59,479 nt of DNA, taken from contig JBFLYA010000002.1 of NCBI GenBank assembly GCA_040757115.1, forward strand, positions 1 to 59,479, written 5' to 3'. The notes under the pieces are model-generated. The model saw nothing but the letters and a program-made list of their open reading frames with translations. It was not told the DNA's origin and searched no databases. Numbering within the stretch: position 1 is the stretch's first letter; every line of letters begins with the position of its first letter. Position numbers and translations under genes: made by a program. Source of the stretch: a bacterium. Its GTDB lineage: Bacteria; UBA9089; CG2-30-40-21; SBAY01. Below, in pieces: positions 1 through 59,479 of this stretch.

Positions 1-13
1 CTTTGCTTCATTT

Positions 14-190
14 AATGTCCCATAGGGACAACATATTGGTAGAAATAAATATCATACAAATAATGTCCCATAGGGACAACATATTGGTAGAAATAAATAT
101 CATACAAATAATGTCCCATAGGGACAACATATTGGTAGAAATAAATATCATACAAATAATGTCCCATAGGGACAATATATTGGTAGAATT
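14..190. repeat. 48-bp tandem repeat, four copies
   Basis: Four head-to-tail units start at 14, 62, 110 and 158, an exact 48-bp period; the last is incomplete. Each unit begins AATGTCCCATAGGGACAA, which contains the palindrome GTCCCATAGGGAC. Because 48 is divisible by three, open frames run through the array on both strands; these are not genes. The same unit start occurs once at about 40155, so the array is a local expansion of a dispersed element. Confidence 0.95.
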
Positions 191-345
191 TTTCCACAAA
201 TTTTCTACCAATATATCGTTCCTACGGAACTGATTGATTTGTCTATCTATTCCTACCGATATTATGTTCCTAACGGAACGATTATTCTCATGCCTTATTT
301 ATGGGTATTATCCTATGTAGACTTCCAGTTAATAACCGCTGTAAT
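175..345. repeat. Dispersed palindromic element (copy 1)
   Basis: The 14-bp arms at 175-188 and 203-216 are perfectly inverted around a 14-base loop, followed by a second palindrome, GTTCCTACGGAAC. From about 195 to 340 the sequence matches 40439-40586 almost base for base, and a degenerate relative lies at about 6771-6843. The right end reads AGTTAATAACCGCT, the reverse complement of a TAGC(A/G)GTTATTA terminus seen on other elements in the window. No gene is seen between 1 and 514. Confidence 0.85.
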
Positions 346-365
346 TGTTTTTAAGCCTTTTTAAA

Positions 366-453
366 CACCGAAAAACGCGAAAAACACGAAAAAAAGATAT
401 TTTTCTCTCTGTTTCTCTGCGTCTCTGCGGTAAAGGATTACCTGAACGGTTAC
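366..453. repeat. Degenerate 9-mer repeat closed by TGAACGGTTAC
   Basis: One arm is a purine-rich run of GAAAAACRCG-like units. The other holds CTCTGTTTCTCTGCGTC units, and the element ends at 441-453 with CCTGAACGGTTAC. The same terminus recurs throughout the window. The secA -35 box starts 12 bases after it. Confidence 0.7.
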
Positions 454-464
454 AATAAAACTCA

Positions 465-493
465 TTGACAATAAATATTCATTATGATATAAT
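465..493 (+). promoter_or_regulatory. Consensus sigma-70 promoter of secA
   Basis: A perfect TTGACA (465-470) and a perfect TATAAT (488-493) are separated by 17 bases, with a TG one base before the -10. The predicted start near 500 leaves about 15 nt of leader holding the ribosome binding site. Confidence 0.9.
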
Positions 494-514
494 AAACAGA
501 GGAGGAAGGGAAAG

Positions 515-3088
515 ATGTTTGGGAGTTTATTAAAAAAGATTTTTGGGACTAAAAAAGAGCGGGATTTTCGTCGGCTAATGCCTTTAGCTGAAGAAATTAC
601 TGCATTAGAACCAGCAATTACTCAATTATCTGATGCCCAGTTACAGGCAAAAACAGATGAATTTAAAAAAAGATTAGCCGAGGGCGAAACATTGGAAGAT
701 ATTTTATTCGAGGCATTTGCCGTGGTGCGTGAAGTTGGGAAACGCACCATTAATATGCGACATTTTGATGTGCAATTAATTGGTGGGATAGTCTTACACG
801 AAGGTAAAATTGCCGAGATGAAAACAGGTGAAGGGAAAACTTTAGTCGCCACTCTACCCGCATACCTGAACGCATTGACAGGCAAAGGCGTCCATATCGT
901 TACGGTTAATGATTATTTAGCCAAAAGAGACCGCGAATGGATGGGACCAATCTACGAATTTTTAGGTCTTAGCGTAGGGGTCATTCAGCATGATTTGAAT
1001 TTTCGAGAGCGACAACAGGCTTATAGCTGTGATATTACCTACGGCACAAATAATGAGTTTGGTTTTGATTACCTCCGAGATAATATGGTTGGACATAAAG
1101 ACCTGAAGGTGCAACGAGGCCATTATTTTGCCATTGTGGACGAGGTAGATTCTATATTAATCGATGAGGCAAGAACACCACTTATTATCTCAGGCCCAGC
1201 CGAAGAATCTACGGATAAATACTATAAAGTTGATAAAATTATCCCTTACCTTCGTAAGGAAACTGATTATCAGGTTGATGAAAAACTTCGCACGGCTAAT
1301 TTAACTGAAGAAGGGGTAACAAAGGTAGAAAAATTACTTAAGGTAAAAAATCTTTATGAACCGAGTAATATAGATTTATCCCATCATGTTGTTCAGGCAC
1401 TAAAAGCCCATACATTATTCCAGCGAGATGTCGAGTATATGGTTAAAGATGGTGAAGTGGTAATTATAGACGAATTTACTGGTCGGTTGATGCCCGGTCG
1501 CAGATACTCAGAAGGACTTCATCAAGCCCTTGAGGCAAAAGAGGCTCTCCGCGTCAGACAGGAAAATCAAACCCTGGCTACGATTACCTTCCAGAATTAC
1601 TTCCGAATGTATGAAAAATTAGCCGGAATGACCGGAACAGCAGATACAGAGGCAGAAGAATTTGATAAGATTTATAAATTAGAAGTAGTCGTTATTCCAA
1701 CTAATAAATCCCTGATTCGCACCGAGTATCCGGATGTTATTTATAAAACAGAAAAAGCGAAATTCAAAGCCGTTATTCAGGAAATCGTAGAGTTATATAA
1801 AGCCGGCAGACCGGTGTTGGTCGGAACTATCTCTGTAGAAAAGTCAGAACGGCTCAGTGCCCTGCTAAAAAAAGAGGCTATCCCTCATCAGGTGCTTAAT
1901 GCTAAATATCATGAAATGGAGGCACACATAGTTGCCCAGGCTGGACATAAAAAAGCAGTAACTATTGCCACAAATATGGCTGGTAGAGGAACAGATATTG
2001 TCCTTGGCGGTAATCCACCAGATCCAAAAGAACACGATGAAGTCGTCAAATCAGGCGGGTTACATATTCTCGGTACTGAGCGGCATGAATCAAGAAGAAT
2101 TGATAACCAACTTCGGGGTCGGGCTGGAAGACAGGGAGACCCAGGCTCATCTAAATTTTATCTTTCATTAGAAGATGATTTGATGCGAATATTTGGTTCT
2201 GAGAAAATTCAAGGGATTATGGAAACTCTGGGGTTAGGAGAAGACGATGTGATTGAACATCCCTGGATTACTACCGCAATTGAACGAGCCCAAAAACAGG
2301 TGGAAGGCCATAATTTTGACATCCGGAAAAGATTATTAGAATTCGATGATGTCATGAATCAGCAAAGAACCATTATTTATCAAGAAAGGGATAGAATTTT
2401 AAACGAAGAAAGTATCTCAGAACATATCCAGGAAATAATTGATGAAGTTATGGATGACACCATTTATTCTTACGCTAATGAAAAAGACCATCCCAGTGAT
2501 TGGAATAAAGAGGGTTTAATGAATGGATTATATCAAGTTTTTGGGATAATAATGGACTTAAGTAATGTGCAAAACTTTGATGACCTGAAAGAAATGGTAA
2601 CTTCCACAATTAAAGAGGTCTATAAAGAAAGAGAGGATTTAATTGGAAAAGAACAGATGGACCAACTTCAACGAAGCATTATGCTTCATGTGCTTGATGC
2701 CCATTGGAAAGACCATCTCCATAATATGGACTATCTTCGCGAAGGAATTAATTTACGCGCCTATGGACAAAAAGACCCATTAGTTGAATATCGGCATGAA
2801 AGCTATCGAATGTTTGACGCATTAATTGTCAAGGTTAAAGAGGAGGCAGTCGGATACCTCTTTAAAGTTCAAATAGTGGCAAACCCTGTCCTCCAGCAAA
2901 GACCTGTTCAAATGGTAGAAAGAAGAGAAACCATCCCGACAAAACATCCCCAAAAGCAAAAAGAAATACCAATAATAGAAGAAAAACATAAACTGGGCAG
3001 AAATGACCCCTGTCCTTGTGGCAGTGGCAAGAAATACAAAAAATGCTGTCTGGAAAAGGGTAACCGTTCAGGTGGTAATTTACCGTAG
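515..3088 (+). CDS. secA: Protein translocase ATPase SecA
   Basis: SecA is the motor of the Sec translocon. It binds preproteins and SecYEG at the inner membrane and drives export by ATP hydrolysis. The 857 residues are typical of the family. Walker A (MKTGEGKT) is near residue 104, the DEAD-type Walker B (IVDEVDS) near 206, motif VI-like [13 protein letters not shown] in the second helicase lobe, and the zinc-binding SEC-C tail [13 protein letters not shown] at about 833-845. The start is fixed by GGAGGAAGGG 5-14 bases upstream. Oddity: the last residues (NRSGGNLP) are encoded by the left terminus of a dispersed repeat (GTAACCGTTCAGG at 3060) read in frame, so the tail after the zinc motif is repeat-derived. 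Confidence 0.98.
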
Positions 3089-3314
3089 AGACGCAGAGAA
3101 ACAGAGAAGACATGGAAATAAATCAGATCACAGAAAAGATTATTGAGGTAATCTTTGTAATACATAGGACATCAAAACCAAATTTGTTAATCAATCATGA
3201 TATGTCAGTCCTAAAAAGTTTGCTCTGATGAAAATCAGAGATGGAATGAAACGTATGACAAATAGTTTTTAATTTTTTTCTCTGCGTCTCTGCGTCTCTG
3301 CGGTGAACGGTTAC
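3060..3314. repeat. Composite palindromic element between secA and the FTHF ligase gene
   Basis: The element is bounded by GTAACCGTTCAGG (3060-3072) and its inverted partner TGAACGGTTAC (3304-3314). The inner arms are GAGACGCAGAGAAACAGAGA on the left and CTCTGCGTCTCTGCG on the right. The stretch 3131-3314 is about 85 percent identical by eye to 5726-5907. It begins inside secA and supplies that gene's last codons and stop. Confidence 0.85.
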
Positions 3315-3355
3315 GGAAAAGGCAACTGTTTAAATGTCCGTGTAAATAAGGGAAA

Positions 3356-3919
3356 ATGAAAACTGATTTAAGAAAGGCAATCTTAGCCAGAAGAGATTTG
3401 TTAACTATCCAGGAGATAACCGCAAAAAGTTTTAAGATAAAAGGAAGGCTTTTTGATTTAGCAGAATTTAAAGAGTCAGCCTTTGTCTGTTTTTATGTCT
3501 CTTTTAAAAGTGAAGTCCAGACACATCAGATGATTAAAGAGACATTAATGCTGAATAAAAAAGTTGCGGTGCCAATCGTCGAACGAAACAAAAGTTTATC
3601 TCTTTGTGAATTAAAGGATTTTGATAAAGAGCTGGAAGTCGGTAAATTTGGAATTTTAGAGTCAAAACTTGAATATCGAAGACCGGTAGATTTATCAAAA
3701 GTAAAGTTAGTGATTGTTCCGGGGGTAGTTTTTGATAAAAACGGCAATCGCATTGGTTATGGAGGAGGCTATTACGATAATTTATTAAGCAAGATGTGCG
3801 GTATTCCTTTTATTGGTTTAGCATATGAATTGCAAATTGTGAATGATGTGCCTGCAGAAGACCGAGATATCCCGGTGCATAAAATTATTACGGAAAACAG
3901 AGTTATAAATAGGACATAA
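3356..3919 (+). CDS. 5-formyltetrahydrofolate cyclo-ligase
   Basis: This enzyme (YgfA/MTHFS family) converts 5-formyl-THF to 5,10-methenyl-THF with ATP in folate one-carbon metabolism. The evidence is the 187-residue length, the N-terminal [13 protein letters not shown] helix that carries the ATP-contacting basic residues, and the C-terminal signature [11 protein letters not shown] followed by GLAYELQ. The start is an ATG with a weak AAGGGA seven bases upstream; the preceding 40 bases follow directly on a repeat element. It precedes moaC by 10 bases, so the two are probably co-transcribed. Confidence 0.93.
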
Positions 3920-3929
3920 AGGAGAGAAT

Positions 3930-4400
3930 ATGTCTAAATTAACCCATTTTGACAAACAGGGACAACCCAGGATGGTTGATGTCAGTCAGAAGGATGTAAC
4001 TTCACGAATAGCCATCGCCAGAGCAAAGGTTTTGATGAAAAAAGAAACTATTGAGCTCATTTGTAATAAAAAGATACAAAAAGGCGATGTATTAAGTGTT
4101 GCCGCAACTGCCGGGATTTTAGCCGCTAAAAAAACATCCGAATTAATCCCTATGTGTCATCCATTAATGATAGAATCTGCTGATATTAGGTTTAATCTAA
4201 ATGAGACTGACATAGAAATAGAGGCACAGGTTACTGTCTGGGCTAAAACAGGCGTAGAAATGGAGGTTTTAACCGCAGTTTCTATTGCCGCCTTGACTAT
4301 CTATGATATGTGTAAGTCCGTTGACCGCGAAATGACTATTTCAGAGATACAATTGATTAAAAAAGCAGGCGGTAAAAGCGGAATATGGAAAAGGATATAA
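3930..4400 (+). CDS. moaC: Cyclic pyranopterin monophosphate synthase MoaC
   Basis: MoaC converts the MoaA product to cyclic pyranopterin monophosphate in molybdenum cofactor synthesis. The 156-residue protein has the family motifs ELIPMCHPL, the [10 protein letters not shown] segment and the C-terminal MCKSVDREM and GGKSG, which contain the active-site Asp and Lys. AGGAGAG precedes the ATG. No other moa gene is in the window, so the cofactor pathway must continue elsewhere. It sits between the FTHF ligase and murI genes. Confidence 0.96.
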
Positions 4401-4447
4401 AAAACACCTTATTTTATCAAGATGGATATTCATAAGGAATAATGCTA

Positions 4448-5260
4448 ATGGCGAATAAAAATTTACCTATTGGTATCTTTGACTCTGGAGTTGGTGGGTT
4501 GACGGTAGCGGCTGAAATAATGAAAACCTTACCTTCAGAAGATATAATCTATTTTGGTGATTTAGCCCGAACCCCTTATGGCTCAAAATCTCAAGAAACT
4601 GTCCGCAGATTTTCCCTTGAGATTGCTAACTTTCTTATCGAACAGCAGGTGAAAATGATTGTCGTTGCCTGTAATACTGCATCATCTTTAGCCTTAGGTG
4701 TATTAAAAGAAAGATTTAGCCTGCCAATTATCGGTGTCATCCAGGCTGGTGTTTTGAAGGCAATAAAGATAAGTCGGTCTAAAAGAATAGGTGTGATTGG
4801 CACTCAAGCTACCATTTCCAGCAATGCCTACCTTGAGGCAATTAAAGCCATAGACCCCACCATTCAGGTCACAAATCAACCCTGCCCTTTATTTGTGCCA
4901 TTAGTAGAAGAAGGTTGGTTTGAACATAAAGTAACTAAATTAGTGGCACAAGACTATTTTACCCCATTAAAAAACAATCAAATAGACACACTAATTTTAG
5001 GCTGCACACATTATCCATTCTTAAAAAACATCTTACAAGAAATTATGGGGAATGAAGTCGTATTGGTTGATTCCGCAATTGAAGTTGCCTTCCAGACAAA
5101 AAAGGTATTAGAGGAAAATAACTTACTTTGTAACCAAAATCCTACCCCTGTCTATAAATTTTATGTCAGCGACGCCTCTTCAAAATTTGTCGAAATAGGT
5201 AAAAGATTATTAGGTGAAAAAATTGGGGTAGTAAAGCAGGTTGAAATAGGAACTATGTAA
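4448..5260 (+). CDS. murI: Glutamate racemase MurI
   Basis: MurI makes D-glutamate for peptidoglycan. The protein shows the signature FDSGVGGLTV at the N-terminus and the two catalytic cysteines in VVACNTASS and LGCTHYPFL. An in-frame ATG lies six bases upstream at 4442, but AAGGA at 4434-4438 is only 3 bases from it and 9 bases from the ATG at 4448, so the second ATG (MANKNLPIG) is preferred. Length is 270 residues, normal for the family. Confidence 0.96.
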   Translation: MANKNLPIGIFDSGVGGLTVAAEIMKTLPSEDIIYFGDLARTPYGSKSQETVRRFSLEIANFLIEQQVKMIVVACNTASSLALGVLKERFSLPIIGVIQAGVLKAIKISRSKRIGVIGTQATISSNAYLEAIKAIDPTIQVTNQPCPLFVPLVEEGWFEHKVTKLVAQDYFTPLKNNQIDTLILGCTHYPFLKNILQEIMGNEVVLVDSAIEVAFQTKKVLEENNLLCNQNPTPVYKFYVSDASSKFVEIGKRLLGEKIGVVKQVEIGTM

Positions 5261-5488
5261 GATAAAGCCGCAACCTGTTTAGCGTGGTCAGAGAACAAAA
5301 GGGAAAGTATTGAGTTATTACAAAACTATTTGAAATACAATAAGTTTTGTAATACAAAATTAAAAATTAAATATTAAAATGCAAAATGACATATCAAATA
5401 TCATATCAAAAATCAAAGAGCAAATATCAAAATTAAGGAATTCTTTTATTCTTATTTTTGATTTTTAATATTTAATATTTGATTTTTT
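5261..5488. repeat. Dispersed repeat and AAATATCAAA-type palindrome
   Basis: No gene is seen. From 5274 (CCTGTTTAGCGTGGTCAGAG) to about 5385 the sequence recurs at 41301-41412. It continues into a long imperfect palindrome whose arms are ATATCAAAAATCAAA-type units (about 5385-5440) and their complements (5455-5485). Confidence 0.75.
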
Positions 5489-5725
5489 GTAACCGTTCAG
5501 GCTATATATCAAAAGTGTAAGAAAGGGGATAAGGAGATAAGAGTGATATGGAGATAAGATAATAGAAATAGATTGAAATTTATAGAAATAGGTAGAAATT
5601 GATTGTGGAAAACAACAAATTTCCATAAATTTCTATTAGTTTCTATTAATTTCAATTTTTTTAATAATATCTCCCTATCTCCTTAATCTCCACATCTCCT
5701 TTTGTTACACCACCTGAACGCTTAC
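5489..5725. repeat. Composite palindromic element, GGAGATAAG arms
   Basis: The termini are GTAACCGTTCAGG (5489-5501) and CCTGAACGCTTAC (5713-5725), in inverted orientation. Inside, GGAGATAAG-like and TAGAAATAG-like units on the left are mirrored by CTATTAGTTTCTATT and ATCTCCTTAATCTCC on the right, so the whole element can fold into one long hairpin. No coding sequence is present. Confidence 0.85.
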
Positions 5726-5907
5726 CAGAAAAGATTATTGAGGTAATCATTGTCATACATAGGACATCAAAACCAAATTATTAATCAATCATGAGATGTC
5801 GGGCCTCAAAAGCTTGCTCTGATGAAAATCAGGAATGGAATGAAGCGTATGGTAAATAGTTTTTAATTTTTTCTCTGCGTCTCTGTGTCTCTGCGGTGAA
5901 CGGTTAC
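5726..5907. repeat. Second copy of the 185-bp dispersed repeat
   Basis: This is a near copy of 3131-3314. It begins CAGAAAAGATTATTGAGG, carries TTGCTCTGATGAAAATCAG in the middle and ends with CTCTGCG units and TGAACGGTTAC. It ends 8 bases before the stop codon of the minus-strand lpxI, so no independent terminator is visible for lpxI. Confidence 0.85.
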
Positions 5908-5915
5908 GAATTTTT

Positions 5916-6725
5916 TTATAAGACCGCAATGACAATTTTAACCTTATCTGCCTCTTTTATCACCGCATCTTTATTTACAATTAATACCTTTTCTGACTCT
6001 AGGGCTAAAACCGTTGCTTTTGCCTTAATCATTGTTTTAATCGTTGAAATACCAACTGTGGGAATATCAAATCGAATATCATGGTCAGATTTAGATGTTT
6101 TAGCCACAACTAATCCCTCTTGACCAAAACTACCAGCCCTTAAAATTGTCTCATCCGTGCCTTCTATTGCCTCTACAGCTAAAACCACTCTATCTTTGAC
6201 AACAACTGACTGGCCAATGTTTAGAGAGGCAATACTTTTCGCCATCAAAAGACCATATTCAATATCGAGCCATTGCTCTTGTGTTGGCTGCATCCGGGTT
6301 AATATGCCTTTTTGAGCTAATAAATCTGACAGATATTGCCTTTGGTCCAAAACCAAAAGACCATCATTTGCAAGTTCATCTATTATTGCTTTCATAATGG
6401 CGTTATCATCTCTGGCTTTTAATTTAGACAATAGACCAATTGCTCTATTGTCTAACTTTGATTTATCAAAGATTATTTCTTTATCAACCTTACCAATCAT
6501 AAAAATCTCTTTTATGCCTTCTTGAATTAATGTCTCAATTATTGTCTGCATCTGACCAATTTCAAAGGAATAGAATTTATTGGCAATTGCCTGCAGTTCA
6601 TTTTGTTCATCTTTAACCAGGCTAATGATAACAAGTTCAATATTTTGTTTTTTTATTTGTTGAGCTAAAATCACAGGTAAATTACCTCTGCCAGTAATCA
6701 GTCCCATCTTTTTATGAGAAACCAA
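5916..6725 (-). CDS. lpxI: UDP-2,3-diacylglucosamine diphosphatase LpxI
   Basis: LpxI hydrolyses UDP-2,3-diacylglucosamine to lipid X in lipid A synthesis and replaces LpxH in many non-enteric Gram-negatives. The 269 residues show the N-terminal glycine motif GLITGRGNLP, the central GKVDKE region and the C-terminal FDIPTVGISTIKTM domain expected of the DUF1009 family. The start is TTG at 6725, preceded by AAAGGATGGTGG. An ATG six codons downstream (6707) has no comparable binding site. This is direct evidence for an outer membrane with lipid A. It stands alone, without lpxA/B/D neighbours. Confidence 0.9.
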   Translation of the reverse strand: MVSHKKMGLITGRGNLPVILAQQIKKQNIELVIISLVKDEQNELQAIANKFYSFEIGQMQTIIETLIQEGIKEIFMIGKVDKEIIFDKSKLDNRAIGLLSKLKARDDNAIMKAIIDELANDGLLVLDQRQYLSDLLAQKGILTRMQPTQEQWLDIEYGLLMAKSIASLNIGQSVVVKDRVVLAVEAIEGTDETILRAGSFGQEGLVVAKTSKSDHDIRFDIPTVGISTIKTMIKAKATVLALESEKVLIVNKDAVIKEADKVKIVIAVL

Positions 6726-6770
6726 CTAAACCACCATCCTTTCTAAATACGGTATGTATAATATTTTAAA

Positions 6771-6843
6771 GGTTCCTATCAATATGTGGTTTCTACGGAA
6801 TTGGTTGATTGTCTATGGTTTTCTACCAATATTATCTTCCTCA
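6771..6843. repeat. Degenerate copy of the palindromic element
   Basis: TTCTACGGAATTGGTTGATTG and TTCTACCAATATTATCTTCC echo the copies at 197-290 and 40445-40530, but many substitutions have accumulated. It separates lpxI from the LysM gene. Confidence 0.55.
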
Positions 6844-6939
6844 CTAACTTTATACTTTCAAAAAATCCAATCTTCCCCTTCCTACACTTCATTTGGGCAA
6901 AATAATTACTTTATTTTTTATTAAAGAAAACTGGTGATT

Positions 6940-7377
6940 ATGCCGATTATATATATTATGCGAGAAAGTGGCTTTATTTTTATTTGCGGCGCAATCTTTT
7001 ATCTTTGCGTTACCTTAAATTATCCTATTCTGGATATATTACTTAATCCGGCTAAAGCGGCCAATAATAGACCCATTAACTTAAAATGTGACGACTTACT
7101 CCTTACTTCTACTGTCAAAACTCATCAGTGGCAAATAACTCCAGTAAAGAATCAATCTGAAAAATCAAATTCCGTAAACTCCCCTCAAAAAACTAATCCT
7201 ATCCTTCAGCAGGAGAAAAAAACTTTCATAACTCATATTGTTAAACCAGGGGATACCTTATACAAGATTTCAAATAAATATAATGTTTCTCCAGGAACTA
7301 TTTGTAAATTAAATAAGTTAAAAGGAAATAGCATCCTTTCTGTTGGGATGGAATTAAAGATAGTGAATAGAAGTTAG
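6940..7377 (+). CDS. Membrane-anchored LysM-domain protein
   Basis: This is a small envelope protein that probably binds peptidoglycan. A single hydrophobic segment (about residues 8-30, FIFICGAIFYLCVTL) is followed by a low-complexity Ser/Gln/Lys linker. One C-terminal LysM domain begins THIVKPGDTLYKISNKYNVS and ends LSVGMELKIV. The N-terminal segment fits an uncleaved anchor or signal peptide. GTG at 6934 is an alternative start two codons upstream; neither start has a strong binding site. The specific role is unknown. Confidence 0.8.
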   Translation: MPIIYIMRESGFIFICGAIFYLCVTLNYPILDILLNPAKAANNRPINLKCDDLLLTSTVKTHQWQITPVKNQSEKSNSVNSPQKTNPILQQEKKTFITHIVKPGDTLYKISNKYNVSPGTICKLNKLKGNSILSVGMELKIVNRS

Positions 7378-7380
7378 AAA

Positions 7381-7545
7381 GTAACTATTCAGCCACAGAT
7401 GGACACGGATGAAACACTGAAAATTCGTAATCCGTGTTCGTAATTAGGCTGAAGGCTTTTCCTCCTATTATCCTCTGCCTTCTGCCCTCTGCCTTCTGCC
7501 CTCTGCCCTCTGTATTTATCCGTGCTAATCCGTGTTAATCAGTGG
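7381..7545. repeat. Degenerate repeat with GTAACTATTCA terminus
   Basis: GTAACTATTCAGCCACAGAT starts the element at 7381. ACAGATGGACACGGATGA units are mirrored by TCCGTGCTAATCCGTG on the right, with CCTCTGCCTTCTGCC repeats between. The right arm runs into the 3' end of aroE and encodes its last residues (STTD). Confidence 0.7.
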
Positions 7546-8401
7546 TTGATAAATCTTTGATTACTGCCTTTCGCATTATCTCAACTGGTGCTTTTTTACC
7601 TGTCCACATCTCAAATGCGAGTGCTCCTTGATGAACCAACATTCCGAGCCCATTTTGTGTTTTGCATCCTTTTTCGCGGGCTACTTTAAGAAGCAGGGTT
7701 TGAACTGGTTTGTAGATGATGTCATAAACTACCTGCCGGGAAGAAAGCCAATCTGGATTAATTAATAAGGGGTCATTTCTCGACATACCACAGGGTGTCG
7801 CATTGATGAGTATATCGCTATCTTTAATATTATCTTCAAATTCTTTATCTTCTAATCTCACGGTCTCAATACATAATTTGGGAAAATAATGTTTAATCTG
7901 TGTCGTGAGTGTTTCTGCCTTAACCACATCTTTATCCATAAAAGTTATTCTTTTGATTCCTGATTTAGCCAATGAGAAGCCGATTGCCCGTGCCGCTCCG
8001 CCGGCACCTAAAATAAAAACCTTTTTATCCGCAGGGTCAACATTCATCTCTTCGATAAGTGAGGCAACAAATCCCTTCCCATCCGTATTATCTCCAATTA
8101 GTTTTCCGTCATCCACACAAATAGTATTTACTGCTCCAATTAAACCTGCCTCATAGGAAAACTTATCTAAATACTTCATTACCACTTCTTTGTAAGGTAT
8201 GGTTACATTTGCTCCAGAAATATTTAAGCCTAACAAACCATTAATGGCTAAATTCAGGTTTTCTGGTTTGACTTTAAATGGTAGATAGACAAAGTTCAGG
8301 TTTAATTCTTTAAATGCGGCATTATGCATCAGGGGGGATAAGGTATAATCTATGGGATAACCAATTAATCCAACTATCTTTGTTAAGGCGTTGATATTCA
8401 T
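7535..8401 (-). CDS. aroE: Shikimate dehydrogenase AroE
   Basis: AroE reduces 3-dehydroshikimate with NADPH in aromatic amino-acid synthesis, upstream of the trp genes found at 45-48 kb. The N-terminal substrate domain shows YPIDYTLSPLMHNAAF and the catalytic Lys in GANVTIPYKE. GAVNTI, GDNTDGKGF and the nucleotide-binding GAGGAARAIG follow, with the closing QGALAFEMWTG helix. The 288 residues are normal. The extreme C-terminus (STTD) is encoded by a CAACCACTGATTAACACGG repeat arm rather than by conserved family sequence. Confidence 0.96.
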   Translation of the reverse strand: MNINALTKIVGLIGYPIDYTLSPLMHNAAFKELNLNFVYLPFKVKPENLNLAINGLLGLNISGANVTIPYKEVVMKYLDKFSYEAGLIGAVNTICVDDGKLIGDNTDGKGFVASLIEEMNVDPADKKVFILGAGGAARAIGFSLAKSGIKRITFMDKDVVKAETLTTQIKHYFPKLCIETVRLEDKEFEDNIKDSDILINATPCGMSRNDPLLINPDWLSSRQVVYDIIYKPVQTLLLKVAREKGCKTQNGLGMLVHQGALAFEMWTGKKAPVEIMRKAVIKDLSTTD

Positions 8402-8491
8402 TTTTGTTTCTCGGCTCGGGGTATAAATTGGGATATATCAATTGAGCAGACAAAGCAGTGGTAACTTATTTTCTTCTTAACCTTTTCTCCT

Positions 8492-10618
8492 TTATCCTGC
8501 GATTTGTTGAAGATTATGTTGTTCTCGTTCAAGTATTCTGAGAAATGCCTGGACGACTCCCGGATGAAACTGACTTCCTGAGCCTTTCTTTAATTCATTT
8601 ATAGCCACATCCAGCGGCAATGCTTTACGGTAAGGTCTATCTGATGTCATCGCATCAAAGGCATCCGCAACCTTAATAATACTTGCATGTAAAGGTATTT
8701 TGTCATGGCTTAATCCATCAGGGTAACCCTTGCCATCTATTTGTTCATGGTGAAGTCTGACGGCTAACATTATTATTTCCGGAAATTCTACAGGTCCCAG
8801 AATTTTAGCACTAATCATTGGATGTTCCTTGATGACACGCCATTCATCTTCATCTAATTTACCAGGTTTGAGAAGCACATCTTCTTTTATCCCAATTTTA
8901 CCTATGTCATGGAGAAGTGCGGCAATTTCAAGCGATTCTATATCTTCTTCCGTGAGTTCTAATTCTCTGGCTATATCTAATGTATATTTAACTACTGATT
9001 CAGAATGTCCTTTAGTATAGGGGTCTTTAGCATCTACGGCCGCGGCCAATGCCTTAACGGTGCGCAGGAAACTATTATGTATTTCTTCATGTAATTTGGC
9101 ATTTGAAACCGCTATAGCCGCCTGGTCGGCAATAGCCGAAAGTAAATTTACCTGGTCTTGTGTATATCTTTGGCGCCGTGTAGAATATACCGTCAGGACT
9201 CCAATTGATTCTTCCTTCACCACTAATGGAATACATAATAATGAATTTACACCTTCTTTAGCCACATATTCAGGATGGTAGTATTTTTTATCATTAGGGA
9301 CATCAGTGATAATCACTGGTTTTCGTTCTTGAAGTGCCTCCTCACTTATGGTTTTGCGTTGACCAATGGTTGTTCCTTTTTCATTAAAATACTCTTGCAT
9401 TAAACCATAAGAGGCATTTAATACTATTTCCCTTTCTTCTCCAATCAGTCTTAAAGAGCAAATGGATGCTTCCATAAGTCTTGCGGCTACCTCTAAAATT
9501 AAGGTTAAAACCTTCTCTAAATCTAAAGTAGAAGAAATCGTCTTACCTACCTCAAATAATGTGGATAATTCACTTACCTTTTGTTTCATTCCGCGGTATA
9601 ATCGAGCATTTTCTAAGGAAATAGCCACTGTATTGGCTAAAGTAGATAACACCCTTAAATTATCTTGATTAAATGCTTGCTCTTCAACACGGCAGATATT
9701 AAAGATACCAATTACATTCCCTCGAACGACTAATGGAAATGCAAGGAATGATTCAAACTTTTTCCCAATGATAGATTTATCCATTGATTCTCCTATTTTA
9801 TCTATCGTGGTGATAAGGTGTTCCGGGGTAATTTTAATATCTGAGAGGTTACTAAACATAGAGACTAATTTATCTTTAATCTCACTAATATATTTTTGAG
9901 AGAGTTGAGTATTGGTTTTTATCCACAACCAGTTATTTTCGTCATTTTCATAGAGTAGTAGTGCACAAAAATCAAATTTGACTATCTCATGCAGGGTATC
10001 TCCAACTAATCTAAATATTTCCTCCTCACTGCGGATAGAATTAAGTGTTTGAGTAATCTCATTTATTTTAGTCAGTTCATTAATTCTTGATTCGGCTTTA
10101 CTATAAAGTTCTGCATTGGCTATGGCGGAAGCGGCTTGACTGGCGAATAAAGATAAAAGCCCTAAATCTTCACTGGTATAATCTATTGGTTTAATTAGCC
10201 GATTAACAGATATGACACCAATGACTTTATCACGAACCGAAAGAGGAACACACATAGCGGATTTTATTCTTTCTTCTTCCCGTATCTTTCTAAAACGCAG
10301 GTCAGTTACTTTACCAATAAGGAGTAGAGGTTCTCCTTCTTTTGCCACTGTCCCGGCAATCCCATCACCTAATTTTATCCTGGTATTTGAAATTACCTCA
10401 GGTGAAAGCCCTCTGGCGATACTTATTGTTAATTCTCCTTTTTCTTCATTAAGTAACATTATTGAGCCTGTATCAGCTTCTAACTGAGATATGCAGGCAT
10501 CCATAATCAAATCAAGCAGTTCATCCAGAATAATGGTTGAACCCATTGCTTTACCAATTATATAGAGGCTGGATAATCTCTGGAGTTGTTTATTTTGTTC
10601 AATTGTCTCCTCAGACAT
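8492..10618 (-). CDS. Triple-GAF HD-GYP domain protein (probable c-di-GMP phosphodiesterase)
   Basis: The predicted role is degradation of cyclic di-GMP under control of ligand-binding GAF domains. The 708-residue protein lacks membrane segments. Three GAF repeats span roughly residues 20-170, 195-340 and 355-505. A C-terminal HD-GYP domain carries HDIGKIG, the distal HHEQIDGKGYPDGL and ADAFDAMTSDRPYR signatures, with all metal-binding His and Asp residues present. AGGAGG seven bases before the ATG fixes the start. It is the first of two HD-GYP proteins in the window (see 48570). It appears monocistronic. The GAF ligands cannot be told from sequence. Confidence 0.92.
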   Translation of the reverse strand: MSEETIEQNKQLQRLSSLYIIGKAMGSTIILDELLDLIMDACISQLEADTGSIMLLNEEKGELTISIARGLSPEVISNTRIKLGDGIAGTVAKEGEPLLLIGKVTDLRFRKIREEERIKSAMCVPLSVRDKVIGVISVNRLIKPIDYTSEDLGLLSLFASQAASAIANAELYSKAESRINELTKINEITQTLNSIRSEEEIFRLVGDTLHEIVKFDFCALLLYENDENNWLWIKTNTQLSQKYISEIKDKLVSMFSNLSDIKITPEHLITTIDKIGESMDKSIIGKKFESFLAFPLVVRGNVIGIFNICRVEEQAFNQDNLRVLSTLANTVAISLENARLYRGMKQKVSELSTLFEVGKTISSTLDLEKVLTLILEVAARLMEASICSLRLIGEEREIVLNASYGLMQEYFNEKGTTIGQRKTISEEALQERKPVIITDVPNDKKYYHPEYVAKEGVNSLLCIPLVVKEESIGVLTVYSTRRQRYTQDQVNLLSAIADQAAIAVSNAKLHEEIHNSFLRTVKALAAAVDAKDPYTKGHSESVVKYTLDIARELELTEEDIESLEIAALLHDIGKIGIKEDVLLKPGKLDEDEWRVIKEHPMISAKILGPVEFPEIIMLAVRLHHEQIDGKGYPDGLSHDKIPLHASIIKVADAFDAMTSDRPYRKALPLDVAINELKKGSGSQFHPGVVQAFLRILEREQHNLQQIAG

Positions 10619-10873
10619 ACTTTATTCCTCCTAAATCTATAGTGAAACGGTAAAAATAAGTTGATATACGAAATGCTAAAATAATCCACAGATTACGATA
10701 AATTTATTTTTCTGCAAAAGTTAGGTTGCAAAAGTTCAGTAACCATACAAAAATAAAACCACGGCACTCTTCAAAAAACGAATTTCCTTCCCTTCAATTA
10801 CAACTCTTTATCTCTAATTCGTCTTCTCCGTGGTTAGATTATGGACACATCATTTCCTTCAGTTCCTTTTTAA

Positions 10874-11344
10874 TTATGCGGCTAATTTCAATTCTCTCCT
10901 TATCCCTGTTACCTCATTTTCAAGTCTTAGAATCTTTATTTCCAACTTCTCATACTCATCTCGTCTGACAATTACCTCATATAGTCGGTCAATCCGTTTA
11001 TTTGTGTCATCTATTCGTATCGTATTTTTAAATATTTCCTCTTTCAATTCTACTCTTAATTCATCAATCCGTTTATTTGTTTCATCAATCCGTTTATTTG
11101 TTTCATCAATCCGCATCGTATTTTTAGCTATTTCTTCTTTCAATTCTACTCTCAGAGCATCAATCCGTTTGTTCGTTTCATCAATTCTTCTGCTCTGGTC
11201 CACCAGATGGGTATTCATATCATCCAGTCGTTTATTCATCATTGCCAGAGCAGTTTTAATCTGTTCATTTTCTGACTTAATGGCTTGCAAATCAGGCACT
11301 ATAAGTTCTTGTATAAGTTTTTTTATTGTCTCTGCTATTTCCAT
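10874..11344 (-). CDS. Coiled-coil protein with heptad RIDETNK repeats
   Basis: The function is not recognised. The 156 residues are almost entirely predicted coiled coil, with heptads of the form RIDETNK repeated at least four times (about residues 52-105). The N-terminal region, MEIAETIKKLIQELIVPDLQ, and a C-terminal ELKLAA tail frame the rod. At DNA level 21-bp units (CATCAATCCGTTTATTTGTTT in the plus strand) are tandemly repeated at 11061-11117, so the rod length can change by slippage in frame. GAGGA precedes the ATG. Such proteins often oligomerise; no partner is evident. Confidence 0.75.
   Translation of the reverse strand: MEIAETIKKLIQELIVPDLQAIKSENEQIKTALAMMNKRLDDMNTHLVDQSRRIDETNKRIDALRVELKEEIAKNTMRIDETNKRIDETNKRIDELRVELKEEIFKNTIRIDDTNKRIDRLYEVIVRRDEYEKLEIKILRLENEVTGIRRELKLAA
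11061..11117. repeat. 21-bp tandem repeat inside the coiled-coil gene
   Basis: Nearly identical 21-base units encode one heptad each, so unit gain or loss keeps the reading frame. Confidence 0.8.
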
Positions 11345-11382
11345 CTTTTCCTCTTCAATATTAATTACTGCGGTAATCTCAA

Positions 11383-11522
11383 AAACTAACCACAGAGAAT
11401 AAAAGAGGTTAAGAAGTTAAAAGAATAAGAAGTTAAGAAAAAGAGACTTTTAAATCTTAACTTCTCCACCTCTTATCTTCTTAACCTCTTCCCTCTCTCT
11501 GTATCCTCTGTGGTTTCTTTCC
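11383..11522. repeat. Long composite palindrome, GTTAAGAAG arms
   Basis: The left arm, ACCACAGAGAATAAAAGAGG plus GTTAAGAAG units, is complementary to a right arm ending CTCTCTGTATCCTCTGTGGT, around a short loop near 11450. It has the same architecture as the GTAAC-bounded elements but with CCACAGAG ends. No gene is seen. Confidence 0.8.
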
Positions 11523-11524
11523 TC

Positions 11525-11739
11525 GTAACTATTCACCATTCACAATTTCTTTACTAAATTTCCTTCATAATGGTGAATGGTGAATTGTCAATTGTGAATT
11601 GTGAATTATCACTCTTCACGGTGTCAAGCAAACCTGGCCCAAGAGTTCGATGCACCGCTATAGCGCATCCAATGACTCTATTCGATAATTCATCAAATTT
11701 CACTTCGTGCTCTCCGTACCCTTCGTGGTGAATAGTTAC
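11525..11739. repeat. GTAACTATTCACC-bounded composite element
   Basis: The ends are GTAACTATTCACC (11525-11537) and GGTGAATAGTTAC (11727-11739). CCATTCACAATT and ATTGTGAATTGTGAATT form the inner inverted arms. The right portion (about 11683-11739), read on the minus strand, matches 51493-51552. No gene is present between the coiled-coil gene and porV copy A. Confidence 0.8.
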
Positions 11740-11791
11740 CTTTCCTCTTTTTTCCTATTTTAACCCTACCATCTGCTCAATTCGGTAACTC

Positions 11792-12718
11792 TTAGAATTT
11801 TGTCATCAAAGAAATTCGATGGGTATCATCCAAATCATCATAATCACAATAGGCATAATCTAAACCAATACCCGTCCCTGGGAATTTAAATCCCGCACCA
11901 AAAGTCAGGTCTGATGATTTTAAAGCATCTTTCGTCAGTGTTTTATATCCGGCACGAATGGCCATTATTTCCTTGAACCAATATTCTGTCCCAAGATTAA
12001 AGTTTGTATCATTGTCTGAAGGGAAATTAACATCCAGACTTAAGGTCAATGCCTTATCTAATAATTTATAGGCACCACCTACCTTGAAATTTAATGGTAA
12101 TGCGTCTTTTTCACTCACAAATGCCTTTAATTTAGGGCCAAAATTCTGCACTACCATCCCTAAAGTGAGATTTTCAACTTGAGGTTTATATAAACAACCA
12201 ACATCTAAACCAAAGCCGGTAGATTTTTCGGTATCGATCTTCATCTGGATGTATTTTACTGTTGCCCCCACAGAACACTTTTCCATCAGCTGTCTGGCAT
12301 AGGATACCGCTACGGCAATATCTTTACCTTCGTATGTCCCATCCGGAACATTATCATTACCATCAAGATATTTGTCTATGCTTCCCGAATCTAATAGGGT
12401 AATCGCTCCACCCATAATTCCACCCATTATTTGAGCAGGATGGACATAGGCTAAGTAATTGTATTTTATCTCTGCCAGCCAATCTGAGTACATAAAGGTA
12501 CATTGTCTTTGTTCAATCTGAGCAATCCCGGCTGGATTCCAATAGAGGGCGTTAATATCATCTGCTACCGCACAAAATGATTCACCCATACCATTAGCCC
12601 TTGCCCCCTGGCCTAATTTTAAAAACACCGCTCCTTTACTTCCAGGCGAACCCGCCAGGACATAACTACCTGCCAGCAAAACTGCTACCCCTACCATTAA
12701 ACTTACAAACCTTTTCAT
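11792..12718 (-). CDS. PorV/PorQ-like outer-membrane beta-barrel protein, copy A
   Basis: The protein is related to PorV, the outer-membrane shuttle of type IX secretion, and to the UPF0164 barrels. The 308 residues begin with a signal peptide (MKRFVSLMVGVAVLLAG, cleavage probably after YVLA). The family N-terminal signature follows, GARANGMGESFCAVADDINA with ALYWNPAGIA, and the chain ends in an aromatic residue (MTKF) as outer-membrane barrels do. AAGGAGG lies upstream. It sits directly downstream of a giant protein with a type IX-like sorting domain, consistent with a cargo-handling role. Most of the 5' two thirds is almost base-identical to the paralogue at 20898. Confidence 0.85.
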   Translation of the reverse strand: MKRFVSLMVGVAVLLAGSYVLAGSPGSKGAVFLKLGQGARANGMGESFCAVADDINALYWNPAGIAQIEQRQCTFMYSDWLAEIKYNYLAYVHPAQIMGGIMGGAITLLDSGSIDKYLDGNDNVPDGTYEGKDIAVAVSYARQLMEKCSVGATVKYIQMKIDTEKSTGFGLDVGCLYKPQVENLTLGMVVQNFGPKLKAFVSEKDALPLNFKVGGAYKLLDKALTLSLDVNFPSDNDTNFNLGTEYWFKEIMAIRAGYKTLTKDALKSSDLTFGAGFKFPGTGIGLDYAYCDYDDLDDTHRISLMTKF

Positions 12719-12776
12719 TTTAACCTACCTCCTTAATTTTATTTTAGATTTTAGATTGAACCGATCTGTTTTAAAG

Positions 12777-12860
12777 TCAGTTTTCAATCAAAAATCGCAA
12801 ATCTATTAATTTTGTATTTCGGCTTGTTGCTGATAAATTACAAGCCAAAATTAGAGACAT
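12777..12860 (-). CDS. Possible 27-residue leader ORF upstream of porV copy A
   Basis: A 28-codon frame (MSLILACNLSATSRNTKLID, then seven more residues) starts at an ATG preceded by GTAAGGAGTAAA, a good binding site. It begins about 10 bases after the promoter's likely start point. It overlaps two predicted hairpins, GGCTTGT/ACAAGCC and GATTGAA/TTCAATC. The identical frame occurs upstream of copy B, but the two regions are recent duplicates, so conservation is not independent evidence. Confidence 0.3.
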   Translation of the reverse strand: MSLILACNLSATSRNTKLIDLRFLIEN

Positions 12861-12875
12861 TTTACTCCTTACTCT

Positions 12876-12904
12876 AATATATCACAATATATTATTTTTG
12901 TCAA
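12876..12904 (-). promoter_or_regulatory. Promoter of porV copy A
   Basis: Read on the minus strand: TTGACA (12904-12899), 17-base spacer, TATATT (12881-12876) with a TG one base before it. It drives a leader of roughly 150 nt before the porV ATG at 12718. Confidence 0.85.
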
Positions 12905-12992
12905 GAATTTTTTTTGATTATTTTTTTAATTATGATATGTATAAAGATAAGTTATTAAGAGGGAATATGATTGTGACGAGCAATTTTTTAAC

Positions 12993-13052
12993 TTTGTGTC
13001 TTTGGTGCCTTTAGTCTTTGGTCTTCGGTCTGTAGTCTGTAGCCTGTGCTCT
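12993..13052. repeat. Short degenerate GTCTTTGGTCTTCGG repeats
   Basis: Reiterated GTCTTTGGT, GTCTGTAGTC and GCCTGTGCTC units fill the space between the duplicated porV upstream region (which ends at 12992) and the stop codon of the giant protein gene. With the porV leader, promoter and leader ORF, this accounts for the gap 12719-13052. Confidence 0.6.
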
Positions 13053-16000
13053 TTACTTTATCACCCCAATCTTACCTTTCTTAACCGAGCCGAGTTCATC
13101 CTTTAAGAAATAGATGTAAATACCCGAAGCAACATCTTCGTTATCTTTATTCTTTAAATTCCATTTAATCTGGCTATCATTGATGTTATCTTTTTGTTTC
13201 TCAATGACTAATTCACCGGCTATGTTATATATTCTTAAGGTCACCTGTTTATCCGTGGTAATCTGAGTAAAGGTTACCTCTTGCCCTTTATAAGCAGGAT
13301 TAGGATAGACCAAAGCACCCTCTAAATTATTAAATACCGCTGGCACTTTGATAGTTATTTCATCATCTAATACCGCAGGTCGCTGGTCAATAGATTGTTC
13401 CTGACCAATTCTTTCGATAAACTTTGTTTCCCGGTTTTCTTCATCATCAAACTCAAAATTAACTTTAGAATAGACATCACAAGAAATGACCCTGAATGGC
13501 ACGGTAGCTAATAATCCTTCATCATCTATCTCTGGCTCCCAGACTACGACCGCATAATCAATCTTACCTGATGAATTATCTACTTCATTCTTCAGAATAT
13601 CAGCCTGATGTTTCACTGAACCCCGTGGGAAATCCCCCGGTTGAATCTGGATACCATCTTTGCTGTTATCCGCATCTATTACCTGTAATACCTTTGGATT
13701 AAAAGATAAGTGAATCTCACCACCAAGATAGTCTTTGGCATCGCGAACATATATTTTCAGATAGATAATATTCCCCACCCGCAGTTCATCAATATCTACT
13801 CCTTCAAGTGTCTCAAGATTAAATGACAATTCTATTCTGCCTTCAGTCTTTTTAGTTTTAGCCGGCATCGGAGTTAATTTTGCTATTTTAGCCTTTATTT
13901 GCTGTTTCCCAAAATTATCTCCAAAGATTTCAAAATCTAATGAATTAACCTGCTCATCATGATTAAAATCACCCTCTTTATTTCTTTCCCAATTACCTTC
14001 AGGGTTACCTTTATAATCTCCGTAGGCATCAACAAACCCAGGCCAATCGTCAATATTTACCTTACCATCATTAGTTATATCCCCTGCCAATAAGGTCATT
14101 GTGCCGATGTAACTGGTATCCTCAAATTGGGTTGGACTGATATAAATATTAGTTTTACTCGCAGGAGATGCCCCCCAGGTATCAAAGGTAAGGGTGTAGG
14201 TTCCTACAGGAATCTTCCCAAAAAAGAAGTAAGAATTATTATTAGTCATTGTAGTCGTCCCAATTTCTACAATCCTAACTTGAATATCTGAGCAGGTACC
14301 CAATGTCGAAGTCCCTAAATTAAGCAAGCAAAACCCTGCTATATTACCAAATCTTCTCAATGAATAGGCAGTAAAAGTGCAGGGAGAGCCAGTTAATCCT
14401 ACCGAAATAGCCTGGATGGTATATGTGCCTGGTGGTTCTGTGCCTAAGGTAAGAAAGGAAGATGTTGTGCCTTGAATGTTGGTAGTCGTTTTAGTTGGAG
14501 AGATAGAATAATCTATTGACCCGGGCGGCGAAGAGATAATTTTCCATTCTACATCTACCCCAGAGCAAGGATTATTATATTTATCCACTACCTTAACTAT
14601 AAATGGGTCTTTTAAAGTAAAGGTGCAGGTATTAACCTGGTTATTTCCAGAGATATAATGGAGGGTAGTTGGAGTGCCAGGGGTGATAATGATAGAGGTA
14701 GTGCCAATAAACCCAAGATATTCCCCTTTGATGGTATATGTGCCGATGTAATAGGCAGAAAAGGTATTAAGGGTAAATGAACCACCACCCGATGTAGTAA
14801 AAGTAGTAGAGCCAGTAACATCAAGTTCTAAACCACTACAATATGCCACGCAGTTATAATTAATTACCTCATCTGCCTTGACCACTTTATCCTTTGGGAA
14901 AACAGAGATAGAGGTAATAACATAATAGAGGGCAGAGTGAGTATTAAATGGAATATCTATACTTCCTGGCTTTCTTAATCTTGTCATCCGATTGTGTTGC
15001 GAATCAAAATCAAAGATAACACTTGAGGTTCCACCCAGGATAGCTTTAAATTTTATCTGACAAAGTATTCCCGAACCAGTAGCAGAGCCAGAAATTAGCC
15101 CAACGCTATAATCTATCTCACCTTTAGTATTATCATATTTATTCTGGAGTACCCAACCCTCTGGTGGAAATGTTCCTGTGCCTATTTCAATTACCTGAAG
15201 GATATTGGGGTTAAAACTAAGATGTAATTCTGCTACTCTTAATTCTGTTACATCCTCTATTTCCACATAAGCGGTAAATGTTGAATTAACCGCAATATTC
15301 TGTATGGCAGGTGTAATTTTCAAAAGAGTGGTTGGGAGGATATAAAAGGTTGTCTGAGCATAAATATCGGTCATCAAACCATAAGCCGTAATAGTTGTCG
15401 TTCCAATTGGCTGGCTATCGACGGTAAATATTACCTCAAATCCACCGAAGGCATTAGTAGTAGCTAAAGTAATAGTCGGAGTAGTCCCAAACTCAATCCT
15501 GATTAATTCAGTTGCCCCAAAGCCATTACCCATTACGGTGACAATAGAACCGATAGTCCCAGAAGTAGGGTTAATAAAGCCAATATTTGGCAGGATGATA
15601 AAGGGACATCTATCCATATTACCACTTACCATCCCTCTACCTGTAATAGTCGTAATGCCATAAGGTTGGGTATCTATAGTAAATACGGCAGAAAATGCTC
15701 CGTAGAAATTAGTAGTGGTGTAGGCAATTGTAGGCGTAGTGCCAAAGTTAATACAGATACCCTCTGTTGCGTCAAATCCAGCACCTTCTACAGTGATAAG
15801 AGTTCCTACTGTTCCCAGTGATGGCGTAATCATAAATATTCGTGGAATGACAAAAAATATAGTTTCAGCACTCTTACCTGAACTCAAACCTGTCGCCTTC
15901 ACCGTTTTAGTGCCATAAGGTTGGGTGCCAACGGTAAAAGTGGTATTAAATTGCCCTAAACTATCAGTAGAAGTCAAAACAATGGTTTGGGTAGTGCCAA

Positions 16001-18260
16001 AATCTATCCTTATCACTTCAGTCACTTTATAATCTATTCCACTTATCGTTACTATTGTTCCTACAGAGCCAGAAATAGGCAAAATCAAAGTAATATTTGC
16101 TGGAGGTCCTTCTGATAACCAAGGCTCATAATCAATATTACCAGAAAATGTCGAAGTAGCAGGTGGATGTTGTCCCCACCAATTATATTCTGCTGTCTGA
16201 GTCCCATCTGTTTGTAGATTATATGTTTGGTTATTATAGATATTATTATAGATAAGTGGAGAAATTTCTGAAGATTTACAATAAATACCTACTCCATTAC
16301 CAGCTGGATCGCCACCTCGGTTATATCTGAGAGTATTATAGGTAATGTTATTATCATCCGACGAAATTAAGTAAATTCCACTACCTACTTCTCCTGTACC
16401 ACCATCACCACATGGGACTCCTGCTGCTCCTCCTTGCCCGCCTATATTATCTGATGTGGTATTACCTGAAATGGTATTTCCTGTAGATGATGAAAGATAT
16501 ATTCCTGTACCTACACCACCTATACCACCAGAACTACCATACGCTCCTCCAGCTCTTCCTCCTTGACCACCTATATTATGTGATATAGTATTATTTGATA
16601 TAGTATTTCCTGTAGAGAATAAAAGATATATACCAGTACCTATACCACCTGCACCAGTAGAACCTTGATAGCCCAGCGCACCTGCTCCTCCTTGACCACC
16701 TATGTTATGTAATATAGTATTATTTGATATAGTATTTCCTGTAGAGAATAAAAGATATATGGCAGCACCTATTCCACCTGGAACACCAGGGCGGCCTACT
16801 TTTCCATTTTCTCCGATTCCTCCAACGATATAATTATATCGGATAGTAAAATTTGAACAATTAATTAATACAATTCGACCGAGATTTGTTGAACCAGAAC
16901 CAGCAAGAGTCAAAGTTTGATACTCAATAGTAGTTGAAGTAGTAATTCCATAATAATAATGAATTAGTTCACCATTATAGGTATTGGAAGGAAAGATGGT
17001 ATTATTGTAGCTATTTGAGTCAATGTAGAGACCATATCCTTGACCAGATATCCCTTCGTAACCAGCTTCAGCACCTGGTCCTCCTTGTCCCCCTATATTA
17101 TCTGATGTGGTATTACCTGAAATGGTATTTCCTGTAGAAGATGAAAGATATATTCCCACACCTATACCACCTGTACCACCACTACCCCAGTATCCGCCTC
17201 CTGGTCCTCCTTGCCCCCCTATATTATCTGATATGATATTATCTAAGATAGTATTCCCTGTAGAGGATAAAAGATATATTCCCGCACCTACACCACCTAT
17301 ACCACCAGAACTACTAGCACCACCTGACCCTCCTTGTCCCCCTATATTATCTGATGTGGTATTACCTGAAATGGTATTTCCTGTAGAAGATGAAAGATAT
17401 ATTCCTGTACCTACACCACCTATACCACCCATACCTAAACCATTTCCAGATCCCCCTTGACCACCTGTATTATCTGATATAGTATTACCTGAGATGATAT
17501 TTCCTGTAGAAGATAAAAGATATGTTCCCGCACCTATACCACCTATACCACCATCACCATTAAAACCGCCTCCTCCTCCTTGGCCGCCTGTATTTTGTGA
17601 GATTACATTTCCTAAGATGGTGTTATTTGTTGATGATGAGAGGTATATCCCGCAGCCTATACCACCTGCCCCTCCAGAGTAAAAGTCAAAGCCTGCACCT
17701 CCTTGACCACCTACGTTGTTGGAGATAGTATTTGTACCAATGAGATTATTTTTTGATCCTAAAAGGTATATTCCACAACCTATACTACCTGACGAACCAG
17801 TAATTCCATCATTTCCTTTATTTCCATGAATAGAATTATAAGTAATTACAATTTCCCATACATTTTTTAAATACACTGCTTGCTTAGCATAGCTAATTTC
17901 ACAATGACTAATTGTCCCTTTCGCATTTGTTCCATTAAATTCAACTCCTTGCCAATATCCAGGTGTAGGAGAGGAAAAACTAGTAAAGGTAATAGTTCCT
18001 CTCTCTGCCCCAGAAGCATTTAAGGTACCATACACTATCAACGCTGTATTAGTTGCAAACTTTACTTCTACTCTTGGCTCGATAACAAGTGTTTCACCAG
18101 AAGGCACAGTAACAGTAGCCGTAATTATGTAGGGACTACCTCCAAGATTCCAAATACCACTTTGAGTGCCACTCACCTCCATAGCTTCCACAGTTTCTAA
18201 TTTAAACGAGACTCCTATTACTAATAATAAATAAACCACCCATTTCATCTTTTTATCCAT
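13053..18260 (-). CDS. Giant secreted beta-helix/IPT/cohesin/dockerin protein with C-terminal sorting domain
   Basis: This is a large surface or extracellular protein, probably an adhesin or scaffold. Order of parts (approximate residues): signal peptide 1-27; right-handed parallel beta-helix 30-710 with reiterated NTISGNTISDN and GGQGG units; three IPT/TIG-like Ig folds 720-975 (each opening GTxVTVxGxGF); a cohesin-like domain 975-1120; Ig-like segments 1120-1305; a carboxypeptidase-regulatory-like fold; a dockerin-type calcium segment 1390-1450 with DITNDGKVNIDD and DFNHDEQVNSLD; a second cohesin-like domain 1465-1620; and a FlgD/Por-secretion-tail domain ending GIYIYFLKDE and KKGKIGVIK. 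The start chosen is the ATG at 18260, with AAGGAGGAG upstream. A TTG start at 18278 would translate the binding site itself. It overlaps the upstream DUF2723 gene by 8 bases. A paralogue lies at 54459. Confidence 0.9.
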   Translation of the reverse strand: MDKKMKWVVYLLLVIGVSFKLETVEAMEVSGTQSGIWNLGGSPYIITATVTVPSGETLVIEPRVEVKFATNTALIVYGTLNASGAERGTITFTSFSSPTPGYWQGVEFNGTNAKGTISHCEISYAKQAVYLKNVWEIVITYNSIHGNKGNDGITGSSGSIGCGIYLLGSKNNLIGTNTISNNVGGQGGAGFDFYSGGAGGIGCGIYLSSSTNNTILGNVISQNTGGQGGGGGFNGDGGIGGIGAGTYLLSSTGNIISGNTISDNTGGQGGSGNGLGMGGIGGVGTGIYLSSSTGNTISGNTTSDNIGGQGGSGGASSSGGIGGVGAGIYLLSSTGNTILDNIISDNIGGQGGPGGGYWGSGGTGGIGVGIYLSSSTGNTISGNTTSDNIGGQGGPGAEAGYEGISGQGYGLYIDSNSYNNTIFPSNTYNGELIHYYYGITTSTTIEYQTLTLAGSGSTNLGRIVLINCSNFTIRYNYIVGGIGENGKVGRPGVPGGIGAAIYLLFSTGNTISNNTILHNIGGQGGAGALGYQGSTGAGGIGTGIYLLFSTGNTISNNTISHNIGGQGGRAGGAYGSSGGIGGVGTGIYLSSSTGNTISGNTTSDNIGGQGGAAGVPCGDGGTGEVGSGIYLISSDDNNITYNTLRYNRGGDPAGNGVGIYCKSSEISPLIYNNIYNNQTYNLQTDGTQTAEYNWWGQHPPATSTFSGNIDYEPWLSEGPPANITLILPISGSVGTIVTISGIDYKVTEVIRIDFGTTQTIVLTSTDSLGQFNTTFTVGTQPYGTKTVKATGLSSGKSAETIFFVIPRIFMITPSLGTVGTLITVEGAGFDATEGICINFGTTPTIAYTTTNFYGAFSAVFTIDTQPYGITTITGRGMVSGNMDRCPFIILPNIGFINPTSGTIGSIVTVMGNGFGATELIRIEFGTTPTITLATTNAFGGFEVIFTVDSQPIGTTTITAYGLMTDIYAQTTFYILPTTLLKITPAIQNIAVNSTFTAYVEIEDVTELRVAELHLSFNPNILQVIEIGTGTFPPEGWVLQNKYDNTKGEIDYSVGLISGSATGSGILCQIKFKAILGGTSSVIFDFDSQHNRMTRLRKPGSIDIPFNTHSALYYVITSISVFPKDKVVKADEVINYNCVAYCSGLELDVTGSTTFTTSGGGSFTLNTFSAYYIGTYTIKGEYLGFIGTTSIIITPGTPTTLHYISGNNQVNTCTFTLKDPFIVKVVDKYNNPCSGVDVEWKIISSPPGSIDYSISPTKTTTNIQGTTSSFLTLGTEPPGTYTIQAISVGLTGSPCTFTAYSLRRFGNIAGFCLLNLGTSTLGTCSDIQVRIVEIGTTTMTNNNSYFFFGKIPVGTYTLTFDTWGASPASKTNIYISPTQFEDTSYIGTMTLLAGDITNDGKVNIDDWPGFVDAYGDYKGNPEGNWERNKEGDFNHDEQVNSLDFEIFGDNFGKQQIKAKIAKLTPMPAKTKKTEGRIELSFNLETLEGVDIDELRVGNIIYLKIYVRDAKDYLGGEIHLSFNPKVLQVIDADNSKDGIQIQPGDFPRGSVKHQADILKNEVDNSSGKIDYAVVVWEPEIDDEGLLATVPFRVISCDVYSKVNFEFDDEENRETKFIERIGQEQSIDQRPAVLDDEITIKVPAVFNNLEGALVYPNPAYKGQEVTFTQITTDKQVTLRIYNIAGELVIEKQKDNINDSQIKWNLKNKDNEDVASGIYIYFLKDELGSVKKGKIGVIK
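16380..17790. repeat. Tandem degenerate repeats encoding beta-helix coils
   Basis: Units of roughly 110-135 bp recur about ten times. Stretches such as 17086-17154 and 17334-17402 are essentially identical (both contain TATTATCTGATGTGGTATTA). All keep frame, so recombination between units would alter helix length without breaking the protein. The complementary frames on the plus strand are Pro-rich shadows, not genes. Confidence 0.85.
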
Positions 18261-20577
18261 TTTTATCTCCTCCTTCAATTTTAATTGATATTGTCTGAAA
18301 CATTTGTTTAATATATGTATTTTCAGGATTAATTTTTAAAATTAAATTACATTCTTTTTCTGCCTCAGAATATTTGCCTTGGCTGTAATACACACAGGCT
18401 AAATTTTGGTGTGCTTTAATGTTATTTATATCCATCTTAATTACTTGTTTAAGTTCTCTTATAGCTTCCTTGTATCTTCCTTTTTGAGCATAAAGACTTC
18501 CTAAATAATTATGTAATGTGATATTATTAGGATTCAATTTTGATGCTTTTTGAAATTCAATGACACCCCTTTCAATATTATTTATCTGAAGATAAGCTTT
18601 GGCTAAATTAGTATGAATTAATGCATCGTTTGGATTTACCTTAATTGCTTTCTTAAATTCACGGATTGCGAGTAAAAATTCCCCCTTTTGAAGATATAAT
18701 AGCCCCAAGTTATTATAACTATTGGCATAATTTAATATTACATCATCCTTTGCACTCCAATCTTGTTGATATATTTCTTTATCGTGAATACCTCTAAGAT
18801 TAAATCTTACTTCATTAATATGCGAAATAAATGTTTGTTCATCTTTACTTCTTATTACTCGATAAAATATACCCGCTGGAATCTTGGAGAATCCTTGGGG
18901 TATAAATTCATCCATTAATGCATAAATTGGATAAGTATCAATATTTTGAGTAATGATTTCACTAGCCTTTATCTGATATAATTGTTCGTTAGTAGAAGGT
19001 GATTTTATTTCAGAAACGCTCAATTTAGGATATTTCCTTTTAATCTCTTCTATGTACCAATCTTTATCAAGATAACTAAAGATAGAAATTAAGTCTTGCC
19101 TTTTTCTCTCAATATATTGAAGGTAACAATATGGGAAAAGGACAGCATCCCCCTTTAAAAAGATAATACTCTTTGATTCTAATGGAGCCATAATATTCAT
19201 TCCACAATCATAAGCAAAATAATACTTATGTTTATCATTCTGGAAATAATGAGATTTAAATAGAAAAACTGGACATAAAATTATGATAACAACATATAAT
19301 GAATAAATATAGTTAGGTAAAAGTTTAACAACTAATTTACTTATCTCTATAAAGCCATAACCAATCCATATACTCATAATCATATATGATGGAATATAAT
19401 AATCTTTAATATTAAGAATGGTATAATGAATGGAATAAAAAGCATTAGCACTACATATTAAGGATAAAAATATAAAGAATAAGCGTTGTCTTGAAAGACA
19501 AAATGTTAATCCCATCAAACTAATTATTACAAAATAACTACTAAACTGAAGTGGAAAAAATGTAATTGTATGTTTTACTAATCGTTGAAGAAGTTGAGTA
19601 GAAGCAAAATATCTTTCTCTATATTCTTCTGCGGTTAAATGAGCGATTAATCTTTCAAAAGTACTTGGATCACCCCAATTATACACTGGGTGGGTAGATG
19701 CTCGAATTGGTAGATATAGGTATAGAAACACTGGCAAGATGAATAAGCAAAATAGTTTGATAAGTAGTGAGTAGTCAATCGAGAGCACCCAGAGGTAAGG
19801 TTTTCGAGTTGGATTTTCTTGCCTCCATTTCTTCCAGGACACGACTATGACAAAGAATATGCTTGCTGGGACTAAGTAAATTGTTTGCATGTGATGGGTA
19901 AAAGATAAGCCAAGGGTGAAAGCGAAGAGGTAAAGATATTTTTGATTTTTGATTTTTGATTTTTGATTTTTTTGCTCCGTACTTCCTACTTCTGCCCACT
20001 TTAGGAGGATGAAGATTAAGAGCGTGGCAAACAGAGCGTTTAATGTGTACTTCTCTGCAATTACTGCTTGTTCCCAGAAAGTGGTAGCAAAGGCAAGCAT
20101 CAATGCTCCAACTATCGCAGGGATGAGGAATGAAAGATGAAGGATGAGTTTATTTTCCTCACTTCTTACTTCACACTTCATACTTCCTACCTTTAAGATG
20201 ATAAAATACACCATCATACATGCCAAAGAGGCACATAAGGCAGAGGCTAAATTCATCCGATAGGCAATGTTTCCTATCGGTAGAATAGTCATCCATAGTT
20301 TGCCAAGTAGACAATACAACGGATAACCTGTTGGATGTGGAATGCCCAAAACATAAGCCGCTGTGACCATATCCCCTGAATCATGAAATCCAATCGTAGG
20401 AGTAAGTGTGTGTAGATACACTGCCCAGCAGATAAAAAATACCACTATCCCACCTGCGTAATCTATCAGATTAAATACTTTTGGAACGATTGGCTCATCC
20501 CTTGGGATAAGAAACTTTGGAATTTTAAGATGAACCTTCCATTTCCTCTTTTTCTGCCCTCCACTTTTCTTTCTCAT
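18253..20577 (-). CDS. DUF2723-family multispanning membrane protein with C-terminal TPRs
   Basis: A polytopic inner-membrane protein of 774 residues. The N-terminal DUF2723 domain shows TLTPTIGFHDSGDMVTAAYV and GIPHPTGYPLYCLLG; this family has the GT-C glycosyltransferase layout, with acidic residues in the first periplasmic loop. About ten further membrane segments follow. A soluble part carries four TPRs (about residues 612-760, for example YNNLGLLYLQKGEFLLAIRE). Two cytosolic or periplasmic loops contain low-complexity insertions encoded by intergenic-type repeats (CEVRSEEN near 132; QKNQKSKIKNQK near 200). Its last codons (EGGDKNG) form the ribosome binding site of the giant-protein gene, which it overlaps, so translation is likely coupled. 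A glycosylation or export partner role is inferred. Confidence 0.85.
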   Translation of the reverse strand: MRKKSGGQKKRKWKVHLKIPKFLIPRDEPIVPKVFNLIDYAGGIVVFFICWAVYLHTLTPTIGFHDSGDMVTAAYVLGIPHPTGYPLYCLLGKLWMTILPIGNIAYRMNLASALCASLACMMVYFIILKVGSMKCEVRSEENKLILHLSFLIPAIVGALMLAFATTFWEQAVIAEKYTLNALFATLLIFILLKWAEVGSTEQKNQKSKIKNQKYLYLFAFTLGLSFTHHMQTIYLVPASIFFVIVVSWKKWRQENPTRKPYLWVLSIDYSLLIKLFCLFILPVFLYLYLPIRASTHPVYNWGDPSTFERLIAHLTAEEYRERYFASTQLLQRLVKHTITFFPLQFSSYFVIISLMGLTFCLSRQRLFFIFLSLICSANAFYSIHYTILNIKDYYIPSYMIMSIWIGYGFIEISKLVVKLLPNYIYSLYVVIIILCPVFLFKSHYFQNDKHKYYFAYDCGMNIMAPLESKSIIFLKGDAVLFPYCYLQYIERKRQDLISIFSYLDKDWYIEEIKRKYPKLSVSEIKSPSTNEQLYQIKASEIITQNIDTYPIYALMDEFIPQGFSKIPAGIFYRVIRSKDEQTFISHINEVRFNLRGIHDKEIYQQDWSAKDDVILNYANSYNNLGLLYLQKGEFLLAIREFKKAIKVNPNDALIHTNLAKAYLQINNIERGVIEFQKASKLNPNNITLHNYLGSLYAQKGRYKEAIRELKQVIKMDINNIKAHQNLACVYYSQGKYSEAEKECNLILKINPENTYIKQMFQTISIKIEGGDKNG

Positions 20578-20599
20578 CTCCTCACCTCATCACTTATCC

Positions 20600-20629
20600 A
20601 TTATACCACTACTCTCTTTCCTCTGTCAA
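20600..20629 (-). promoter_or_regulatory. Promoter of the DUF2723/giant-protein operon
   Basis: On the minus strand TTGACA (20629-20624) and TATAAT (20605-20600) are 18 bases apart. The -10 is 22 bases from the ATG at 20577, leaving a leader of about 15 nt. Confidence 0.85.
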
Positions 20630-20897
20630 CACAAAAAAACCATCTTAAATTATCAAAGAGCAAAATATTAGGACACAGATGGACGCAGATTATCAGGATA
20701 ATATCCACAGATTTCGCAGAGGACACAGATTATAATTTAAAACCTAAAAATATAAGGGTATAGCCCCTAACACCTTCTGTGCTCTGACCTCTGTTTTCTG
20801 ACTTCTGTCCTCTGATATTTATCCGTGCTAAATCCGTGTTCATCAGTGGCTGAATAATTACTAAAAATCTTAAAAATCTGCGTTTATCTGCGTCCAA
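20630..20897. repeat. Degenerate ACACAGATGGACGCAGATT repeats
   Basis: GGACACAGATGGACGCAG units on the left, CTCTGACCTCTG units in the middle and ATCCGTGCTAAATCCGTG plus TGAATAATTAC on the right form a palindromic composite. It abuts the stop codon of porV copy B. No gene is seen between 20578 and 20897. Confidence 0.7.
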
Positions 20898-21818
20898 TTA
20901 AAACTTTGTCACTAATGACACTCGGTGCGTATCATCCAGATCACCATAATCACAATAGGCATAATCAAGTCCTATGCCTGTGCCTGGTAATCTAAATCCT
21001 GCTCCAAAGGTTAAATCTGAGGATTTTAATTCATCTTTAGTTAGTGTTTTGTATCCAGCTCGAAGTGCTACTATTTCTTTGAACCAGTATTCTGCTCCAA
21101 GGTTAAAATTCGTATCATTATCTGAAGGGAAATTAACATCCAGACTTAAGGTCAATGCCTTATCTAATAATTTATAGGCACCACCTACCTTGAAATTTAA
21201 TGGTAATGCATCTTTTTCACTCACAAATGCCTTTAATTTAGGGCCAAAATTCTGCACTACCATTCCTAAAGTGAGATTTTCAACTTGAGGTTTATATAAA
21301 CAACCAACATCTAAACCAAAGCCGGTAGATTTTTCGGTATCGATCTTCATCTGGATGTATTTTACTGTTGCCCCTAATGAGCAGTTCCCCTTTATCTCTC
21401 TGGCATAGGAAACTGCTAATGCCATATCTTTACCATCATAGTTACCTTCTGGATTGGCAGCCGCACCATATTTGTCTATACTTCCCGAATCTAATAGGGT
21501 AATCGCTCCACCCATAATTCCACCCATTATTTGAGCAGGATGGACATAGGCTAAGTAATTGTATTTTATCTCTGCCAGCCAATCTGAGTACATAAAGGTA
21601 CATTGTCTTTGTTCAATCTGAGCAATCCCGGCTGGATTCCAATAGAGGGCGTTAATATCATCTGCTACCGCACAAAATGATTCACCCATACCATTAGCCC
21701 TTGCCCCCTGGCCTAATTTTAAAAACACCGCTCCTTTACTTCCAGGCGAACCCGCCAGGACATAACTACCTGCCAGCAAAACTGCTACCCCTACCATTAA
21801 ACTTACAAACCTTTTCAT
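20898..21818 (-). CDS. PorV/PorQ-like outer-membrane beta-barrel protein, copy B
   Basis: The 306-residue paralogue of the gene at 11792 has the same signal peptide and the same GARANGMGESF and ALYWNPAGIA signatures, and ends LVTKF. By eye the DNA is identical to copy A over the first 340 bp and differs at only two sites over a further 250 bp (21118-21373 versus 12017-12272). Between these (the YDGKDMALAVSYA region) and in the last 230 bp the copies differ at many synonymous sites. This mosaic suggests gene conversion. It stands upstream of the DUF2723/giant-protein operon in the same orientation. Confidence 0.85.
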   Translation of the reverse strand: MKRFVSLMVGVAVLLAGSYVLAGSPGSKGAVFLKLGQGARANGMGESFCAVADDINALYWNPAGIAQIEQRQCTFMYSDWLAEIKYNYLAYVHPAQIMGGIMGGAITLLDSGSIDKYGAAANPEGNYDGKDMALAVSYAREIKGNCSLGATVKYIQMKIDTEKSTGFGLDVGCLYKPQVENLTLGMVVQNFGPKLKAFVSEKDALPLNFKVGGAYKLLDKALTLSLDVNFPSDNDTNFNLGAEYWFKEIVALRAGYKTLTKDELKSSDLTFGAGFRLPGTGIGLDYAYCDYGDLDDTHRVSLVTKF

Positions 21819-21876
21819 TTTAACCTACCTCCTTAATTTTATTTTAGATTTTAGATTGAACCGATCTGTTTTAAAG

Positions 21877-21960
21877 TCAGTTTTCAATCAAAAATCGCAA
21901 ATCTATTAATTTTGTATTTCGGCTTGTTGCTGATAAATTACAAGCCAAAATTAGAGACAT
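21877..21960 (-). CDS. Possible 27-residue leader ORF upstream of porV copy B
   Basis: This is the same 28-codon frame and AAGGAG site as upstream of copy A. Read with the hairpins GGCTTGT/ACAAGCC and GATTGAA/TTCAATC it could be a leader peptide, but no regulatory logic (such as codon runs) is visible. Confidence 0.3.
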   Translation of the reverse strand: MSLILACNLSATSRNTKLIDLRFLIEN

Positions 21961-21975
21961 TTTACTCCTTACTCT

Positions 21976-22003
21976 AATATATCACAATATATTATTTTGT
22001 CAA
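21976..22003 (-). promoter_or_regulatory. Promoter of porV copy B, 16-base spacer
   Basis: TTGACA (22003-21998) and TATATT (21981-21976) are as in copy A, but the adjoining homopolymer has one T fewer (plus strand), so the spacer is 16 instead of 17 bases. This predicts weaker transcription than from copy A. Confidence 0.8.
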
Positions 22004-22149
22004 GAATTTTTTTGATTATTTTTTAATTATGATGTGGGTAAAGATAAGTTATTAAGAGGGAATATGATTGTGACGAGCAATTTTTTAACCTGTGCGGTTA
22101 GGTTATAGACTGCCAATTTGAGTTCCCCCCGCTGATGGAATCTGAAATC

Positions 22150-22167
22150 TCCCCCGCTGGCGGGGGA
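22150..22167. repeat. GC-rich palindrome CCCCCGCTGGCGGGGG
   Basis: A seven-pair all-GC stem with a two-base loop, followed by ATTAAGGGGGTGG. It stands out against the AT-rich background and resembles intergenic palindromes common in environmental bacterial genomes. Confidence 0.7.
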
Positions 22168-22197
22168 TTAAGGGGGTGGAAATCTTCTTGTCACATC

Positions 22198-22255
22198 GTA
22201 ACTATTCACCACGAAGAGCACGAAGGACACGACGATGTTACAGAACAAATCTCTG
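22198..22255. repeat. GTAACTATTCACC/CACGAAG element fused to a GxxExxY 3' end
   Basis: GTAACTATTCACCACGAAG is followed by CACGAAG units and then by GATGTTACAGAACAAATCTC. That last part is the reverse complement of the GxxExxY gene end at 51805-51822, including its stop codon. Both GxxExxY 3' ends in the window are therefore joined to the same CACGAAG element. Confidence 0.75.
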
Positions 22256-22296
22256 TAAGGGTTTAGGTAGGATAAAAATAAGGAGAAAGGGAGAAG

Positions 22297-22380
22297 ATGG
22301 AGAAGTGGAGAAAAGAAGAGTTAACTGATAGGATTATTAATGCCTGTATTAATGTCCATAAAAAGTTAGTGTCGTGTTGA
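22297..22380 (+). pseudogene. GxxExxY-family gene, N-terminal fragment interrupted by insertion
   Basis: The frame MEKWRKEELTDRIINACINV, then HKKL, matches the conserved start of GxxExxY proteins (PD-(D/E)XK-like superfamily), where the family continues with GPGLLES. Right after the HKKL codons a 184-bp element with GTGTCGTGTTGA/TCAACACCACAC ends has entered. Past it, at 22552, CCAGGATTGATGTCCGAA still reads PGLMSE, after which similarity ends. No full-length product is possible. Confidence 0.75.
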
Positions 22381-22552
22381 ACAAATAACGCACGGAATTC
22401 GATTCTGGTAACTGGTGATTGGTAACTGGTAATTAAATACCGTTTGGCTGAGCTCAGGACGAAACTATTTAACCAGTTACCAGTTACCAATTATCCGTTT
22501 GCAGGTTATGAAATCTGATGATACGCCGTGCAAAACTTACTCAACACCACAC
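22369..22552. mobile_element. 184-bp palindromic insertion with 12-bp terminal inverted repeats
   Basis: The ends GTGTCGTGTTGA (22369-22380) and TCAACACCACAC (22541-22552) are inverted with one mismatch, and weaker complementarity extends to GCACGG/CCGTGC. The interior is a GGTAACTGGTAATTGG-type palindrome, a unit also seen at 45370-45420 and 47690-47750. It encodes nothing and splits a GxxExxY gene, so it behaves as a non-autonomous mobile element. Confidence 0.65.
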
Positions 22553-22797
22553 CAGGATTGATGTCCGAAGGGTGGAGTAAGAAAAAGTTTGAGCCATTTC
22601 TCCAATTCTCCCTTTTCCCCATTTCTCCTTGTTTACACTTCTGAGGAATACCGTGCACATCCTTTATCCCTTTCCTACTTACCTACTACCTACTTACCTA
22701 CTATTTCCATTGCTTTGTCCTCCACAGGTTAATGTTCGTTCCCCCAAATAACTAACCCATTACAGGCACGCAGCAATTCTCATTCCTAAAAATACAT
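22553..22797. repeat. Repeat-filled spacer with a copy of the 51.6-kb insertion
   Basis: AGGAATACCGTGCACATCCT and the following TACTTACCTACTACC units (22641-22706) are the reverse complement of 51590-51645. CTCCAATTCTCCC units mirror the GGAGAAAGGGAG units before the GxxExxY fragment. No gene is seen until the PEP-CTERM promoter. Confidence 0.7.
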
Positions 22798-22817
22798 AAC
22801 AATAAATAAAAAAAGTC

Positions 22818-22846
22818 TTGACAAATTAAAAAATATATGTTATAAT
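22818..22846 (+). promoter_or_regulatory. Consensus promoter of the PEP-CTERM gene
   Basis: TTGACA (22818-22823), 17-base spacer, TATAAT (22841-22846), with a TG extended -10. The start point near 22853 gives a leader of about 45 nt ending in AAGGAGG. Confidence 0.93.
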
Positions 22847-22897
22847 ATAACCAAGTTGATAAAATAAATAAAAAAATATCAAGGAGGATAAAAAACA

Positions 22898-23575
22898 ATG
22901 AGAAAAATATTTTTTAAAGGGGTTAATCAACTAATTCTTTTTTTATGGGGGATAATCTTTATTGTTTCTTCAGCTTATGCTATCCCCAGCCTTCAATTGT
23001 ATATTCCAGGCTCTACTTACGACCCTATCACTGAGTCCTGGACCACTACTGCTTCTGATTTTGAACTGCAAGTTCTGGGAGCCTCATCTCCACATAATGC
23101 TGATTATATAAAGAATGTCACTCTTTATATTGCTATAAATGAGAACGAAAAGGGATTGCCAGGAGCCTATGTAAATATCAACGGTTCTCCAATAGATTTT
23201 AACTACTATGGCAACCCATTCTTGATGCCTCCTCATGGTATCTATCCAACCTATTATCGTGCTTATTGGCTACCTAATTTAATGGTTAGTACAGCCGGGG
23301 AGATTGTCCATAATTATAATCCTGGTGGGAGTGGAACAGATTTGGGGGATATTCATTATCTCTCGATAAACTGGGGTGGTTATAGCCGTATTCATTTTGA
23401 TCTAGCGGGTATTGTTGTGAACAAATATGGGAAAAAATACTATAGAAGGGCGCCTTTCTCTCATGATGCTGAAGTAAATTCACCACCCCCGGCACCTGTT
23501 GTTCCAGAACCTTCAACTATGTTACTTTTATTGCCTGGTTTGTTAGGATTGGCAAATTTCAGAAGGAGTATCTAA
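22898..23575 (+). CDS. PEP-CTERM sorting-domain protein
   Basis: An exported protein of 225 residues. A signal peptide (residues 1-28, ending SSAYA) precedes a domain starting IPSLQLYIPGSTYD. A Pro-rich linker leads to the C-terminal signal VPEPSTMLLLLPGLLGLA plus an Arg-containing tail (FRRS). This is the exosortase (EpsH) recognition signal, so the cell should encode an exosortase elsewhere. The middle part resembles a choice-of-anchor type domain, which I cannot name firmly. A strong promoter and AAGGAGG point to high expression. Only 26 bases separate it from the convergent YfhO-like gene. Confidence 0.9.
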   Translation: MRKIFFKGVNQLILFLWGIIFIVSSAYAIPSLQLYIPGSTYDPITESWTTTASDFELQVLGASSPHNADYIKNVTLYIAINENEKGLPGAYVNINGSPIDFNYYGNPFLMPPHGIYPTYYRAYWLPNLMVSTAGEIVHNYNPGGSGTDLGDIHYLSINWGGYSRIHFDLAGIVVNKYGKKYYRRAPFSHDAEVNSPPPAPVVPEPSTMLLLLPGLLGLANFRRSI

Positions 23576-23601
23576 GTATTTCAACCTGTTCAATCAGCTG
23601 A

Positions 23602-25929
23602 TTATACCACACAGACACGGGGATATATAATTACGAAAAATATTAGACATAAAATGGTCAAACCAGTAATAAACATCCCTATTTTGACTGATAAAGGTTC
23701 ATATCTAAATTCTACAAGATGATTACCTTTTTCAAGAGGAACTGCTCTAAAGGTATGATAAGCACGATATATCTTTTCCTTTTTTCCATCTACATAAGCC
23801 TGCCAGCCAGGATAATATGTGTCCGATAATACAAGAAAACCACTTTTATTAAGAGCAACTTTGACCGTTACTTTCTCTGGTTGATAGTCTATAATTTTGG
23901 ATTTTGGAGTGTCCTTTGCTTTCGTCTGACCTCTGACCTCTGACTTCTGACTTCTAACCTCTTCTTCCAGAATAACATATTGTTCTGGATTAAATTCTTT
24001 ACTGCTTAATTCCTGAAGAACAGCCTCTTTTTCTTTAATTAATTTAGAGTTATGCACGATAAATGCCCGTGGAAGAACATCTTTATTTTCGATAATCTTA
24101 ACGCTCTTATCTTCAAATACCATCCTAAATTTGTCATCAGGAATATCCCGGGTCAATAAAATATATTTAACATTAAATAAATTAAGTAACTGTCTATTTT
24201 TAATCATAAGGGGAATTACTTCTTGTTCGGTAATATGTATAGGCGTGTCTTTTCGGAAAAGTTTTATAACCTCTAACCAATGCCTTACACAAATCAAACC
24301 CGTTTTCATATTCATCTCAGAGAGATGGGTGCAAATATTCATATTGGGTGATAATACTCTATTCAAGAACTCTTCTATTTCTTCATTACTTTCTATCAGT
24401 ATAATACCTGGGTAGATTGACATATATCTATATATGTCTTCATCTTGTAACAGAAACTTACCGGTATTTGGAGTAAATATCTCCGGTAAATGTGATATTT
24501 TAACCGTAGTTGGCCCCCCCCTCATATTAAATAAGAATAGGTCAATTATAATAAAAAGGACAACAAGGAATTTAAAAATCATTAGTTGTAATTTTTGTTT
24601 AACCCAAAAATATAAGATGATAAAACTCATACATAAAAAGATTAGAAATATGTAGGCATCTTGTTTGATGTATTTAATTTTATTTAAAGGAAAATCCCGG
24701 GGTAAAAATTTTTCAATATCCATTGTAAAAATAATCCCACCTAAGATTAATATTAAGGATAAGTATAATATTCGCAGGATAACTTTTCTATTTATTTTTT
24801 GAGTGATTAGATATGAAAAGCCAAAACCGGCTAAGATAGAAATAGAAAAGGTCAAAAGGTAACAAAATCGTGCCGGTGCCCTAATGCTATTAAATATAGG
24901 TAGGTGCCATAACATAGTATATAAAGGTGTCACATTACCCATCATCAATATGGCTGATAGGATTAATAAGGATAAGAAAAAATAAATATGTCTATTTTTG
25001 TCTCTTAAGATGCCAAATAATCCTAATATTAGCGGAAAAATACCTACATAACCATATCCTTCACTAAAATTCCATTTCCCAAAATAATTTGCATTATCTC
25101 CTAAAAAATAAGGTAAAATGAAGGTGATGAAATTTATAGGTGGGAAATTAGCAATATTAGCAAATTTCAGACTTATCCCTTCCCCTCGATTAGAAAGGGA
25201 TAATACTTCATAAGTTGGGATTATTTGAATAGCGGCCAGACCAATAGCTATTATCATCACTAATCCAAAGCTGACCAAAAAATTCAATATCCGGCATCGA
25301 CCTTCAAATAAAACTCCAGAGAAAAAGTATAAACTGACACATAATAATGAATAAAATGTTATCTGTTGATGTCCAGCAAGGATTTGAATGCCGATAAATA
25401 TGCCGGCTAAGACTACATAAATATGAGTTTTTTCCCTTTTGAGAATCTTTTCCATAAAGATTAAGATTAAAGGTAACCATATACTGGAACTTAATATATC
25501 TATATGGGTAAGATGGGCGACGAAAAATCCACTAAACATAAAGATTATCCCTGAGATTAAAGCAGAAACCCGAGGCAACCCAATTACCTGTGCATAAAAA
25601 TAAGTAAATATTCCGGCAAGAATAAAATGGATAATATAATGGAGATTTTGGGCAATAGGGACAGGAAGATTAAAAAATAGTAAAAGATTTATCGGATATA
25701 AAAAACCAAGATTACCAATGGCAAAAATAGGATATCCACACTGGATATACGGCAACCATAAGGGGAAATCAAATTTCTTTAGATTTTCTGCATAAAATGA
25801 TTTCATCGGATAGAATATGTATGTTATGTCCTCTTGAAGAAAAATCCTGGACATAGTAATTATATCTATGAAGAATATAGCAATTAAGCCGATGAATATG
25901 CCTATTGGTAATAAATCCTCTCTTTTCAT
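23602..25929 (-). CDS. YfhO-like multispanning membrane protein 1
   Basis: A 775-residue integral membrane protein of the YfhO family (GT-C type, linked to glycosylation of cell-surface polymers in Firmicutes). About a dozen hydrophobic segments follow MKREDLLPIGIFIGLIAIFF, with the FPLWLPYIQCGYPIFA loop typical of the family. A C-terminal periplasmic beta domain opens VLSDTYYPGWQAYVDGK, with one final membrane helix. Between EEE and the IIDYQPE segment lies a low-complexity insert (VRSQKSEVRGQ, about residues 657-667) encoded by CTTCTGACCTCTGA repeats. It is divergent from, and paralogous to, the gene at 26017. Confidence 0.85.
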   Translation of the reverse strand: MKREDLLPIGIFIGLIAIFFIDIITMSRIFLQEDITYIFYPMKSFYAENLKKFDFPLWLPYIQCGYPIFAIGNLGFLYPINLLLFFNLPVPIAQNLHYIIHFILAGIFTYFYAQVIGLPRVSALISGIIFMFSGFFVAHLTHIDILSSSIWLPLILIFMEKILKREKTHIYVVLAGIFIGIQILAGHQQITFYSLLCVSLYFFSGVLFEGRCRILNFLVSFGLVMIIAIGLAAIQIIPTYEVLSLSNRGEGISLKFANIANFPPINFITFILPYFLGDNANYFGKWNFSEGYGYVGIFPLILGLFGILRDKNRHIYFFLSLLILSAILMMGNVTPLYTMLWHLPIFNSIRAPARFCYLLTFSISILAGFGFSYLITQKINRKVILRILYLSLILILGGIIFTMDIEKFLPRDFPLNKIKYIKQDAYIFLIFLCMSFIILYFWVKQKLQLMIFKFLVVLFIIIDLFLFNMRGGPTTVKISHLPEIFTPNTGKFLLQDEDIYRYMSIYPGIILIESNEEIEEFLNRVLSPNMNICTHLSEMNMKTGLICVRHWLEVIKLFRKDTPIHITEQEVIPLMIKNRQLLNLFNVKYILLTRDIPDDKFRMVFEDKSVKIIENKDVLPRAFIVHNSKLIKEKEAVLQELSSKEFNPEQYVILEEEVRSQKSEVRGQTKAKDTPKSKIIDYQPEKVTVKVALNKSGFLVLSDTYYPGWQAYVDGKKEKIYRAYHTFRAVPLEKGNHLVEFRYEPLSVKIGMFITGLTILCLIFFVIIYPRVCVV

Positions 25930-25938
25930 ACCTTTATG

Positions 25939-25967
25939 ATATTATCAGAATTTGAGATTTAAGTCAA
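25939..25967 (-). promoter_or_regulatory. Promoter of YfhO-like gene 1, leaderless geometry
   Basis: TTGACT (25967-25962), 17 bases, TAATAT (25944-25939). The ATG begins at 25929, only 9 bases beyond the -10, so the transcript has about 2-4 nt before the start codon. Confidence 0.75.
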
Positions 25968-25975
25968 TAAAAAAT

Positions 25976-26004
25976 TTGACATTAATTACTTGATTTGCTA
26001 TACT
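25976..26004 (+). promoter_or_regulatory. Promoter of YfhO-like gene 2, near-leaderless geometry
   Basis: TTGACA (25976-25981), 17 bases, TATACT (25999-26004) with a TG extended -10. The ATG at 26017 is 12 bases past the -10, so only about 5-7 nt of leader is expected. It is back-to-back with the minus-strand promoter, the two -35 boxes being 8 bases apart. Confidence 0.8.
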
Positions 26005-26016
26005 TTGGGATAAGAA

Positions 26017-28404
26017 ATGAAGATAAAGGATTATTTAGCCATTGGAATATTGACCATATTAACCGTAGTCTATTTCTGGAAATTTTTCTTCTTAGGCTTA
26101 TTGCCTATGGGAGGAGATATTACTACCTATACTTACCCACCATGGTATTATTGTTATCAGGCACAGGATAAAAGTCAAAATCCTCTTTTATCAGACCCTG
26201 TTTTCCTTCATTACCCTTTACGAAAATTAGCTGTAGAAAGATTAAAGGAGGGTAAAATTACCCTCTGGAATCCATATATTTTTTGTGGTAATCCACATTT
26301 TAGCACCAACTCGGTATCTTTTTCACCTCTTAATATCTTCTTCTTATTCTTTGAGCCATTAACCGGATGGAGTTTAATCCTCATTTGCCAGATGTTACTA
26401 TCGGGGATATTTATGTATATATTTCTCCGGGGCTCACTTAACTTAGCCCGGTTTGGGGCATTGATTGGTGGTATAATTTATGAATTTTCTGGTTTTGCTA
26501 TTGTCTGGTTAGAAATGGGCATATTAAGTGGGTTCTTATTGCCATTAATACTTTTTTTAATTGATAAAGCCATTATTAAAAGAAGTATATTCTATGTTAT
26601 GTTAGCCGGGACGGCATTAGGGATGCAATTTCTATCCACATTTTTACAAATAAGTCTATTTGTCTTACTGGCAATAATACCTTACTCATTATTTAGAATC
26701 TTTTCCCTTCGAGCCTTTAAATTTATACCCTTTGTCGGACTTGTTTTTATCATTGGATTTAGTCTATCGGCTATCCAGTTAGTTCCTTCTTATGAATTGA
26801 TAAGAAATTCGCATCGGGAGCCGGTCAAGGATTATCGAATGTTATCTCCCTTGCCCTGGCAGAATTTAATTACCCTTTTAGTGCCAAATTATTATGGTAA
26901 TCCTGTGGATTATAACTATAACATTATCAGACCACATTTCCGTGAGATATTTAAAAAATATGGACTAAATCTCCCCCCACTCCATCCCAAAAGAGGTAGA
27001 ATGGAGGATAATTATAACGAGCATTGTGCTTATATGGGCATTTTACCTTTAATATTGGCACTTTTATCTATATTTCTAAAAAGAAATAAAAATACACTCT
27101 ATTTTTCTTCCTTTACTTTAATTTCCTTACTCCTCACTCTTGGAACGCCCTTATATTATTTACTTTATGTGGGTATCCCTGGATGTGATAAATTGATTAT
27201 TAGCCGGTTTATCTTCCTCTACACATTTGGGGTAGCTGTATTAGCCGGGTTAGGAAGTAATTATATCTTTAATACACTCATAAAGGTATATTCGATAAGT
27301 ATTATTTTATTATTTGGCTTAATAATTATAATCAGTCTTTATCTGGGCAAATTTGTCGCCAGATTTTATATTAATGCAACATTACTTCAACATTTCACCT
27401 TATCAAATATAGATTTTCTTTGCCCAATTTTATTATTAATAATTAGTGGAGTAATCCTTTTAAGTATTAATAGAGTGAGAAATTTATATATTAAAATACT
27501 TATTTTTGGAATAATCATCTTTGATATTTTTGGATTTGGGATGAGGTATAATCCCTTTGTCCACAGAAATGTATTATATACGACGACACCATCATTAAGA
27601 TTTTTAGCCGATAAGATAACAGATGAGGAAAAAAGTAGAATATTAGGCTTTGAGCACATATTGCCGGTAAGTATAAATATAATCTATGGATTTGAGACGG
27701 CTGAAGGCTATGATGGAATGTTTACTAAAAGATACGATGAATTTATAAATTTAGTTGCTCCAGAAGGTTGTGGCTGGGAAAATGCAAAAGAATTGGATTA
27801 TTCGGCTAACCGTAATCTACTCTGCCTGCTGAATACTAAATATCTCCTTACCTCTAAAAAAATAAAAGCAGATAATCTAAAACTTATCTTTGACAAAGAA
27901 ATAAAAATCTACGAAGACCTGTCTGCTTTACCAAGGGTATGGATAGTTTCAGAAGCCAAACTCCTCAAAACAAAAGAGAAAATATTTAAAGAATTACGCC
28001 ATCCAGACTTTGACCCAAGGGAAACGGTTATTCTTGAAGAAGAATATAAAAAAATCCAAAATCCAAAATCCAACCTTAAATCAAGTTCAGGGCAAAGTCC
28101 AAAATGCCAAATCCTCGATTATCAACCGGAGAGAGTAGTTATCAAAGCAACACTTAACAAAAGTGGCTTTCTTGTGTTATCTGATGCCTATTATCCAGGC
28201 TGGCAGGTATTTGTAGATGGGAGGGAAGAAAGGCTATTTTGTGCAAATTATATCCTTCGGGCAGTATATCTTACTGCAGGGAAACATCTGGTAGAATTTC
28301 GATATTCGCCTTTATCCTTTAGAATTGGATGTTTTTTTTCCATTTTAACTTTAATCATCCTGATATTTTTAATGACTTTGACACTTTTTAATACAAAAAA
28401 ATAA
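26017..28404 (+). CDS. YfhO-like multispanning membrane protein 2
   Basis: A 795-residue paralogue of the divergent gene. The first helix is followed by GGDITTYTYPPWYYCY, then the LWNPYIFCGNPHFSTN loop, many membrane helices, and the C-terminal FLVLSDAYYPGWQVFVDGR beta domain plus a last helix. A Lys/Gln/Ser-rich insert (about residues 676-698, IQNPKSNLKSSSGQ) encoded by AAAATCCAAAATCC repeats stands at the position where paralogue 1 carries a different repeat-encoded insert. Its stop codon is 6 bases from that of the convergent glycosyltransferase, leaving no room for a separate terminator. It probably acts in surface glycan modification. Confidence 0.85.
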   Translation: MKIKDYLAIGILTILTVVYFWKFFFLGLLPMGGDITTYTYPPWYYCYQAQDKSQNPLLSDPVFLHYPLRKLAVERLKEGKITLWNPYIFCGNPHFSTNSVSFSPLNIFFLFFEPLTGWSLILICQMLLSGIFMYIFLRGSLNLARFGALIGGIIYEFSGFAIVWLEMGILSGFLLPLILFLIDKAIIKRSIFYVMLAGTALGMQFLSTFLQISLFVLLAIIPYSLFRIFSLRAFKFIPFVGLVFIIGFSLSAIQLVPSYELIRNSHREPVKDYRMLSPLPWQNLITLLVPNYYGNPVDYNYNIIRPHFREIFKKYGLNLPPLHPKRGRMEDNYNEHCAYMGILPLILALLSIFLKRNKNTLYFSSFTLISLLLTLGTPLYYLLYVGIPGCDKLIISRFIFLYTFGVAVLAGLGSNYIFNTLIKVYSISIILLFGLIIIISLYLGKFVARFYINATLLQHFTLSNIDFLCPILLLIISGVILLSINRVRNLYIKILIFGIIIFDIFGFGMRYNPFVHRNVLYTTTPSLRFLADKITDEEKSRILGFEHILPVSINIIYGFETAEGYDGMFTKRYDEFINLVAPEGCGWENAKELDYSANRNLLCLLNTKYLLTSKKIKADNLKLIFDKEIKIYEDLSALPRVWIVSEAKLLKTKEKIFKELRHPDFDPRETVILEEEYKKIQNPKSNLKSSSGQSPKCQILDYQPERVVIKATLNKSGFLVLSDAYYPGWQVFVDGREERLFCANYILRAVYLTAGKHLVEFRYSPLSFRIGCFFSILTLIILIFLMTLTLFNTKK

Positions 28405-28410
28405 TGGTAA

Positions 28411-29529
28411 CTATTCCTTTGAGAGACATTCTTTATAAACTGAGAGAGTTCGTTTTGCCGTATTTTCCCAGGTAAATAATTTTGCCCGTTCAATCCCTTT
28501 CTCTGACAACCTTTTTTGTATCTGGGGATTAGACAGGACATCATAAATTGCTTTGGCGATATCATCAACACTATGGGGAGATACCGTTACGCCTGCATCT
28601 CCTACTACTTCAGGAAAAGATGAGGTATTTGAGGTTATGACTGGAGTTCCACAAGCCATAGATTCTAAAGGTGGAATTCCAAATCCTTCAAATATAGATG
28701 GATAAACAAAAACCTCCGCGGCATTATATAATAAAGGCAAATCTTCTTGAGGAACATATTCGGTAAAGACAATCTCATTTTCCAATCCCATTTCTCTAAC
28801 TCTTTTAAACACATCCGCATATAACCACGCCTTCTTCCCAACAATAACTAATTTATGCTTGATATTATGGTTTTTCTTTAGTAAGCAGTAAGCCTCAATC
28901 AGACGACCTAAATTCTTTCTGGGGTGGATATTGCCCACATAGAGGATAAATTTATTAATTATACCATATTTTGCCATAATCTCATCTAATAATTCTTTAT
29001 TATCAATAGGATGAAAACTTTCATTAACGCCATCATAGGTAACGACTATTTTATCCTCCGGGATGCGGTAAGAATTGATAATATCTTTTTTAGAATATTC
29101 AGATACCGCTAATATCTTTGTTGCCTGACGAGCGGTAATTGGAATTAACATAGACATCCGAAGTTGTTCCCGTTTAGTAAAATATTGAGGATAATGTATA
29201 AATGATAAGTCGTGAATGGTAACAATTATCGGACACGGACACAAAGGTGGGGCAATATACTGCACATGGAAGAGGTCAATCGGTCTTTTTAGAATTTCTA
29301 ATGGAAAACTAAAAGGTATTCGTATCAAAGGGGAATGTGGTTTAATTAATATCTCTTGAAAGTTCGGTTGATTAATAAACCCATTTTTTACTATCTCTGG
29401 ATTAGTATAATAGAGTTTATAAGAATTTTCTTTATCAATCTTTGCCAATGCTTTGATAATATTTGAGATGTATGTCTCATTGCCGGTTACTTTATGACCA
29501 ATTGTATGAGCATCTATACCAATCTTCAT
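28411..29529 (-). CDS. GT4-family glycosyltransferase
   Basis: A GT-B fold glycosyltransferase of 372 residues, probably adding a sugar to a lipid-linked oligosaccharide in the cytoplasm. It opens MKIGIDAHTIGHKVTGNETY, has the ILYVGNIHPRKNLGRLI hinge and ends with the donor-binding E-x7-E region EGFGIPPLESMACGTPVI. AGGAGG, located in the last codons of the upstream GH39-like gene, sets the start one base after that gene's stop. The stop codon TAG is formed by GAATAGTTAC, a repeat terminus. It is the last gene of a minus-strand cluster from 33317. Confidence 0.92.
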   Translation of the reverse strand: MKIGIDAHTIGHKVTGNETYISNIIKALAKIDKENSYKLYYTNPEIVKNGFINQPNFQEILIKPHSPLIRIPFSFPLEILKRPIDLFHVQYIAPPLCPCPIIVTIHDLSFIHYPQYFTKREQLRMSMLIPITARQATKILAVSEYSKKDIINSYRIPEDKIVVTYDGVNESFHPIDNKELLDEIMAKYGIINKFILYVGNIHPRKNLGRLIEAYCLLKKNHNIKHKLVIVGKKAWLYADVFKRVREMGLENEIVFTEYVPQEDLPLLYNAAEVFVYPSIFEGFGIPPLESMACGTPVITSNTSSFPEVVGDAGVTVSPHSVDDIAKAIYDVLSNPQIQKRLSEKGIERAKLFTWENTAKRTLSVYKECLSKE

Positions 29530-29530
29530 C

Positions 29531-31855
29531 TTAGCCTCCTATATTGATTCTAATGAGGGTAACACTATTTGTTTCCAGGTCAAGGTCTATCATATCATTA
29601 CAGAGGACATCATTTTCAACCCGGGCTAATTCTTTTGCCCCAAATAGCGTATGCTGACTATCAATGAGATAGCGGTCGTATTTTATCTTTTTATCCCCGG
29701 ATAGTTTTATTTTTACCTTTCTATTTATCTTTCTTTCCGTTATATCATAGTTCCAAATAAGAAGACTTATCTGTTTCCCATTATCTGATTTAGTAGCAAT
29801 TGCTCCCATATTTAGAGCGTTATCTATATCCACAGATATCCGGTTGTTATCCAACATATTAAACATTTTAAAGGTGTAATAGATAGCTTTCTTAATATAA
29901 CGAGGGGGGAGAGTTGGATTTTTAGGCTCATGAGATTCTACCAACAACCCCCAAACAGGATAAAAATCCCCAATTTCACGAGTTCCTGATTCTATAAGAC
30001 AATGATAAACTGAGTGATCTAATTCATTATCAATCATTGTCTGTAAGACAGCAGCCGCATAAGCGGCATTGACATTATTATCTGCAATTTGAAGTATCAT
30101 CTCTTCGTTTTTTGTAACTCCATCTGTGATATTTATGTATGGAACTAAGGATAAAGCCCATTCGTCAATAATTAGTTCTACATTTGCCAATCCATAATGA
30201 GATAACATTTGTCTTACCATTTGAATATCATTTTTATACGCGATAGGTTCATAACTATACTTATGCCATGAGATAAAATCCAATTTTTTGTTATTCTTGG
30301 CACAGTGTTTGATTAACATTTCGACATATTTAAGCATTTTATATTTATCTTCGCCTACTTTTATAGATGCCGGACCACCAATCTTTATAGGAGACATAAT
30401 CCTTAAAGCAGATTCTACAGCAGAATTATACATCTTAAGATAAATCTCAAGTTTCTCTCGTTGATAAGAATCAGAATGTATGGAATGTTTACTCTCTATA
30501 AAGAATCCCACAGGAATCTCTGGTTCATTTAGAACTTCCCAATACTGAACAACATTAGGAAATTTATGAGTAAAATACTCTATGATTATTTTCCATAAAT
30601 TGGTATAAGATACAAGATCCTTTGGAGCATACTCCCAGTAATGTTTGGAGTAATTATATTCTTTTTTTGTCTCTTCAGGAGATAATGGATTAGATGATAA
30701 CCAACGAGGAACATTAGCTAAACAAAGTATTGCTTTGATGTTATGAGTATTATAAAAATCAAGGATTTCATCAAGTCTCTGCATATATTCCTTATCATAA
30801 CCTATTGGCTCACGAATAATAATATCCTCCTTTTTCACAAATCTATAAAATTTCTTAATAAGAATTTCTTTCTCCTTTTGGTTCAGTGAATTAATGAAGT
30901 CTTCCAAATCTTCTTGATTTTGGATATTTACCTTGTAATTTTTCCAGAACCAATTCTTTATTTTATCTTTATGAATAGAAGTAAATATGTTGGGAACTGA
31001 ATACATAAAATGAGTATCTAAAGAAAATCTTGTAAAGGTAAGTCCCAAGTCCTTCATTAGGATAAATATTTCCTTGGAGAGTCCTTTGTATCTTTTTCCA
31101 AGCCAAACAAACGCAGATACAATAAAAACTACACCTTTCTGAAAATCATGGAATCTTTCATTAATTATCTTATCTTGAGCTAAAGTAATAGTTGATGGTA
31201 ACTCAATTTGCTCAATCGTTCCTTGGGGTTTTTGGATTCCATTTGGAGTAAAGTTATTTTTAGCTAAGACAAATGCATCTATTTGTTTAAAATATGTTGA
31301 AGTATGATTTTTTTCAATTACCAATTGGAGTATGTGCCTACCTCTGGATAAAAATATATTTCCATACTTCACCCACCTTATTCCAAGTTTTCGTTCCTCT
31401 TCATGACTCTGTGAATTAGGTAATTCTTTGAAATCTTTTATTGAATGCCATTTACCTTCATCAAATCTCCATTTGATAGGAGAAGTTTGGGAAACAATTC
31501 GTTCACGGACATATAGCACATAATCTCTTTCCTCAAGGATATTTACCTCATATTTTAGATAATGCCCATCCTTATGCCATGGATTTTCATCTGTATTTAT
31601 ATTGAAATAAAACCCATTACTGACTATACTTTTCAGTCTCTTTTTGGACTCTGGTGACGCTAATAATCCTGGTTCTACCCCATGTTCTGATAGACTATAA
31701 TAAAACGAATGGTCAATAGTATCCTCTGCCTCAAACCATAGAAATTTAAAATCATTAGAATTTAAAAATTTGTTTGTAGCCTCTGATTTATAATTACCTG
31801 TGGAAGGAATTAATATAATAAAAAATAAAGAAAGCATCCAACCTAAAGAAAACAT
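29531..31855 (-). CDS. Membrane-anchored GH39-like glycoside hydrolase
   Basis: A probable clan GH-A (beta/alpha)8 hydrolase tethered to the envelope. From the chosen ATG at 31855 the protein is 774 residues: an N-terminal signal or anchor (MFSLGWMLSLFFIILIPSTG), a beta-rich segment with WFEAEDTIDHSFYY, then a TIM barrel. VLNEPEIPVGFF supplies the acid/base Glu and ELIIDEWAL the nucleophile Glu. The open frame extends to 32077, but those 74 codons overlap the upstream gene and run through a CATTTCGAGCG repeat, so they are judged non-genuine. AAAGGGAG precedes the chosen ATG. Inside a glycan cluster it may trim or remodel the polymer; the substrate is unknown. Confidence 0.75.
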   Translation of the reverse strand: MFSLGWMLSLFFIILIPSTGNYKSEATNKFLNSNDFKFLWFEAEDTIDHSFYYSLSEHGVEPGLLASPESKKRLKSIVSNGFYFNINTDENPWHKDGHYLKYEVNILEERDYVLYVRERIVSQTSPIKWRFDEGKWHSIKDFKELPNSQSHEEERKLGIRWVKYGNIFLSRGRHILQLVIEKNHTSTYFKQIDAFVLAKNNFTPNGIQKPQGTIEQIELPSTITLAQDKIINERFHDFQKGVVFIVSAFVWLGKRYKGLSKEIFILMKDLGLTFTRFSLDTHFMYSVPNIFTSIHKDKIKNWFWKNYKVNIQNQEDLEDFINSLNQKEKEILIKKFYRFVKKEDIIIREPIGYDKEYMQRLDEILDFYNTHNIKAILCLANVPRWLSSNPLSPEETKKEYNYSKHYWEYAPKDLVSYTNLWKIIIEYFTHKFPNVVQYWEVLNEPEIPVGFFIESKHSIHSDSYQREKLEIYLKMYNSAVESALRIMSPIKIGGPASIKVGEDKYKMLKYVEMLIKHCAKNNKKLDFISWHKYSYEPIAYKNDIQMVRQMLSHYGLANVELIIDEWALSLVPYINITDGVTKNEEMILQIADNNVNAAYAAAVLQTMIDNELDHSVYHCLIESGTREIGDFYPVWGLLVESHEPKNPTLPPRYIKKAIYYTFKMFNMLDNNRISVDIDNALNMGAIATKSDNGKQISLLIWNYDITERKINRKVKIKLSGDKKIKYDRYLIDSQHTLFGAKELARVENDVLCNDMIDLDLETNSVTLIRINIGG

Positions 31856-31909
31856 TCGAATTATACTCCCTTTACTTGATTTTTCTCTATAATTCTCCAA
31901 AATCAACGA

Positions 31910-31985
31910 AAATATTATTCCGAGCGAAATGAGGGAACTATAACTTATTGCGATTAAAAGATTTGTCGTTGCGCTCGAAATGATG
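31910..31985. repeat. CATTTCGAGCG/CGCTCGGAAT inverted repeat
   Basis: On the minus strand CATTTCGAGCGCAACGAC and CTCATTTCGCTCGGAATA face each other across about 35 bases. This palindrome type is widespread in environmental genomes. It lies between the O-antigen ligase and GH39-like genes and happens to be open in the latter's frame. Confidence 0.6.
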
Positions 31986-32000
31986 GAGTGAACCTCTGGC

Positions 32001-33317
32001 TTAATTTTGCAGAAGTCTATGATTTTTTTCCTCTGTTTCGAGATTTGATATGACATACGGAATAGCAGCCAGTGCATAAAAATTTATCATAAATCCAACA
32101 TACTGATATAAACTTTCGTTCATAATCATTATTAAATAGCTAATTAAAATAGCAACAATAGCGAGAAGAACAGTTTTGAAATAAGGCTCTAAAGTTTTTC
32201 TATAAGTATTAACTGTATCCCTTATTAAATTAATCAACATCCATAAAAAACCACTTAATCCGAGTATCCCTGTTTCCGTAGCAAATCTAATATATTCATT
32301 ATGAGGATGTGAAATCATACCTACTACCTGTATAGCCTCAACCTCAAAACTTCCCAATCCTATACCTAAAATTGGATGATGAAGAAACTGATTTAATCCC
32401 TTTTCCCAAAGTAAAATACGTATCATAAAGGCACTCATATCTTGAAATCGTAAAAGTATTACGGAAGATAAAGCTATTAACAATATAGATGTAATTATCA
32501 ATATCTTCCTATATTTCAAAGTAGATATAACTAACATAACTATCCCAAAACCTATCCAACTTCCTCTCGAGAATGTTAAAAATAAAGCCAGAATCATCAT
32601 TAAGGAGAAAATTCCAAATCCAAGTTTTTCTAAACTAAATTTAGGATAATAAAAAGATAAAGTCATAGTTATAGGTAAGACTAATGTCAGATAAAACCCA
32701 AAAAGATTTGGATGTTTAAAGGTACCTGCAATCCGGTAATTACCGGTCATATCAAACATATTTATGTTTGTCAAAAACTGATAATATCCGACTATACACG
32801 AGATAATCATAGAAAGTATAGTAATATTAATCAAGCGACCAACATACTTTCTATTTTTAAAAAGATCCGTTATCAAAACATATATTATAAATGGAGATGT
32901 TATGGTAAACCATCTTTTTATCCCTGTCATTATATCATAACTAATAAATACACTAATTAGACAAATAATTAAAAATATGAGAGAAGACTTTCCAATTGGT
33001 AGTTTAAATACTTTAATTTTATTCGTTATAATATAAAAAACTCCACCTATTAAAATAAATAAGTTAAGTCCCCCCACAAGATTTATAGTAGTTAAACCTT
33101 CAAGAGATATCCGCGTTATTTCAATAGTACTGTTTAGAGGAGGCATTACAAAAATTAGAGATAAAATAGCAAATCGTGGATTTATAAAAAATATTAAAAA
33201 AAACAATGTTATGATAGGAATACCAATAGCATAAGAAGGTGGTATGTTAATTACTGATATGGTTCCCAAACCAATCCCAATGAAAATATAGATAACTGGG
33301 GAAATATTAATTCTCAT
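32001..33317 (-). CDS. O-antigen ligase/polymerase-like membrane protein
   Basis: A polytopic protein of 438 residues with about twelve hydrophobic segments and the Wzy_C signature in the large periplasmic loop, SHPHNEYIRFATETGILGLS. WaaL/Wzy enzymes of this type join or polymerise undecaprenyl-linked glycans on the periplasmic face. The start is an ATG with only a weak GAGAAAA upstream. It follows the gene at 33347 by 29 bases and is probably co-transcribed with it. Ligase and polymerase cannot be distinguished from sequence alone. Confidence 0.87.
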   Translation of the reverse strand: MRINISPVIYIFIGIGLGTISVINIPPSYAIGIPIITLFFLIFFINPRFAILSLIFVMPPLNSTIEITRISLEGLTTINLVGGLNLFILIGGVFYIITNKIKVFKLPIGKSSLIFLIICLISVFISYDIMTGIKRWFTITSPFIIYVLITDLFKNRKYVGRLINITILSMIISCIVGYYQFLTNINMFDMTGNYRIAGTFKHPNLFGFYLTLVLPITMTLSFYYPKFSLEKLGFGIFSLMMILALFLTFSRGSWIGFGIVMLVISTLKYRKILIITSILLIALSSVILLRFQDMSAFMIRILLWEKGLNQFLHHPILGIGLGSFEVEAIQVVGMISHPHNEYIRFATETGILGLSGFLWMLINLIRDTVNTYRKTLEPYFKTVLLAIVAILISYLIMIMNESLYQYVGFMINFYALAAIPYVISNLETEEKNHRLLQN

Positions 33318-33346
33318 AAACTATTTTCTCAAATTTTCTCCAATAC

Positions 33347-35110
33347 TTATGATGTCTTCTGATAAATAAATATCTTTCCATCTCCTGGAGAATCAAATTC
33401 TTTTATTTTAACATAAGAATCTTTAAATGTTTTTAAATTAGTTATTGGTTTTTCGAATTTTTTAAAGAGAACAGATTCCTTATCATGAAATATTATATAG
33501 TTAGGCTTATATTTATAAAACCAATAGGTCATATCCTGCTTCATGAGGTGATAAGCTATCTCTCTAGGCATAACTAATCCACAGATATCAACCATTCTTC
33601 GTTGACTATAATATCCAACAATACCTATTTCAACAGCTGCCACTGAGACATTTTGAGGAGTATTTCTCTTCAACCATAATCCAACTTCTCGATATTGGAG
33701 ATAATATTCCGAAGGTAAACTTTTATACTCTTTATAGTCTATTTTAATAAGTGGAAAGATTACTATCAATAATATGAGAAAAAATGTTATTATTCTAAGT
33801 AATTTAGTTCTGAGATATGGATTGAAGATTAACCATTCACAACCCAGCCCAAGGAAATAACCCGTGGGTAAAAACAAAGGTATATAATATTGATGGTAAG
33901 GAGGAACATTTAATAAAGAATATGCGGTATAATATAAAATCATCCACATAAAAATTGAGATATCCAGAAGTCTTTTTTGATAAAGATGTAATATTCCAAA
34001 AAAGAATGGAACGGTTAGAAGAAGAACAAGAATATCCTTTCTTAAATAATAATCTATCTCATAAAAAATCCCTCCACAGAAGTTTAGTTTCCAATAGCCT
34101 GCTTTACCTTGACAAATTTTTGCATATAGGGTATTGGGTGTAATTGAACCAAAATATAGATAAAGGAAGAGTAAAAATGGTAATAATATTAATCCAAATA
34201 AGACTAATGATTTGAAAGGAATCTTCTTTGAATTTATTGAATATATACCATATAAAACTATGGCTAAAATAATACCATCTCCTCGTGTTAAGTAAAGTAA
34301 AGCCAAACAGATACCCATTGGCATTAATTTATTTTTCTCATAAAAATATAATGAAAGTATCATTAACATTAAATAAAGCATTGATTCTAATCCATAAGAT
34401 TGAATTAGATATGGATTTATTGTGATGAAAACAGAGCTAATTATTCCTCCTAAAATTCTCTTTTTATTGTAGAATATTAAAAATAAAAAATATGATGCAA
34501 AAAATAGTGAAATGGTATTTATTACTCTGGCAGCAAGTGGAATATCTTTATAAAAGAAACTACCTATCACATAGAGAATAGTATTTAAAGTGGATGTGGT
34601 ACCATTAATATGTTCACCTAAATTATATACCCAGCCTTGTCCTGAAAGGATATTATTCACATACCGAAATATAATGTAAGGGTCATCTTTTTCTAATCCA
34701 ACTGGTAAAAAAATAGCTATAATGATTACAACTACTGATAAGAATAGTGGATAAAACCACTTTAAGTACTTTTTAAAAAATCTTTCCCTACCTATCTCTA
34801 AAAACTTTTTATCCTCTGGAAGTTGGATTTCAAAGAGATTTTTAAAGGTAAATTTTCTTAAGAGAACTCCAAGATACAGGCATATAACTCCTAAGGATAT
34901 CATTTGAAAGATTAAAAAAATGAGGATAGGATATATTTCCCTTTCTGCACTTGGGTCAAATCCCTTTACAAAGTGGATAATTATTGTTTTGAAATATAAA
35001 AACATATCTTCTTTGAAAAAGAATAAGACTGTTGATAAAATTAATAAAATTATACCCAATATCATAAGAATTTTTGGTATTAACCCCTTTTTATTGAAAT
35101 TATCTCTCAT
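33347..35110 (-). CDS. GT-C type multispanning membrane protein (glycosyltransferase-like)
   Basis: A 587-residue integral membrane protein. After two N-terminal helices comes a loop with EKDDPYIIFRYVNNILSGQG, whose acidic pair in the first large periplasmic loop is the hallmark of GT39/GT-C enzymes that use polyprenyl-phosphate sugars. Further features are YLTRGDGIILAIVLY and a C-terminal soluble segment with GIVGYYSQRRMVDICGLV. GGGAG precedes the ATG. It heads the minus-strand group 33347-29531-28411. The donor and acceptor are unknown. Confidence 0.75.
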   Translation of the reverse strand: MRDNFNKKGLIPKILMILGIILLILSTVLFFFKEDMFLYFKTIIIHFVKGFDPSAEREIYPILIFLIFQMISLGVICLYLGVLLRKFTFKNLFEIQLPEDKKFLEIGRERFFKKYLKWFYPLFLSVVVIIIAIFLPVGLEKDDPYIIFRYVNNILSGQGWVYNLGEHINGTTSTLNTILYVIGSFFYKDIPLAARVINTISLFFASYFLFLIFYNKKRILGGIISSVFITINPYLIQSYGLESMLYLMLMILSLYFYEKNKLMPMGICLALLYLTRGDGIILAIVLYGIYSINSKKIPFKSLVLFGLILLPFLLFLYLYFGSITPNTLYAKICQGKAGYWKLNFCGGIFYEIDYYLRKDILVLLLTVPFFFGILHLYQKRLLDISIFMWMILYYTAYSLLNVPPYHQYYIPLFLPTGYFLGLGCEWLIFNPYLRTKLLRIITFFLILLIVIFPLIKIDYKEYKSLPSEYYLQYREVGLWLKRNTPQNVSVAAVEIGIVGYYSQRRMVDICGLVMPREIAYHLMKQDMTYWFYKYKPNYIIFHDKESVLFKKFEKPITNLKTFKDSYVKIKEFDSPGDGKIFIYQKTS

Positions 35111-35235
35111 TATACTATCTCTCCCATTTAATCTCAGAGAATAAAAATCCTTTCATTAATTATTTTTTGATAACAGATTACTTTACGCCATCAGAAATTT
35201 TCGAGTTGGATACTTAGTAATAAGATAAAAAGTCT

Positions 35236-35967
35236 CTATGTTTTCTCATATTCCACAAAAAAATGCGCATGGGTCCAATTTAATAATTTATTGTTTGTCA
35301 GTTTATGTTTTAGAAACCACAAATAAGTTAAAATTTTAAAATTTCTGCAATATGTTATTTCCCCATCAAATCGCTCTAAATATATTCTTTTAAATTTATC
35401 TTTACATAACTTATCTAATTTGTGTATTGAATTTGCTCGATAATAACATTTATAATGTTCAACATCATCACATTTATGTAATATCTTTAAAATTTTTAGT
35501 TTCAGCGAATGAGGAATTATCATTGAGAATCCCAAACTACTCTTTATATTTGAAGTACATATCATCAAAATACCTCCCTCTTTTAATATTCTATAAGATT
35601 CATCAATAAATCTACGGGGGGACTTGAGATGTTCGACAACCCAACGGGTGTATATGATATCAAAGGTAGAATCTTTAAATGGCATCTGTTCGATATCTCC
35701 TACTTCAAAAAAGAGATTCTCAGCTTTGTATTTTTCTTTTCCTTCTCTAATATCTTTTTCATTTATGTCTATGGTATAGATTTTTTTAACAAATGGGTGA
35801 AAATGATAGCTTTCTGTTCCAGAACCGCATCCAGCATTCAGGACAACCATATTTTTAACTGCCGTTAAGTCTATTTTTCTCTCTTTCCAATCTTTCCAAC
35901 CTACATAAACTCCTTTTCTCTTTAGCCATTCGATTCCATCAAATTTTTCTTTCCCTTTTTCTACCAT
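35236..35967 (-). CDS. Class I SAM-dependent methyltransferase
   Basis: A cytosolic methyltransferase of 243 residues (Methyltransf_11 type). Motif I is VVLNAGCGSGTESYHF, the acidic end of strand beta-2 is IYTIDINE, GDIEQMPFKDSTFDIIYTRW covers motifs II-III, and RILKEGGILMICTSN is the post-motif. Its place among glycosyltransferases suggests sugar or glycan-end methylation, which is an inference. It lies 27 bases downstream of the preceding gene. Confidence 0.88.
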   Translation of the reverse strand: MVEKGKEKFDGIEWLKRKGVYVGWKDWKERKIDLTAVKNMVVLNAGCGSGTESYHFHPFVKKIYTIDINEKDIREGKEKYKAENLFFEVGDIEQMPFKDSTFDIIYTRWVVEHLKSPRRFIDESYRILKEGGILMICTSNIKSSLGFSMIIPHSLKLKILKILHKCDDVEHYKCYYRANSIHKLDKLCKDKFKRIYLERFDGEITYCRNFKILTYLWFLKHKLTNNKLLNWTHAHFFVEYEKT

Positions 35968-35994
35968 AACTTTACCTCTTTAAAGTATGATAAA

Positions 35995-37485
35995 TCATTC
36001 CAGGTCAATATTTTTTTCATAACAAATTACCTCAAGCCCTGAAAACTTTTTACTATCAATTCTCCGATAGTTTTTGTCAAAATAACTTTTAGTCAAATTT
36101 TCAGGGTCACTTTCCCATAAACGCCCTAATATTAACCATACTCTCCTATATTTCTGAAGTTCCTGTTTAGCTTTGTTAGAAATTTTAGAATTGATGAATA
36201 TTTGATTGGCCATAAATGAATATCTCTGTAACCATCCTGAATAATAGTAGTTAAATGGCACCAGCAGGGAAGGAGCAGTGATTAAAATTACATCATTTAA
36301 AATAGCATTTGTCCCAATATATTTAGTTACCTCTCGATAATCTTCCTTCGCATATTTTTCATTAAAATAATAATTATTTAATGAGAACGAACTACATAAA
36401 ATGAGCAATAATATAAAGCAAGCCCGATATCCCTTCCTTTTAACATGAGATATTCCACTAGCTAAAATAAGATAATATGCAGGTAAAGACATACAGACAT
36501 ATCTTACATTATAGGTAATATTAGTGTGTTGAACGATTAAAAACGACCCTAACATTGGTATTCCCAGATGTAGGAGTAAAAAAATTGCTTTTTCTTTATC
36601 CTTTACTAATGCTTGAAGACCTACGATAAAGATTACTCCAAATATAATTGTCACAGGAATAAGTTCAAACAAATATGGTAAACACAAAGAGATAGAATGA
36701 TACAGATGTAATTCAGCTATCGATGGACCTACTGAAAATCCCACACTAAAAGCAAAAAAAGTATATGGAAATACCATAATACCTATATTTTGGGCAAACC
36801 CTGCCGAATTGTTTATCAGGTTTATATAGATAAACATCCACGGTAAATAAAATAAACCAATTACGACTTGAGATAGTACCAATTTCTTGAAGACACATTG
36901 ATATTTTTTCCACATTAAAACCATAAATGAATTTTCAAAAATTATGAGAAAGATTATATATGGATGGGTATAAAGCCCTAAGGTAGTTGTTAACACATAT
37001 CCTGACCAGGCAAGATAATAATTTTCTCTAATAGATTTTAAGAAAAATATTACTGAAGTTATTGATAATAATATGACTAAAGAATACATCCTGACTTCCT
37101 GGGAATACCAAATATGAAAGGAAGAGATAGATATAAGTAAGGCACTAATTAACCCAATTTCTTTATTAAATAGCAATCTTCCTAATAGAAAGAACAGATA
37201 AATACTTGCTGTTCCCAATATAGATGGTAGTAATCTCATAGCAAATTCACTTTTACCAAAATACAACCAGTAGTGAAGTAAAATATGAAAGAAAGGAGGA
37301 AGATTATCAGCACTTGCTTTAATATTTTCAATTATTGTAGCCGCAGGTTTTTCTGAGATATTTATTTGGACTACTTCATCAAGCCATAGACTTTGACTTC
37401 CCAGGTGGTAAATTCGTAAAAAAAATCCTATCATTAAAATAATTATTATAAAAATCTTAGTTTTATCAAAGCGAGTAGTTAACAT
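35995..37485 (-). CDS. GT39/ArnT-like membrane glycosyltransferase
   Basis: A polytopic GT-C enzyme of 496 residues with QSLWLDEVVQINISEKPA (the catalytic-type acidic pair in the first periplasmic loop) and FHIWYSQEVRMYSLV, a motif shared by many bacterial GT39-like proteins. The open frame reaches 37611, but the extra 42 codons cover the divergent promoters. The ATG at 37485 (MLTTRFDK) has GAAGGT upstream and follows a promoter, so it is preferred. It probably transfers a sugar from a polyprenyl-phosphate donor. Confidence 0.85.
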   Translation of the reverse strand: MLTTRFDKTKIFIIIILMIGFFLRIYHLGSQSLWLDEVVQINISEKPAATIIENIKASADNLPPFFHILLHYWLYFGKSEFAMRLLPSILGTASIYLFFLLGRLLFNKEIGLISALLISISSFHIWYSQEVRMYSLVILLSITSVIFFLKSIRENYYLAWSGYVLTTTLGLYTHPYIIFLIIFENSFMVLMWKKYQCVFKKLVLSQVVIGLFYLPWMFIYINLINNSAGFAQNIGIMVFPYTFFAFSVGFSVGPSIAELHLYHSISLCLPYLFELIPVTIIFGVIFIVGLQALVKDKEKAIFLLLHLGIPMLGSFLIVQHTNITYNVRYVCMSLPAYYLILASGISHVKRKGYRACFILLLILCSSFSLNNYYFNEKYAKEDYREVTKYIGTNAILNDVILITAPSLLVPFNYYYSGWLQRYSFMANQIFINSKISNKAKQELQKYRRVWLILGRLWESDPENLTKSYFDKNYRRIDSKKFSGLEVICYEKNIDLE

Positions 37486-37515
37486 ATAATTACCTTCATA
37501 AACTTTTTCCTTTAT

Positions 37516-37544
37516 AGGATAGCATAATTTAGAAGAAAATGCAA
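37516..37544 (-). promoter_or_regulatory. Promoter of the GT39-like gene
   Basis: On the minus strand TTGCAT (37544-37539), 17 bases, TATCCT (37521-37516). The start point near 37509 leaves about 24 nt before the ATG at 37485. Its -35 is 10 bases from the -35 of the plus-strand promoter. Confidence 0.65.
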
Positions 37545-37554
37545 CTATTTTTTG

Positions 37555-37583
37555 TTGACATAGCTGGAATTGTGAATTATAAT
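37555..37583 (+). promoter_or_regulatory. Perfect promoter giving a leaderless glycosyltransferase mRNA
   Basis: TTGACA (37555-37560), 17 bases, TATAAT (37578-37583). The first ATG (37588) is 4 bases and the second (37591) is 7 bases beyond the -10, so transcription should start at or next to the second ATG. Confidence 0.88.
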
Positions 37584-37590
37584 AATTATG

Positions 37591-38784
37591 ATGAAGGTTC
37601 TGGTCATACATGATAATTGTAGTATTGGTGGTGGAGCCAATATATATCGAAAAAAACTATCTGAGTTGTTAGAAAAAGAAGGGGTGAAGACATTTGTCTT
37701 TACTTATGCCAGTCAAGAAGAGGATAAAGAGACCTATTATTGTTATCATCCCCCTGGTGGAATAAAATTTATTCGATATATCCATAAATACCTTAATCTA
37801 TTTATCAGTTTAAGAAAATGGATAAATAAGATAAAGCCGGATATTATCCACATTCATCATAATTACATTTTTACCAACACCATCCTCCTGGCGTGTCGAA
37901 ATAAGGTCCCTATTATCCAGACAGTGCACGATTATAGATTTATCTGCCCCATTGGCACCGGCGTGAAGAAGGTAAAAAAAGAGATTTGTTCTCATTATCA
38001 AGGGTTTGGAATTTTGTGTTATCTTGAAGGATGTATTTCTTTAAGAGATTTCATCCGCCAATTTATACTGAAGAAAATTAATAAGTATCTATTAAAGAAG
38101 GTCGTAACTTTATTTATTGCTCCCTCTATGTTTATGAAGAATGCCCTGAAGGATTATGGATTAGAGGCGTTATTTATCCCTTTTGGCATAGATTATTCAA
38201 AATACGAGGGGATTTCTCCGGCTGGCCAACAATACAGAGTGCTTTTTATCGGCGACCTATATCGCAGTAAAGGAGTGGACATACTATTAAAGGCATTTTG
38301 CCGGGTCAGCAAGATTATCCCTAGGGCAAGATTAGATATAGTCGGCGATGGTCCGATAAAAGAAGAATTGAAAAATGAATGCCAAAGGCTAAATCTCCAG
38401 AATAATGTTACCTTTTATGGTCGTATGCCTGATGATGAGACGCTAAAGTTTTATTCTAAAACTAATGTTGTTGTGTTACCCTCTATTGTCCTTGAAAATA
38501 GCCCATTGATTATCTATGAGGCGATGGCAGCGGCAAGACCCATCATCGGAAGCAGAATCGGTGGCATTCCAGAATTAATCATTGAAGAAGAAACCGGGCT
38601 TTTATTTACCCCTGGTGATACACAAGAATTGAGTGAAAAGATATTGCAAACCTTGACGGATAAAGATAAGGCAACTAAAATGGGTATGGCTGGCAGGAAA
38701 AAGGTCGAATCACAATTCGGTCAACAAAAATTCCTACAAGAATATCTTAAAATATTTAATGAGTTGGTTAATGAAAAATCATAA
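37591..38784 (+). CDS. GT4-family glycosyltransferase, leaderless
   Basis: A GT-B glycosyltransferase of 397 residues. It opens MKVLVIHDNCSIGGGANIYR, has FIGDLYRSKGVDILLKAF at the domain hinge and LENSPLIIYEAMAAARPIIG as the nucleotide-sugar (E-x7-E) region. Promoter spacing makes the second of two adjacent ATGs the probable start, at the 5' end of the mRNA. The stop codon TAA is the beginning of a repeat terminus (TAACCGTTCACC). It is transcribed away from the other cluster genes. The acceptor is unknown. Confidence 0.92.
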   Translation: MKVLVIHDNCSIGGGANIYRKKLSELLEKEGVKTFVFTYASQEEDKETYYCYHPPGGIKFIRYIHKYLNLFISLRKWINKIKPDIIHIHHNYIFTNTILLACRNKVPIIQTVHDYRFICPIGTGVKKVKKEICSHYQGFGILCYLEGCISLRDFIRQFILKKINKYLLKKVVTLFIAPSMFMKNALKDYGLEALFIPFGIDYSKYEGISPAGQQYRVLFIGDLYRSKGVDILLKAFCRVSKIIPRARLDIVGDGPIKEELKNECQRLNLQNNVTFYGRMPDDETLKFYSKTNVVVLPSIVLENSPLIIYEAMAAARPIIGSRIGGIPELIIEEETGLLFTPGDTQELSEKILQTLTDKDKATKMGMAGRKKVESQFGQQKFLQEYLKIFNELVNEKS

Positions 38785-38830
38785 CCGTTCACCGCAAGAT
38801 GCCACAGAGACGCATACTATGGTTTTTTGA
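38782..38830. repeat. TAACCGTTCACCGC repeat terminus at a stop codon
   Basis: TAACCGTTCACC (38782-38793) is the usual GTAACCGTTCA terminus with its first base changed. It provides the TAA stop of the glycosyltransferase and leads into GCCACAGAGACGCA units. Confidence 0.7.
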
Positions 38831-38930
38831 AAAATATGTAGCGAAGGTCGAGATATCTGTGTTTGTGATTTAAAAAAGCATAAATAGGAAAGGCTACAAG
38901 AAAAATTATAAACGAAAGGGGGTGAAAAAA

Positions 38931-39371
38931 ATGAAAAAAATAAGAAAGTTGTTAGTAACAGCGTTTGTTCTTTCGGTGATAGCTACACCTATGTCTGCGT
39001 GGGCAATTAACGATCTCTGCTGGAACATAAACGGCTGGTATATAAAGGTGACGGCTAACTATGAGGGAAGTTATTTAGGAAATCAGATATGGTCTTTGCA
39101 TGGAAAAGGGCCTGCCGGTCCCTGTGAAGGGACAGCCCTTCTTCCTGTAGATGGTTCGTCTATATCAGTCAGTGTTGAATTACTCCAGGCAGGCAATGCT
39201 TATGCTGTAATGCACCAGGCAACTCTTAATCCAAATACACTTAGTGGAACAGGTTATTGGCGTTGGTTTGACAGTAGCGCTGCAGGTAGCTCAACCTGGA
39301 CATTCACAGCACCCGTACCATGGATGCCGGCTGAAACTAAAGGAGACCTTACATCCGCAGGAGTCAAGTAA
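38931..39371 (+). CDS. Small secreted protein, function unknown
   Basis: I do not recognise the family. The 146-residue product starts with a clear signal peptide (MKKIRKLLVTAFVLSVIATP, ending SAWA). A mature part of about 120 residues follows, with NDLCWNINGWYIKVTANYEG, a second Cys in GPCEG and a Trp-rich end (YWRWFDSS). It is probably a beta-rich periplasmic or secreted domain with one disulfide. An upstream in-frame GTG at 38922 lies inside the AAAGGGGG binding site, so the ATG at 38931 is used. Two hairpins follow its stop codon. Confidence 0.7.
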   Translation: MKKIRKLLVTAFVLSVIATPMSAWAINDLCWNINGWYIKVTANYEGSYLGNQIWSLHGKGPAGPCEGTALLPVDGSSISVSVELLQAGNAYAVMHQATLNPNTLSGTGYWRWFDSSAAGSSTWTFTAPVPWMPAETKGDLTSAGVK

Positions 39372-39399
39372 TTTTTCCCTTTTCAGGGAGAAAACAGGT

Positions 39400-39447
39400 G
39401 AGGAGGGGGAAAATGTGAAGGGTTGCCCTTTATATTTTCCCCTCCTC
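39400..39447 (+). terminator. Strong hairpin after the small secreted-protein gene
   Basis: GAGGAGGGGGAAAAT and ATTTTCCCCTCCTC pair over 14 bases with one bulge, and AGGGTTGCCCT folds within the loop. There is no T-run after it, so it may be an mRNA-stabilising or Rho-type end rather than a classical intrinsic terminator. A second hairpin (GTAGTAGTAGGGTCA with GACCTTACTATTACTAC) follows at 39475-39509. Confidence 0.4.
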
Positions 39448-39532
39448 ATTCAGCCTCGTAGAGGCGTCCTGGGTGTAGTAGTAGGGTCAGGTGACCTTAC
39501 TATTACTACTCTACCGTAAATTAAAAAGGAGG

Positions 39533-39826
39533 GTAACTATTCACCACGAAGAGCACGAAGAACACGAAATGGAATTTAATGTCTTGTAATTTTCGGTAGT
39601 GTCTGACAATAACTACAATTTTTTGTAACCGTTCAGGTTTTGAGTTACTAATATTGATTGAGATTTCGGAACACTTACAAAATATTGAATGTAGAATGTA
39701 GAATATCGAATGTAGAATGTTCAAAGTATAAAAACGGCTAAACAGAAAAATCCAGAAACTTCATCATTCTACATTCAGTATTCTACATTCGATATTCAAT
39801 ATTATTCCTCTTGCCTGAACGATTAC
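39533..39826. repeat. CACGAAG element and GAATGTAGAAT composite palindrome
   Basis: GTAACTATTCACC (39533) opens a CACGAAG-unit stretch. GTAACCGTTCAGG (39625-39637) and CCTGAACGATTAC (39814-39826) then bound a second element, whose arms TATTGAATGTAGAATGTAGA and TCTACATTCGATATTCAAT are inverted. No gene is present. Confidence 0.85.
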
Positions 39827-39833
39827 AATTTTT

Positions 39834-39936
39834 TTAACCACAAAGATCACAAAGAGTTTCACAAAAGAGTCAAAGATTTTTGAGAGAATAAATTTTTCCC
39901 TTTATTTCTTTGTGTATTCTTTGTGTACTTTGTGGT
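39834..39936. repeat. ACCACAAAGATCACAAAG palindrome
   Basis: Arms of ACCACAAAGATCACAAAGAG and CTTTGTGTACTTTGTGGT face each other. The right arm is cut by the small TA-flanked element at 39939. Confidence 0.75.
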
Positions 39937-39938
39937 TA

Positions 39939-40046
39939 TAGCAGTTATTATTCAAAACTTTACTTAGAATTAAATACTCGTGACTACTCGTAGTGAATTA
40001 ACAAGTTATGCGTAAACCATTGCTACACTATGTCAAATTAGTGCTA
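39939..40046. mobile_element. MITE-like element, 108 bp, TA target duplication
   Basis: It begins TAGCAGTTATTATTC and ends TTAGTGCTA, the same termini as the two 245-bp elements below, and is flanked by TA (39937-39938 and 40047-40048). Removing it with one TA joins TTTGTGGT to AACTCTC. It carries no open frame and is a probable short family member. Confidence 0.6.
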
Positions 40047-40139
40047 TAACTCTCTATATTTTTAGACAATTATGTCCATTTGGCTTGCCTTCCCCCATTT
40101 CTTATGATAAAATGGGGAAAAATAGAATGTGAAAATTCT

Positions 40140-40588
40140 ACCTCATCCTTCATTTAATGTCCCATAGGGACAATATATAGCACTTATTAATCGAAATTTG
40201 ACCAGATATGGCTATGAAATTCCAAATCACAAATTCCAAATTCCATTTAGTGAATTAGTGAATTAAGCGAATTAGCGAATTAGTAAAATCTAATCTCTAA
40301 TTCACTAATCTCTAATTCGCTTTTTGGTATGTGGAATTTGGTGCTTATTTGGGATTTGGTGCTTGGGATTTGGGATTTTTTACTTATCCACCCTGAGTAA
40401 AATTTTGACTAATAACTGCTATATCGGTAAATGGCTTTCCATAAATTTTCTACCAATATATCGTTCCTACGGAACTGATTGATTTGTCTATCTATTGCTA
40501 CCGATATTATGTTCCTAACGGAACGATTATTCTCATGCCTTATTTATGGGTATTATCCTATGTAAACTTTCAGTTAATAACCGCTATA
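40140..40588. repeat. Dispersed palindromic element (copy 2), split by a MITE-like insertion
   Basis: TTCATTTAATGTCCCATAGG (from about 40149) and, beyond the insertion, TTTTCTACCAATATATCG to AATAACCGCTATA correspond to 9-345 at the window start. Excising 40178-40423 restores CAATATATCGGTA, which aligns with CAATATATTGGTA at 173-185. The younger element therefore landed inside an older one. Confidence 0.88.
40178..40421. mobile_element. MITE-like element copy 1, 244 bp, TA target duplication
   Basis: The termini TAGCACTTATTA and TAATAACTGCTA are inverted repeats with one mismatch, flanked by TA on both sides (40176-40177 and 40422-40423). The interior is a palindromic array of AATTAGTGAATTAAGCGAATT and AAATCCCAAATCCC-type units. 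There are no coding frames. The TA duplication and TIR structure fit a non-autonomous element mobilised by an IS630/Tc1-type transposase, but no such gene lies in the window. Confidence 0.8.
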
Positions 40589-40655
40589 GTTACCATCAAA
40601 GTTATTTTTGAGCCTAACTCTTTTGATCTTTTTGGTAATCAGTTAAAATTCTTTG

Positions 40656-40684
40656 TTGACAATAGGGAAAGATTTTGGTAAAAT
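40656..40684 (+). promoter_or_regulatory. Orphan promoter with no adjacent gene
   Basis: TTGACA (40656-40661), 17 bases, TAAAAT (40679-40684) with a TG extended -10. No coding sequence follows for 1 kb. The region 40690-40838 has no recognisable repeat and contains GGGGATTGCAATCCC at its end. It could drive a non-coding RNA or be left over from a displaced gene. Confidence 0.6.
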
Positions 40685-40689
40685 ATTCC

Positions 40690-40838
40690 CATAATGGGCA
40701 AACCCCGTTAGAAATATCTATAAGTAGTAGAGTGATGAGAAATGGGGAGTGAAACAATCAATAGTGTAGAAGTGTAGAATAACCAAATAAGCTTCTATGA
40801 CAGACAGTATAAAGGGGAACTGGGGGATTGCAATCCCG
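40690..40838 (+). other. Unexplained non-repeat stretch after an orphan promoter
   Basis: About 150 bases without an open frame of note and without copies elsewhere in the window. It includes GGGCAAACCCCGTT near its start and the palindrome GGGATTGCAATCCC (around 40824-40837) near its end. This is a candidate small RNA, but no known family is recognised. Confidence 0.3.
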
Positions 40839-41290
40839 GTAACCGTTTAGGGATATAGCCACAGAGCCACAGAGAACACAGAGAGAATATATAACCACGA
40901 ATGAATACGAATAATAAAAAGCAGGAAAGCGAACCTAAAGGTTCCCACTACACTTATCGAATGTCACAGGTTAATTCGTGTCTATAGCAGTTATTAGTCA
41001 AAATTTTACTCAGGGTGGATAAATAAAAAATCCCAAATCCCAAGCACCAAATCCCAAATAAGCACCAAATTCCACATACCAAAAAGCGAATTAGAGATTA
41101 GTGAATTAGAGATTAGATTTTACTAATTCGCTAATTCGCTTAATTCACTAATTCACTAAATGGAATTTGGAATTTGTGATTTGGAATTTCAGAGCCATAT
41201 CTATGTCAAATTTCGATTAATAAGTGCTATATTTGTGGCTAATTTTCCTAATTCTCTGTGAACTCTATACCTCTGTGGCTGAACGCTTAC
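40839..41290. repeat. Composite element with CACAGAG arms, split by a MITE-like insertion
   Basis: The ends are GTAACCGTTTAGG (40839-40851) and TGAACGCTTAC (41280-41290). Left arms CCACAGAGCCACAGAGAACA and AACCACGAATGAATACGAAT are mirrored by TTCGTGTC... and ATACCTCTGTGGC. The right part is interrupted at 40983 by the 245-bp element. Confidence 0.82.
40985..41229. mobile_element. MITE-like element copy 2, 245 bp, inverted relative to copy 1
   Basis: It is the reverse complement of 40178-40421 over its whole length with only a few differences. Ends are TAGCAGTTATTAG and AATAAGTGCTA, with TA flanks (40983-40984 and 41230-41231). Excision restores TTCGTGTCTATTTGTGGC, the expected uninterrupted repeat arm. 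Two copies with independent TA duplications show real transposition. Confidence 0.85.
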
Positions 41291-41700
41291 CAATCCCGTA
41301 CCTGTTTAGCGTGGTCAGAGAGTACAAATGAATGGTACTGACTTAGTGCGAAACCACTTCAAACACAGCAGGTTGTGTAATACAAAATCAAAAATTAAAT
41401 ATTAAAATGCAAAATTACAAATCAAATTTCAAAAAGGACTTCAAGTATTTTAACGCTGAAAGGAAAGAGATAATTTTACTGAACTTTGGCAAAGATAGTT
41501 TATAGTTTATAGTTGATACTTATCAGATAGTAGATAGTTGATAGTTGAAGGACTATAGACTATAAACTATAAACCATAAACTATAAACGAGTTTTGCATT
41601 TTGCTCTTTGGAGGAAATTGATAAAAATAAAGGTTTTAAATACCTGCTTAAAAACTACAGTTTCCTAATTTTGCAGAACTCTAATGGACAATTAATAAAA
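41291..41700. repeat. Second copy of the 5274 repeat and a TATAGTTTATAG palindrome
   Basis: CCTGTTTAGCGTGGTCAGAG at 41301 repeats 5274 onward to about 41412. Then TTTATAGTTTATAGTTGATA and ACTATAAACTATAAACCATA units form inverted arms (41498-41590). No gene is found until 41712. Confidence 0.75.
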
Positions 41701-41711
41701 GGAGGAAAAGT

Positions 41712-42416
41712 ATGGCTGTTTCATTACTAAAAACAGAAGAGGAACATATTCTTAGAGTCTTACCTACCTTGTTAAAAAGGGATGAACAATTCAAGGGTTC
41801 TCTCTATACCATCTTAGGAGAAACCTTTATTAAAAGGGATGACTTCTCTGAACTTAAGGATATTGTAAAGGAACTTGCACTTGCACAGAAAAAGACAGAA
41901 GTAAGGGTTGAAGAGCTTGCAGAGGCACAGAAAAGGACAGAGGAGGAACTTAGATTACTGGCATCAGAAGTAAAGATTACCAGAAAAGAACTTAAGGATG
42001 ATATTAAGGATACCAGAATAAACTTAAGTGGATTAGGTAAAAGTATGAGCTACGCCTTAGAAAATGAAGCATTTCGAATGATTCCTGGCGTATTGAAGGA
42101 AAAATATGGCATTCAGCTAAAAGAAAAGCTTATCAGGACAAAACTTGGGAAGAAAGAGATAAACATATTCGGTAAAGCTGAAATAAATGGGGAGGAGGTA
42201 GTGCTCGTAGGCGAGACACAACTAAGACTGGATGAGACACGGAAGAAAGACAAAGAAGGTATATTTAAGGACTTAAAAGAAAAAGCAGAGGTAGTAAGTA
42301 AGGAATATCAAGGGAAAAGGATAGAGAAGTTGTTAATTGCCCATTTTGCTACCCCGGGGTTTATAAAAGAGGCAGAAGGAAGAGGCATAATCGTCATCCA
42401 AAGCTTTGAGTGGTAG
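41712..42416 (+). CDS. Coiled-coil protein with PD-(D/E)XK nuclease-like C-terminal domain
   Basis: The 234-residue protein has an N-terminal helical part (MAVSLLKTEEEHILRVLPTL), a coiled coil with EELAEAQKRTEEELRLLA (about 50-110), then LGKSMSYALENEAFRMIPGV and a mixed alpha/beta end with INIFGKAEINGEEVVLVGET and IEKLLIAHFATPGFIKEAEG. This layout matches DUF3782-type proteins placed in the PD-(D/E)XK superfamily. The third catalytic position reads GETQ rather than the usual ExK, so nuclease activity is uncertain. AAAGGAGG lies upstream. It directly follows the 2.3-kb repeat island. The function is not established. Confidence 0.7.
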   Translation: MAVSLLKTEEEHILRVLPTLLKRDEQFKGSLYTILGETFIKRDDFSELKDIVKELALAQKKTEVRVEELAEAQKRTEEELRLLASEVKITRKELKDDIKDTRINLSGLGKSMSYALENEAFRMIPGVLKEKYGIQLKEKLIRTKLGKKEINIFGKAEINGEEVVLVGETQLRLDETRKKDKEGIFKDLKEKAEVVSKEYQGKRIEKLLIAHFATPGFIKEAEGRGIIVIQSFEW

Positions 42417-42453
42417 TTATAGAGGGATAGTTAACCGTCTTCTCTGGAGTACG

Positions 42454-42502
42454 GTAATCGTTCAGGTGGTAATAATTCACCGCAGATGCGGTAAACAGTT
42501 AC
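42454..42502. repeat. Minimal GTAAC-bounded element
   Basis: GTAATCGTTCAGG (42454-42466) and GGTAAACAGTTAC (42490-42502) bound only about 23 bases containing ACCGCAGATGCGGT. This is the smallest example of the family and abuts the PIG-L start codon by three bases. Confidence 0.7.
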
Positions 42503-42505
42503 AAG

Positions 42506-43261
42506 ATGTTAAATAGAATACTTTCTCGGCAAATAAAAAATTACCTGAAAACATTTTTAAGACCCAAAAATCTGATATTTTGTCCCGAAGTGGTTGATAA
42601 ACCTGAAGGGAATAATATCATAGTTTTATCTCCGCACTTTGATGATGATGTCATTGGCTGTGGGGGAACTTTGCATAAACATATTCTTGCTCAGGATAAA
42701 GTAGCGATTATCTATTTTACTGATGGTCGAGAAGGAGACCCATCCTTTGAGGATAAAGAGTTATTGGAAAAGACAAGAAAACAAGAGGCAATGAATGCCA
42801 CAAAGACTTTAGTGATTGAAAATTTGATATTTTTAGATGAGCCGGAAACAAGATTAAAATCAACCAAACCCTTAATTAATAGATTATCTGAGATATTTAA
42901 CCAGATAAAACCAAATTTAGTCTATTTACCCTGGTTTCTGGATAACCATATTGACCACTTTGAGTTAAACAGGATATTTTTAGACCTATCTAAAGAGATT
43001 CAATTGGACTTCAATATCTGTGCTTATGAATGCTGGACTCCTTTAATCCCCAATATTGTAGTCGATATTGGAGATGTCATTCCCAAAAAACAGGAGGCAC
43101 TAAAATCCTACCAGACTCAAATTAGACAGGTAGATTATCTTAGCACGATTTTAGCCTTGAATAAATATCGCTCGGTGACCAATTTACGAGGCAGGAGTTA
43201 TAGCGAGGCGTTTTTATATCTACCCGTTAAAGATTACTTGAATTTAATGGATAAATTATGA
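42506..43261 (+). CDS. PIG-L/LmbE family deacetylase
   Basis: A zinc-dependent N-acetyl sugar deacetylase family member of 251 residues. IIVLSPHFDDDVIGCGGTLH contains the metal-binding His-x-Asp-Asp, and LPWFLDNHIDHFELNR contains the second histidine motif. Such enzymes remove acetyl groups from GlcNAc-type sugars in glycan or thiol synthesis. The ATG has no recognisable binding site because a repeat element ends three bases before it. The gene overlaps the following glycosyltransferase by four bases (ATGA), so the pair is translationally coupled and probably works on one glycan. Confidence 0.88.
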   Translation: MLNRILSRQIKNYLKTFLRPKNLIFCPEVVDKPEGNNIIVLSPHFDDDVIGCGGTLHKHILAQDKVAIIYFTDGREGDPSFEDKELLEKTRKQEAMNATKTLVIENLIFLDEPETRLKSTKPLINRLSEIFNQIKPNLVYLPWFLDNHIDHFELNRIFLDLSKEIQLDFNICAYECWTPLIPNIVVDIGDVIPKKQEALKSYQTQIRQVDYLSTILALNKYRSVTNLRGRSYSEAFLYLPVKDYLNLMDKL

Positions 43262-44514
43262 AAAAAGCATTGATAATCACGGAAATAGATTATAAAAAAG
43301 CACCTAATGATAGAGTTCAACACCTGATTGAATATCTCTCGCATAAATTTGAAGAGGTAACCGTAGTTTATCGCAAAAGAAATGCGACCAATTCCCTTAA
43401 AGCCCTTTTCCTTTTACAAATAACTACATTTCAAGAAAAAAATATCAGATTTATCGAGATAGACCCTTTATTAAATTATAGCCTGGGACTTGTGGGTAGT
43501 TTTACTGGTTATAATTTAACAAATCGGTCTTCTATTAAATCCGCTTTTATAAAAGTTTTCTGTTTTTTTTCTTTTATAAAAGATATTTTTCTTGTTTTAT
43601 CCCTGATTGTGAGTATTCCTTTTAAGATTAAAGATAAATTTGATGTCTGTATTTATCAAAATCCCTGGGAAGGGACAATTAGTCTTTTATTGAAAAGATT
43701 AGGCAGGGTTAAATTTATAGTTTATGATAATATAGATTATTTGCCTGTGTTGACAAAATTTCGCACATTTTACACTAAATGGGTAGATAAATATCTTTTA
43801 AATAAGACAGATTTAATTATTTGTGTCAGTAAAAAATTATACCAATTGCGGAAATTACAGACGAAAAAAGAGGTATATATTGTCCCTAATGGAGTTAACC
43901 ACACCTTATTTAAACCAGCACAAAACAAAATTCTACATCCTCCGACATTAATCTATACAGGTAATGTAACACATTGGAGTGGATTAGATTTGGTTATTCA
44001 TAGTTTAGCCGAGATTAAGAAGGAAATCCAAAATATCAGGCTTCTCATTGTGGGCGCTTCCTTTCCGGCTACCTATGGTGAAGGATTAAAAGAAATTAGT
44101 CCCAGACTTAATCTTGAGGAAAATGTTGTCTTTGTTGGCGTAAAGGGATATGCAGAATTACCAGTATTTTTAAAGGAGGCAGACATAGGTTTAGCCTTTT
44201 TTCAACCAGTGCCTTTGCGGCAATATGCCTTCCCACTTAAAGTTGTAGAATATATGTCCGCTGGACTACCAGTTATAGGAACAAAAGACACGGAAACTGA
44301 GGAGATTATTAATGAGTATAAATGTGGTCAGGCGATTGAATTCACCAAAGAGGCATTTGTGGAATCTATCTGTTCATTACTTACGGATAAAGATAAATAC
44401 GACTATCTCTCCTCAAATGCAAAAAAATATAGTCCCCAATTTGATTGGAATAATGTTCTTGAAAAAGAATACTTATTAATCAAAAATCTCCACTTGACAA
44501 AAATAACAATGTAA
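43258..44514 (+). CDS. GT4-like glycosyltransferase
   Basis: A 418-residue GT-B enzyme with a longer, partly hydrophobic N-terminal domain (FIKDIFLVLSLIVSIPF, possibly monotopic membrane contact). The conserved C-terminal half holds YIVPNGVNHTLFKPA, LIYTGNVTHWSGLDLVIHS and YAFPLKVVEYMSAGLPVIGT (E-x7-E region). It is coupled to the PIG-L gene by ATGA overlap. The pairing suggests a pathway in which a sugar is deacetylated before or after transfer. Confidence 0.87.
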   Translation: MKKALIITEIDYKKAPNDRVQHLIEYLSHKFEEVTVVYRKRNATNSLKALFLLQITTFQEKNIRFIEIDPLLNYSLGLVGSFTGYNLTNRSSIKSAFIKVFCFFSFIKDIFLVLSLIVSIPFKIKDKFDVCIYQNPWEGTISLLLKRLGRVKFIVYDNIDYLPVLTKFRTFYTKWVDKYLLNKTDLIICVSKKLYQLRKLQTKKEVYIVPNGVNHTLFKPAQNKILHPPTLIYTGNVTHWSGLDLVIHSLAEIKKEIQNIRLLIVGASFPATYGEGLKEISPRLNLEENVVFVGVKGYAELPVFLKEADIGLAFFQPVPLRQYAFPLKVVEYMSAGLPVIGTKDTETEEIINEYKCGQAIEFTKEAFVESICSLLTDKDKYDYLSSNAKKYSPQFDWNNVLEKEYLLIKNLHLTKITM

Positions 44515-44522
44515 TCTATAAT
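44494..44522 (+). promoter_or_regulatory. Perfect promoter giving a leaderless etfB mRNA
   Basis: TTGACA (44494-44499), 17 bases, TATAAT (44517-44522). The etfB ATG at 44531 is 9 bases past the -10 end, exactly where transcription should begin. The -35 overlaps the last codons of the preceding gene. Confidence 0.88.
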
Positions 44523-44530
44523 ATTTAAAA

Positions 44531-45316
44531 ATGAAGATAATAGTTTGTATAAAACAGGTGCCTGAAACCTCTGCGGTAAGGATAGACCCAAACACGCATA
44601 CTTTAATTCGCGAAGGGGTAAAATCTATCATCAATCCCTTTGATATGAATGCGATAGAAACGGCTTTGCAACTAAAGGAAAAGTATTCCGGAGAGGTAGT
44701 AGCTATTTCTATGGGACCACCACAGGCAGAAGAAGCCTTGCGCGAGGCTATATCACTTGGAGTAGATGAGGCGGTGTTATTGAGTGATAAGGCATTTGCG
44801 GGCGCAGATACATTAGCCACTTCTTATACATTATCTATGGGAATTAAAAAAATAGGCGAATTTGACCTGATAATCTGTGGCAAACAGGCAATAGATGGCG
44901 ATACTGCCCAGGTAGGTCCTGAATTAGCCCAGATGTTAAATATTCCCCAGATATGCTTTGTTCGTAAGATAGTAGAAATAAAAAACCACACACTTATCGT
45001 TGAACGAGTATTAGAAGATGGCTATGAAGTCGTGGAAACTCAACTATCTGCTTTACTCACAGTCGTCAAAGAGATTAATGAACCAAGACTCCCTTCATTA
45101 CGAGGCAAATTAACCTCTAAAAAGAAAGAAATTATTAAGTGGGGTGCACAAGAACTTGATGTTAACCCGGATGATGTTGGGCTGACGGGTTCTCCCACTC
45201 GAGTAATTCGCACATTTACCCCGCCACCTCGAAAAGATAGAAAAATCCTCCAGGGTGAGGTTAAAGATATAGTCAAAGAATTAGTCTGTGAATTGAAACA
45301 GAGAAAGATAGTATGA
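44531..45316 (+). CDS. etfB: Electron transfer flavoprotein subunit beta
   Basis: EtfB pairs with EtfA to carry electrons from acyl-CoA and other dehydrogenases. The 261-residue protein starts MKIIVCIKQVPETS, has the INPFDMNAIETALQLKE segment and the AMP/FAD-contact region IICGKQAIDGDTAQVGPELA, and ends in the partner-binding helix. No etfA or acyl-CoA dehydrogenase gene adjoins it, which is unusual since etfB and etfA are normally together. There is no binding site upstream; the mRNA appears leaderless. Confidence 0.93.
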   Translation: MKIIVCIKQVPETSAVRIDPNTHTLIREGVKSIINPFDMNAIETALQLKEKYSGEVVAISMGPPQAEEALREAISLGVDEAVLLSDKAFAGADTLATSYTLSMGIKKIGEFDLIICGKQAIDGDTAQVGPELAQMLNIPQICFVRKIVEIKNHTLIVERVLEDGYEVVETQLSALLTVVKEINEPRLPSLRGKLTSKKKEIIKWGAQELDVNPDDVGLTGSPTRVIRTFTPPPRKDRKILQGEVKDIVKELVCELKQRKIV

Positions 45317-45354
45317 AATAGTGGACAGTGAACAATAGATAGTAATCAGTGACT

Positions 45355-45425
45355 AGAGGTGTAGTAAGTGGTAACTAATTACCAATTACCAGTTACCAAT
45401 TACCAGTTACCAATTACCAAAATAA
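45355..45425. repeat. GTTACCAATTACCA short-unit repeat
   Basis: ATTACCAATTACCAGTTACC units are reiterated and flanked by GTGGTAACTAATT. They are open in the trpF frame and would add 25 spurious residues (NYQLPVTNYQLP) if the upstream GTG at 45368 were used. Confidence 0.8.
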
Positions 45426-45442
45426 GAAGGAGGGCTTTTAAA

Positions 45443-46162
45443 ATGACCAGGATTAAAGTATGTGGGATAACAAGTAAAACAGATGCCTTTATGTGTATTG
45501 ATGCGGGCGTAGATATTTTAGGATTTGTTTTTGTAGGGGAGTCTCCAAGAAAAATTGCACCTGAAGAGGCTCAGCGTATTATAAATGACATACCATCTTT
45601 TGTTATCACGGTGGGTATATTTGTGAATAGACCAGAAAATGAAGTTGTCAAAATTGCCGAGTTATGTAAATTAGATAGATTACAACTTCATGGGGAAGAA
45701 TCTCCTCAATATTGTGCTTCTTTTAATCGTAAGATAATCAAGGCATTTAGAATTAGAAGTAGTGATGACCTCACTGTTATCCCCGGGTATAAGGTTTCGG
45801 GATATTTACTGGATAGCTATGAAGAAGAGCGTGCTGGTGGAACTGGTAGAACATTTGAATGGAGTTTAGCCCAGGAGGCAACTAAATTTGGACCGATTAT
45901 CCTGGCAGGTGGACTTACTCCTGAAAATGTCAATCGGGCTATATCCATCGTTCGTCCTTATGCCGTTGATGTAAGCACGGGCGTAGAGGAAAAAGATACA
46001 CCAGGGAAGAAAAATAAAATAAAATTAACCGAATTCATTAGACAGGTTCAAAATGCTGATAGTGATATTATTATCGCTGATAAGGCAAAAAAACTATTTG
46101 AATGGGAAGGGGAAGAAGTAAGAGAGAAAAAAGGTGGATTTCTGTTTTGGAAGAAAAAGTAA
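45443..46162 (+). CDS. trpF: Phosphoribosylanthranilate isomerase TrpF
   Basis: TrpF performs the Amadori step of tryptophan synthesis. It starts TRIKVCGITSKTDAFMCIDA (catalytic Cys in KVCGIT), with VDILGFVF, LQLHGEE, FGPIILAGGLTPENV and VDVSTGVEE following. Its start is the ATG at 45443, with AAGGAGGG upstream; the longer frame from 45368 only translates a repeat. At 239 residues it is about 30 longer than usual because of a charged tail (EWEGEEVREKKGGFLFWKKK) of unknown role. It leads trpB by 48 bases. Confidence 0.95.
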   Translation: MTRIKVCGITSKTDAFMCIDAGVDILGFVFVGESPRKIAPEEAQRIINDIPSFVITVGIFVNRPENEVVKIAELCKLDRLQLHGEESPQYCASFNRKIIKAFRIRSSDDLTVIPGYKVSGYLLDSYEEERAGGTGRTFEWSLAQEATKFGPIILAGGLTPENVNRAISIVRPYAVDVSTGVEEKDTPGKKNKIKLTEFIRQVQNADSDIIIADKAKKLFEWEGEEVREKKGGFLFWKKK

Positions 46163-46210
46163 CAAGGATACGGAAGTCCGAACTTATTCGGGTAAAAGAG
46201 GAATAAAGTA

Positions 46211-47413
46211 ATGTTACCAGACAAATATGGACATTTCAAAGCTAAGGATAATTTTTTCGGGGGAAAGTTTGTTCCTGAAACCTTGATGTCTGCATTAGAA
46301 GAATTAGAGTCAAATTATCTTAAGACTAAAAATGACACTGAATTCCAGACTCAACTTGACTACTACCTGAAGGTTTATGCAGGCAGACCAACACCATTAT
46401 ATTTTGCTCAAAGGCTAACAGAAAAACTTAACTCTGCAAAAATTTATTTAAAGCGAGAGGATTTATGTCACACTGGCGCTCATAAGATAAATAATACCTT
46501 AGGACAGGTGCTTCTGGCTAAATATATGGGGAAGCCACGCGTCATTGCGGAAACTGGGGCAGGACAACATGGTGTAGCCACAGCAACGGCAGCCGCTATG
46601 TTTGGATTACAATGTGAAGTTTATATGGGGACCGAGGATGTCCACCGCCAGGCGTTAAATGTCTTTCGGATGAAACTCTTAGGGGCTAAAGTTCATCCAG
46701 TAGAATCAGGAAGTAAAACTTTAAAAGATGCCATCAATGAGGCTATCCGTGATTGGGTCACAAATGTTAGAACAACCCATTATGTCATAGGCTCGGTCGT
46801 TGGACCGCATCCATACCCAATGATGGTGCGGGATTTTCAAGCAATAATTGGTCAGGAAACCAGAGAACAAATCCTTAAATTAGAAGGTCGTCTGCCAGAT
46901 TATCTATTAGCCTGCGTTGGTGGTGGAAGTAATTCGATAGGTCTATTTTACCCATTTTTTAAAGATAAAAAGGTGAAATTTATAGGCATTGAAGCCGCCG
47001 GTAAAGGACTTAATACAGAATTTCATGCCGCATCATTGCAAGCAGGTAGCCCTGGGGTTTTACATGGTAGCCTCTCTTATGTGCTTCAGGATAAAAATGG
47101 TCAGATTACTCCAACTCACTCTGTCTCTGCAGGATTAGATTATCCAGGGGTAGGACCAGAACATAGCTACTACAAAGAGACTGGTAGAGCAGAATATGTT
47201 GGAGTGACAGATGATGAGGCACTGGAGTCATTCCAGATTTTAGCCCAAACAGAAGGAATAATTCCAGCATTAGAATCTGCTCACGCCATTGCCTATGCAA
47301 AAAAATTAGCCCAAAGACTAAATAAGGATGAGATTATTGTAATTAATCTCTCTGGTCGGGGAGATAAAGATGTAGAAACAGTATCAAAAATATTAAATGA
47401 AGAGGTAGATTAA
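46211..47413 (+). CDS. trpB: Tryptophan synthase beta chain TrpB
   Basis: TrpB condenses indole and serine using PLP. The 400-residue protein has the Schiff-base lysine in [33 protein letters not shown], the phosphate-binding GGGSNSIG and the closing [15 protein letters not shown] lies upstream. This is the classical TrpB1 type, which pairs with TrpA, found 355 bases downstream after a small ORF and a repeat. Confidence 0.98.
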
Positions 47414-47414
47414 A

Positions 47415-47627
47415 ATGGAGGTATTAGGGTTAATATTAGGAATGTTAGGGTTAATTTTTACTTATATCTGGAGAGCTAATAGTAAACTCCAGAAAGAGAT
47501 GATGCAAGCATCGGAGAAGATTGAAGAAGGTGCGGTGAAAATTGAAGAAACACAAAGAGATATAGTTCAAATGCTTCTTGAACACACAAGAATTTTGGAC
47601 AGGATGGAAAGAAAGATGGCCACCTGA
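47415..47627 (+). CDS. Small membrane protein with a coiled coil, between trpB and trpA
   Basis: The family is not recognised. The 70 residues have one N-terminal hydrophobic helix (VLGLILGMLGLIFTYIW) followed by an amphipathic charged helix (EKIEEGAVKIEETQRDIVQM). The ATG is one base after the trpB stop, so it would be translated by coupling. Its place in a trp operon need not imply a tryptophan role; such small helical proteins occur widely. Confidence 0.6.
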   Translation: MEVLGLILGMLGLIFTYIWRANSKLQKEMMQASEKIEEGAVKIEETQRDIVQMLLEHTRILDRMERKMAT

Positions 47628-47679
47628 AAGTATATGTCAGGTTAAGGTTTTATAGGGTTTCAGGAAATTAAAAGCAAGT

Positions 47680-47752
47680 AATTGGTTAAATGGTAACTGG
47701 TGATTGGTGAATGGTAACTAATTACCATTCACCAGTTACCATTTACCAGATA
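47680..47752. repeat. GGTAACTGGTGATTGG palindromic repeat
   Basis: AAATGGTAACTGGTGATTGG on the left is complementary to CCAGTTACCATTTACC on the right, around TAACTAATTA. It uses the same units as 22400-22500 and 45370-45420. It separates trpA from the rest of the operon but leaves trpA its own AAGGAGAG. Confidence 0.8.
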
Positions 47753-47767
47753 TAAGGAGAGAAAAGA

Positions 47768-48568
47768 TTGAGCAATAGGATTGACTTAAAATTTCAAGAA
47801 CTTAAGGCAAAAAAACAGAAGGCATTAATTACATTCATTACGGCAGGTGACCCCAGTTTTGAACTTACTTATGAATTAGTGCTCAAATTAGAAAAAAGTG
47901 GGGCAGATATAATTGAACTTGGCGTGCCTTTCTCCGACCCATTAGCGGATGGACCGGTAATTCAAGCCTCATCAGAACGGGCATTGAAGAACAAAACATC
48001 TCTGACAAAGGTACTGGATTTAGTCAAAGTCCTTCGCAACATTTCTCAGATTCCCATCGTGTTACTTAGTTATTATAACCCTATTTATAAATACGGGGTA
48101 TCTCAATTTGTCAAAGATGCAAGTTTTGTTGGTGTAGATGGTGTGATTATCCCTGATTTACCACCAGAAGAGGCAGAAGAATTGAGAGATGAAGCTCAAT
48201 CAAAAAACTTAGCCACTATATTTTTGTTAGCACCGACAAGCACATCAAAGAGAATAAAATTGATTAGTCGAACATCCAGCGGATTTATCTATTATGTTTC
48301 CTTAACAGGAATAACAGGTATGCGTGAAAAATTAGAAGGAACATTAGAAGATGTTTTAAGGCAAATTCGACTAATAACGAATAAACCTATTGCCGTGGGA
48401 TTTGGCATATCAACAAAAGAGCATGTGCATAAGGTTACCTCGATAGCAGATGCCGCTATTGTCGGCAGTGCAATCGTTAATCTTATAGCTAAACATGAAA
48501 AAGACCTCAATCTGGTCAATCTCGTAGGCGATTTTGTCTCAAACTTATCTTCCGGGAAATATCAATAA
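47768..48568 (+). CDS. trpA: Tryptophan synthase alpha chain TrpA
   Basis: TrpA cleaves indole-3-glycerol phosphate and passes indole to TrpB. The 266 residues contain the catalytic Glu in DIIELGVPFSDPLADGPVIQ, the catalytic Asp in GVIIPDLPPEEAEEL, and VSLTGITGMRE and VGFGISTKEHV for phosphate binding. The start is TTG at 47768 with AAGGAGAG upstream; no nearby ATG fits. The order trpF-trpB-trpA is common, but trpC, D, E and G are not in the window. Confidence 0.96.
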   Translation: MSNRIDLKFQELKAKKQKALITFITAGDPSFELTYELVLKLEKSGADIIELGVPFSDPLADGPVIQASSERALKNKTSLTKVLDLVKVLRNISQIPIVLLSYYNPIYKYGVSQFVKDASFVGVDGVIIPDLPPEEAEELRDEAQSKNLATIFLLAPTSTSKRIKLISRTSSGFIYYVSLTGITGMREKLEGTLEDVLRQIRLITNKPIAVGFGISTKEHVHKVTSIADAAIVGSAIVNLIAKHEKDLNLVNLVGDFVSNLSSGKYQ

Positions 48569-48569
48569 A

Positions 48570-50525
48570 ATGATTGTTATCTTTTTATCATTTTTTATAA
48601 TCCTAACTAATCTTTTCTTATTAGCATTTACACTTTTAGAAAAAAGAAGTAGTCTCAGAACAACTTACTCATCTCTTCTATCTACCTTAACCCTCTGGAT
48701 TTTGGGTTTTGGGACATCATCACTTTTTTTAGATGAAACCAATGTTCTTATCTGGCTAAGATGTTCTTATACAGGACTTATATTCTTTCCTGTCATCTTC
48801 TTCCATTTTGTCCTATCGTTAACTATGAACCATTCTAAATTCCCTACTATATTAAAGCAAGCGGGATATTCCCTCAGTCTAATATTTGGTATTTTAAATC
48901 TCTTAGGTGGACTTATTCAAGGAGTAATCTTTAAAGACGGCTTTTATTATCCAGATATTGGGGTGTTCTATTACTATTATGGAATATATTTTATCCTTTT
49001 TATCTTGTATGGAAATTGGTTGTTATATCAAAGATATAACAAGACTAAAAGTGTTATAGAAAAGGAAAGGTTAAAATATTTACTCATAGGAAGTTGTTGT
49101 GGAATATTAAGCAGTCTTTCCAATATGGGCATTGATTTTTTTAAAATGCTATATTTAGTAGAATATTTGACCATTGTTATTTTTAACTTGTTCATAAATT
49201 ATGTCTGTATCAAGTATAAATTAATAGAATTAAATATATTTATAAGGCGAGAACATCTCCATTACCTGACATCAACTATTTTAGTCGGACTAATTGCTTT
49301 TATTATTTTAGTTGGACAGAGATTATTTCCATCTAATTTTTTTCTATTAAGCATGATACTGGCTATTGGTTTCGGCTTAAGTTTTCATTTAGTCAGTAGA
49401 ACAATTAGCCAATTTATAGAAAGGCGATTTTTTAAAGAAACATTCGATAAAAAAGAGTTCCTGAAAAGATTTTCTCAAAATATTACCTCTACATTTGATA
49501 AAAATTTGCTTCTTCCATCAATACTTGATGTCCTGGTAAATATTATGGAGATTAAAACAGCCTTGATAATACTTTATTCCCCGGATGAGGAAGAATGTAA
49601 AGTAGATTTTGATATGGGATTAAGTGAGACAAAGAGGCGTAAGGCGATATTCTCAAAAACAAAGGGGATGATTAAATGGTTTAGCGAGAATAAAAAAACA
49701 CTTCTGAAAGAGAATCTACGATTAGACCCCAGATTTGAAAATGTCTTTCAAGATATAGAAAATGATCTTGAAAAGGTAGAGAGTATCTTAGCCATACCGC
49801 TGGTTGGGAAAGAAGGGTTAAGGGGGATAGTTTGTTTAGGTGAGAAAGAAAATTTGCAGGGATATAATGATGAGGATATAGCCTTCCTGAATACATTTTG
49901 TGACGAAACTACGGTTGCCCTTGAAAATACATTTTTGTATGAAGAGAAGATGAAATATTTTTTAAATACCATTTTGACTTTATTATTCACGATAGAGGCA
50001 AAAGATAAATATACTAAAGGGCATTGTGAAAATGTAGGGCGATATGCGGCAATCGTGGCACAGGCACTTGGACTCTCTCCCACAGAAGTAGAAAATATTA
50101 AAATTGGTGGCTATCTCCATGATATTGGTAAAATTGGTATTGATGACAAAATTCTACTTAAACCAGGACAACTTACAGGGGATGAATTCGAACAAATTAA
50201 AAAACACCCGGAGATTGGCGTGAAAATATTGGAAGCGATTAATCTCCCAGGAGATATTATCGATGCCGTTAAGTACCACCATGAACGAATTAGTGGAAAT
50301 GGCTACCCAAACTCCTTAACCAAAGATGGAGAACCTTCTTTGCCTTTAGCCGCCTCCATTATTGGTATCGTAGATTCTTATGAGGCAATGACATCTGATA
50401 GACCTTATCGAAAGGCATTTAGTAAAGAAGATGCCATCCTTGAATTAGAAAGAGGAAGTGAAAAATTGTATGACCCTAAAATAGTTGAGGTGTTCATTAA
50501 ATTAGTCAAGGAAGGAAAGATATGA
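48570..50525 (+). CDS. Membrane-bound GAF/HD-GYP protein (probable c-di-GMP phosphodiesterase)
   Basis: From the ATG at 48570 the 651-residue protein has seven to eight N-terminal membrane helices resembling the 7TM sensor of histidine kinases, a GAF domain (about 290-445) and a C-terminal HD-GYP domain. That domain holds GGYLHDIGKIGIDDKILLKP, KYHHERISGNGYP and VDSYEAMTSDRPYRKA; the metal ligands and GYP residues are intact. The start follows the trpA stop by one base. An upstream TTG (48534) would overlap trpA and is not preferred. It ends in an ATGA overlap with the PEGA gene. It probably senses a membrane or extracellular signal. Confidence 0.9.
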   Translation: MIVIFLSFFIILTNLFLLAFTLLEKRSSLRTTYSSLLSTLTLWILGFGTSSLFLDETNVLIWLRCSYTGLIFFPVIFFHFVLSLTMNHSKFPTILKQAGYSLSLIFGILNLLGGLIQGVIFKDGFYYPDIGVFYYYYGIYFILFILYGNWLLYQRYNKTKSVIEKERLKYLLIGSCCGILSSLSNMGIDFFKMLYLVEYLTIVIFNLFINYVCIKYKLIELNIFIRREHLHYLTSTILVGLIAFIILVGQRLFPSNFFLLSMILAIGFGLSFHLVSRTISQFIERRFFKETFDKKEFLKRFSQNITSTFDKNLLLPSILDVLVNIMEIKTALIILYSPDEEECKVDFDMGLSETKRRKAIFSKTKGMIKWFSENKKTLLKENLRLDPRFENVFQDIENDLEKVESILAIPLVGKEGLRGIVCLGEKENLQGYNDEDIAFLNTFCDETTVALENTFLYEEKMKYFLNTILTLLFTIEAKDKYTKGHCENVGRYAAIVAQALGLSPTEVENIKIGGYLHDIGKIGIDDKILLKPGQLTGDEFEQIKKHPEIGVKILEAINLPGDIIDAVKYHHERISGNGYPNSLTKDGEPSLPLAASIIGIVDSYEAMTSDRPYRKAFSKEDAILELERGSEKLYDPKIVEVFIKLVKEGKI

Positions 50526-51394
50526 AAAACGATAAGATTACCTGGATATTTTTTATCTTACTTTTAGCCGGCGTAATAGGCGGGATATTTAACCTCCTTC
50601 GATTATCCCAGTTCCCTGTAAAAAAAAGAGAGGTTACGGTTAAGGAAAAAATAAGACTCGAAAAGCAACTCCAACCACTTCCGACTAAAATTAAACCTGT
50701 TTACCAAAAACCAATTCCTGCTCAACCATCTAAACCGAATAGATTTGGAACCGTTAGTATCTTAAGCTCTCCAGCCGGAGCAAAGATATATCTTGACACT
50801 ATCCTGCAAACTAAAATTACACCAATGGTTTCTAAAATTAAAACAGGGGCACATCAGATAAAATTAGTTAAAAATGGTTATCAACCATATCAATCAGAAA
50901 TAATAATAAAACAAGGATTAACAACCTGCATAAATGCTAAATTAGAATTATCTTCGGCAAGTGTATTTATTAACTCAACTCCTCAAGGGGCAACTGTTTT
51001 TGTCAATAATGAAAAAAAAGGGATAACTCCTTTAACGATTTCTCCCCTAACTCCCTGGCAACCTTACCAACTACAACTTAGGTTATCTAAATATAATGAT
51101 TGGTCAGCTAATATATTTGTTGAACCAGGAGAAGAGGCAAAGATGGAAGTAACATTAAAACCCAAACCTAAAGGTTTTATTTATATAACATCTCTTCCTT
51201 CAGGGGCTATGGTATATTTAGACGATGAATTAATTGGTAAGACACCCGTGCGGGAATGGACAGTCAGGGCTGGGAATCATATACTCAAAGTCAACAAAGA
51301 AGGATTTTTTTCTGCTATAAAAAAAGTTAATGTGCCTGCGGATGAAAGTGTCTTTGTTAATTTTGAATTAACATCGGAGAGTAGTAATCAGTAA
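50522..51394 (+). CDS. PEGA-domain protein with N-terminal membrane anchor
   Basis: A 290-residue envelope protein. One membrane helix (WIFFILLLAGVIGGIF) and a Lys/Pro-rich linker precede three PEGA domains, recognised by SSPAGAKIYLDT, STPQGATVFVNNEKKGITP and SLPSGAMVYLDDELIGKTP. PEGA repeats are extracytoplasmic beta folds often found with S-layer or sensory proteins. It overlaps the HD-GYP gene by four bases, so it may be the periplasmic partner of that sensor; this is inferred from coupling only. Confidence 0.88.
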   Translation: MKNDKITWIFFILLLAGVIGGIFNLLRLSQFPVKKREVTVKEKIRLEKQLQPLPTKIKPVYQKPIPAQPSKPNRFGTVSILSSPAGAKIYLDTILQTKITPMVSKIKTGAHQIKLVKNGYQPYQSEIIIKQGLTTCINAKLELSSASVFINSTPQGATVFVNNEKKGITPLTISPLTPWQPYQLQLRLSKYNDWSANIFVEPGEEAKMEVTLKPKPKGFIYITSLPSGAMVYLDDELIGKTPVREWTVRAGNHILKVNKEGFFSAIKKVNVPADESVFVNFELTSESSNQ

Positions 51395-51551
51395 AGAAAT
51401 TTTTCAATACTAAATAAAACTATCTACTTTTTAGATTGACAAAATAAATAAATTATGGTATAGTTTATATGAAGGTTTTGATGAAGTTAAAAGGTAACTA
51501 TTCACCACGAAGGACACGGAGAGCACGAAGTGAAATTTGATGAATTATCGA

Positions 51552-51818
51552 ATTCATGAAGCTCAAATATTAACATAAATGAAAATAGTAGGCAAGTAGG
51601 TAGTAGGGAAGTAGGAAAGGGATAAAGGATGTGCACGGTATTCCTCTTTTGGGGGCAATGTCTCCCCCTTTCCTACTCTCCTACTTCCTACTTTCAGGAG
51701 AATCCCCCATTTCACTGACCCATTACCATATATGAAATTGGCAAATATCAAGGTTGGTCTATTGATAAATTTCAATGTGGAAAGATTGAAAGAAGGCATA
51801 AAGAGATTTGTTCTGTAA
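51552..51818 (+). pseudogene. GxxExxY-family gene, C-terminal part split by an insertion
   Basis: IHEAQILT (51552-51575) and YMKLANIKVGLLINFNVERL plus KEGIKRFVL and stop (51731-51818) are consecutive parts of the GxxExxY C-terminus. They are separated by 153 bp. Deleting 51578-51730 restores ACA TAT ATG and a continuous frame. The N-terminal two thirds are missing. It is clearly non-functional. Confidence 0.8.
51578..51730. mobile_element. 153-bp insertion with CATA flanking repeat
   Basis: CATA flanks the insert on both sides (51574-51577 and 51727-51730), as expected of a target duplication. The interior holds palindromic GTAGGTAGTAGGGAAGTAGG and CCTACTCTCCTACTTCC arms. AGGATGTGCACGGTATTCCT recurs inverted at 22641-22660. 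No frame is present. Confidence 0.7.
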
Positions 51819-51905
51819 CATCTCCCTGCCCTTCGTGCTCTTCGTAGTGAATAGTTACTAAATAATTTGAAAGTATGAATTCAAATTTGAGGAGAAAATA
51901 TATTA

Positions 51906-54440
51906 ATGTCAAAAAAGAAAAGATCAATTTTTTATCTATCAGATAACATCAAAATATTTATTAGTTTGTTAATAGTTCTTATATCATCTTTTTCAGTAGG
52001 ATTATTTATATGGAATCTTTGTTATCCTGGTAATCTATCTTCCTTTTTATCTATATTTATATTTTCTCTTAAAGAAATTCATACTCAGTCACTTTTAAGA
52101 TTTTTAATGACCTCTGGAATTTATTTTATTATAATCTGGGTTATCATCTCATTTTTTATTAATAAGGTTACTAAAGATAATTTAAAAGATGTGTTGATAA
52201 GAGATGGGTTGAGTTACCTTCCATGTTTAGTTTTAATTCCAGCTGCCTTCTTACAAACTTTTTTCCCTCAATTACCCAACTTTACTCTCTACCAATCTTT
52301 TATTTTTGTTCTTATAGGAGGAAGTATTCTACCTGTTAAGTTGTTTCTTTTCCCTAATTTTAAAATATCTATTTCTTCTCGATTTTCACTAATAGTAATT
52401 AGTTTTCTTATAATATCTTATATAGCCATTTTTACACTTATAAGTTTTACTAAATTAGATAAATTTTTATATGGATTATGTGATTTAGGGATGTTTACTC
52501 ATGTGATGTGGAATACTATTAATGGCAAAATATTATACTTCCAAGTTTTTGGTAAAGGTATTAATTTTTTAGGAGAGCACATGTCTCCTATCTTATTATT
52601 ACTTGTTCCTTTTTACTGGGTTTATCCAGACCCGAAAACATTGTTGTTTATCCAAACAGTGCTTATTTCATTTGGTGCTATACCTGTATACTTAATTGCT
52701 ATAAGTGTATTAAAAGATAGATTTGCAGGTTTATGTTTTGTAGTTGCCTATCTATTTTATCCATTTACTGGGAGGGTTAATCTATTTGAATTTCATGAGG
52801 TATGTTTTGTTATCCCATTTCTTTTATTTTGTTTTTATTTTCTACAAAGAAGAAATTATAAATTATATTATCTTTTTATGATATTATCATTATCTGTAAA
52901 AGAAGAGATAAGTATCGCTATTTTTATGATAGGGTTATATGCATTTTTAGTAATGAGAGAAAAAAAATTGGGGTTAATTACTATAGTTATATCTATAATC
53001 TGGGCTCTTTTAGCAATAAAGGTTCTTATACCATTTTTTAGAGGAGGGGAAGAATATTCTCATATCCAAAGATATGTTACCGAAGGTGGTGGAGGATTTC
53101 TCCAAATAATTCAATATTATCTTAAGCATCCATTATTAACTTTAAAAAATGCCTTTGGAAATATTCAAATAGTAACTTTATGCTTATTGTTAGTACCTCT
53201 TGGGCTTTTACCTTTATTTGCACCAAAGGTTTTATGTTTAGCTTTTCCTTTAATACTTCTTCATTTCCTATCTACATTTGAATTACAACAGGCACTTCAA
53301 TGGCAATATTCTGCTTCTATTATTCCCTTCCTTATAATTGCTGGAATATATGGATTAAGGAATATAATTATTGGAATAGGGGAAAAAACATCTTATTTAA
53401 CATCCAAAAGACAAATTAAAGCAAAAGATAATAAAAAAAATATTATATCACTATTAGGAGAAAAAAGAATTACTTTTATAGGTGCAAGTTTTATCCTATC
53501 TACTTCTGTTATAGGAAGTTATTTTTTTTCTCATCCTCCATTTTTAAAATTAACAACATGGGAAGGATGGGAATTTAATAATTATAAGAGATTTCTCTCT
53601 TTATCATTATCTCCCAAAGATTATTCTACTTCTATTCACCGCAGGTTATACTTTGAGATTAAAAAGATTATTTCGGATAAAGCCAGTTTGTCAGTTCAGG
53701 ATAGTTTAGCTCCAGAGTTATGTAATCGAGAAAATGTATATCAATACCCTTCTTGTAGTCCAGAAATTGAATACTTTTTTTTAGATGTTTCAACTAATTT
53801 TATAAGGACAGGAAGTTTTTGGGAAACTTATAAAAATAACTTATCAGCACTTTTAAATGATGTTAATTATCAACTCCTATTTTATGGAGATGGATTTTAT
53901 TTATTTTGTAAAAAAGAGAATTGGAATGAAAATATCCTTTTAAGATATGAAAAAGCATTAGAAAAAAAACCTAAAAGATGGGAAAGATTTTATGTAATAG
54001 GTGTGGTTTATTCTTTATTAGGTAAATGGAGTGAGGCAAAAGAAATGTTTAAATCCTCCTCAGAAATTGACCTAAATCTTACTATCAAATATCTTCATGA
54101 ACTTGGAAATTTCCATTATGAGAAAAAAGAATTAGAGAAATGTATGAGTATATTTGAATTAATTGTAGAATTAAATCCTAAATATGAGGATATAGAAATG
54201 TATAACAGGTTAGCTAGAATTTATCATCATAAGGGAATGATCGATAAAACTATCATTATAGCACAAAAAATTATAAAGATTGATCCTAAAAATATCAAAG
54301 TTTATAACAACTTAGGTTTACTTTATTATAAAAAAGGATTATCTCATAAAGCAAGGGAATTATTTAATAATGTCTTAAAACTTGACCCGCATAATTCCGA
54401 TGCTAACAAAATGTTACAGATAATATCAAATAAATTTTAA
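51906..54440 (+). CDS. DUF2079-family multispanning membrane protein with C-terminal TPRs
   Basis: An 844-residue inner-membrane protein. The DUF2079 core shows YGLCDLGMFTHVMWNTINGK, NFLGEHMSPILLLLVPFYW and FEFHEVCFVIPFLLF, with over ten hydrophobic segments in a GT-C-like layout. A periplasmic part is followed by about four TPRs (residues 670-840, for example VYNNLGLLYYKKGLSHKARE). GAGGAG precedes the ATG. It stands 18 bases before a giant beta-helix gene, the same arrangement as the DUF2723-TPR gene at 18253, although the membrane domains belong to different families. A shared role with the downstream secreted protein is inferred. Confidence 0.85.
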   Translation: MSKKKRSIFYLSDNIKIFISLLIVLISSFSVGLFIWNLCYPGNLSSFLSIFIFSLKEIHTQSLLRFLMTSGIYFIIIWVIISFFINKVTKDNLKDVLIRDGLSYLPCLVLIPAAFLQTFFPQLPNFTLYQSFIFVLIGGSILPVKLFLFPNFKISISSRFSLIVISFLIISYIAIFTLISFTKLDKFLYGLCDLGMFTHVMWNTINGKILYFQVFGKGINFLGEHMSPILLLLVPFYWVYPDPKTLLFIQTVLISFGAIPVYLIAISVLKDRFAGLCFVVAYLFYPFTGRVNLFEFHEVCFVIPFLLFCFYFLQRRNYKLYYLFMILSLSVKEEISIAIFMIGLYAFLVMREKKLGLITIVISIIWALLAIKVLIPFFRGGEEYSHIQRYVTEGGGGFLQIIQYYLKHPLLTLKNAFGNIQIVTLCLLLVPLGLLPLFAPKVLCLAFPLILLHFLSTFELQQALQWQYSASIIPFLIIAGIYGLRNIIIGIGEKTSYLTSKRQIKAKDNKKNIISLLGEKRITFIGASFILSTSVIGSYFFSHPPFLKLTTWEGWEFNNYKRFLSLSLSPKDYSTSIHRRLYFEIKKIISDKASLSVQDSLAPELCNRENVYQYPSCSPEIEYFFLDVSTNFIRTGSFWETYKNNLSALLNDVNYQLLFYGDGFYLFCKKENWNENILLRYEKALEKKPKRWERFYVIGVVYSLLGKWSEAKEMFKSSSEIDLNLTIKYLHELGNFHYEKKELEKCMSIFELIVELNPKYEDIEMYNRLARIYHHKGMIDKTIIIAQKIIKIDPKNIKVYNNLGLLYYKKGLSHKARELFNNVLKLDPHNSDANKMLQIISNKF

Positions 54441-54458
54441 ACAGAAGGTAAATAAAAA

Positions 54459-57400
54459 ATGTGGAAAAAGATAAAAGTGGTAGTTTATTTATTAATAATA
54501 GGAAGTTTCTTTAACATAGAAATAGGAGAAGCAGTGGAAGTAAATGGTAATCAAAGTGGTATATGGAGTTTAAGTAATAGCCCTTATGTAGTGACAGGTA
54601 CTGTTACTGTCCTTTCTGGGGAAACACTTGTCATTGAGCCCAAGGTAGAAGTGAGATTTGCTACTAATACTTCGTTGGTGGTTTGTGGAACATTATCAGC
54701 TATTGGTACACTTGATGGAACGATTACTTTTACATCTAATGCAGGTACACCTACTCCAGGTAATTGGAATAGTATTAAATTTAGTGGTGTCCAGAGTAAA
54801 GGAACAATTAGTTATTCTCTTATAGAATATGGTAAACAAGCGATTTATTTAGAAAATGTTTCCAAAATTACTGTTACTCATAATACAATTAGAAATAATA
54901 AAGGTGATGACGGTTCTATATGTGCAGATGGTGAAATAGGAGCAGGAATTTGTCTCTTTTCATCCACCAATAATACTCTTGCCGGAAATATTATTTCAAA
55001 TAATCAAGGGGGGCAAGGTGGACCAGCTGATTATGGAATCTCAGGTGGTGAAGGAGGTATAGGTGCAGGAATATACTTATTATCTTCGACCAATACTACT
55101 ATCATAGATAATATCATCTCCAATAATAATGGTGGAGAAGGCGGTCAAGGTGCTGATCGCGCGGCAGGTGGCCACGGAGGTAGTGGTGTAGGGATTTACT
55201 TAGAATCATCCACTAATAATACTATTACAGATAACACCATCTCTAATAATAATGGTGGGCAAGGAGGGAGAGAGGGATTTCTATTCTCTTCAGCAGGTGG
55301 AGGAGGTATTGGTGCAGGGATATATTTATCATCAAATACTAATATTATTACAGGTAATACCATCTCTAATAATAGTGGTGGTGGTGGTGGTAGTGGTAAT
55401 GGTTTGGGTGCAGGTGGTGCAGGCGGTATTGGTGTAGGAATATATTTAATCTCATCAACAAATGTTACCATATCAACTAACACTATTTCCTATAATCAAG
55501 GTGGTCAAGGAGGACCAGGCGGTGACCACGGTGCAGGTGGTGCAGGCGGTATTGGTGTAGGAATATATTGGCAACAATCGACTAATAATACTATTACAAA
55601 TAATACAATATCTGATAATAGAGGAGGACAAGGAGGAGGTAGTGGTAGTGAGAATTTAGGAGGTGGTGGAGGTAAAGGTGTAGGAATGTATTTATCATCA
55701 TCCACTAATAATACTATTACAGGTAATACCGTCTCTAATAATAGAGGAGGAGATGGAGGATCAGGTGGTTTTAAAAGTCCAGGAGGAACAGGAGGTACTG
55801 GTGGAGGAATACATTTATTCTCATCGACTCACAATACTATTACAAGTAACACTATTTCCAATAATAGTGGTGGTAAAGGAGGGGGGCCAAATGGTAGTCA
55901 TGGGAATGGTTATGGTATCTATATTGATTCCAATAGTTATAATAATATCATTGATTCTAATAATACTTACAATGGTGAACCTATCCATTATTACTATGGA
56001 ATTACTCTACCAACTACAGTTGAAAATCGAACTTTGACACTTACAGGTTCTGGTTCAACCAATCTGGGGAGGATTGTGTTAATTAATTGCTCAAATTTTA
56101 CTATTAGGAACAATTATATTACTGGTGGAATAGGGGAAAATGGTCAAACAGGAGGTGGATATGATTACCCCGGAGGTACAGGAAGTATTGGTGCAGGAAT
56201 ATACTTATCATCATCCACTAATAATACTATTACAGGCAATACCATCTCTGGTAACAGGGGTGGTCAGGGAGGAGCAGCTGGACCTCATGGCTCAGGAGGG
56301 TTAGGAGGTATTGGCGTTGGGATATATTTATTATTATCTACTAATAATACCATTAAAGGTAATACCATCTATAATAATAGTGGTGGTGAAGGAGGAGCAG
56401 GCTACGAAATTGGTTCAAGAGGGAGAGGGGGAAGTGGTGTAGGAATCTATTTAGATTCATCTTCCAGTAATACCATTGCCCAGAACAATACTATTACTAA
56501 TAACATTGGTGGTGCCGGTAATCCAGATGGGAATGGAGTAGGTATTTATTGTAAATCTTCACAAATCTCTCCACTTATTTACAATCATATTTATAACAAC
56601 CAAACTTACAACCTCCAAACAGACATATCTCCCGGTCCCCAGATAGCCGAATATAACTGGTGGGGTTCTGATCCACCTGAGATATCTAAGTTCTCGGGTA
56701 ATATCGATTATGACCCATGGCTTAGGGGTACTTATACTACACAAATTATGATTTCTCCTGTAGCGGGGACGGTAGGGACTATCGTTACCGTCTCAGGTCA
56801 AGGATTTGGAGAAAATGAATTAATTAGCATAGAATTTGGAACAACTGGCACTATTACCACGGGTAGTACTAATATTTTAGGTACATTCACTACTATTTTT
56901 ACGGTTAATACCCAACCTTACGGCACTACTACAGTAAGGGCGGTTGGGGTAGATTCGAACAGGTCCTCTGAAATGGTATTTTGCATCCTGCCAAAAATAT
57001 TTATGGTTAGTCCTACGATAGGAACAGTAGGAACCTTTATCACGGTAAGGGGTAATGGATTTGGGGCAACAGAATCTATTTGTATTGATTTTGGCACTAC
57101 CAAAACTATTATAGTTACTTTCTCTACCCACAGTGGAAACTTTACTACTATATTTACCGTAAATAGTCAACCATTAGGCACAACAACTATTATAGGAAAA
57201 GGTATGCTCTCAGAATGTTTTGCAATAGAAATTTTTTATATCTTGCCACCAACAATATTGAAGATTACCCCTGCCATACAGAATATTGCTGTTAATTCAA
57301 CATTTACCTGCCAGGTCGAGATAGAGGATGTAAGTAATTTAGTGGCAGGTGATTTGTATATTAGCTATGACTCTAATATCCTTGAAGTAACAGGAGTAGG

Positions 57401-59479
57401 TAGCGGCACATTTCCACCCAATTGTAATGCAGTAAGTAAAATTACTGCTGGTAAGATAGATTACTCCTTTGGATTATTCTCTGGCTCTGCTACTGGCTCA
57501 GGAATACTCTGCTTTTTACATTTTAAAGCGATTGCAGGTGGGACATCAAGTGTAGCAATTGATACAACCCAAGACCGCAAAACAATATTACTTAAAATTG
57601 ATATAGACACCCCAGAGGAAATCCCGTTTACTAAAGAAGATGCGATATATTATGTAATTAGTAAGATTAAAATTAAACCTCAGGATAAAATAATAAAGGC
57701 AGATGAGGATGTTGAATATCAATGTATTGGAGAGTGTGGTAGTGGGTTAGAACTTGATGTTACTGGCTCTACTACCTTTAGTTCAAATGGAGGTGGCTCA
57801 TTTACACTTAATACCTTCCATGCAAAATATATGAGTACATACACAATTCAAGGGGAATATCTTGGATTTATTGGAACTACATCAGTGATTATCCTACCTG
57901 GCACTCCAACAACTTTAGTTTATGTCTCAGGAAATGGTCAGGTTAATACCTGTACCTTTACCTTAAAAGACCCATTTATAGTTAAGGTAGTGGATAAATA
58001 TGAAAACCCTTGCCAGGATGTAGAGGTAAAGTGGGAAATTATCTCTATCCCTTCTGGTGCAACTTTATATTCTATCTCTCCAACTAATACTACAACCAAT
58101 GCTCAAGGGACAGTTTCATCTTTCCTTACCTTAGGTACAGAACCTCCAGGAACATATACCATACATGCAATATCAACTGGGCTATCAGGCTCTCCTTGTA
58201 TCTTTACTGCCCATTCATTAAGACGATTTGGCAATATAGCTGGTTTTTGTTTGTTGAAGTTAGGCACTATTTCCTTAGGTACATGCTCAGATATTCGGGT
58301 AAGGATTGTAGAGCTTGGGACAACTACAATGACTAATGATAGTTCTTACTTCATATTTGAGAATATACCAGTAGGAACCTACACCCTTAACTTTGATACC
58401 TGGGGAGCATCTCCATCAACTAAGACCAATATTTGTATTAGTCCAACACAATTTGAAGATACTACTTACATTGGTACTATTACGCTATTAGCAGGAGATG
58501 TAAATAATGATGGTCAGGTAAATATTGGAGATTGGCCGTTATTTGCAGATGCATGGCGAGAGAAGGCAACTAAAACTCATACCAATTGGGAGCTATATAA
58601 AGAGGCAGATTTTAATCATGATAGTAAAGTAGATGCATACGATTTTATTGTTATTAGAAATAATTTTGGTGAACAACAAAAAGGTAAGGCTAAAGAATTA
58701 ATTGCGATGTCCACAAAGGCTAAAAAGACCTCTGGTAAAATAGAGTTATCTTTTGACCTTGAGACACTTGAAGGGGTAGATATTAACGAGTTGCGTGTTG
58801 GGAATATTATCTATCTTAAAATATATGTTCGTGATGCAAAAGACTACCTTGGTGGTGAAATCCATCTTGCTTTTAATCCAAAGGTATTACAAGTAATAGA
58901 TGCGGATAACAGCAAAGATGGTATCCAGATTCAACCAGGGGATTTTCCACAAGGTTCATTAAATTATACACCTGTTGAACTAAAGAATGAAGTAGATAAT
59001 TTAGTTGGTAAGATTGATTATGCAGTAGCAGTTTGGGAACCAGAGCAAGGAGAGAAGGGGATATTAGCTATTGTCCCATTTAAGGTAATCTCTTGCGGTG
59101 CTTATTCTAAAGTTAATTTTGAGTTTGATGATGAAGAAAACCGCGAAACAAAGTTTATCGAAAGAATTGGTCAGGAACAACCTGTTGACCAGCAACCTGA
59201 GGTATTAGATGAGGAAATAATTATCAAAGTGCCAGCGGTATTTAATAATTTAGAGGGTGCATTGGTCTATCCCAATCCTGCTTATAAAGGGCAAGAGGTA
59301 ACCTTTGATCAGCTTACTACGGATAAGCAAATTACCTTAAGAATTTATAGCCTTGCAGGGGAATTAGTATTTGAAAAGAGTGGAATGAATGAAATCAAAT
59401 GGAACCTAAAGAATAAAGATAACGAAGATGTTGCCTCAGGTATTTATATCTATTTTTTAAAGGATGAACTCGGCTCGGT
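54459..59479 (+). CDS. Second giant beta-helix/IPT/cohesin/dockerin protein, 3' end beyond window
   Basis: The frame is open from the ATG at 54459 to the window end (1673 complete codons). Order of parts: signal peptide (MWKKIKVVVYLLIIGSFFNI); beta-helix to about 56700 with NTISNNNGGQGG units; two IPT-like domains (56740-57250); cohesin-like (57255-57650); Ig-like segments; dockerin-type calcium segment (58490-58680, DVNNDGQVNIGD and DFNHDSKVDAYD); a second cohesin-like domain; and the sorting-domain start ALVYPNPAYKGQEVTF through IYIYFLKDELGS. It is a paralogue of the protein at 13053, which has one more IPT unit. The C-terminal third is the most alike, even in DNA. By comparison only about a dozen codons remain outside the window. 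Confidence 0.9.
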   Translation, partial: MWKKIKVVVYLLIIGSFFNIEIGEAVEVNGNQSGIWSLSNSPYVVTGTVTVLSGETLVIEPKVEVRFATNTSLVVCGTLSAIGTLDGTITFTSNAGTPTPGNWNSIKFSGVQSKGTISYSLIEYGKQAIYLENVSKITVTHNTIRNNKGDDGSICADGEIGAGICLFSSTNNTLAGNIISNNQGGQGGPADYGISGGEGGIGAGIYLLSSTNTTIIDNIISNNNGGEGGQGADRAAGGHGGSGVGIYLESSTNNTITDNTISNNNGGQGGREGFLFSSAGGGGIGAGIYLSSNTNIITGNTISNNSGGGGGSGNGLGAGGAGGIGVGIYLISSTNVTISTNTISYNQGGQGGPGGDHGAGGAGGIGVGIYWQQSTNNTITNNTISDNRGGQGGGSGSENLGGGGGKGVGMYLSSSTNNTITGNTVSNNRGGDGGSGGFKSPGGTGGTGGGIHLFSSTHNTITSNTISNNSGGKGGGPNGSHGNGYGIYIDSNSYNNIIDSNNTYNGEPIHYYYGITLPTTVENRTLTLTGSGSTNLGRIVLINCSNFTIRNNYITGGIGENGQTGGGYDYPGGTGSIGAGIYLSSSTNNTITGNTISGNRGGQGGAAGPHGSGGLGGIGVGIYLLLSTNNTIKGNTIYNNSGGEGGAGYEIGSRGRGGSGVGIYLDSSSSNTIAQNNTITNNIGGAGNPDGNGVGIYCKSSQISPLIYNHIYNNQTYNLQTDISPGPQIAEYNWWGSDPPEISKFSGNIDYDPWLRGTYTTQIMISPVAGTVGTIVTVSGQGFGENELISIEFGTTGTITTGSTNILGTFTTIFTVNTQPYGTTTVRAVGVDSNRSSEMVFCILPKIFMVSPTIGTVGTFITVRGNGFGATESICIDFGTTKTIIVTFSTHSGNFTTIFTVNSQPLGTTTIIGKGMLSECFAIEIFYILPPTILKITPAIQNIAVNSTFTCQVEIEDVSNLVAGDLYISYDSNILEVTGVGSGTFPPNCNAVSKITAGKIDYSFGLFSGSATGSGILCFLHFKAIAGGTSSVAIDTTQDRKTILLKIDIDTPEEIPFTKEDAIYYVISKIKIKPQDKIIKADEDVEYQCIGECGSGLELDVTGSTTFSSNGGGSFTLNTFHAKYMSTYTIQGEYLGFIGTTSVIILPGTPTTLVYVSGNGQVNTCTFTLKDPFIVKVVDKYENPCQDVEVKWEIISIPSGATLYSISPTNTTTNAQGTVSSFLTLGTEPPGTYTIHAISTGLSGSPCIFTAHSLRRFGNIAGFCLLKLGTISLGTCSDIRVRIVELGTTTMTNDSSYFIFENIPVGTYTLNFDTWGASPSTKTNICISPTQFEDTTYIGTITLLAGDVNNDGQVNIGDWPLFADAWREKATKTHTNWELYKEADFNHDSKVDAYDFIVIRNNFGEQQKGKAKELIAMSTKAKKTSGKIELSFDLETLEGVDINELRVGNIIYLKIYVRDAKDYLGGEIHLAFNPKVLQVIDADNSKDGIQIQPGDFPQGSLNYTPVELKNEVDNLVGKIDYAVAVWEPEQGEKGILAIVPFKVISCGAYSKVNFEFDDEENRETKFIERIGQEQPVDQQPEVLDEEIIIKVPAVFNNLEGALVYPNPAYKGQEVTFDQLTTDKQITLRIYSLAGELVFEKSGMNEIKWNLKNKDNEDVASGIYIYFLKDELGS
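54950..56500. repeat. Tandem degenerate repeats encoding beta-helix coils (second giant gene)
   Basis: Units with ACTAATAATACTATTACA, AATAATGGTGG and GGTATTGGTGTAGGAATATA recur about a dozen times with variable spacing (about 110-130 bp). As in the first giant gene they keep frame. Pro-rich and Val-rich frames on the other phases are shadows. Confidence 0.85.

Follow-up and report, generated by a model that had tools for sequence, protein, structure and literature searches.

Twice in this stretch of DNA, a membrane protein stands directly in front of a giant protein with a beta-helix. The two giants are paralogous, and the two membrane proteins belong to different families. This raises the question of what such an enzyme does there, and of why more than one family can fill the place. 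The window, which is the whole stretch of 59,479 nucleotides, is the entire contig C2 of a bacterial genome of 4.32 Mb (462 contigs, 99.9% complete, 1.4% contamination), with Candidatus Desantisbacteria among its nearest named relatives. This genome is called G000 below. G001 is of the same genus, and further genomes, through to G018, are of the same phylum, which is uncultured.

An earlier, sequence-only reading had described both places as one two-gene cassette built twice. Its open reading frames and coordinates proved correct when re-checked, and Pfam and ORF calls agree that both cassettes are real: DUF2079–TPR followed by a giant, and DUF2723–TPR followed by a giant. It overlooked the IPT/TIG repeats in the giants, the PorV-like neighbours and the distant GT-C kinship of the enzyme families.

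Two cassettes and the repeats in their giants

The first cassette is on the minus strand. A sigma70-like promoter, TTGACA-N18-TATAAT (20600..20629, −), precedes the enzyme P0003 (18253..20577, −), a DUF2723/TMEM260-like GT-C protein (PF11028, E 5e-42) with four C-terminal TPRs. The giant P0004 (13053..18260, −) consists of a beta-helix, three IPT repeats (15309..16094, −), a core and a Por_Secre_tail. It probably starts with the ATG at 18260, in an 8-nt overlap that takes in the enzyme's stop codon. PorV/UPF0164-like outer-membrane barrels, both over cut-off for PF19572 and PF03687, are encoded upstream of the cassette (20898..21818, −) and downstream of the giant (11792..12718, −).

The second cassette is on the plus strand. 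Its enzyme P0001 (51906..54440, +) is a DUF2079 GT-C-like membrane protein (PF09852, E 2.1e-63) with TPR matches that make up about four C-terminal units. After a gap of 18 nt follows the giant P0002 (54459..59479, +), with a signal peptide, a NosD-type beta-helix, two IPT repeats (56745..57272, +) and a conserved C-terminal core (57273..59479, +) that is cohesin/dockerin-like and carries a T9SS-like sorting domain. P0002 runs off the end of the contig; contig C46, with an overlap of 127 nt, finishes it at 1683 aa. Identity with G001 restarts at 57051, within the repeats. From there on, the core DNA is 92% identical in the sister species, where the enzyme and the N-terminal half in front of it are different ones. 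The giants are indeed paralogous, as had been claimed: their last 921 residues are 68% identical, their first 640 residues 46%.

The 84-residue repeats between beta-helix and core are IPT/TIG domains by Pfam, by sequence profile and by structure. PF01833 is matched by 10 of 17 repeats (best 7e-6), and the repeat profile matches the IPT domain of cyclodextrin glucanotransferase (CGTase). Two repeats modelled with AlphaFold (pLDDT 84) reach Z 9.4 against the CGTase IPT, and Z 8.2 over 155 residues against the tandem IPTs of MET and plexin A1. A conserved B-strand Thr of the repeat was considered as a mark of modification. It was rejected, being equally common in giants without a linked enzyme.

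The same repeat is found on a larger scale elsewhere in the genome. Contig C1 (loci L254-L258, 85,129 bases) is a single stop-free reverse-strand frame of 28,375 codons with both ends open. It carries at least 305 IPT/TIG repeats spanning 24,882 residues; at more than 28,000 aa, its product is titin-like.

The enzymes of the slot

Three further core-bearing giants in G000 also lie behind a GT-C gene. On contig C16 this is a DUF2723–TPR gene (gap 162 nt), and on C12 and C25 it is a PMT_2 gene without TPRs (gaps of 5 and 45 nt). The cassettes of relatives have DUF2723, PMT_2 or DUF2079 enzymes, and G001 also has an AftB-like one of 559 aa. This last enzyme has no Pfam family; its likeness to the arabinosyltransferase AftB is seen in matches to PDB 9dlf (E 2.7e-6) and NF041481 (E 1e-8). 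Across eight genomes, then, the one slot is occupied by four GT-C families, which extends the earlier claim that it is filled by several. The TPR tail, proposed as part of a shared plan, is there in both enzymes of the window. It is absent from the AftB-like slot enzymes and from most PMT_2 ones, with a single TPR-bearing PMT_2 slot enzyme found, in G017.

PF11028, formerly DUF2723, is now named 'Protein O-mannosyl-transferase TMEM260-like' in Pfam. P0003 is homologous to human TMEM260 (PDB 9rql, E 3.7e-32) over 478 residues, 41–518. The DSG[D/E] motif of the first luminal, catalytic loop is kept, with HDSGD of P0003 aligned to GDSGE of TMEM260. Its Asp, D66, is invariant in 28 DUF2723 sequences, and an Asp in the first periplasmic loop is likewise invariant in the alignments of DUF2079 (D193) and PMT_2 (D69). 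The model of P0003 (pLDDT 85) shows a GT-C fold with a TPR tail, at Z 23–25 to ALG12, STT3/AglB, Pmt1–Pmt2 and Pmt4. These GT-C matches came from VIA-align, the Foldseek result for the full model being dominated by TPR proteins. 9rql is absent among the structural matches listed for this model.

Profile comparison with hhalign links DUF2723 to PMT_2 (96%), AftB-like to PMT_2 (99%) and DUF2079 to AftB-like (97%), with the first-loop Asp aligned in each. The unrelated polytopic Wzy, used as a control, scores at most 1.3% over the membrane part. Direct matches failed for DUF2079 with PMT_2 (12%) and for DUF2079 with DUF2723, where the TPRs alone aligned. Judged by these profiles, the four slot families are distantly related GT-C glycosyltransferases. 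DUF2079 is the weakest case, with one indirect link by way of the AftB-like enzyme.

The DUF2723 enzymes of the slot agree closely over residues 61–240 (73–98% identity); beyond residue 300, identity is mostly below 45%. One reading is that the chemistry is the same and the recognition part diverges. Another is gene conversion of the first half.

Some other membrane proteins are found near such genes. In two genomes, a DUF2723 gene and a giant are separated by an opposite-strand gene for a polytopic protein (503-518 aa; L181:204-1715, L185:2084-3640). This protein has no Pfam match, and one copy has no NCBIfam match either. At L045 (12548-14860 and 15099-17420) two tandem membrane proteins have C-terminal TPR tails, the first being O-antigen-ligase-like (Wzy_C). 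This puts the TPR tail on yet another type of membrane enzyme.

Linkage, replacement and exchange

For counting, giants were gathered by their C-terminal core alone, ignoring neighbours, and were included where the upstream gene could be resolved. A co-directional GT-C gene directly upstream is found for 14 of 20 giants with IPT repeats and for 0 of 8 without (Fisher 0.001). Without three ambiguous cases this becomes 14/18 against 0/7 (Fisher 0.0007); both p-values are optimistic, as giants share ancestry. Of the remaining IPT giants, two have a TPR fragment upstream at a contig edge and four have no GT-C neighbour. Within G000, five of the six core-bearing giants have the enzyme upstream (binomial 3e-10, a figure that paralogy makes optimistic). 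The genome has about 34 GT-C genes of these families in 4.3 Mb, which gives odds of less than 1% per neighbour. The linkage, which is phylum-wide, is therefore not due to chance.

The earlier reading had named two observations that would speak against a link: giants without such a neighbour, and TPR-tailed enzymes that are mostly found elsewhere. The outcome is mixed. On the first, none of the eight giants that lack IPT repeats has such a neighbour, and some of the resolved IPT giants have none either. On the second, the count speaks against the link: only 2 of the 12 full DUF2723 copies in G000 directly precede a giant, and the other ten do not. The full census of G000 is 12 full and 2 partial DUF2723 genes, one DUF2079 gene and about 18 further PMT_2 genes.

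IPT proteins without an adjacent GT-C gene also exist (on C6, C87, C152 and C177, and at L171, L184 and L243). Unlinked GT-C genes, of which there are many, may act on these in trans, or these proteins may go unmodified. A general pairing of DUF2723 with IPT was not seen across bacteria. Of 80 loci drawn from many phyla, the only ones with an IPT gene no more than three genes away from DUF2723 were in Desantisbacteria-like genomes (L080, L086, L092); the IPT profile used was built from this genome. The NosD beta-helix fold occurs at the N-terminus behind three enzyme families, which means that enzyme family does not track the fold of the passenger.

Some loci retain traces of earlier occupants. 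On C12, the PMT_2 gene is preceded by the promoter of the first cassette, exact over 30 nt, and by the beginning of a DUF2723 gene, 58 codons long and with 76% identity to P0003. At C116 of G014, about 124 codons of a DUF2723 gene (57%) are left upstream of a DUF2079 gene. These truncated scars imply that DUF2723 was replaced in place, once by PMT_2 and once by DUF2079. A near-identical copy of the same promoter also precedes the PMT_2 gene on C236 of G001. The sequence-only reading had explained the two families by independent recruitment. Several families were indeed recruited, and the slot has also changed by serial replacement, so separate recruitment is not the whole of it.

Three exchange events can be read from the comparison of the congeneric G000 and G001. 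In the first, C25 and G001 C1 have flanks that are 86–96% identical. Similarity ends at the PorV stop codon and restarts at residue 370 of the giant, in the IPT array. In between, C25 has PMT_2 and its N-terminal half, and G001 an AftB-like enzyme and a different N-terminal half. The C25 enzyme, P0006, has no orthologue in G001 (best 42%). In the second, C16 and G001 C236 are similar (87%) until 10 nt into the GT-C gene, and again from residue 625, in the IPT array. Here DUF2723–TPR and a beta-helix in G000 face PMT_2 and an FG-GAP propeller in G001. The third is an insertion. At the right end of C2, compared with G001 C70, identity is 95–98% over the DUF2079 gene and the first 561 codons of the giant, and 92% over the core from residue 864 on; in between, G001 has an extra DUF2723–TPR gene and N-terminal half.

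All three 3' junctions fall in the IPT array. The enzyme and the N-terminal half of the giant have thus been replaced as one unit at two loci, and inserted as one unit at a third. As the enzyme and the variable front half were exchanged or inserted together at three loci, this suggests that each enzyme serves its neighbouring giant. The functional link that had been argued from slot sharing holds, and is stronger than was stated then, given four families, in-place replacement scars and this co-exchange.

Other rearrangements were noted in the same genomes. A 245-bp element is present in the window at 5487-5731 and, 96% identical, at L170:13038-13282, where it interrupts the DUF2079 gene of the sister species, at the third of these exchange loci (G001 C70). 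A Kelch/DUF11 protein (L045:3436-5607, L217:1759-3927), 76% identical between the species, behaves much like the giants: it has DUF2723–TPR before it in G000 and PMT_2 directly before it in G001. At this locus G000 also has a 248-aa Kelch fragment, flanked by PMT_2 and DUF2723, which looks like the result of a module insertion. On contig C227 of G000 (L056:3261-5451), the C-terminal part of the C16 giant occurs a second time, at 88-91% identity, in a copy broken by an in-frame stop or a frameshift.

A proposed function and its relation to known systems

The cassettes are probably dedicated membrane protein glycosyltransferases together with the exported giants that they would modify. The giant, as the predicted acceptor, would enter the periplasm by its signal peptide. 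There the GT-C enzyme, with a polyprenyl-phosphate-sugar donor, would add sugar to Ser or Thr of the IPT repeats, of the variable N-terminal domain, or of both. The enzyme's periplasmic C-terminal half, or its TPRs where present, would assist this transfer. Glycosylation would precede export, in which the C-terminal sorting domain would take the giant to the surface by way of PorV-like barrels and a type-IX-like route. Recombination would exchange enzyme and N-terminal half together, joining them within the IPT array to a C-terminal core that is conserved and serves export and attachment. As to which part of the giant is modified, the presence of IPT repeats predicts the enzyme, yet the exchanged unit is the enzyme with the N-terminal half and part of the IPT array.

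The export step is suggested by the sorting domains, 19 PorV-like genes over cut-off in the genome and C25 peptidases. Por_Secre_tail is over cut-off in P0004, P0008, P0009 and P0011; P0002 has a weak CHU_C match only, in a fragment that lacks its last 10 aa. Four of the PorV-like genes adjoin three of the five cassettes of G000. Five genes for C25 (gingipain/PorU-type) peptidases lie on contigs C44, C6, C43 and C11, several of them in frames of more than 2,000 aa. The sorting domains and the PorV-like barrels beside cassettes are like those of type IX cargo. A difference is that the genome search gave SprA only as a hit below cut-off (SprA_N at 23.2 bits against a cut-off of 27).

The enzymes could instead modify a lipid-linked glycan, either O-antigen or a T9SS anchor resembling anionic LPS, the giant merely sharing a locus of surface diversity. 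AftB and ArnT, like many PMT_2 enzymes, have lipids or glycans as substrates, Poly_export and Wzz/GNVR genes for polysaccharide export come after the second cassette, and the window has other polysaccharide genes. We nevertheless regard this as rather unlikely. An anchor enzyme should accompany the sorting core, yet what changes is the enzyme with the N-terminal half, and the core remains. None of the eight core-bearing giants without IPT repeats has the GT-C gene, and the characterised relative of DUF2723 is a protein O-mannosyltransferase.

Mere hitch-hiking would need no function in common: a recombination hot spot in the IPT array and the upstream flank would move anything in between. Contiguity alone would move both genes, and there are only three events, all between two species. 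Against this, 14 of 20 slots are occupied by a GT-C enzyme, across several families within the phylum, and the scars show GT-C swapped for GT-C and not for unrelated genes, which makes this explanation improbable. A role as chaperones for export or as assembly factors, with sugar transfer lost, is very improbable for the slot proteins, since the first-loop Asp is invariant and slot enzymes without TPRs occur, even if TPRs do bind proteins and large giants may need help with export.

For the favoured reading, that the enzymes glycosylate their giants, there is an animal parallel. Human TMEM260 (CAZy GT117; substrates plexins, MET and RON) has a homologous GT-C part of about 480 residues, the DSG[D/E] motif, C-terminal TPRs and an IPT partner. 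It O-mannosylates IPT domains with single mannoses, on B strands, and its TPRs have been proposed to recruit these domains (PMC11292533). The slot enzymes differ in being bacterial, in being encoded beside their proposed substrate and in sharing their place with other GT-C families; their activity is a prediction. TMTC1-4 (GT105), the cadherin O-mannosyltransferases, also join GT-C and TPRs and act on Ig-like domains, but are of a different family, and their bacterial homologues have no described gene pairing. Bacterial GT-C–TPR homologues have been noted in many genomes, without assigned substrates (PMC7801869).

It is conceivable, and we offer this tentatively, that the animal pairing of TMEM260 with IPT also exists in bacteria, and that GT-C O-glycosyltransferases of four families form exchangeable 'enzyme plus passenger' modules on a common surface-attachment core.

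Systems in which an adhesin comes with a glycosyltransferase of its own are known. In HMW1A/HMW1C, AIDA-I/Aah and the serine-rich-repeat adhesins with Gtf, the enzyme gene lies beside the single surface protein that it modifies. The HMW1C, Aah and Gtf enzymes are cytoplasmic, depend on nucleotide sugars and are of one family per system. Here, in contrast, the enzymes are membrane GT-C proteins, and four families have one slot in common. Of the marks of a dedicated pair, adjacency and co-exchange are observed here, while partner specificity is predicted.

We know of no T9SS cargo with an exchangeable GT-C partner. The literature searched does not mention DUF2723 or DUF2079 and holds no description of the pairing, in line with the earlier reading, which knew of none. 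A membrane GT-C slot of four families, exchanged along with its passenger, is to our knowledge new within that literature.

The genome itself thus nominates pairs of enzyme and substrate, including a TMEM260 homologue with IPT-domain partners. This makes domain-specific protein O-glycosylation testable in E. coli, with a substrate of a few hundred residues. The pattern of exchange is also a route by which bacteria could vary a surface protein and its modification jointly.
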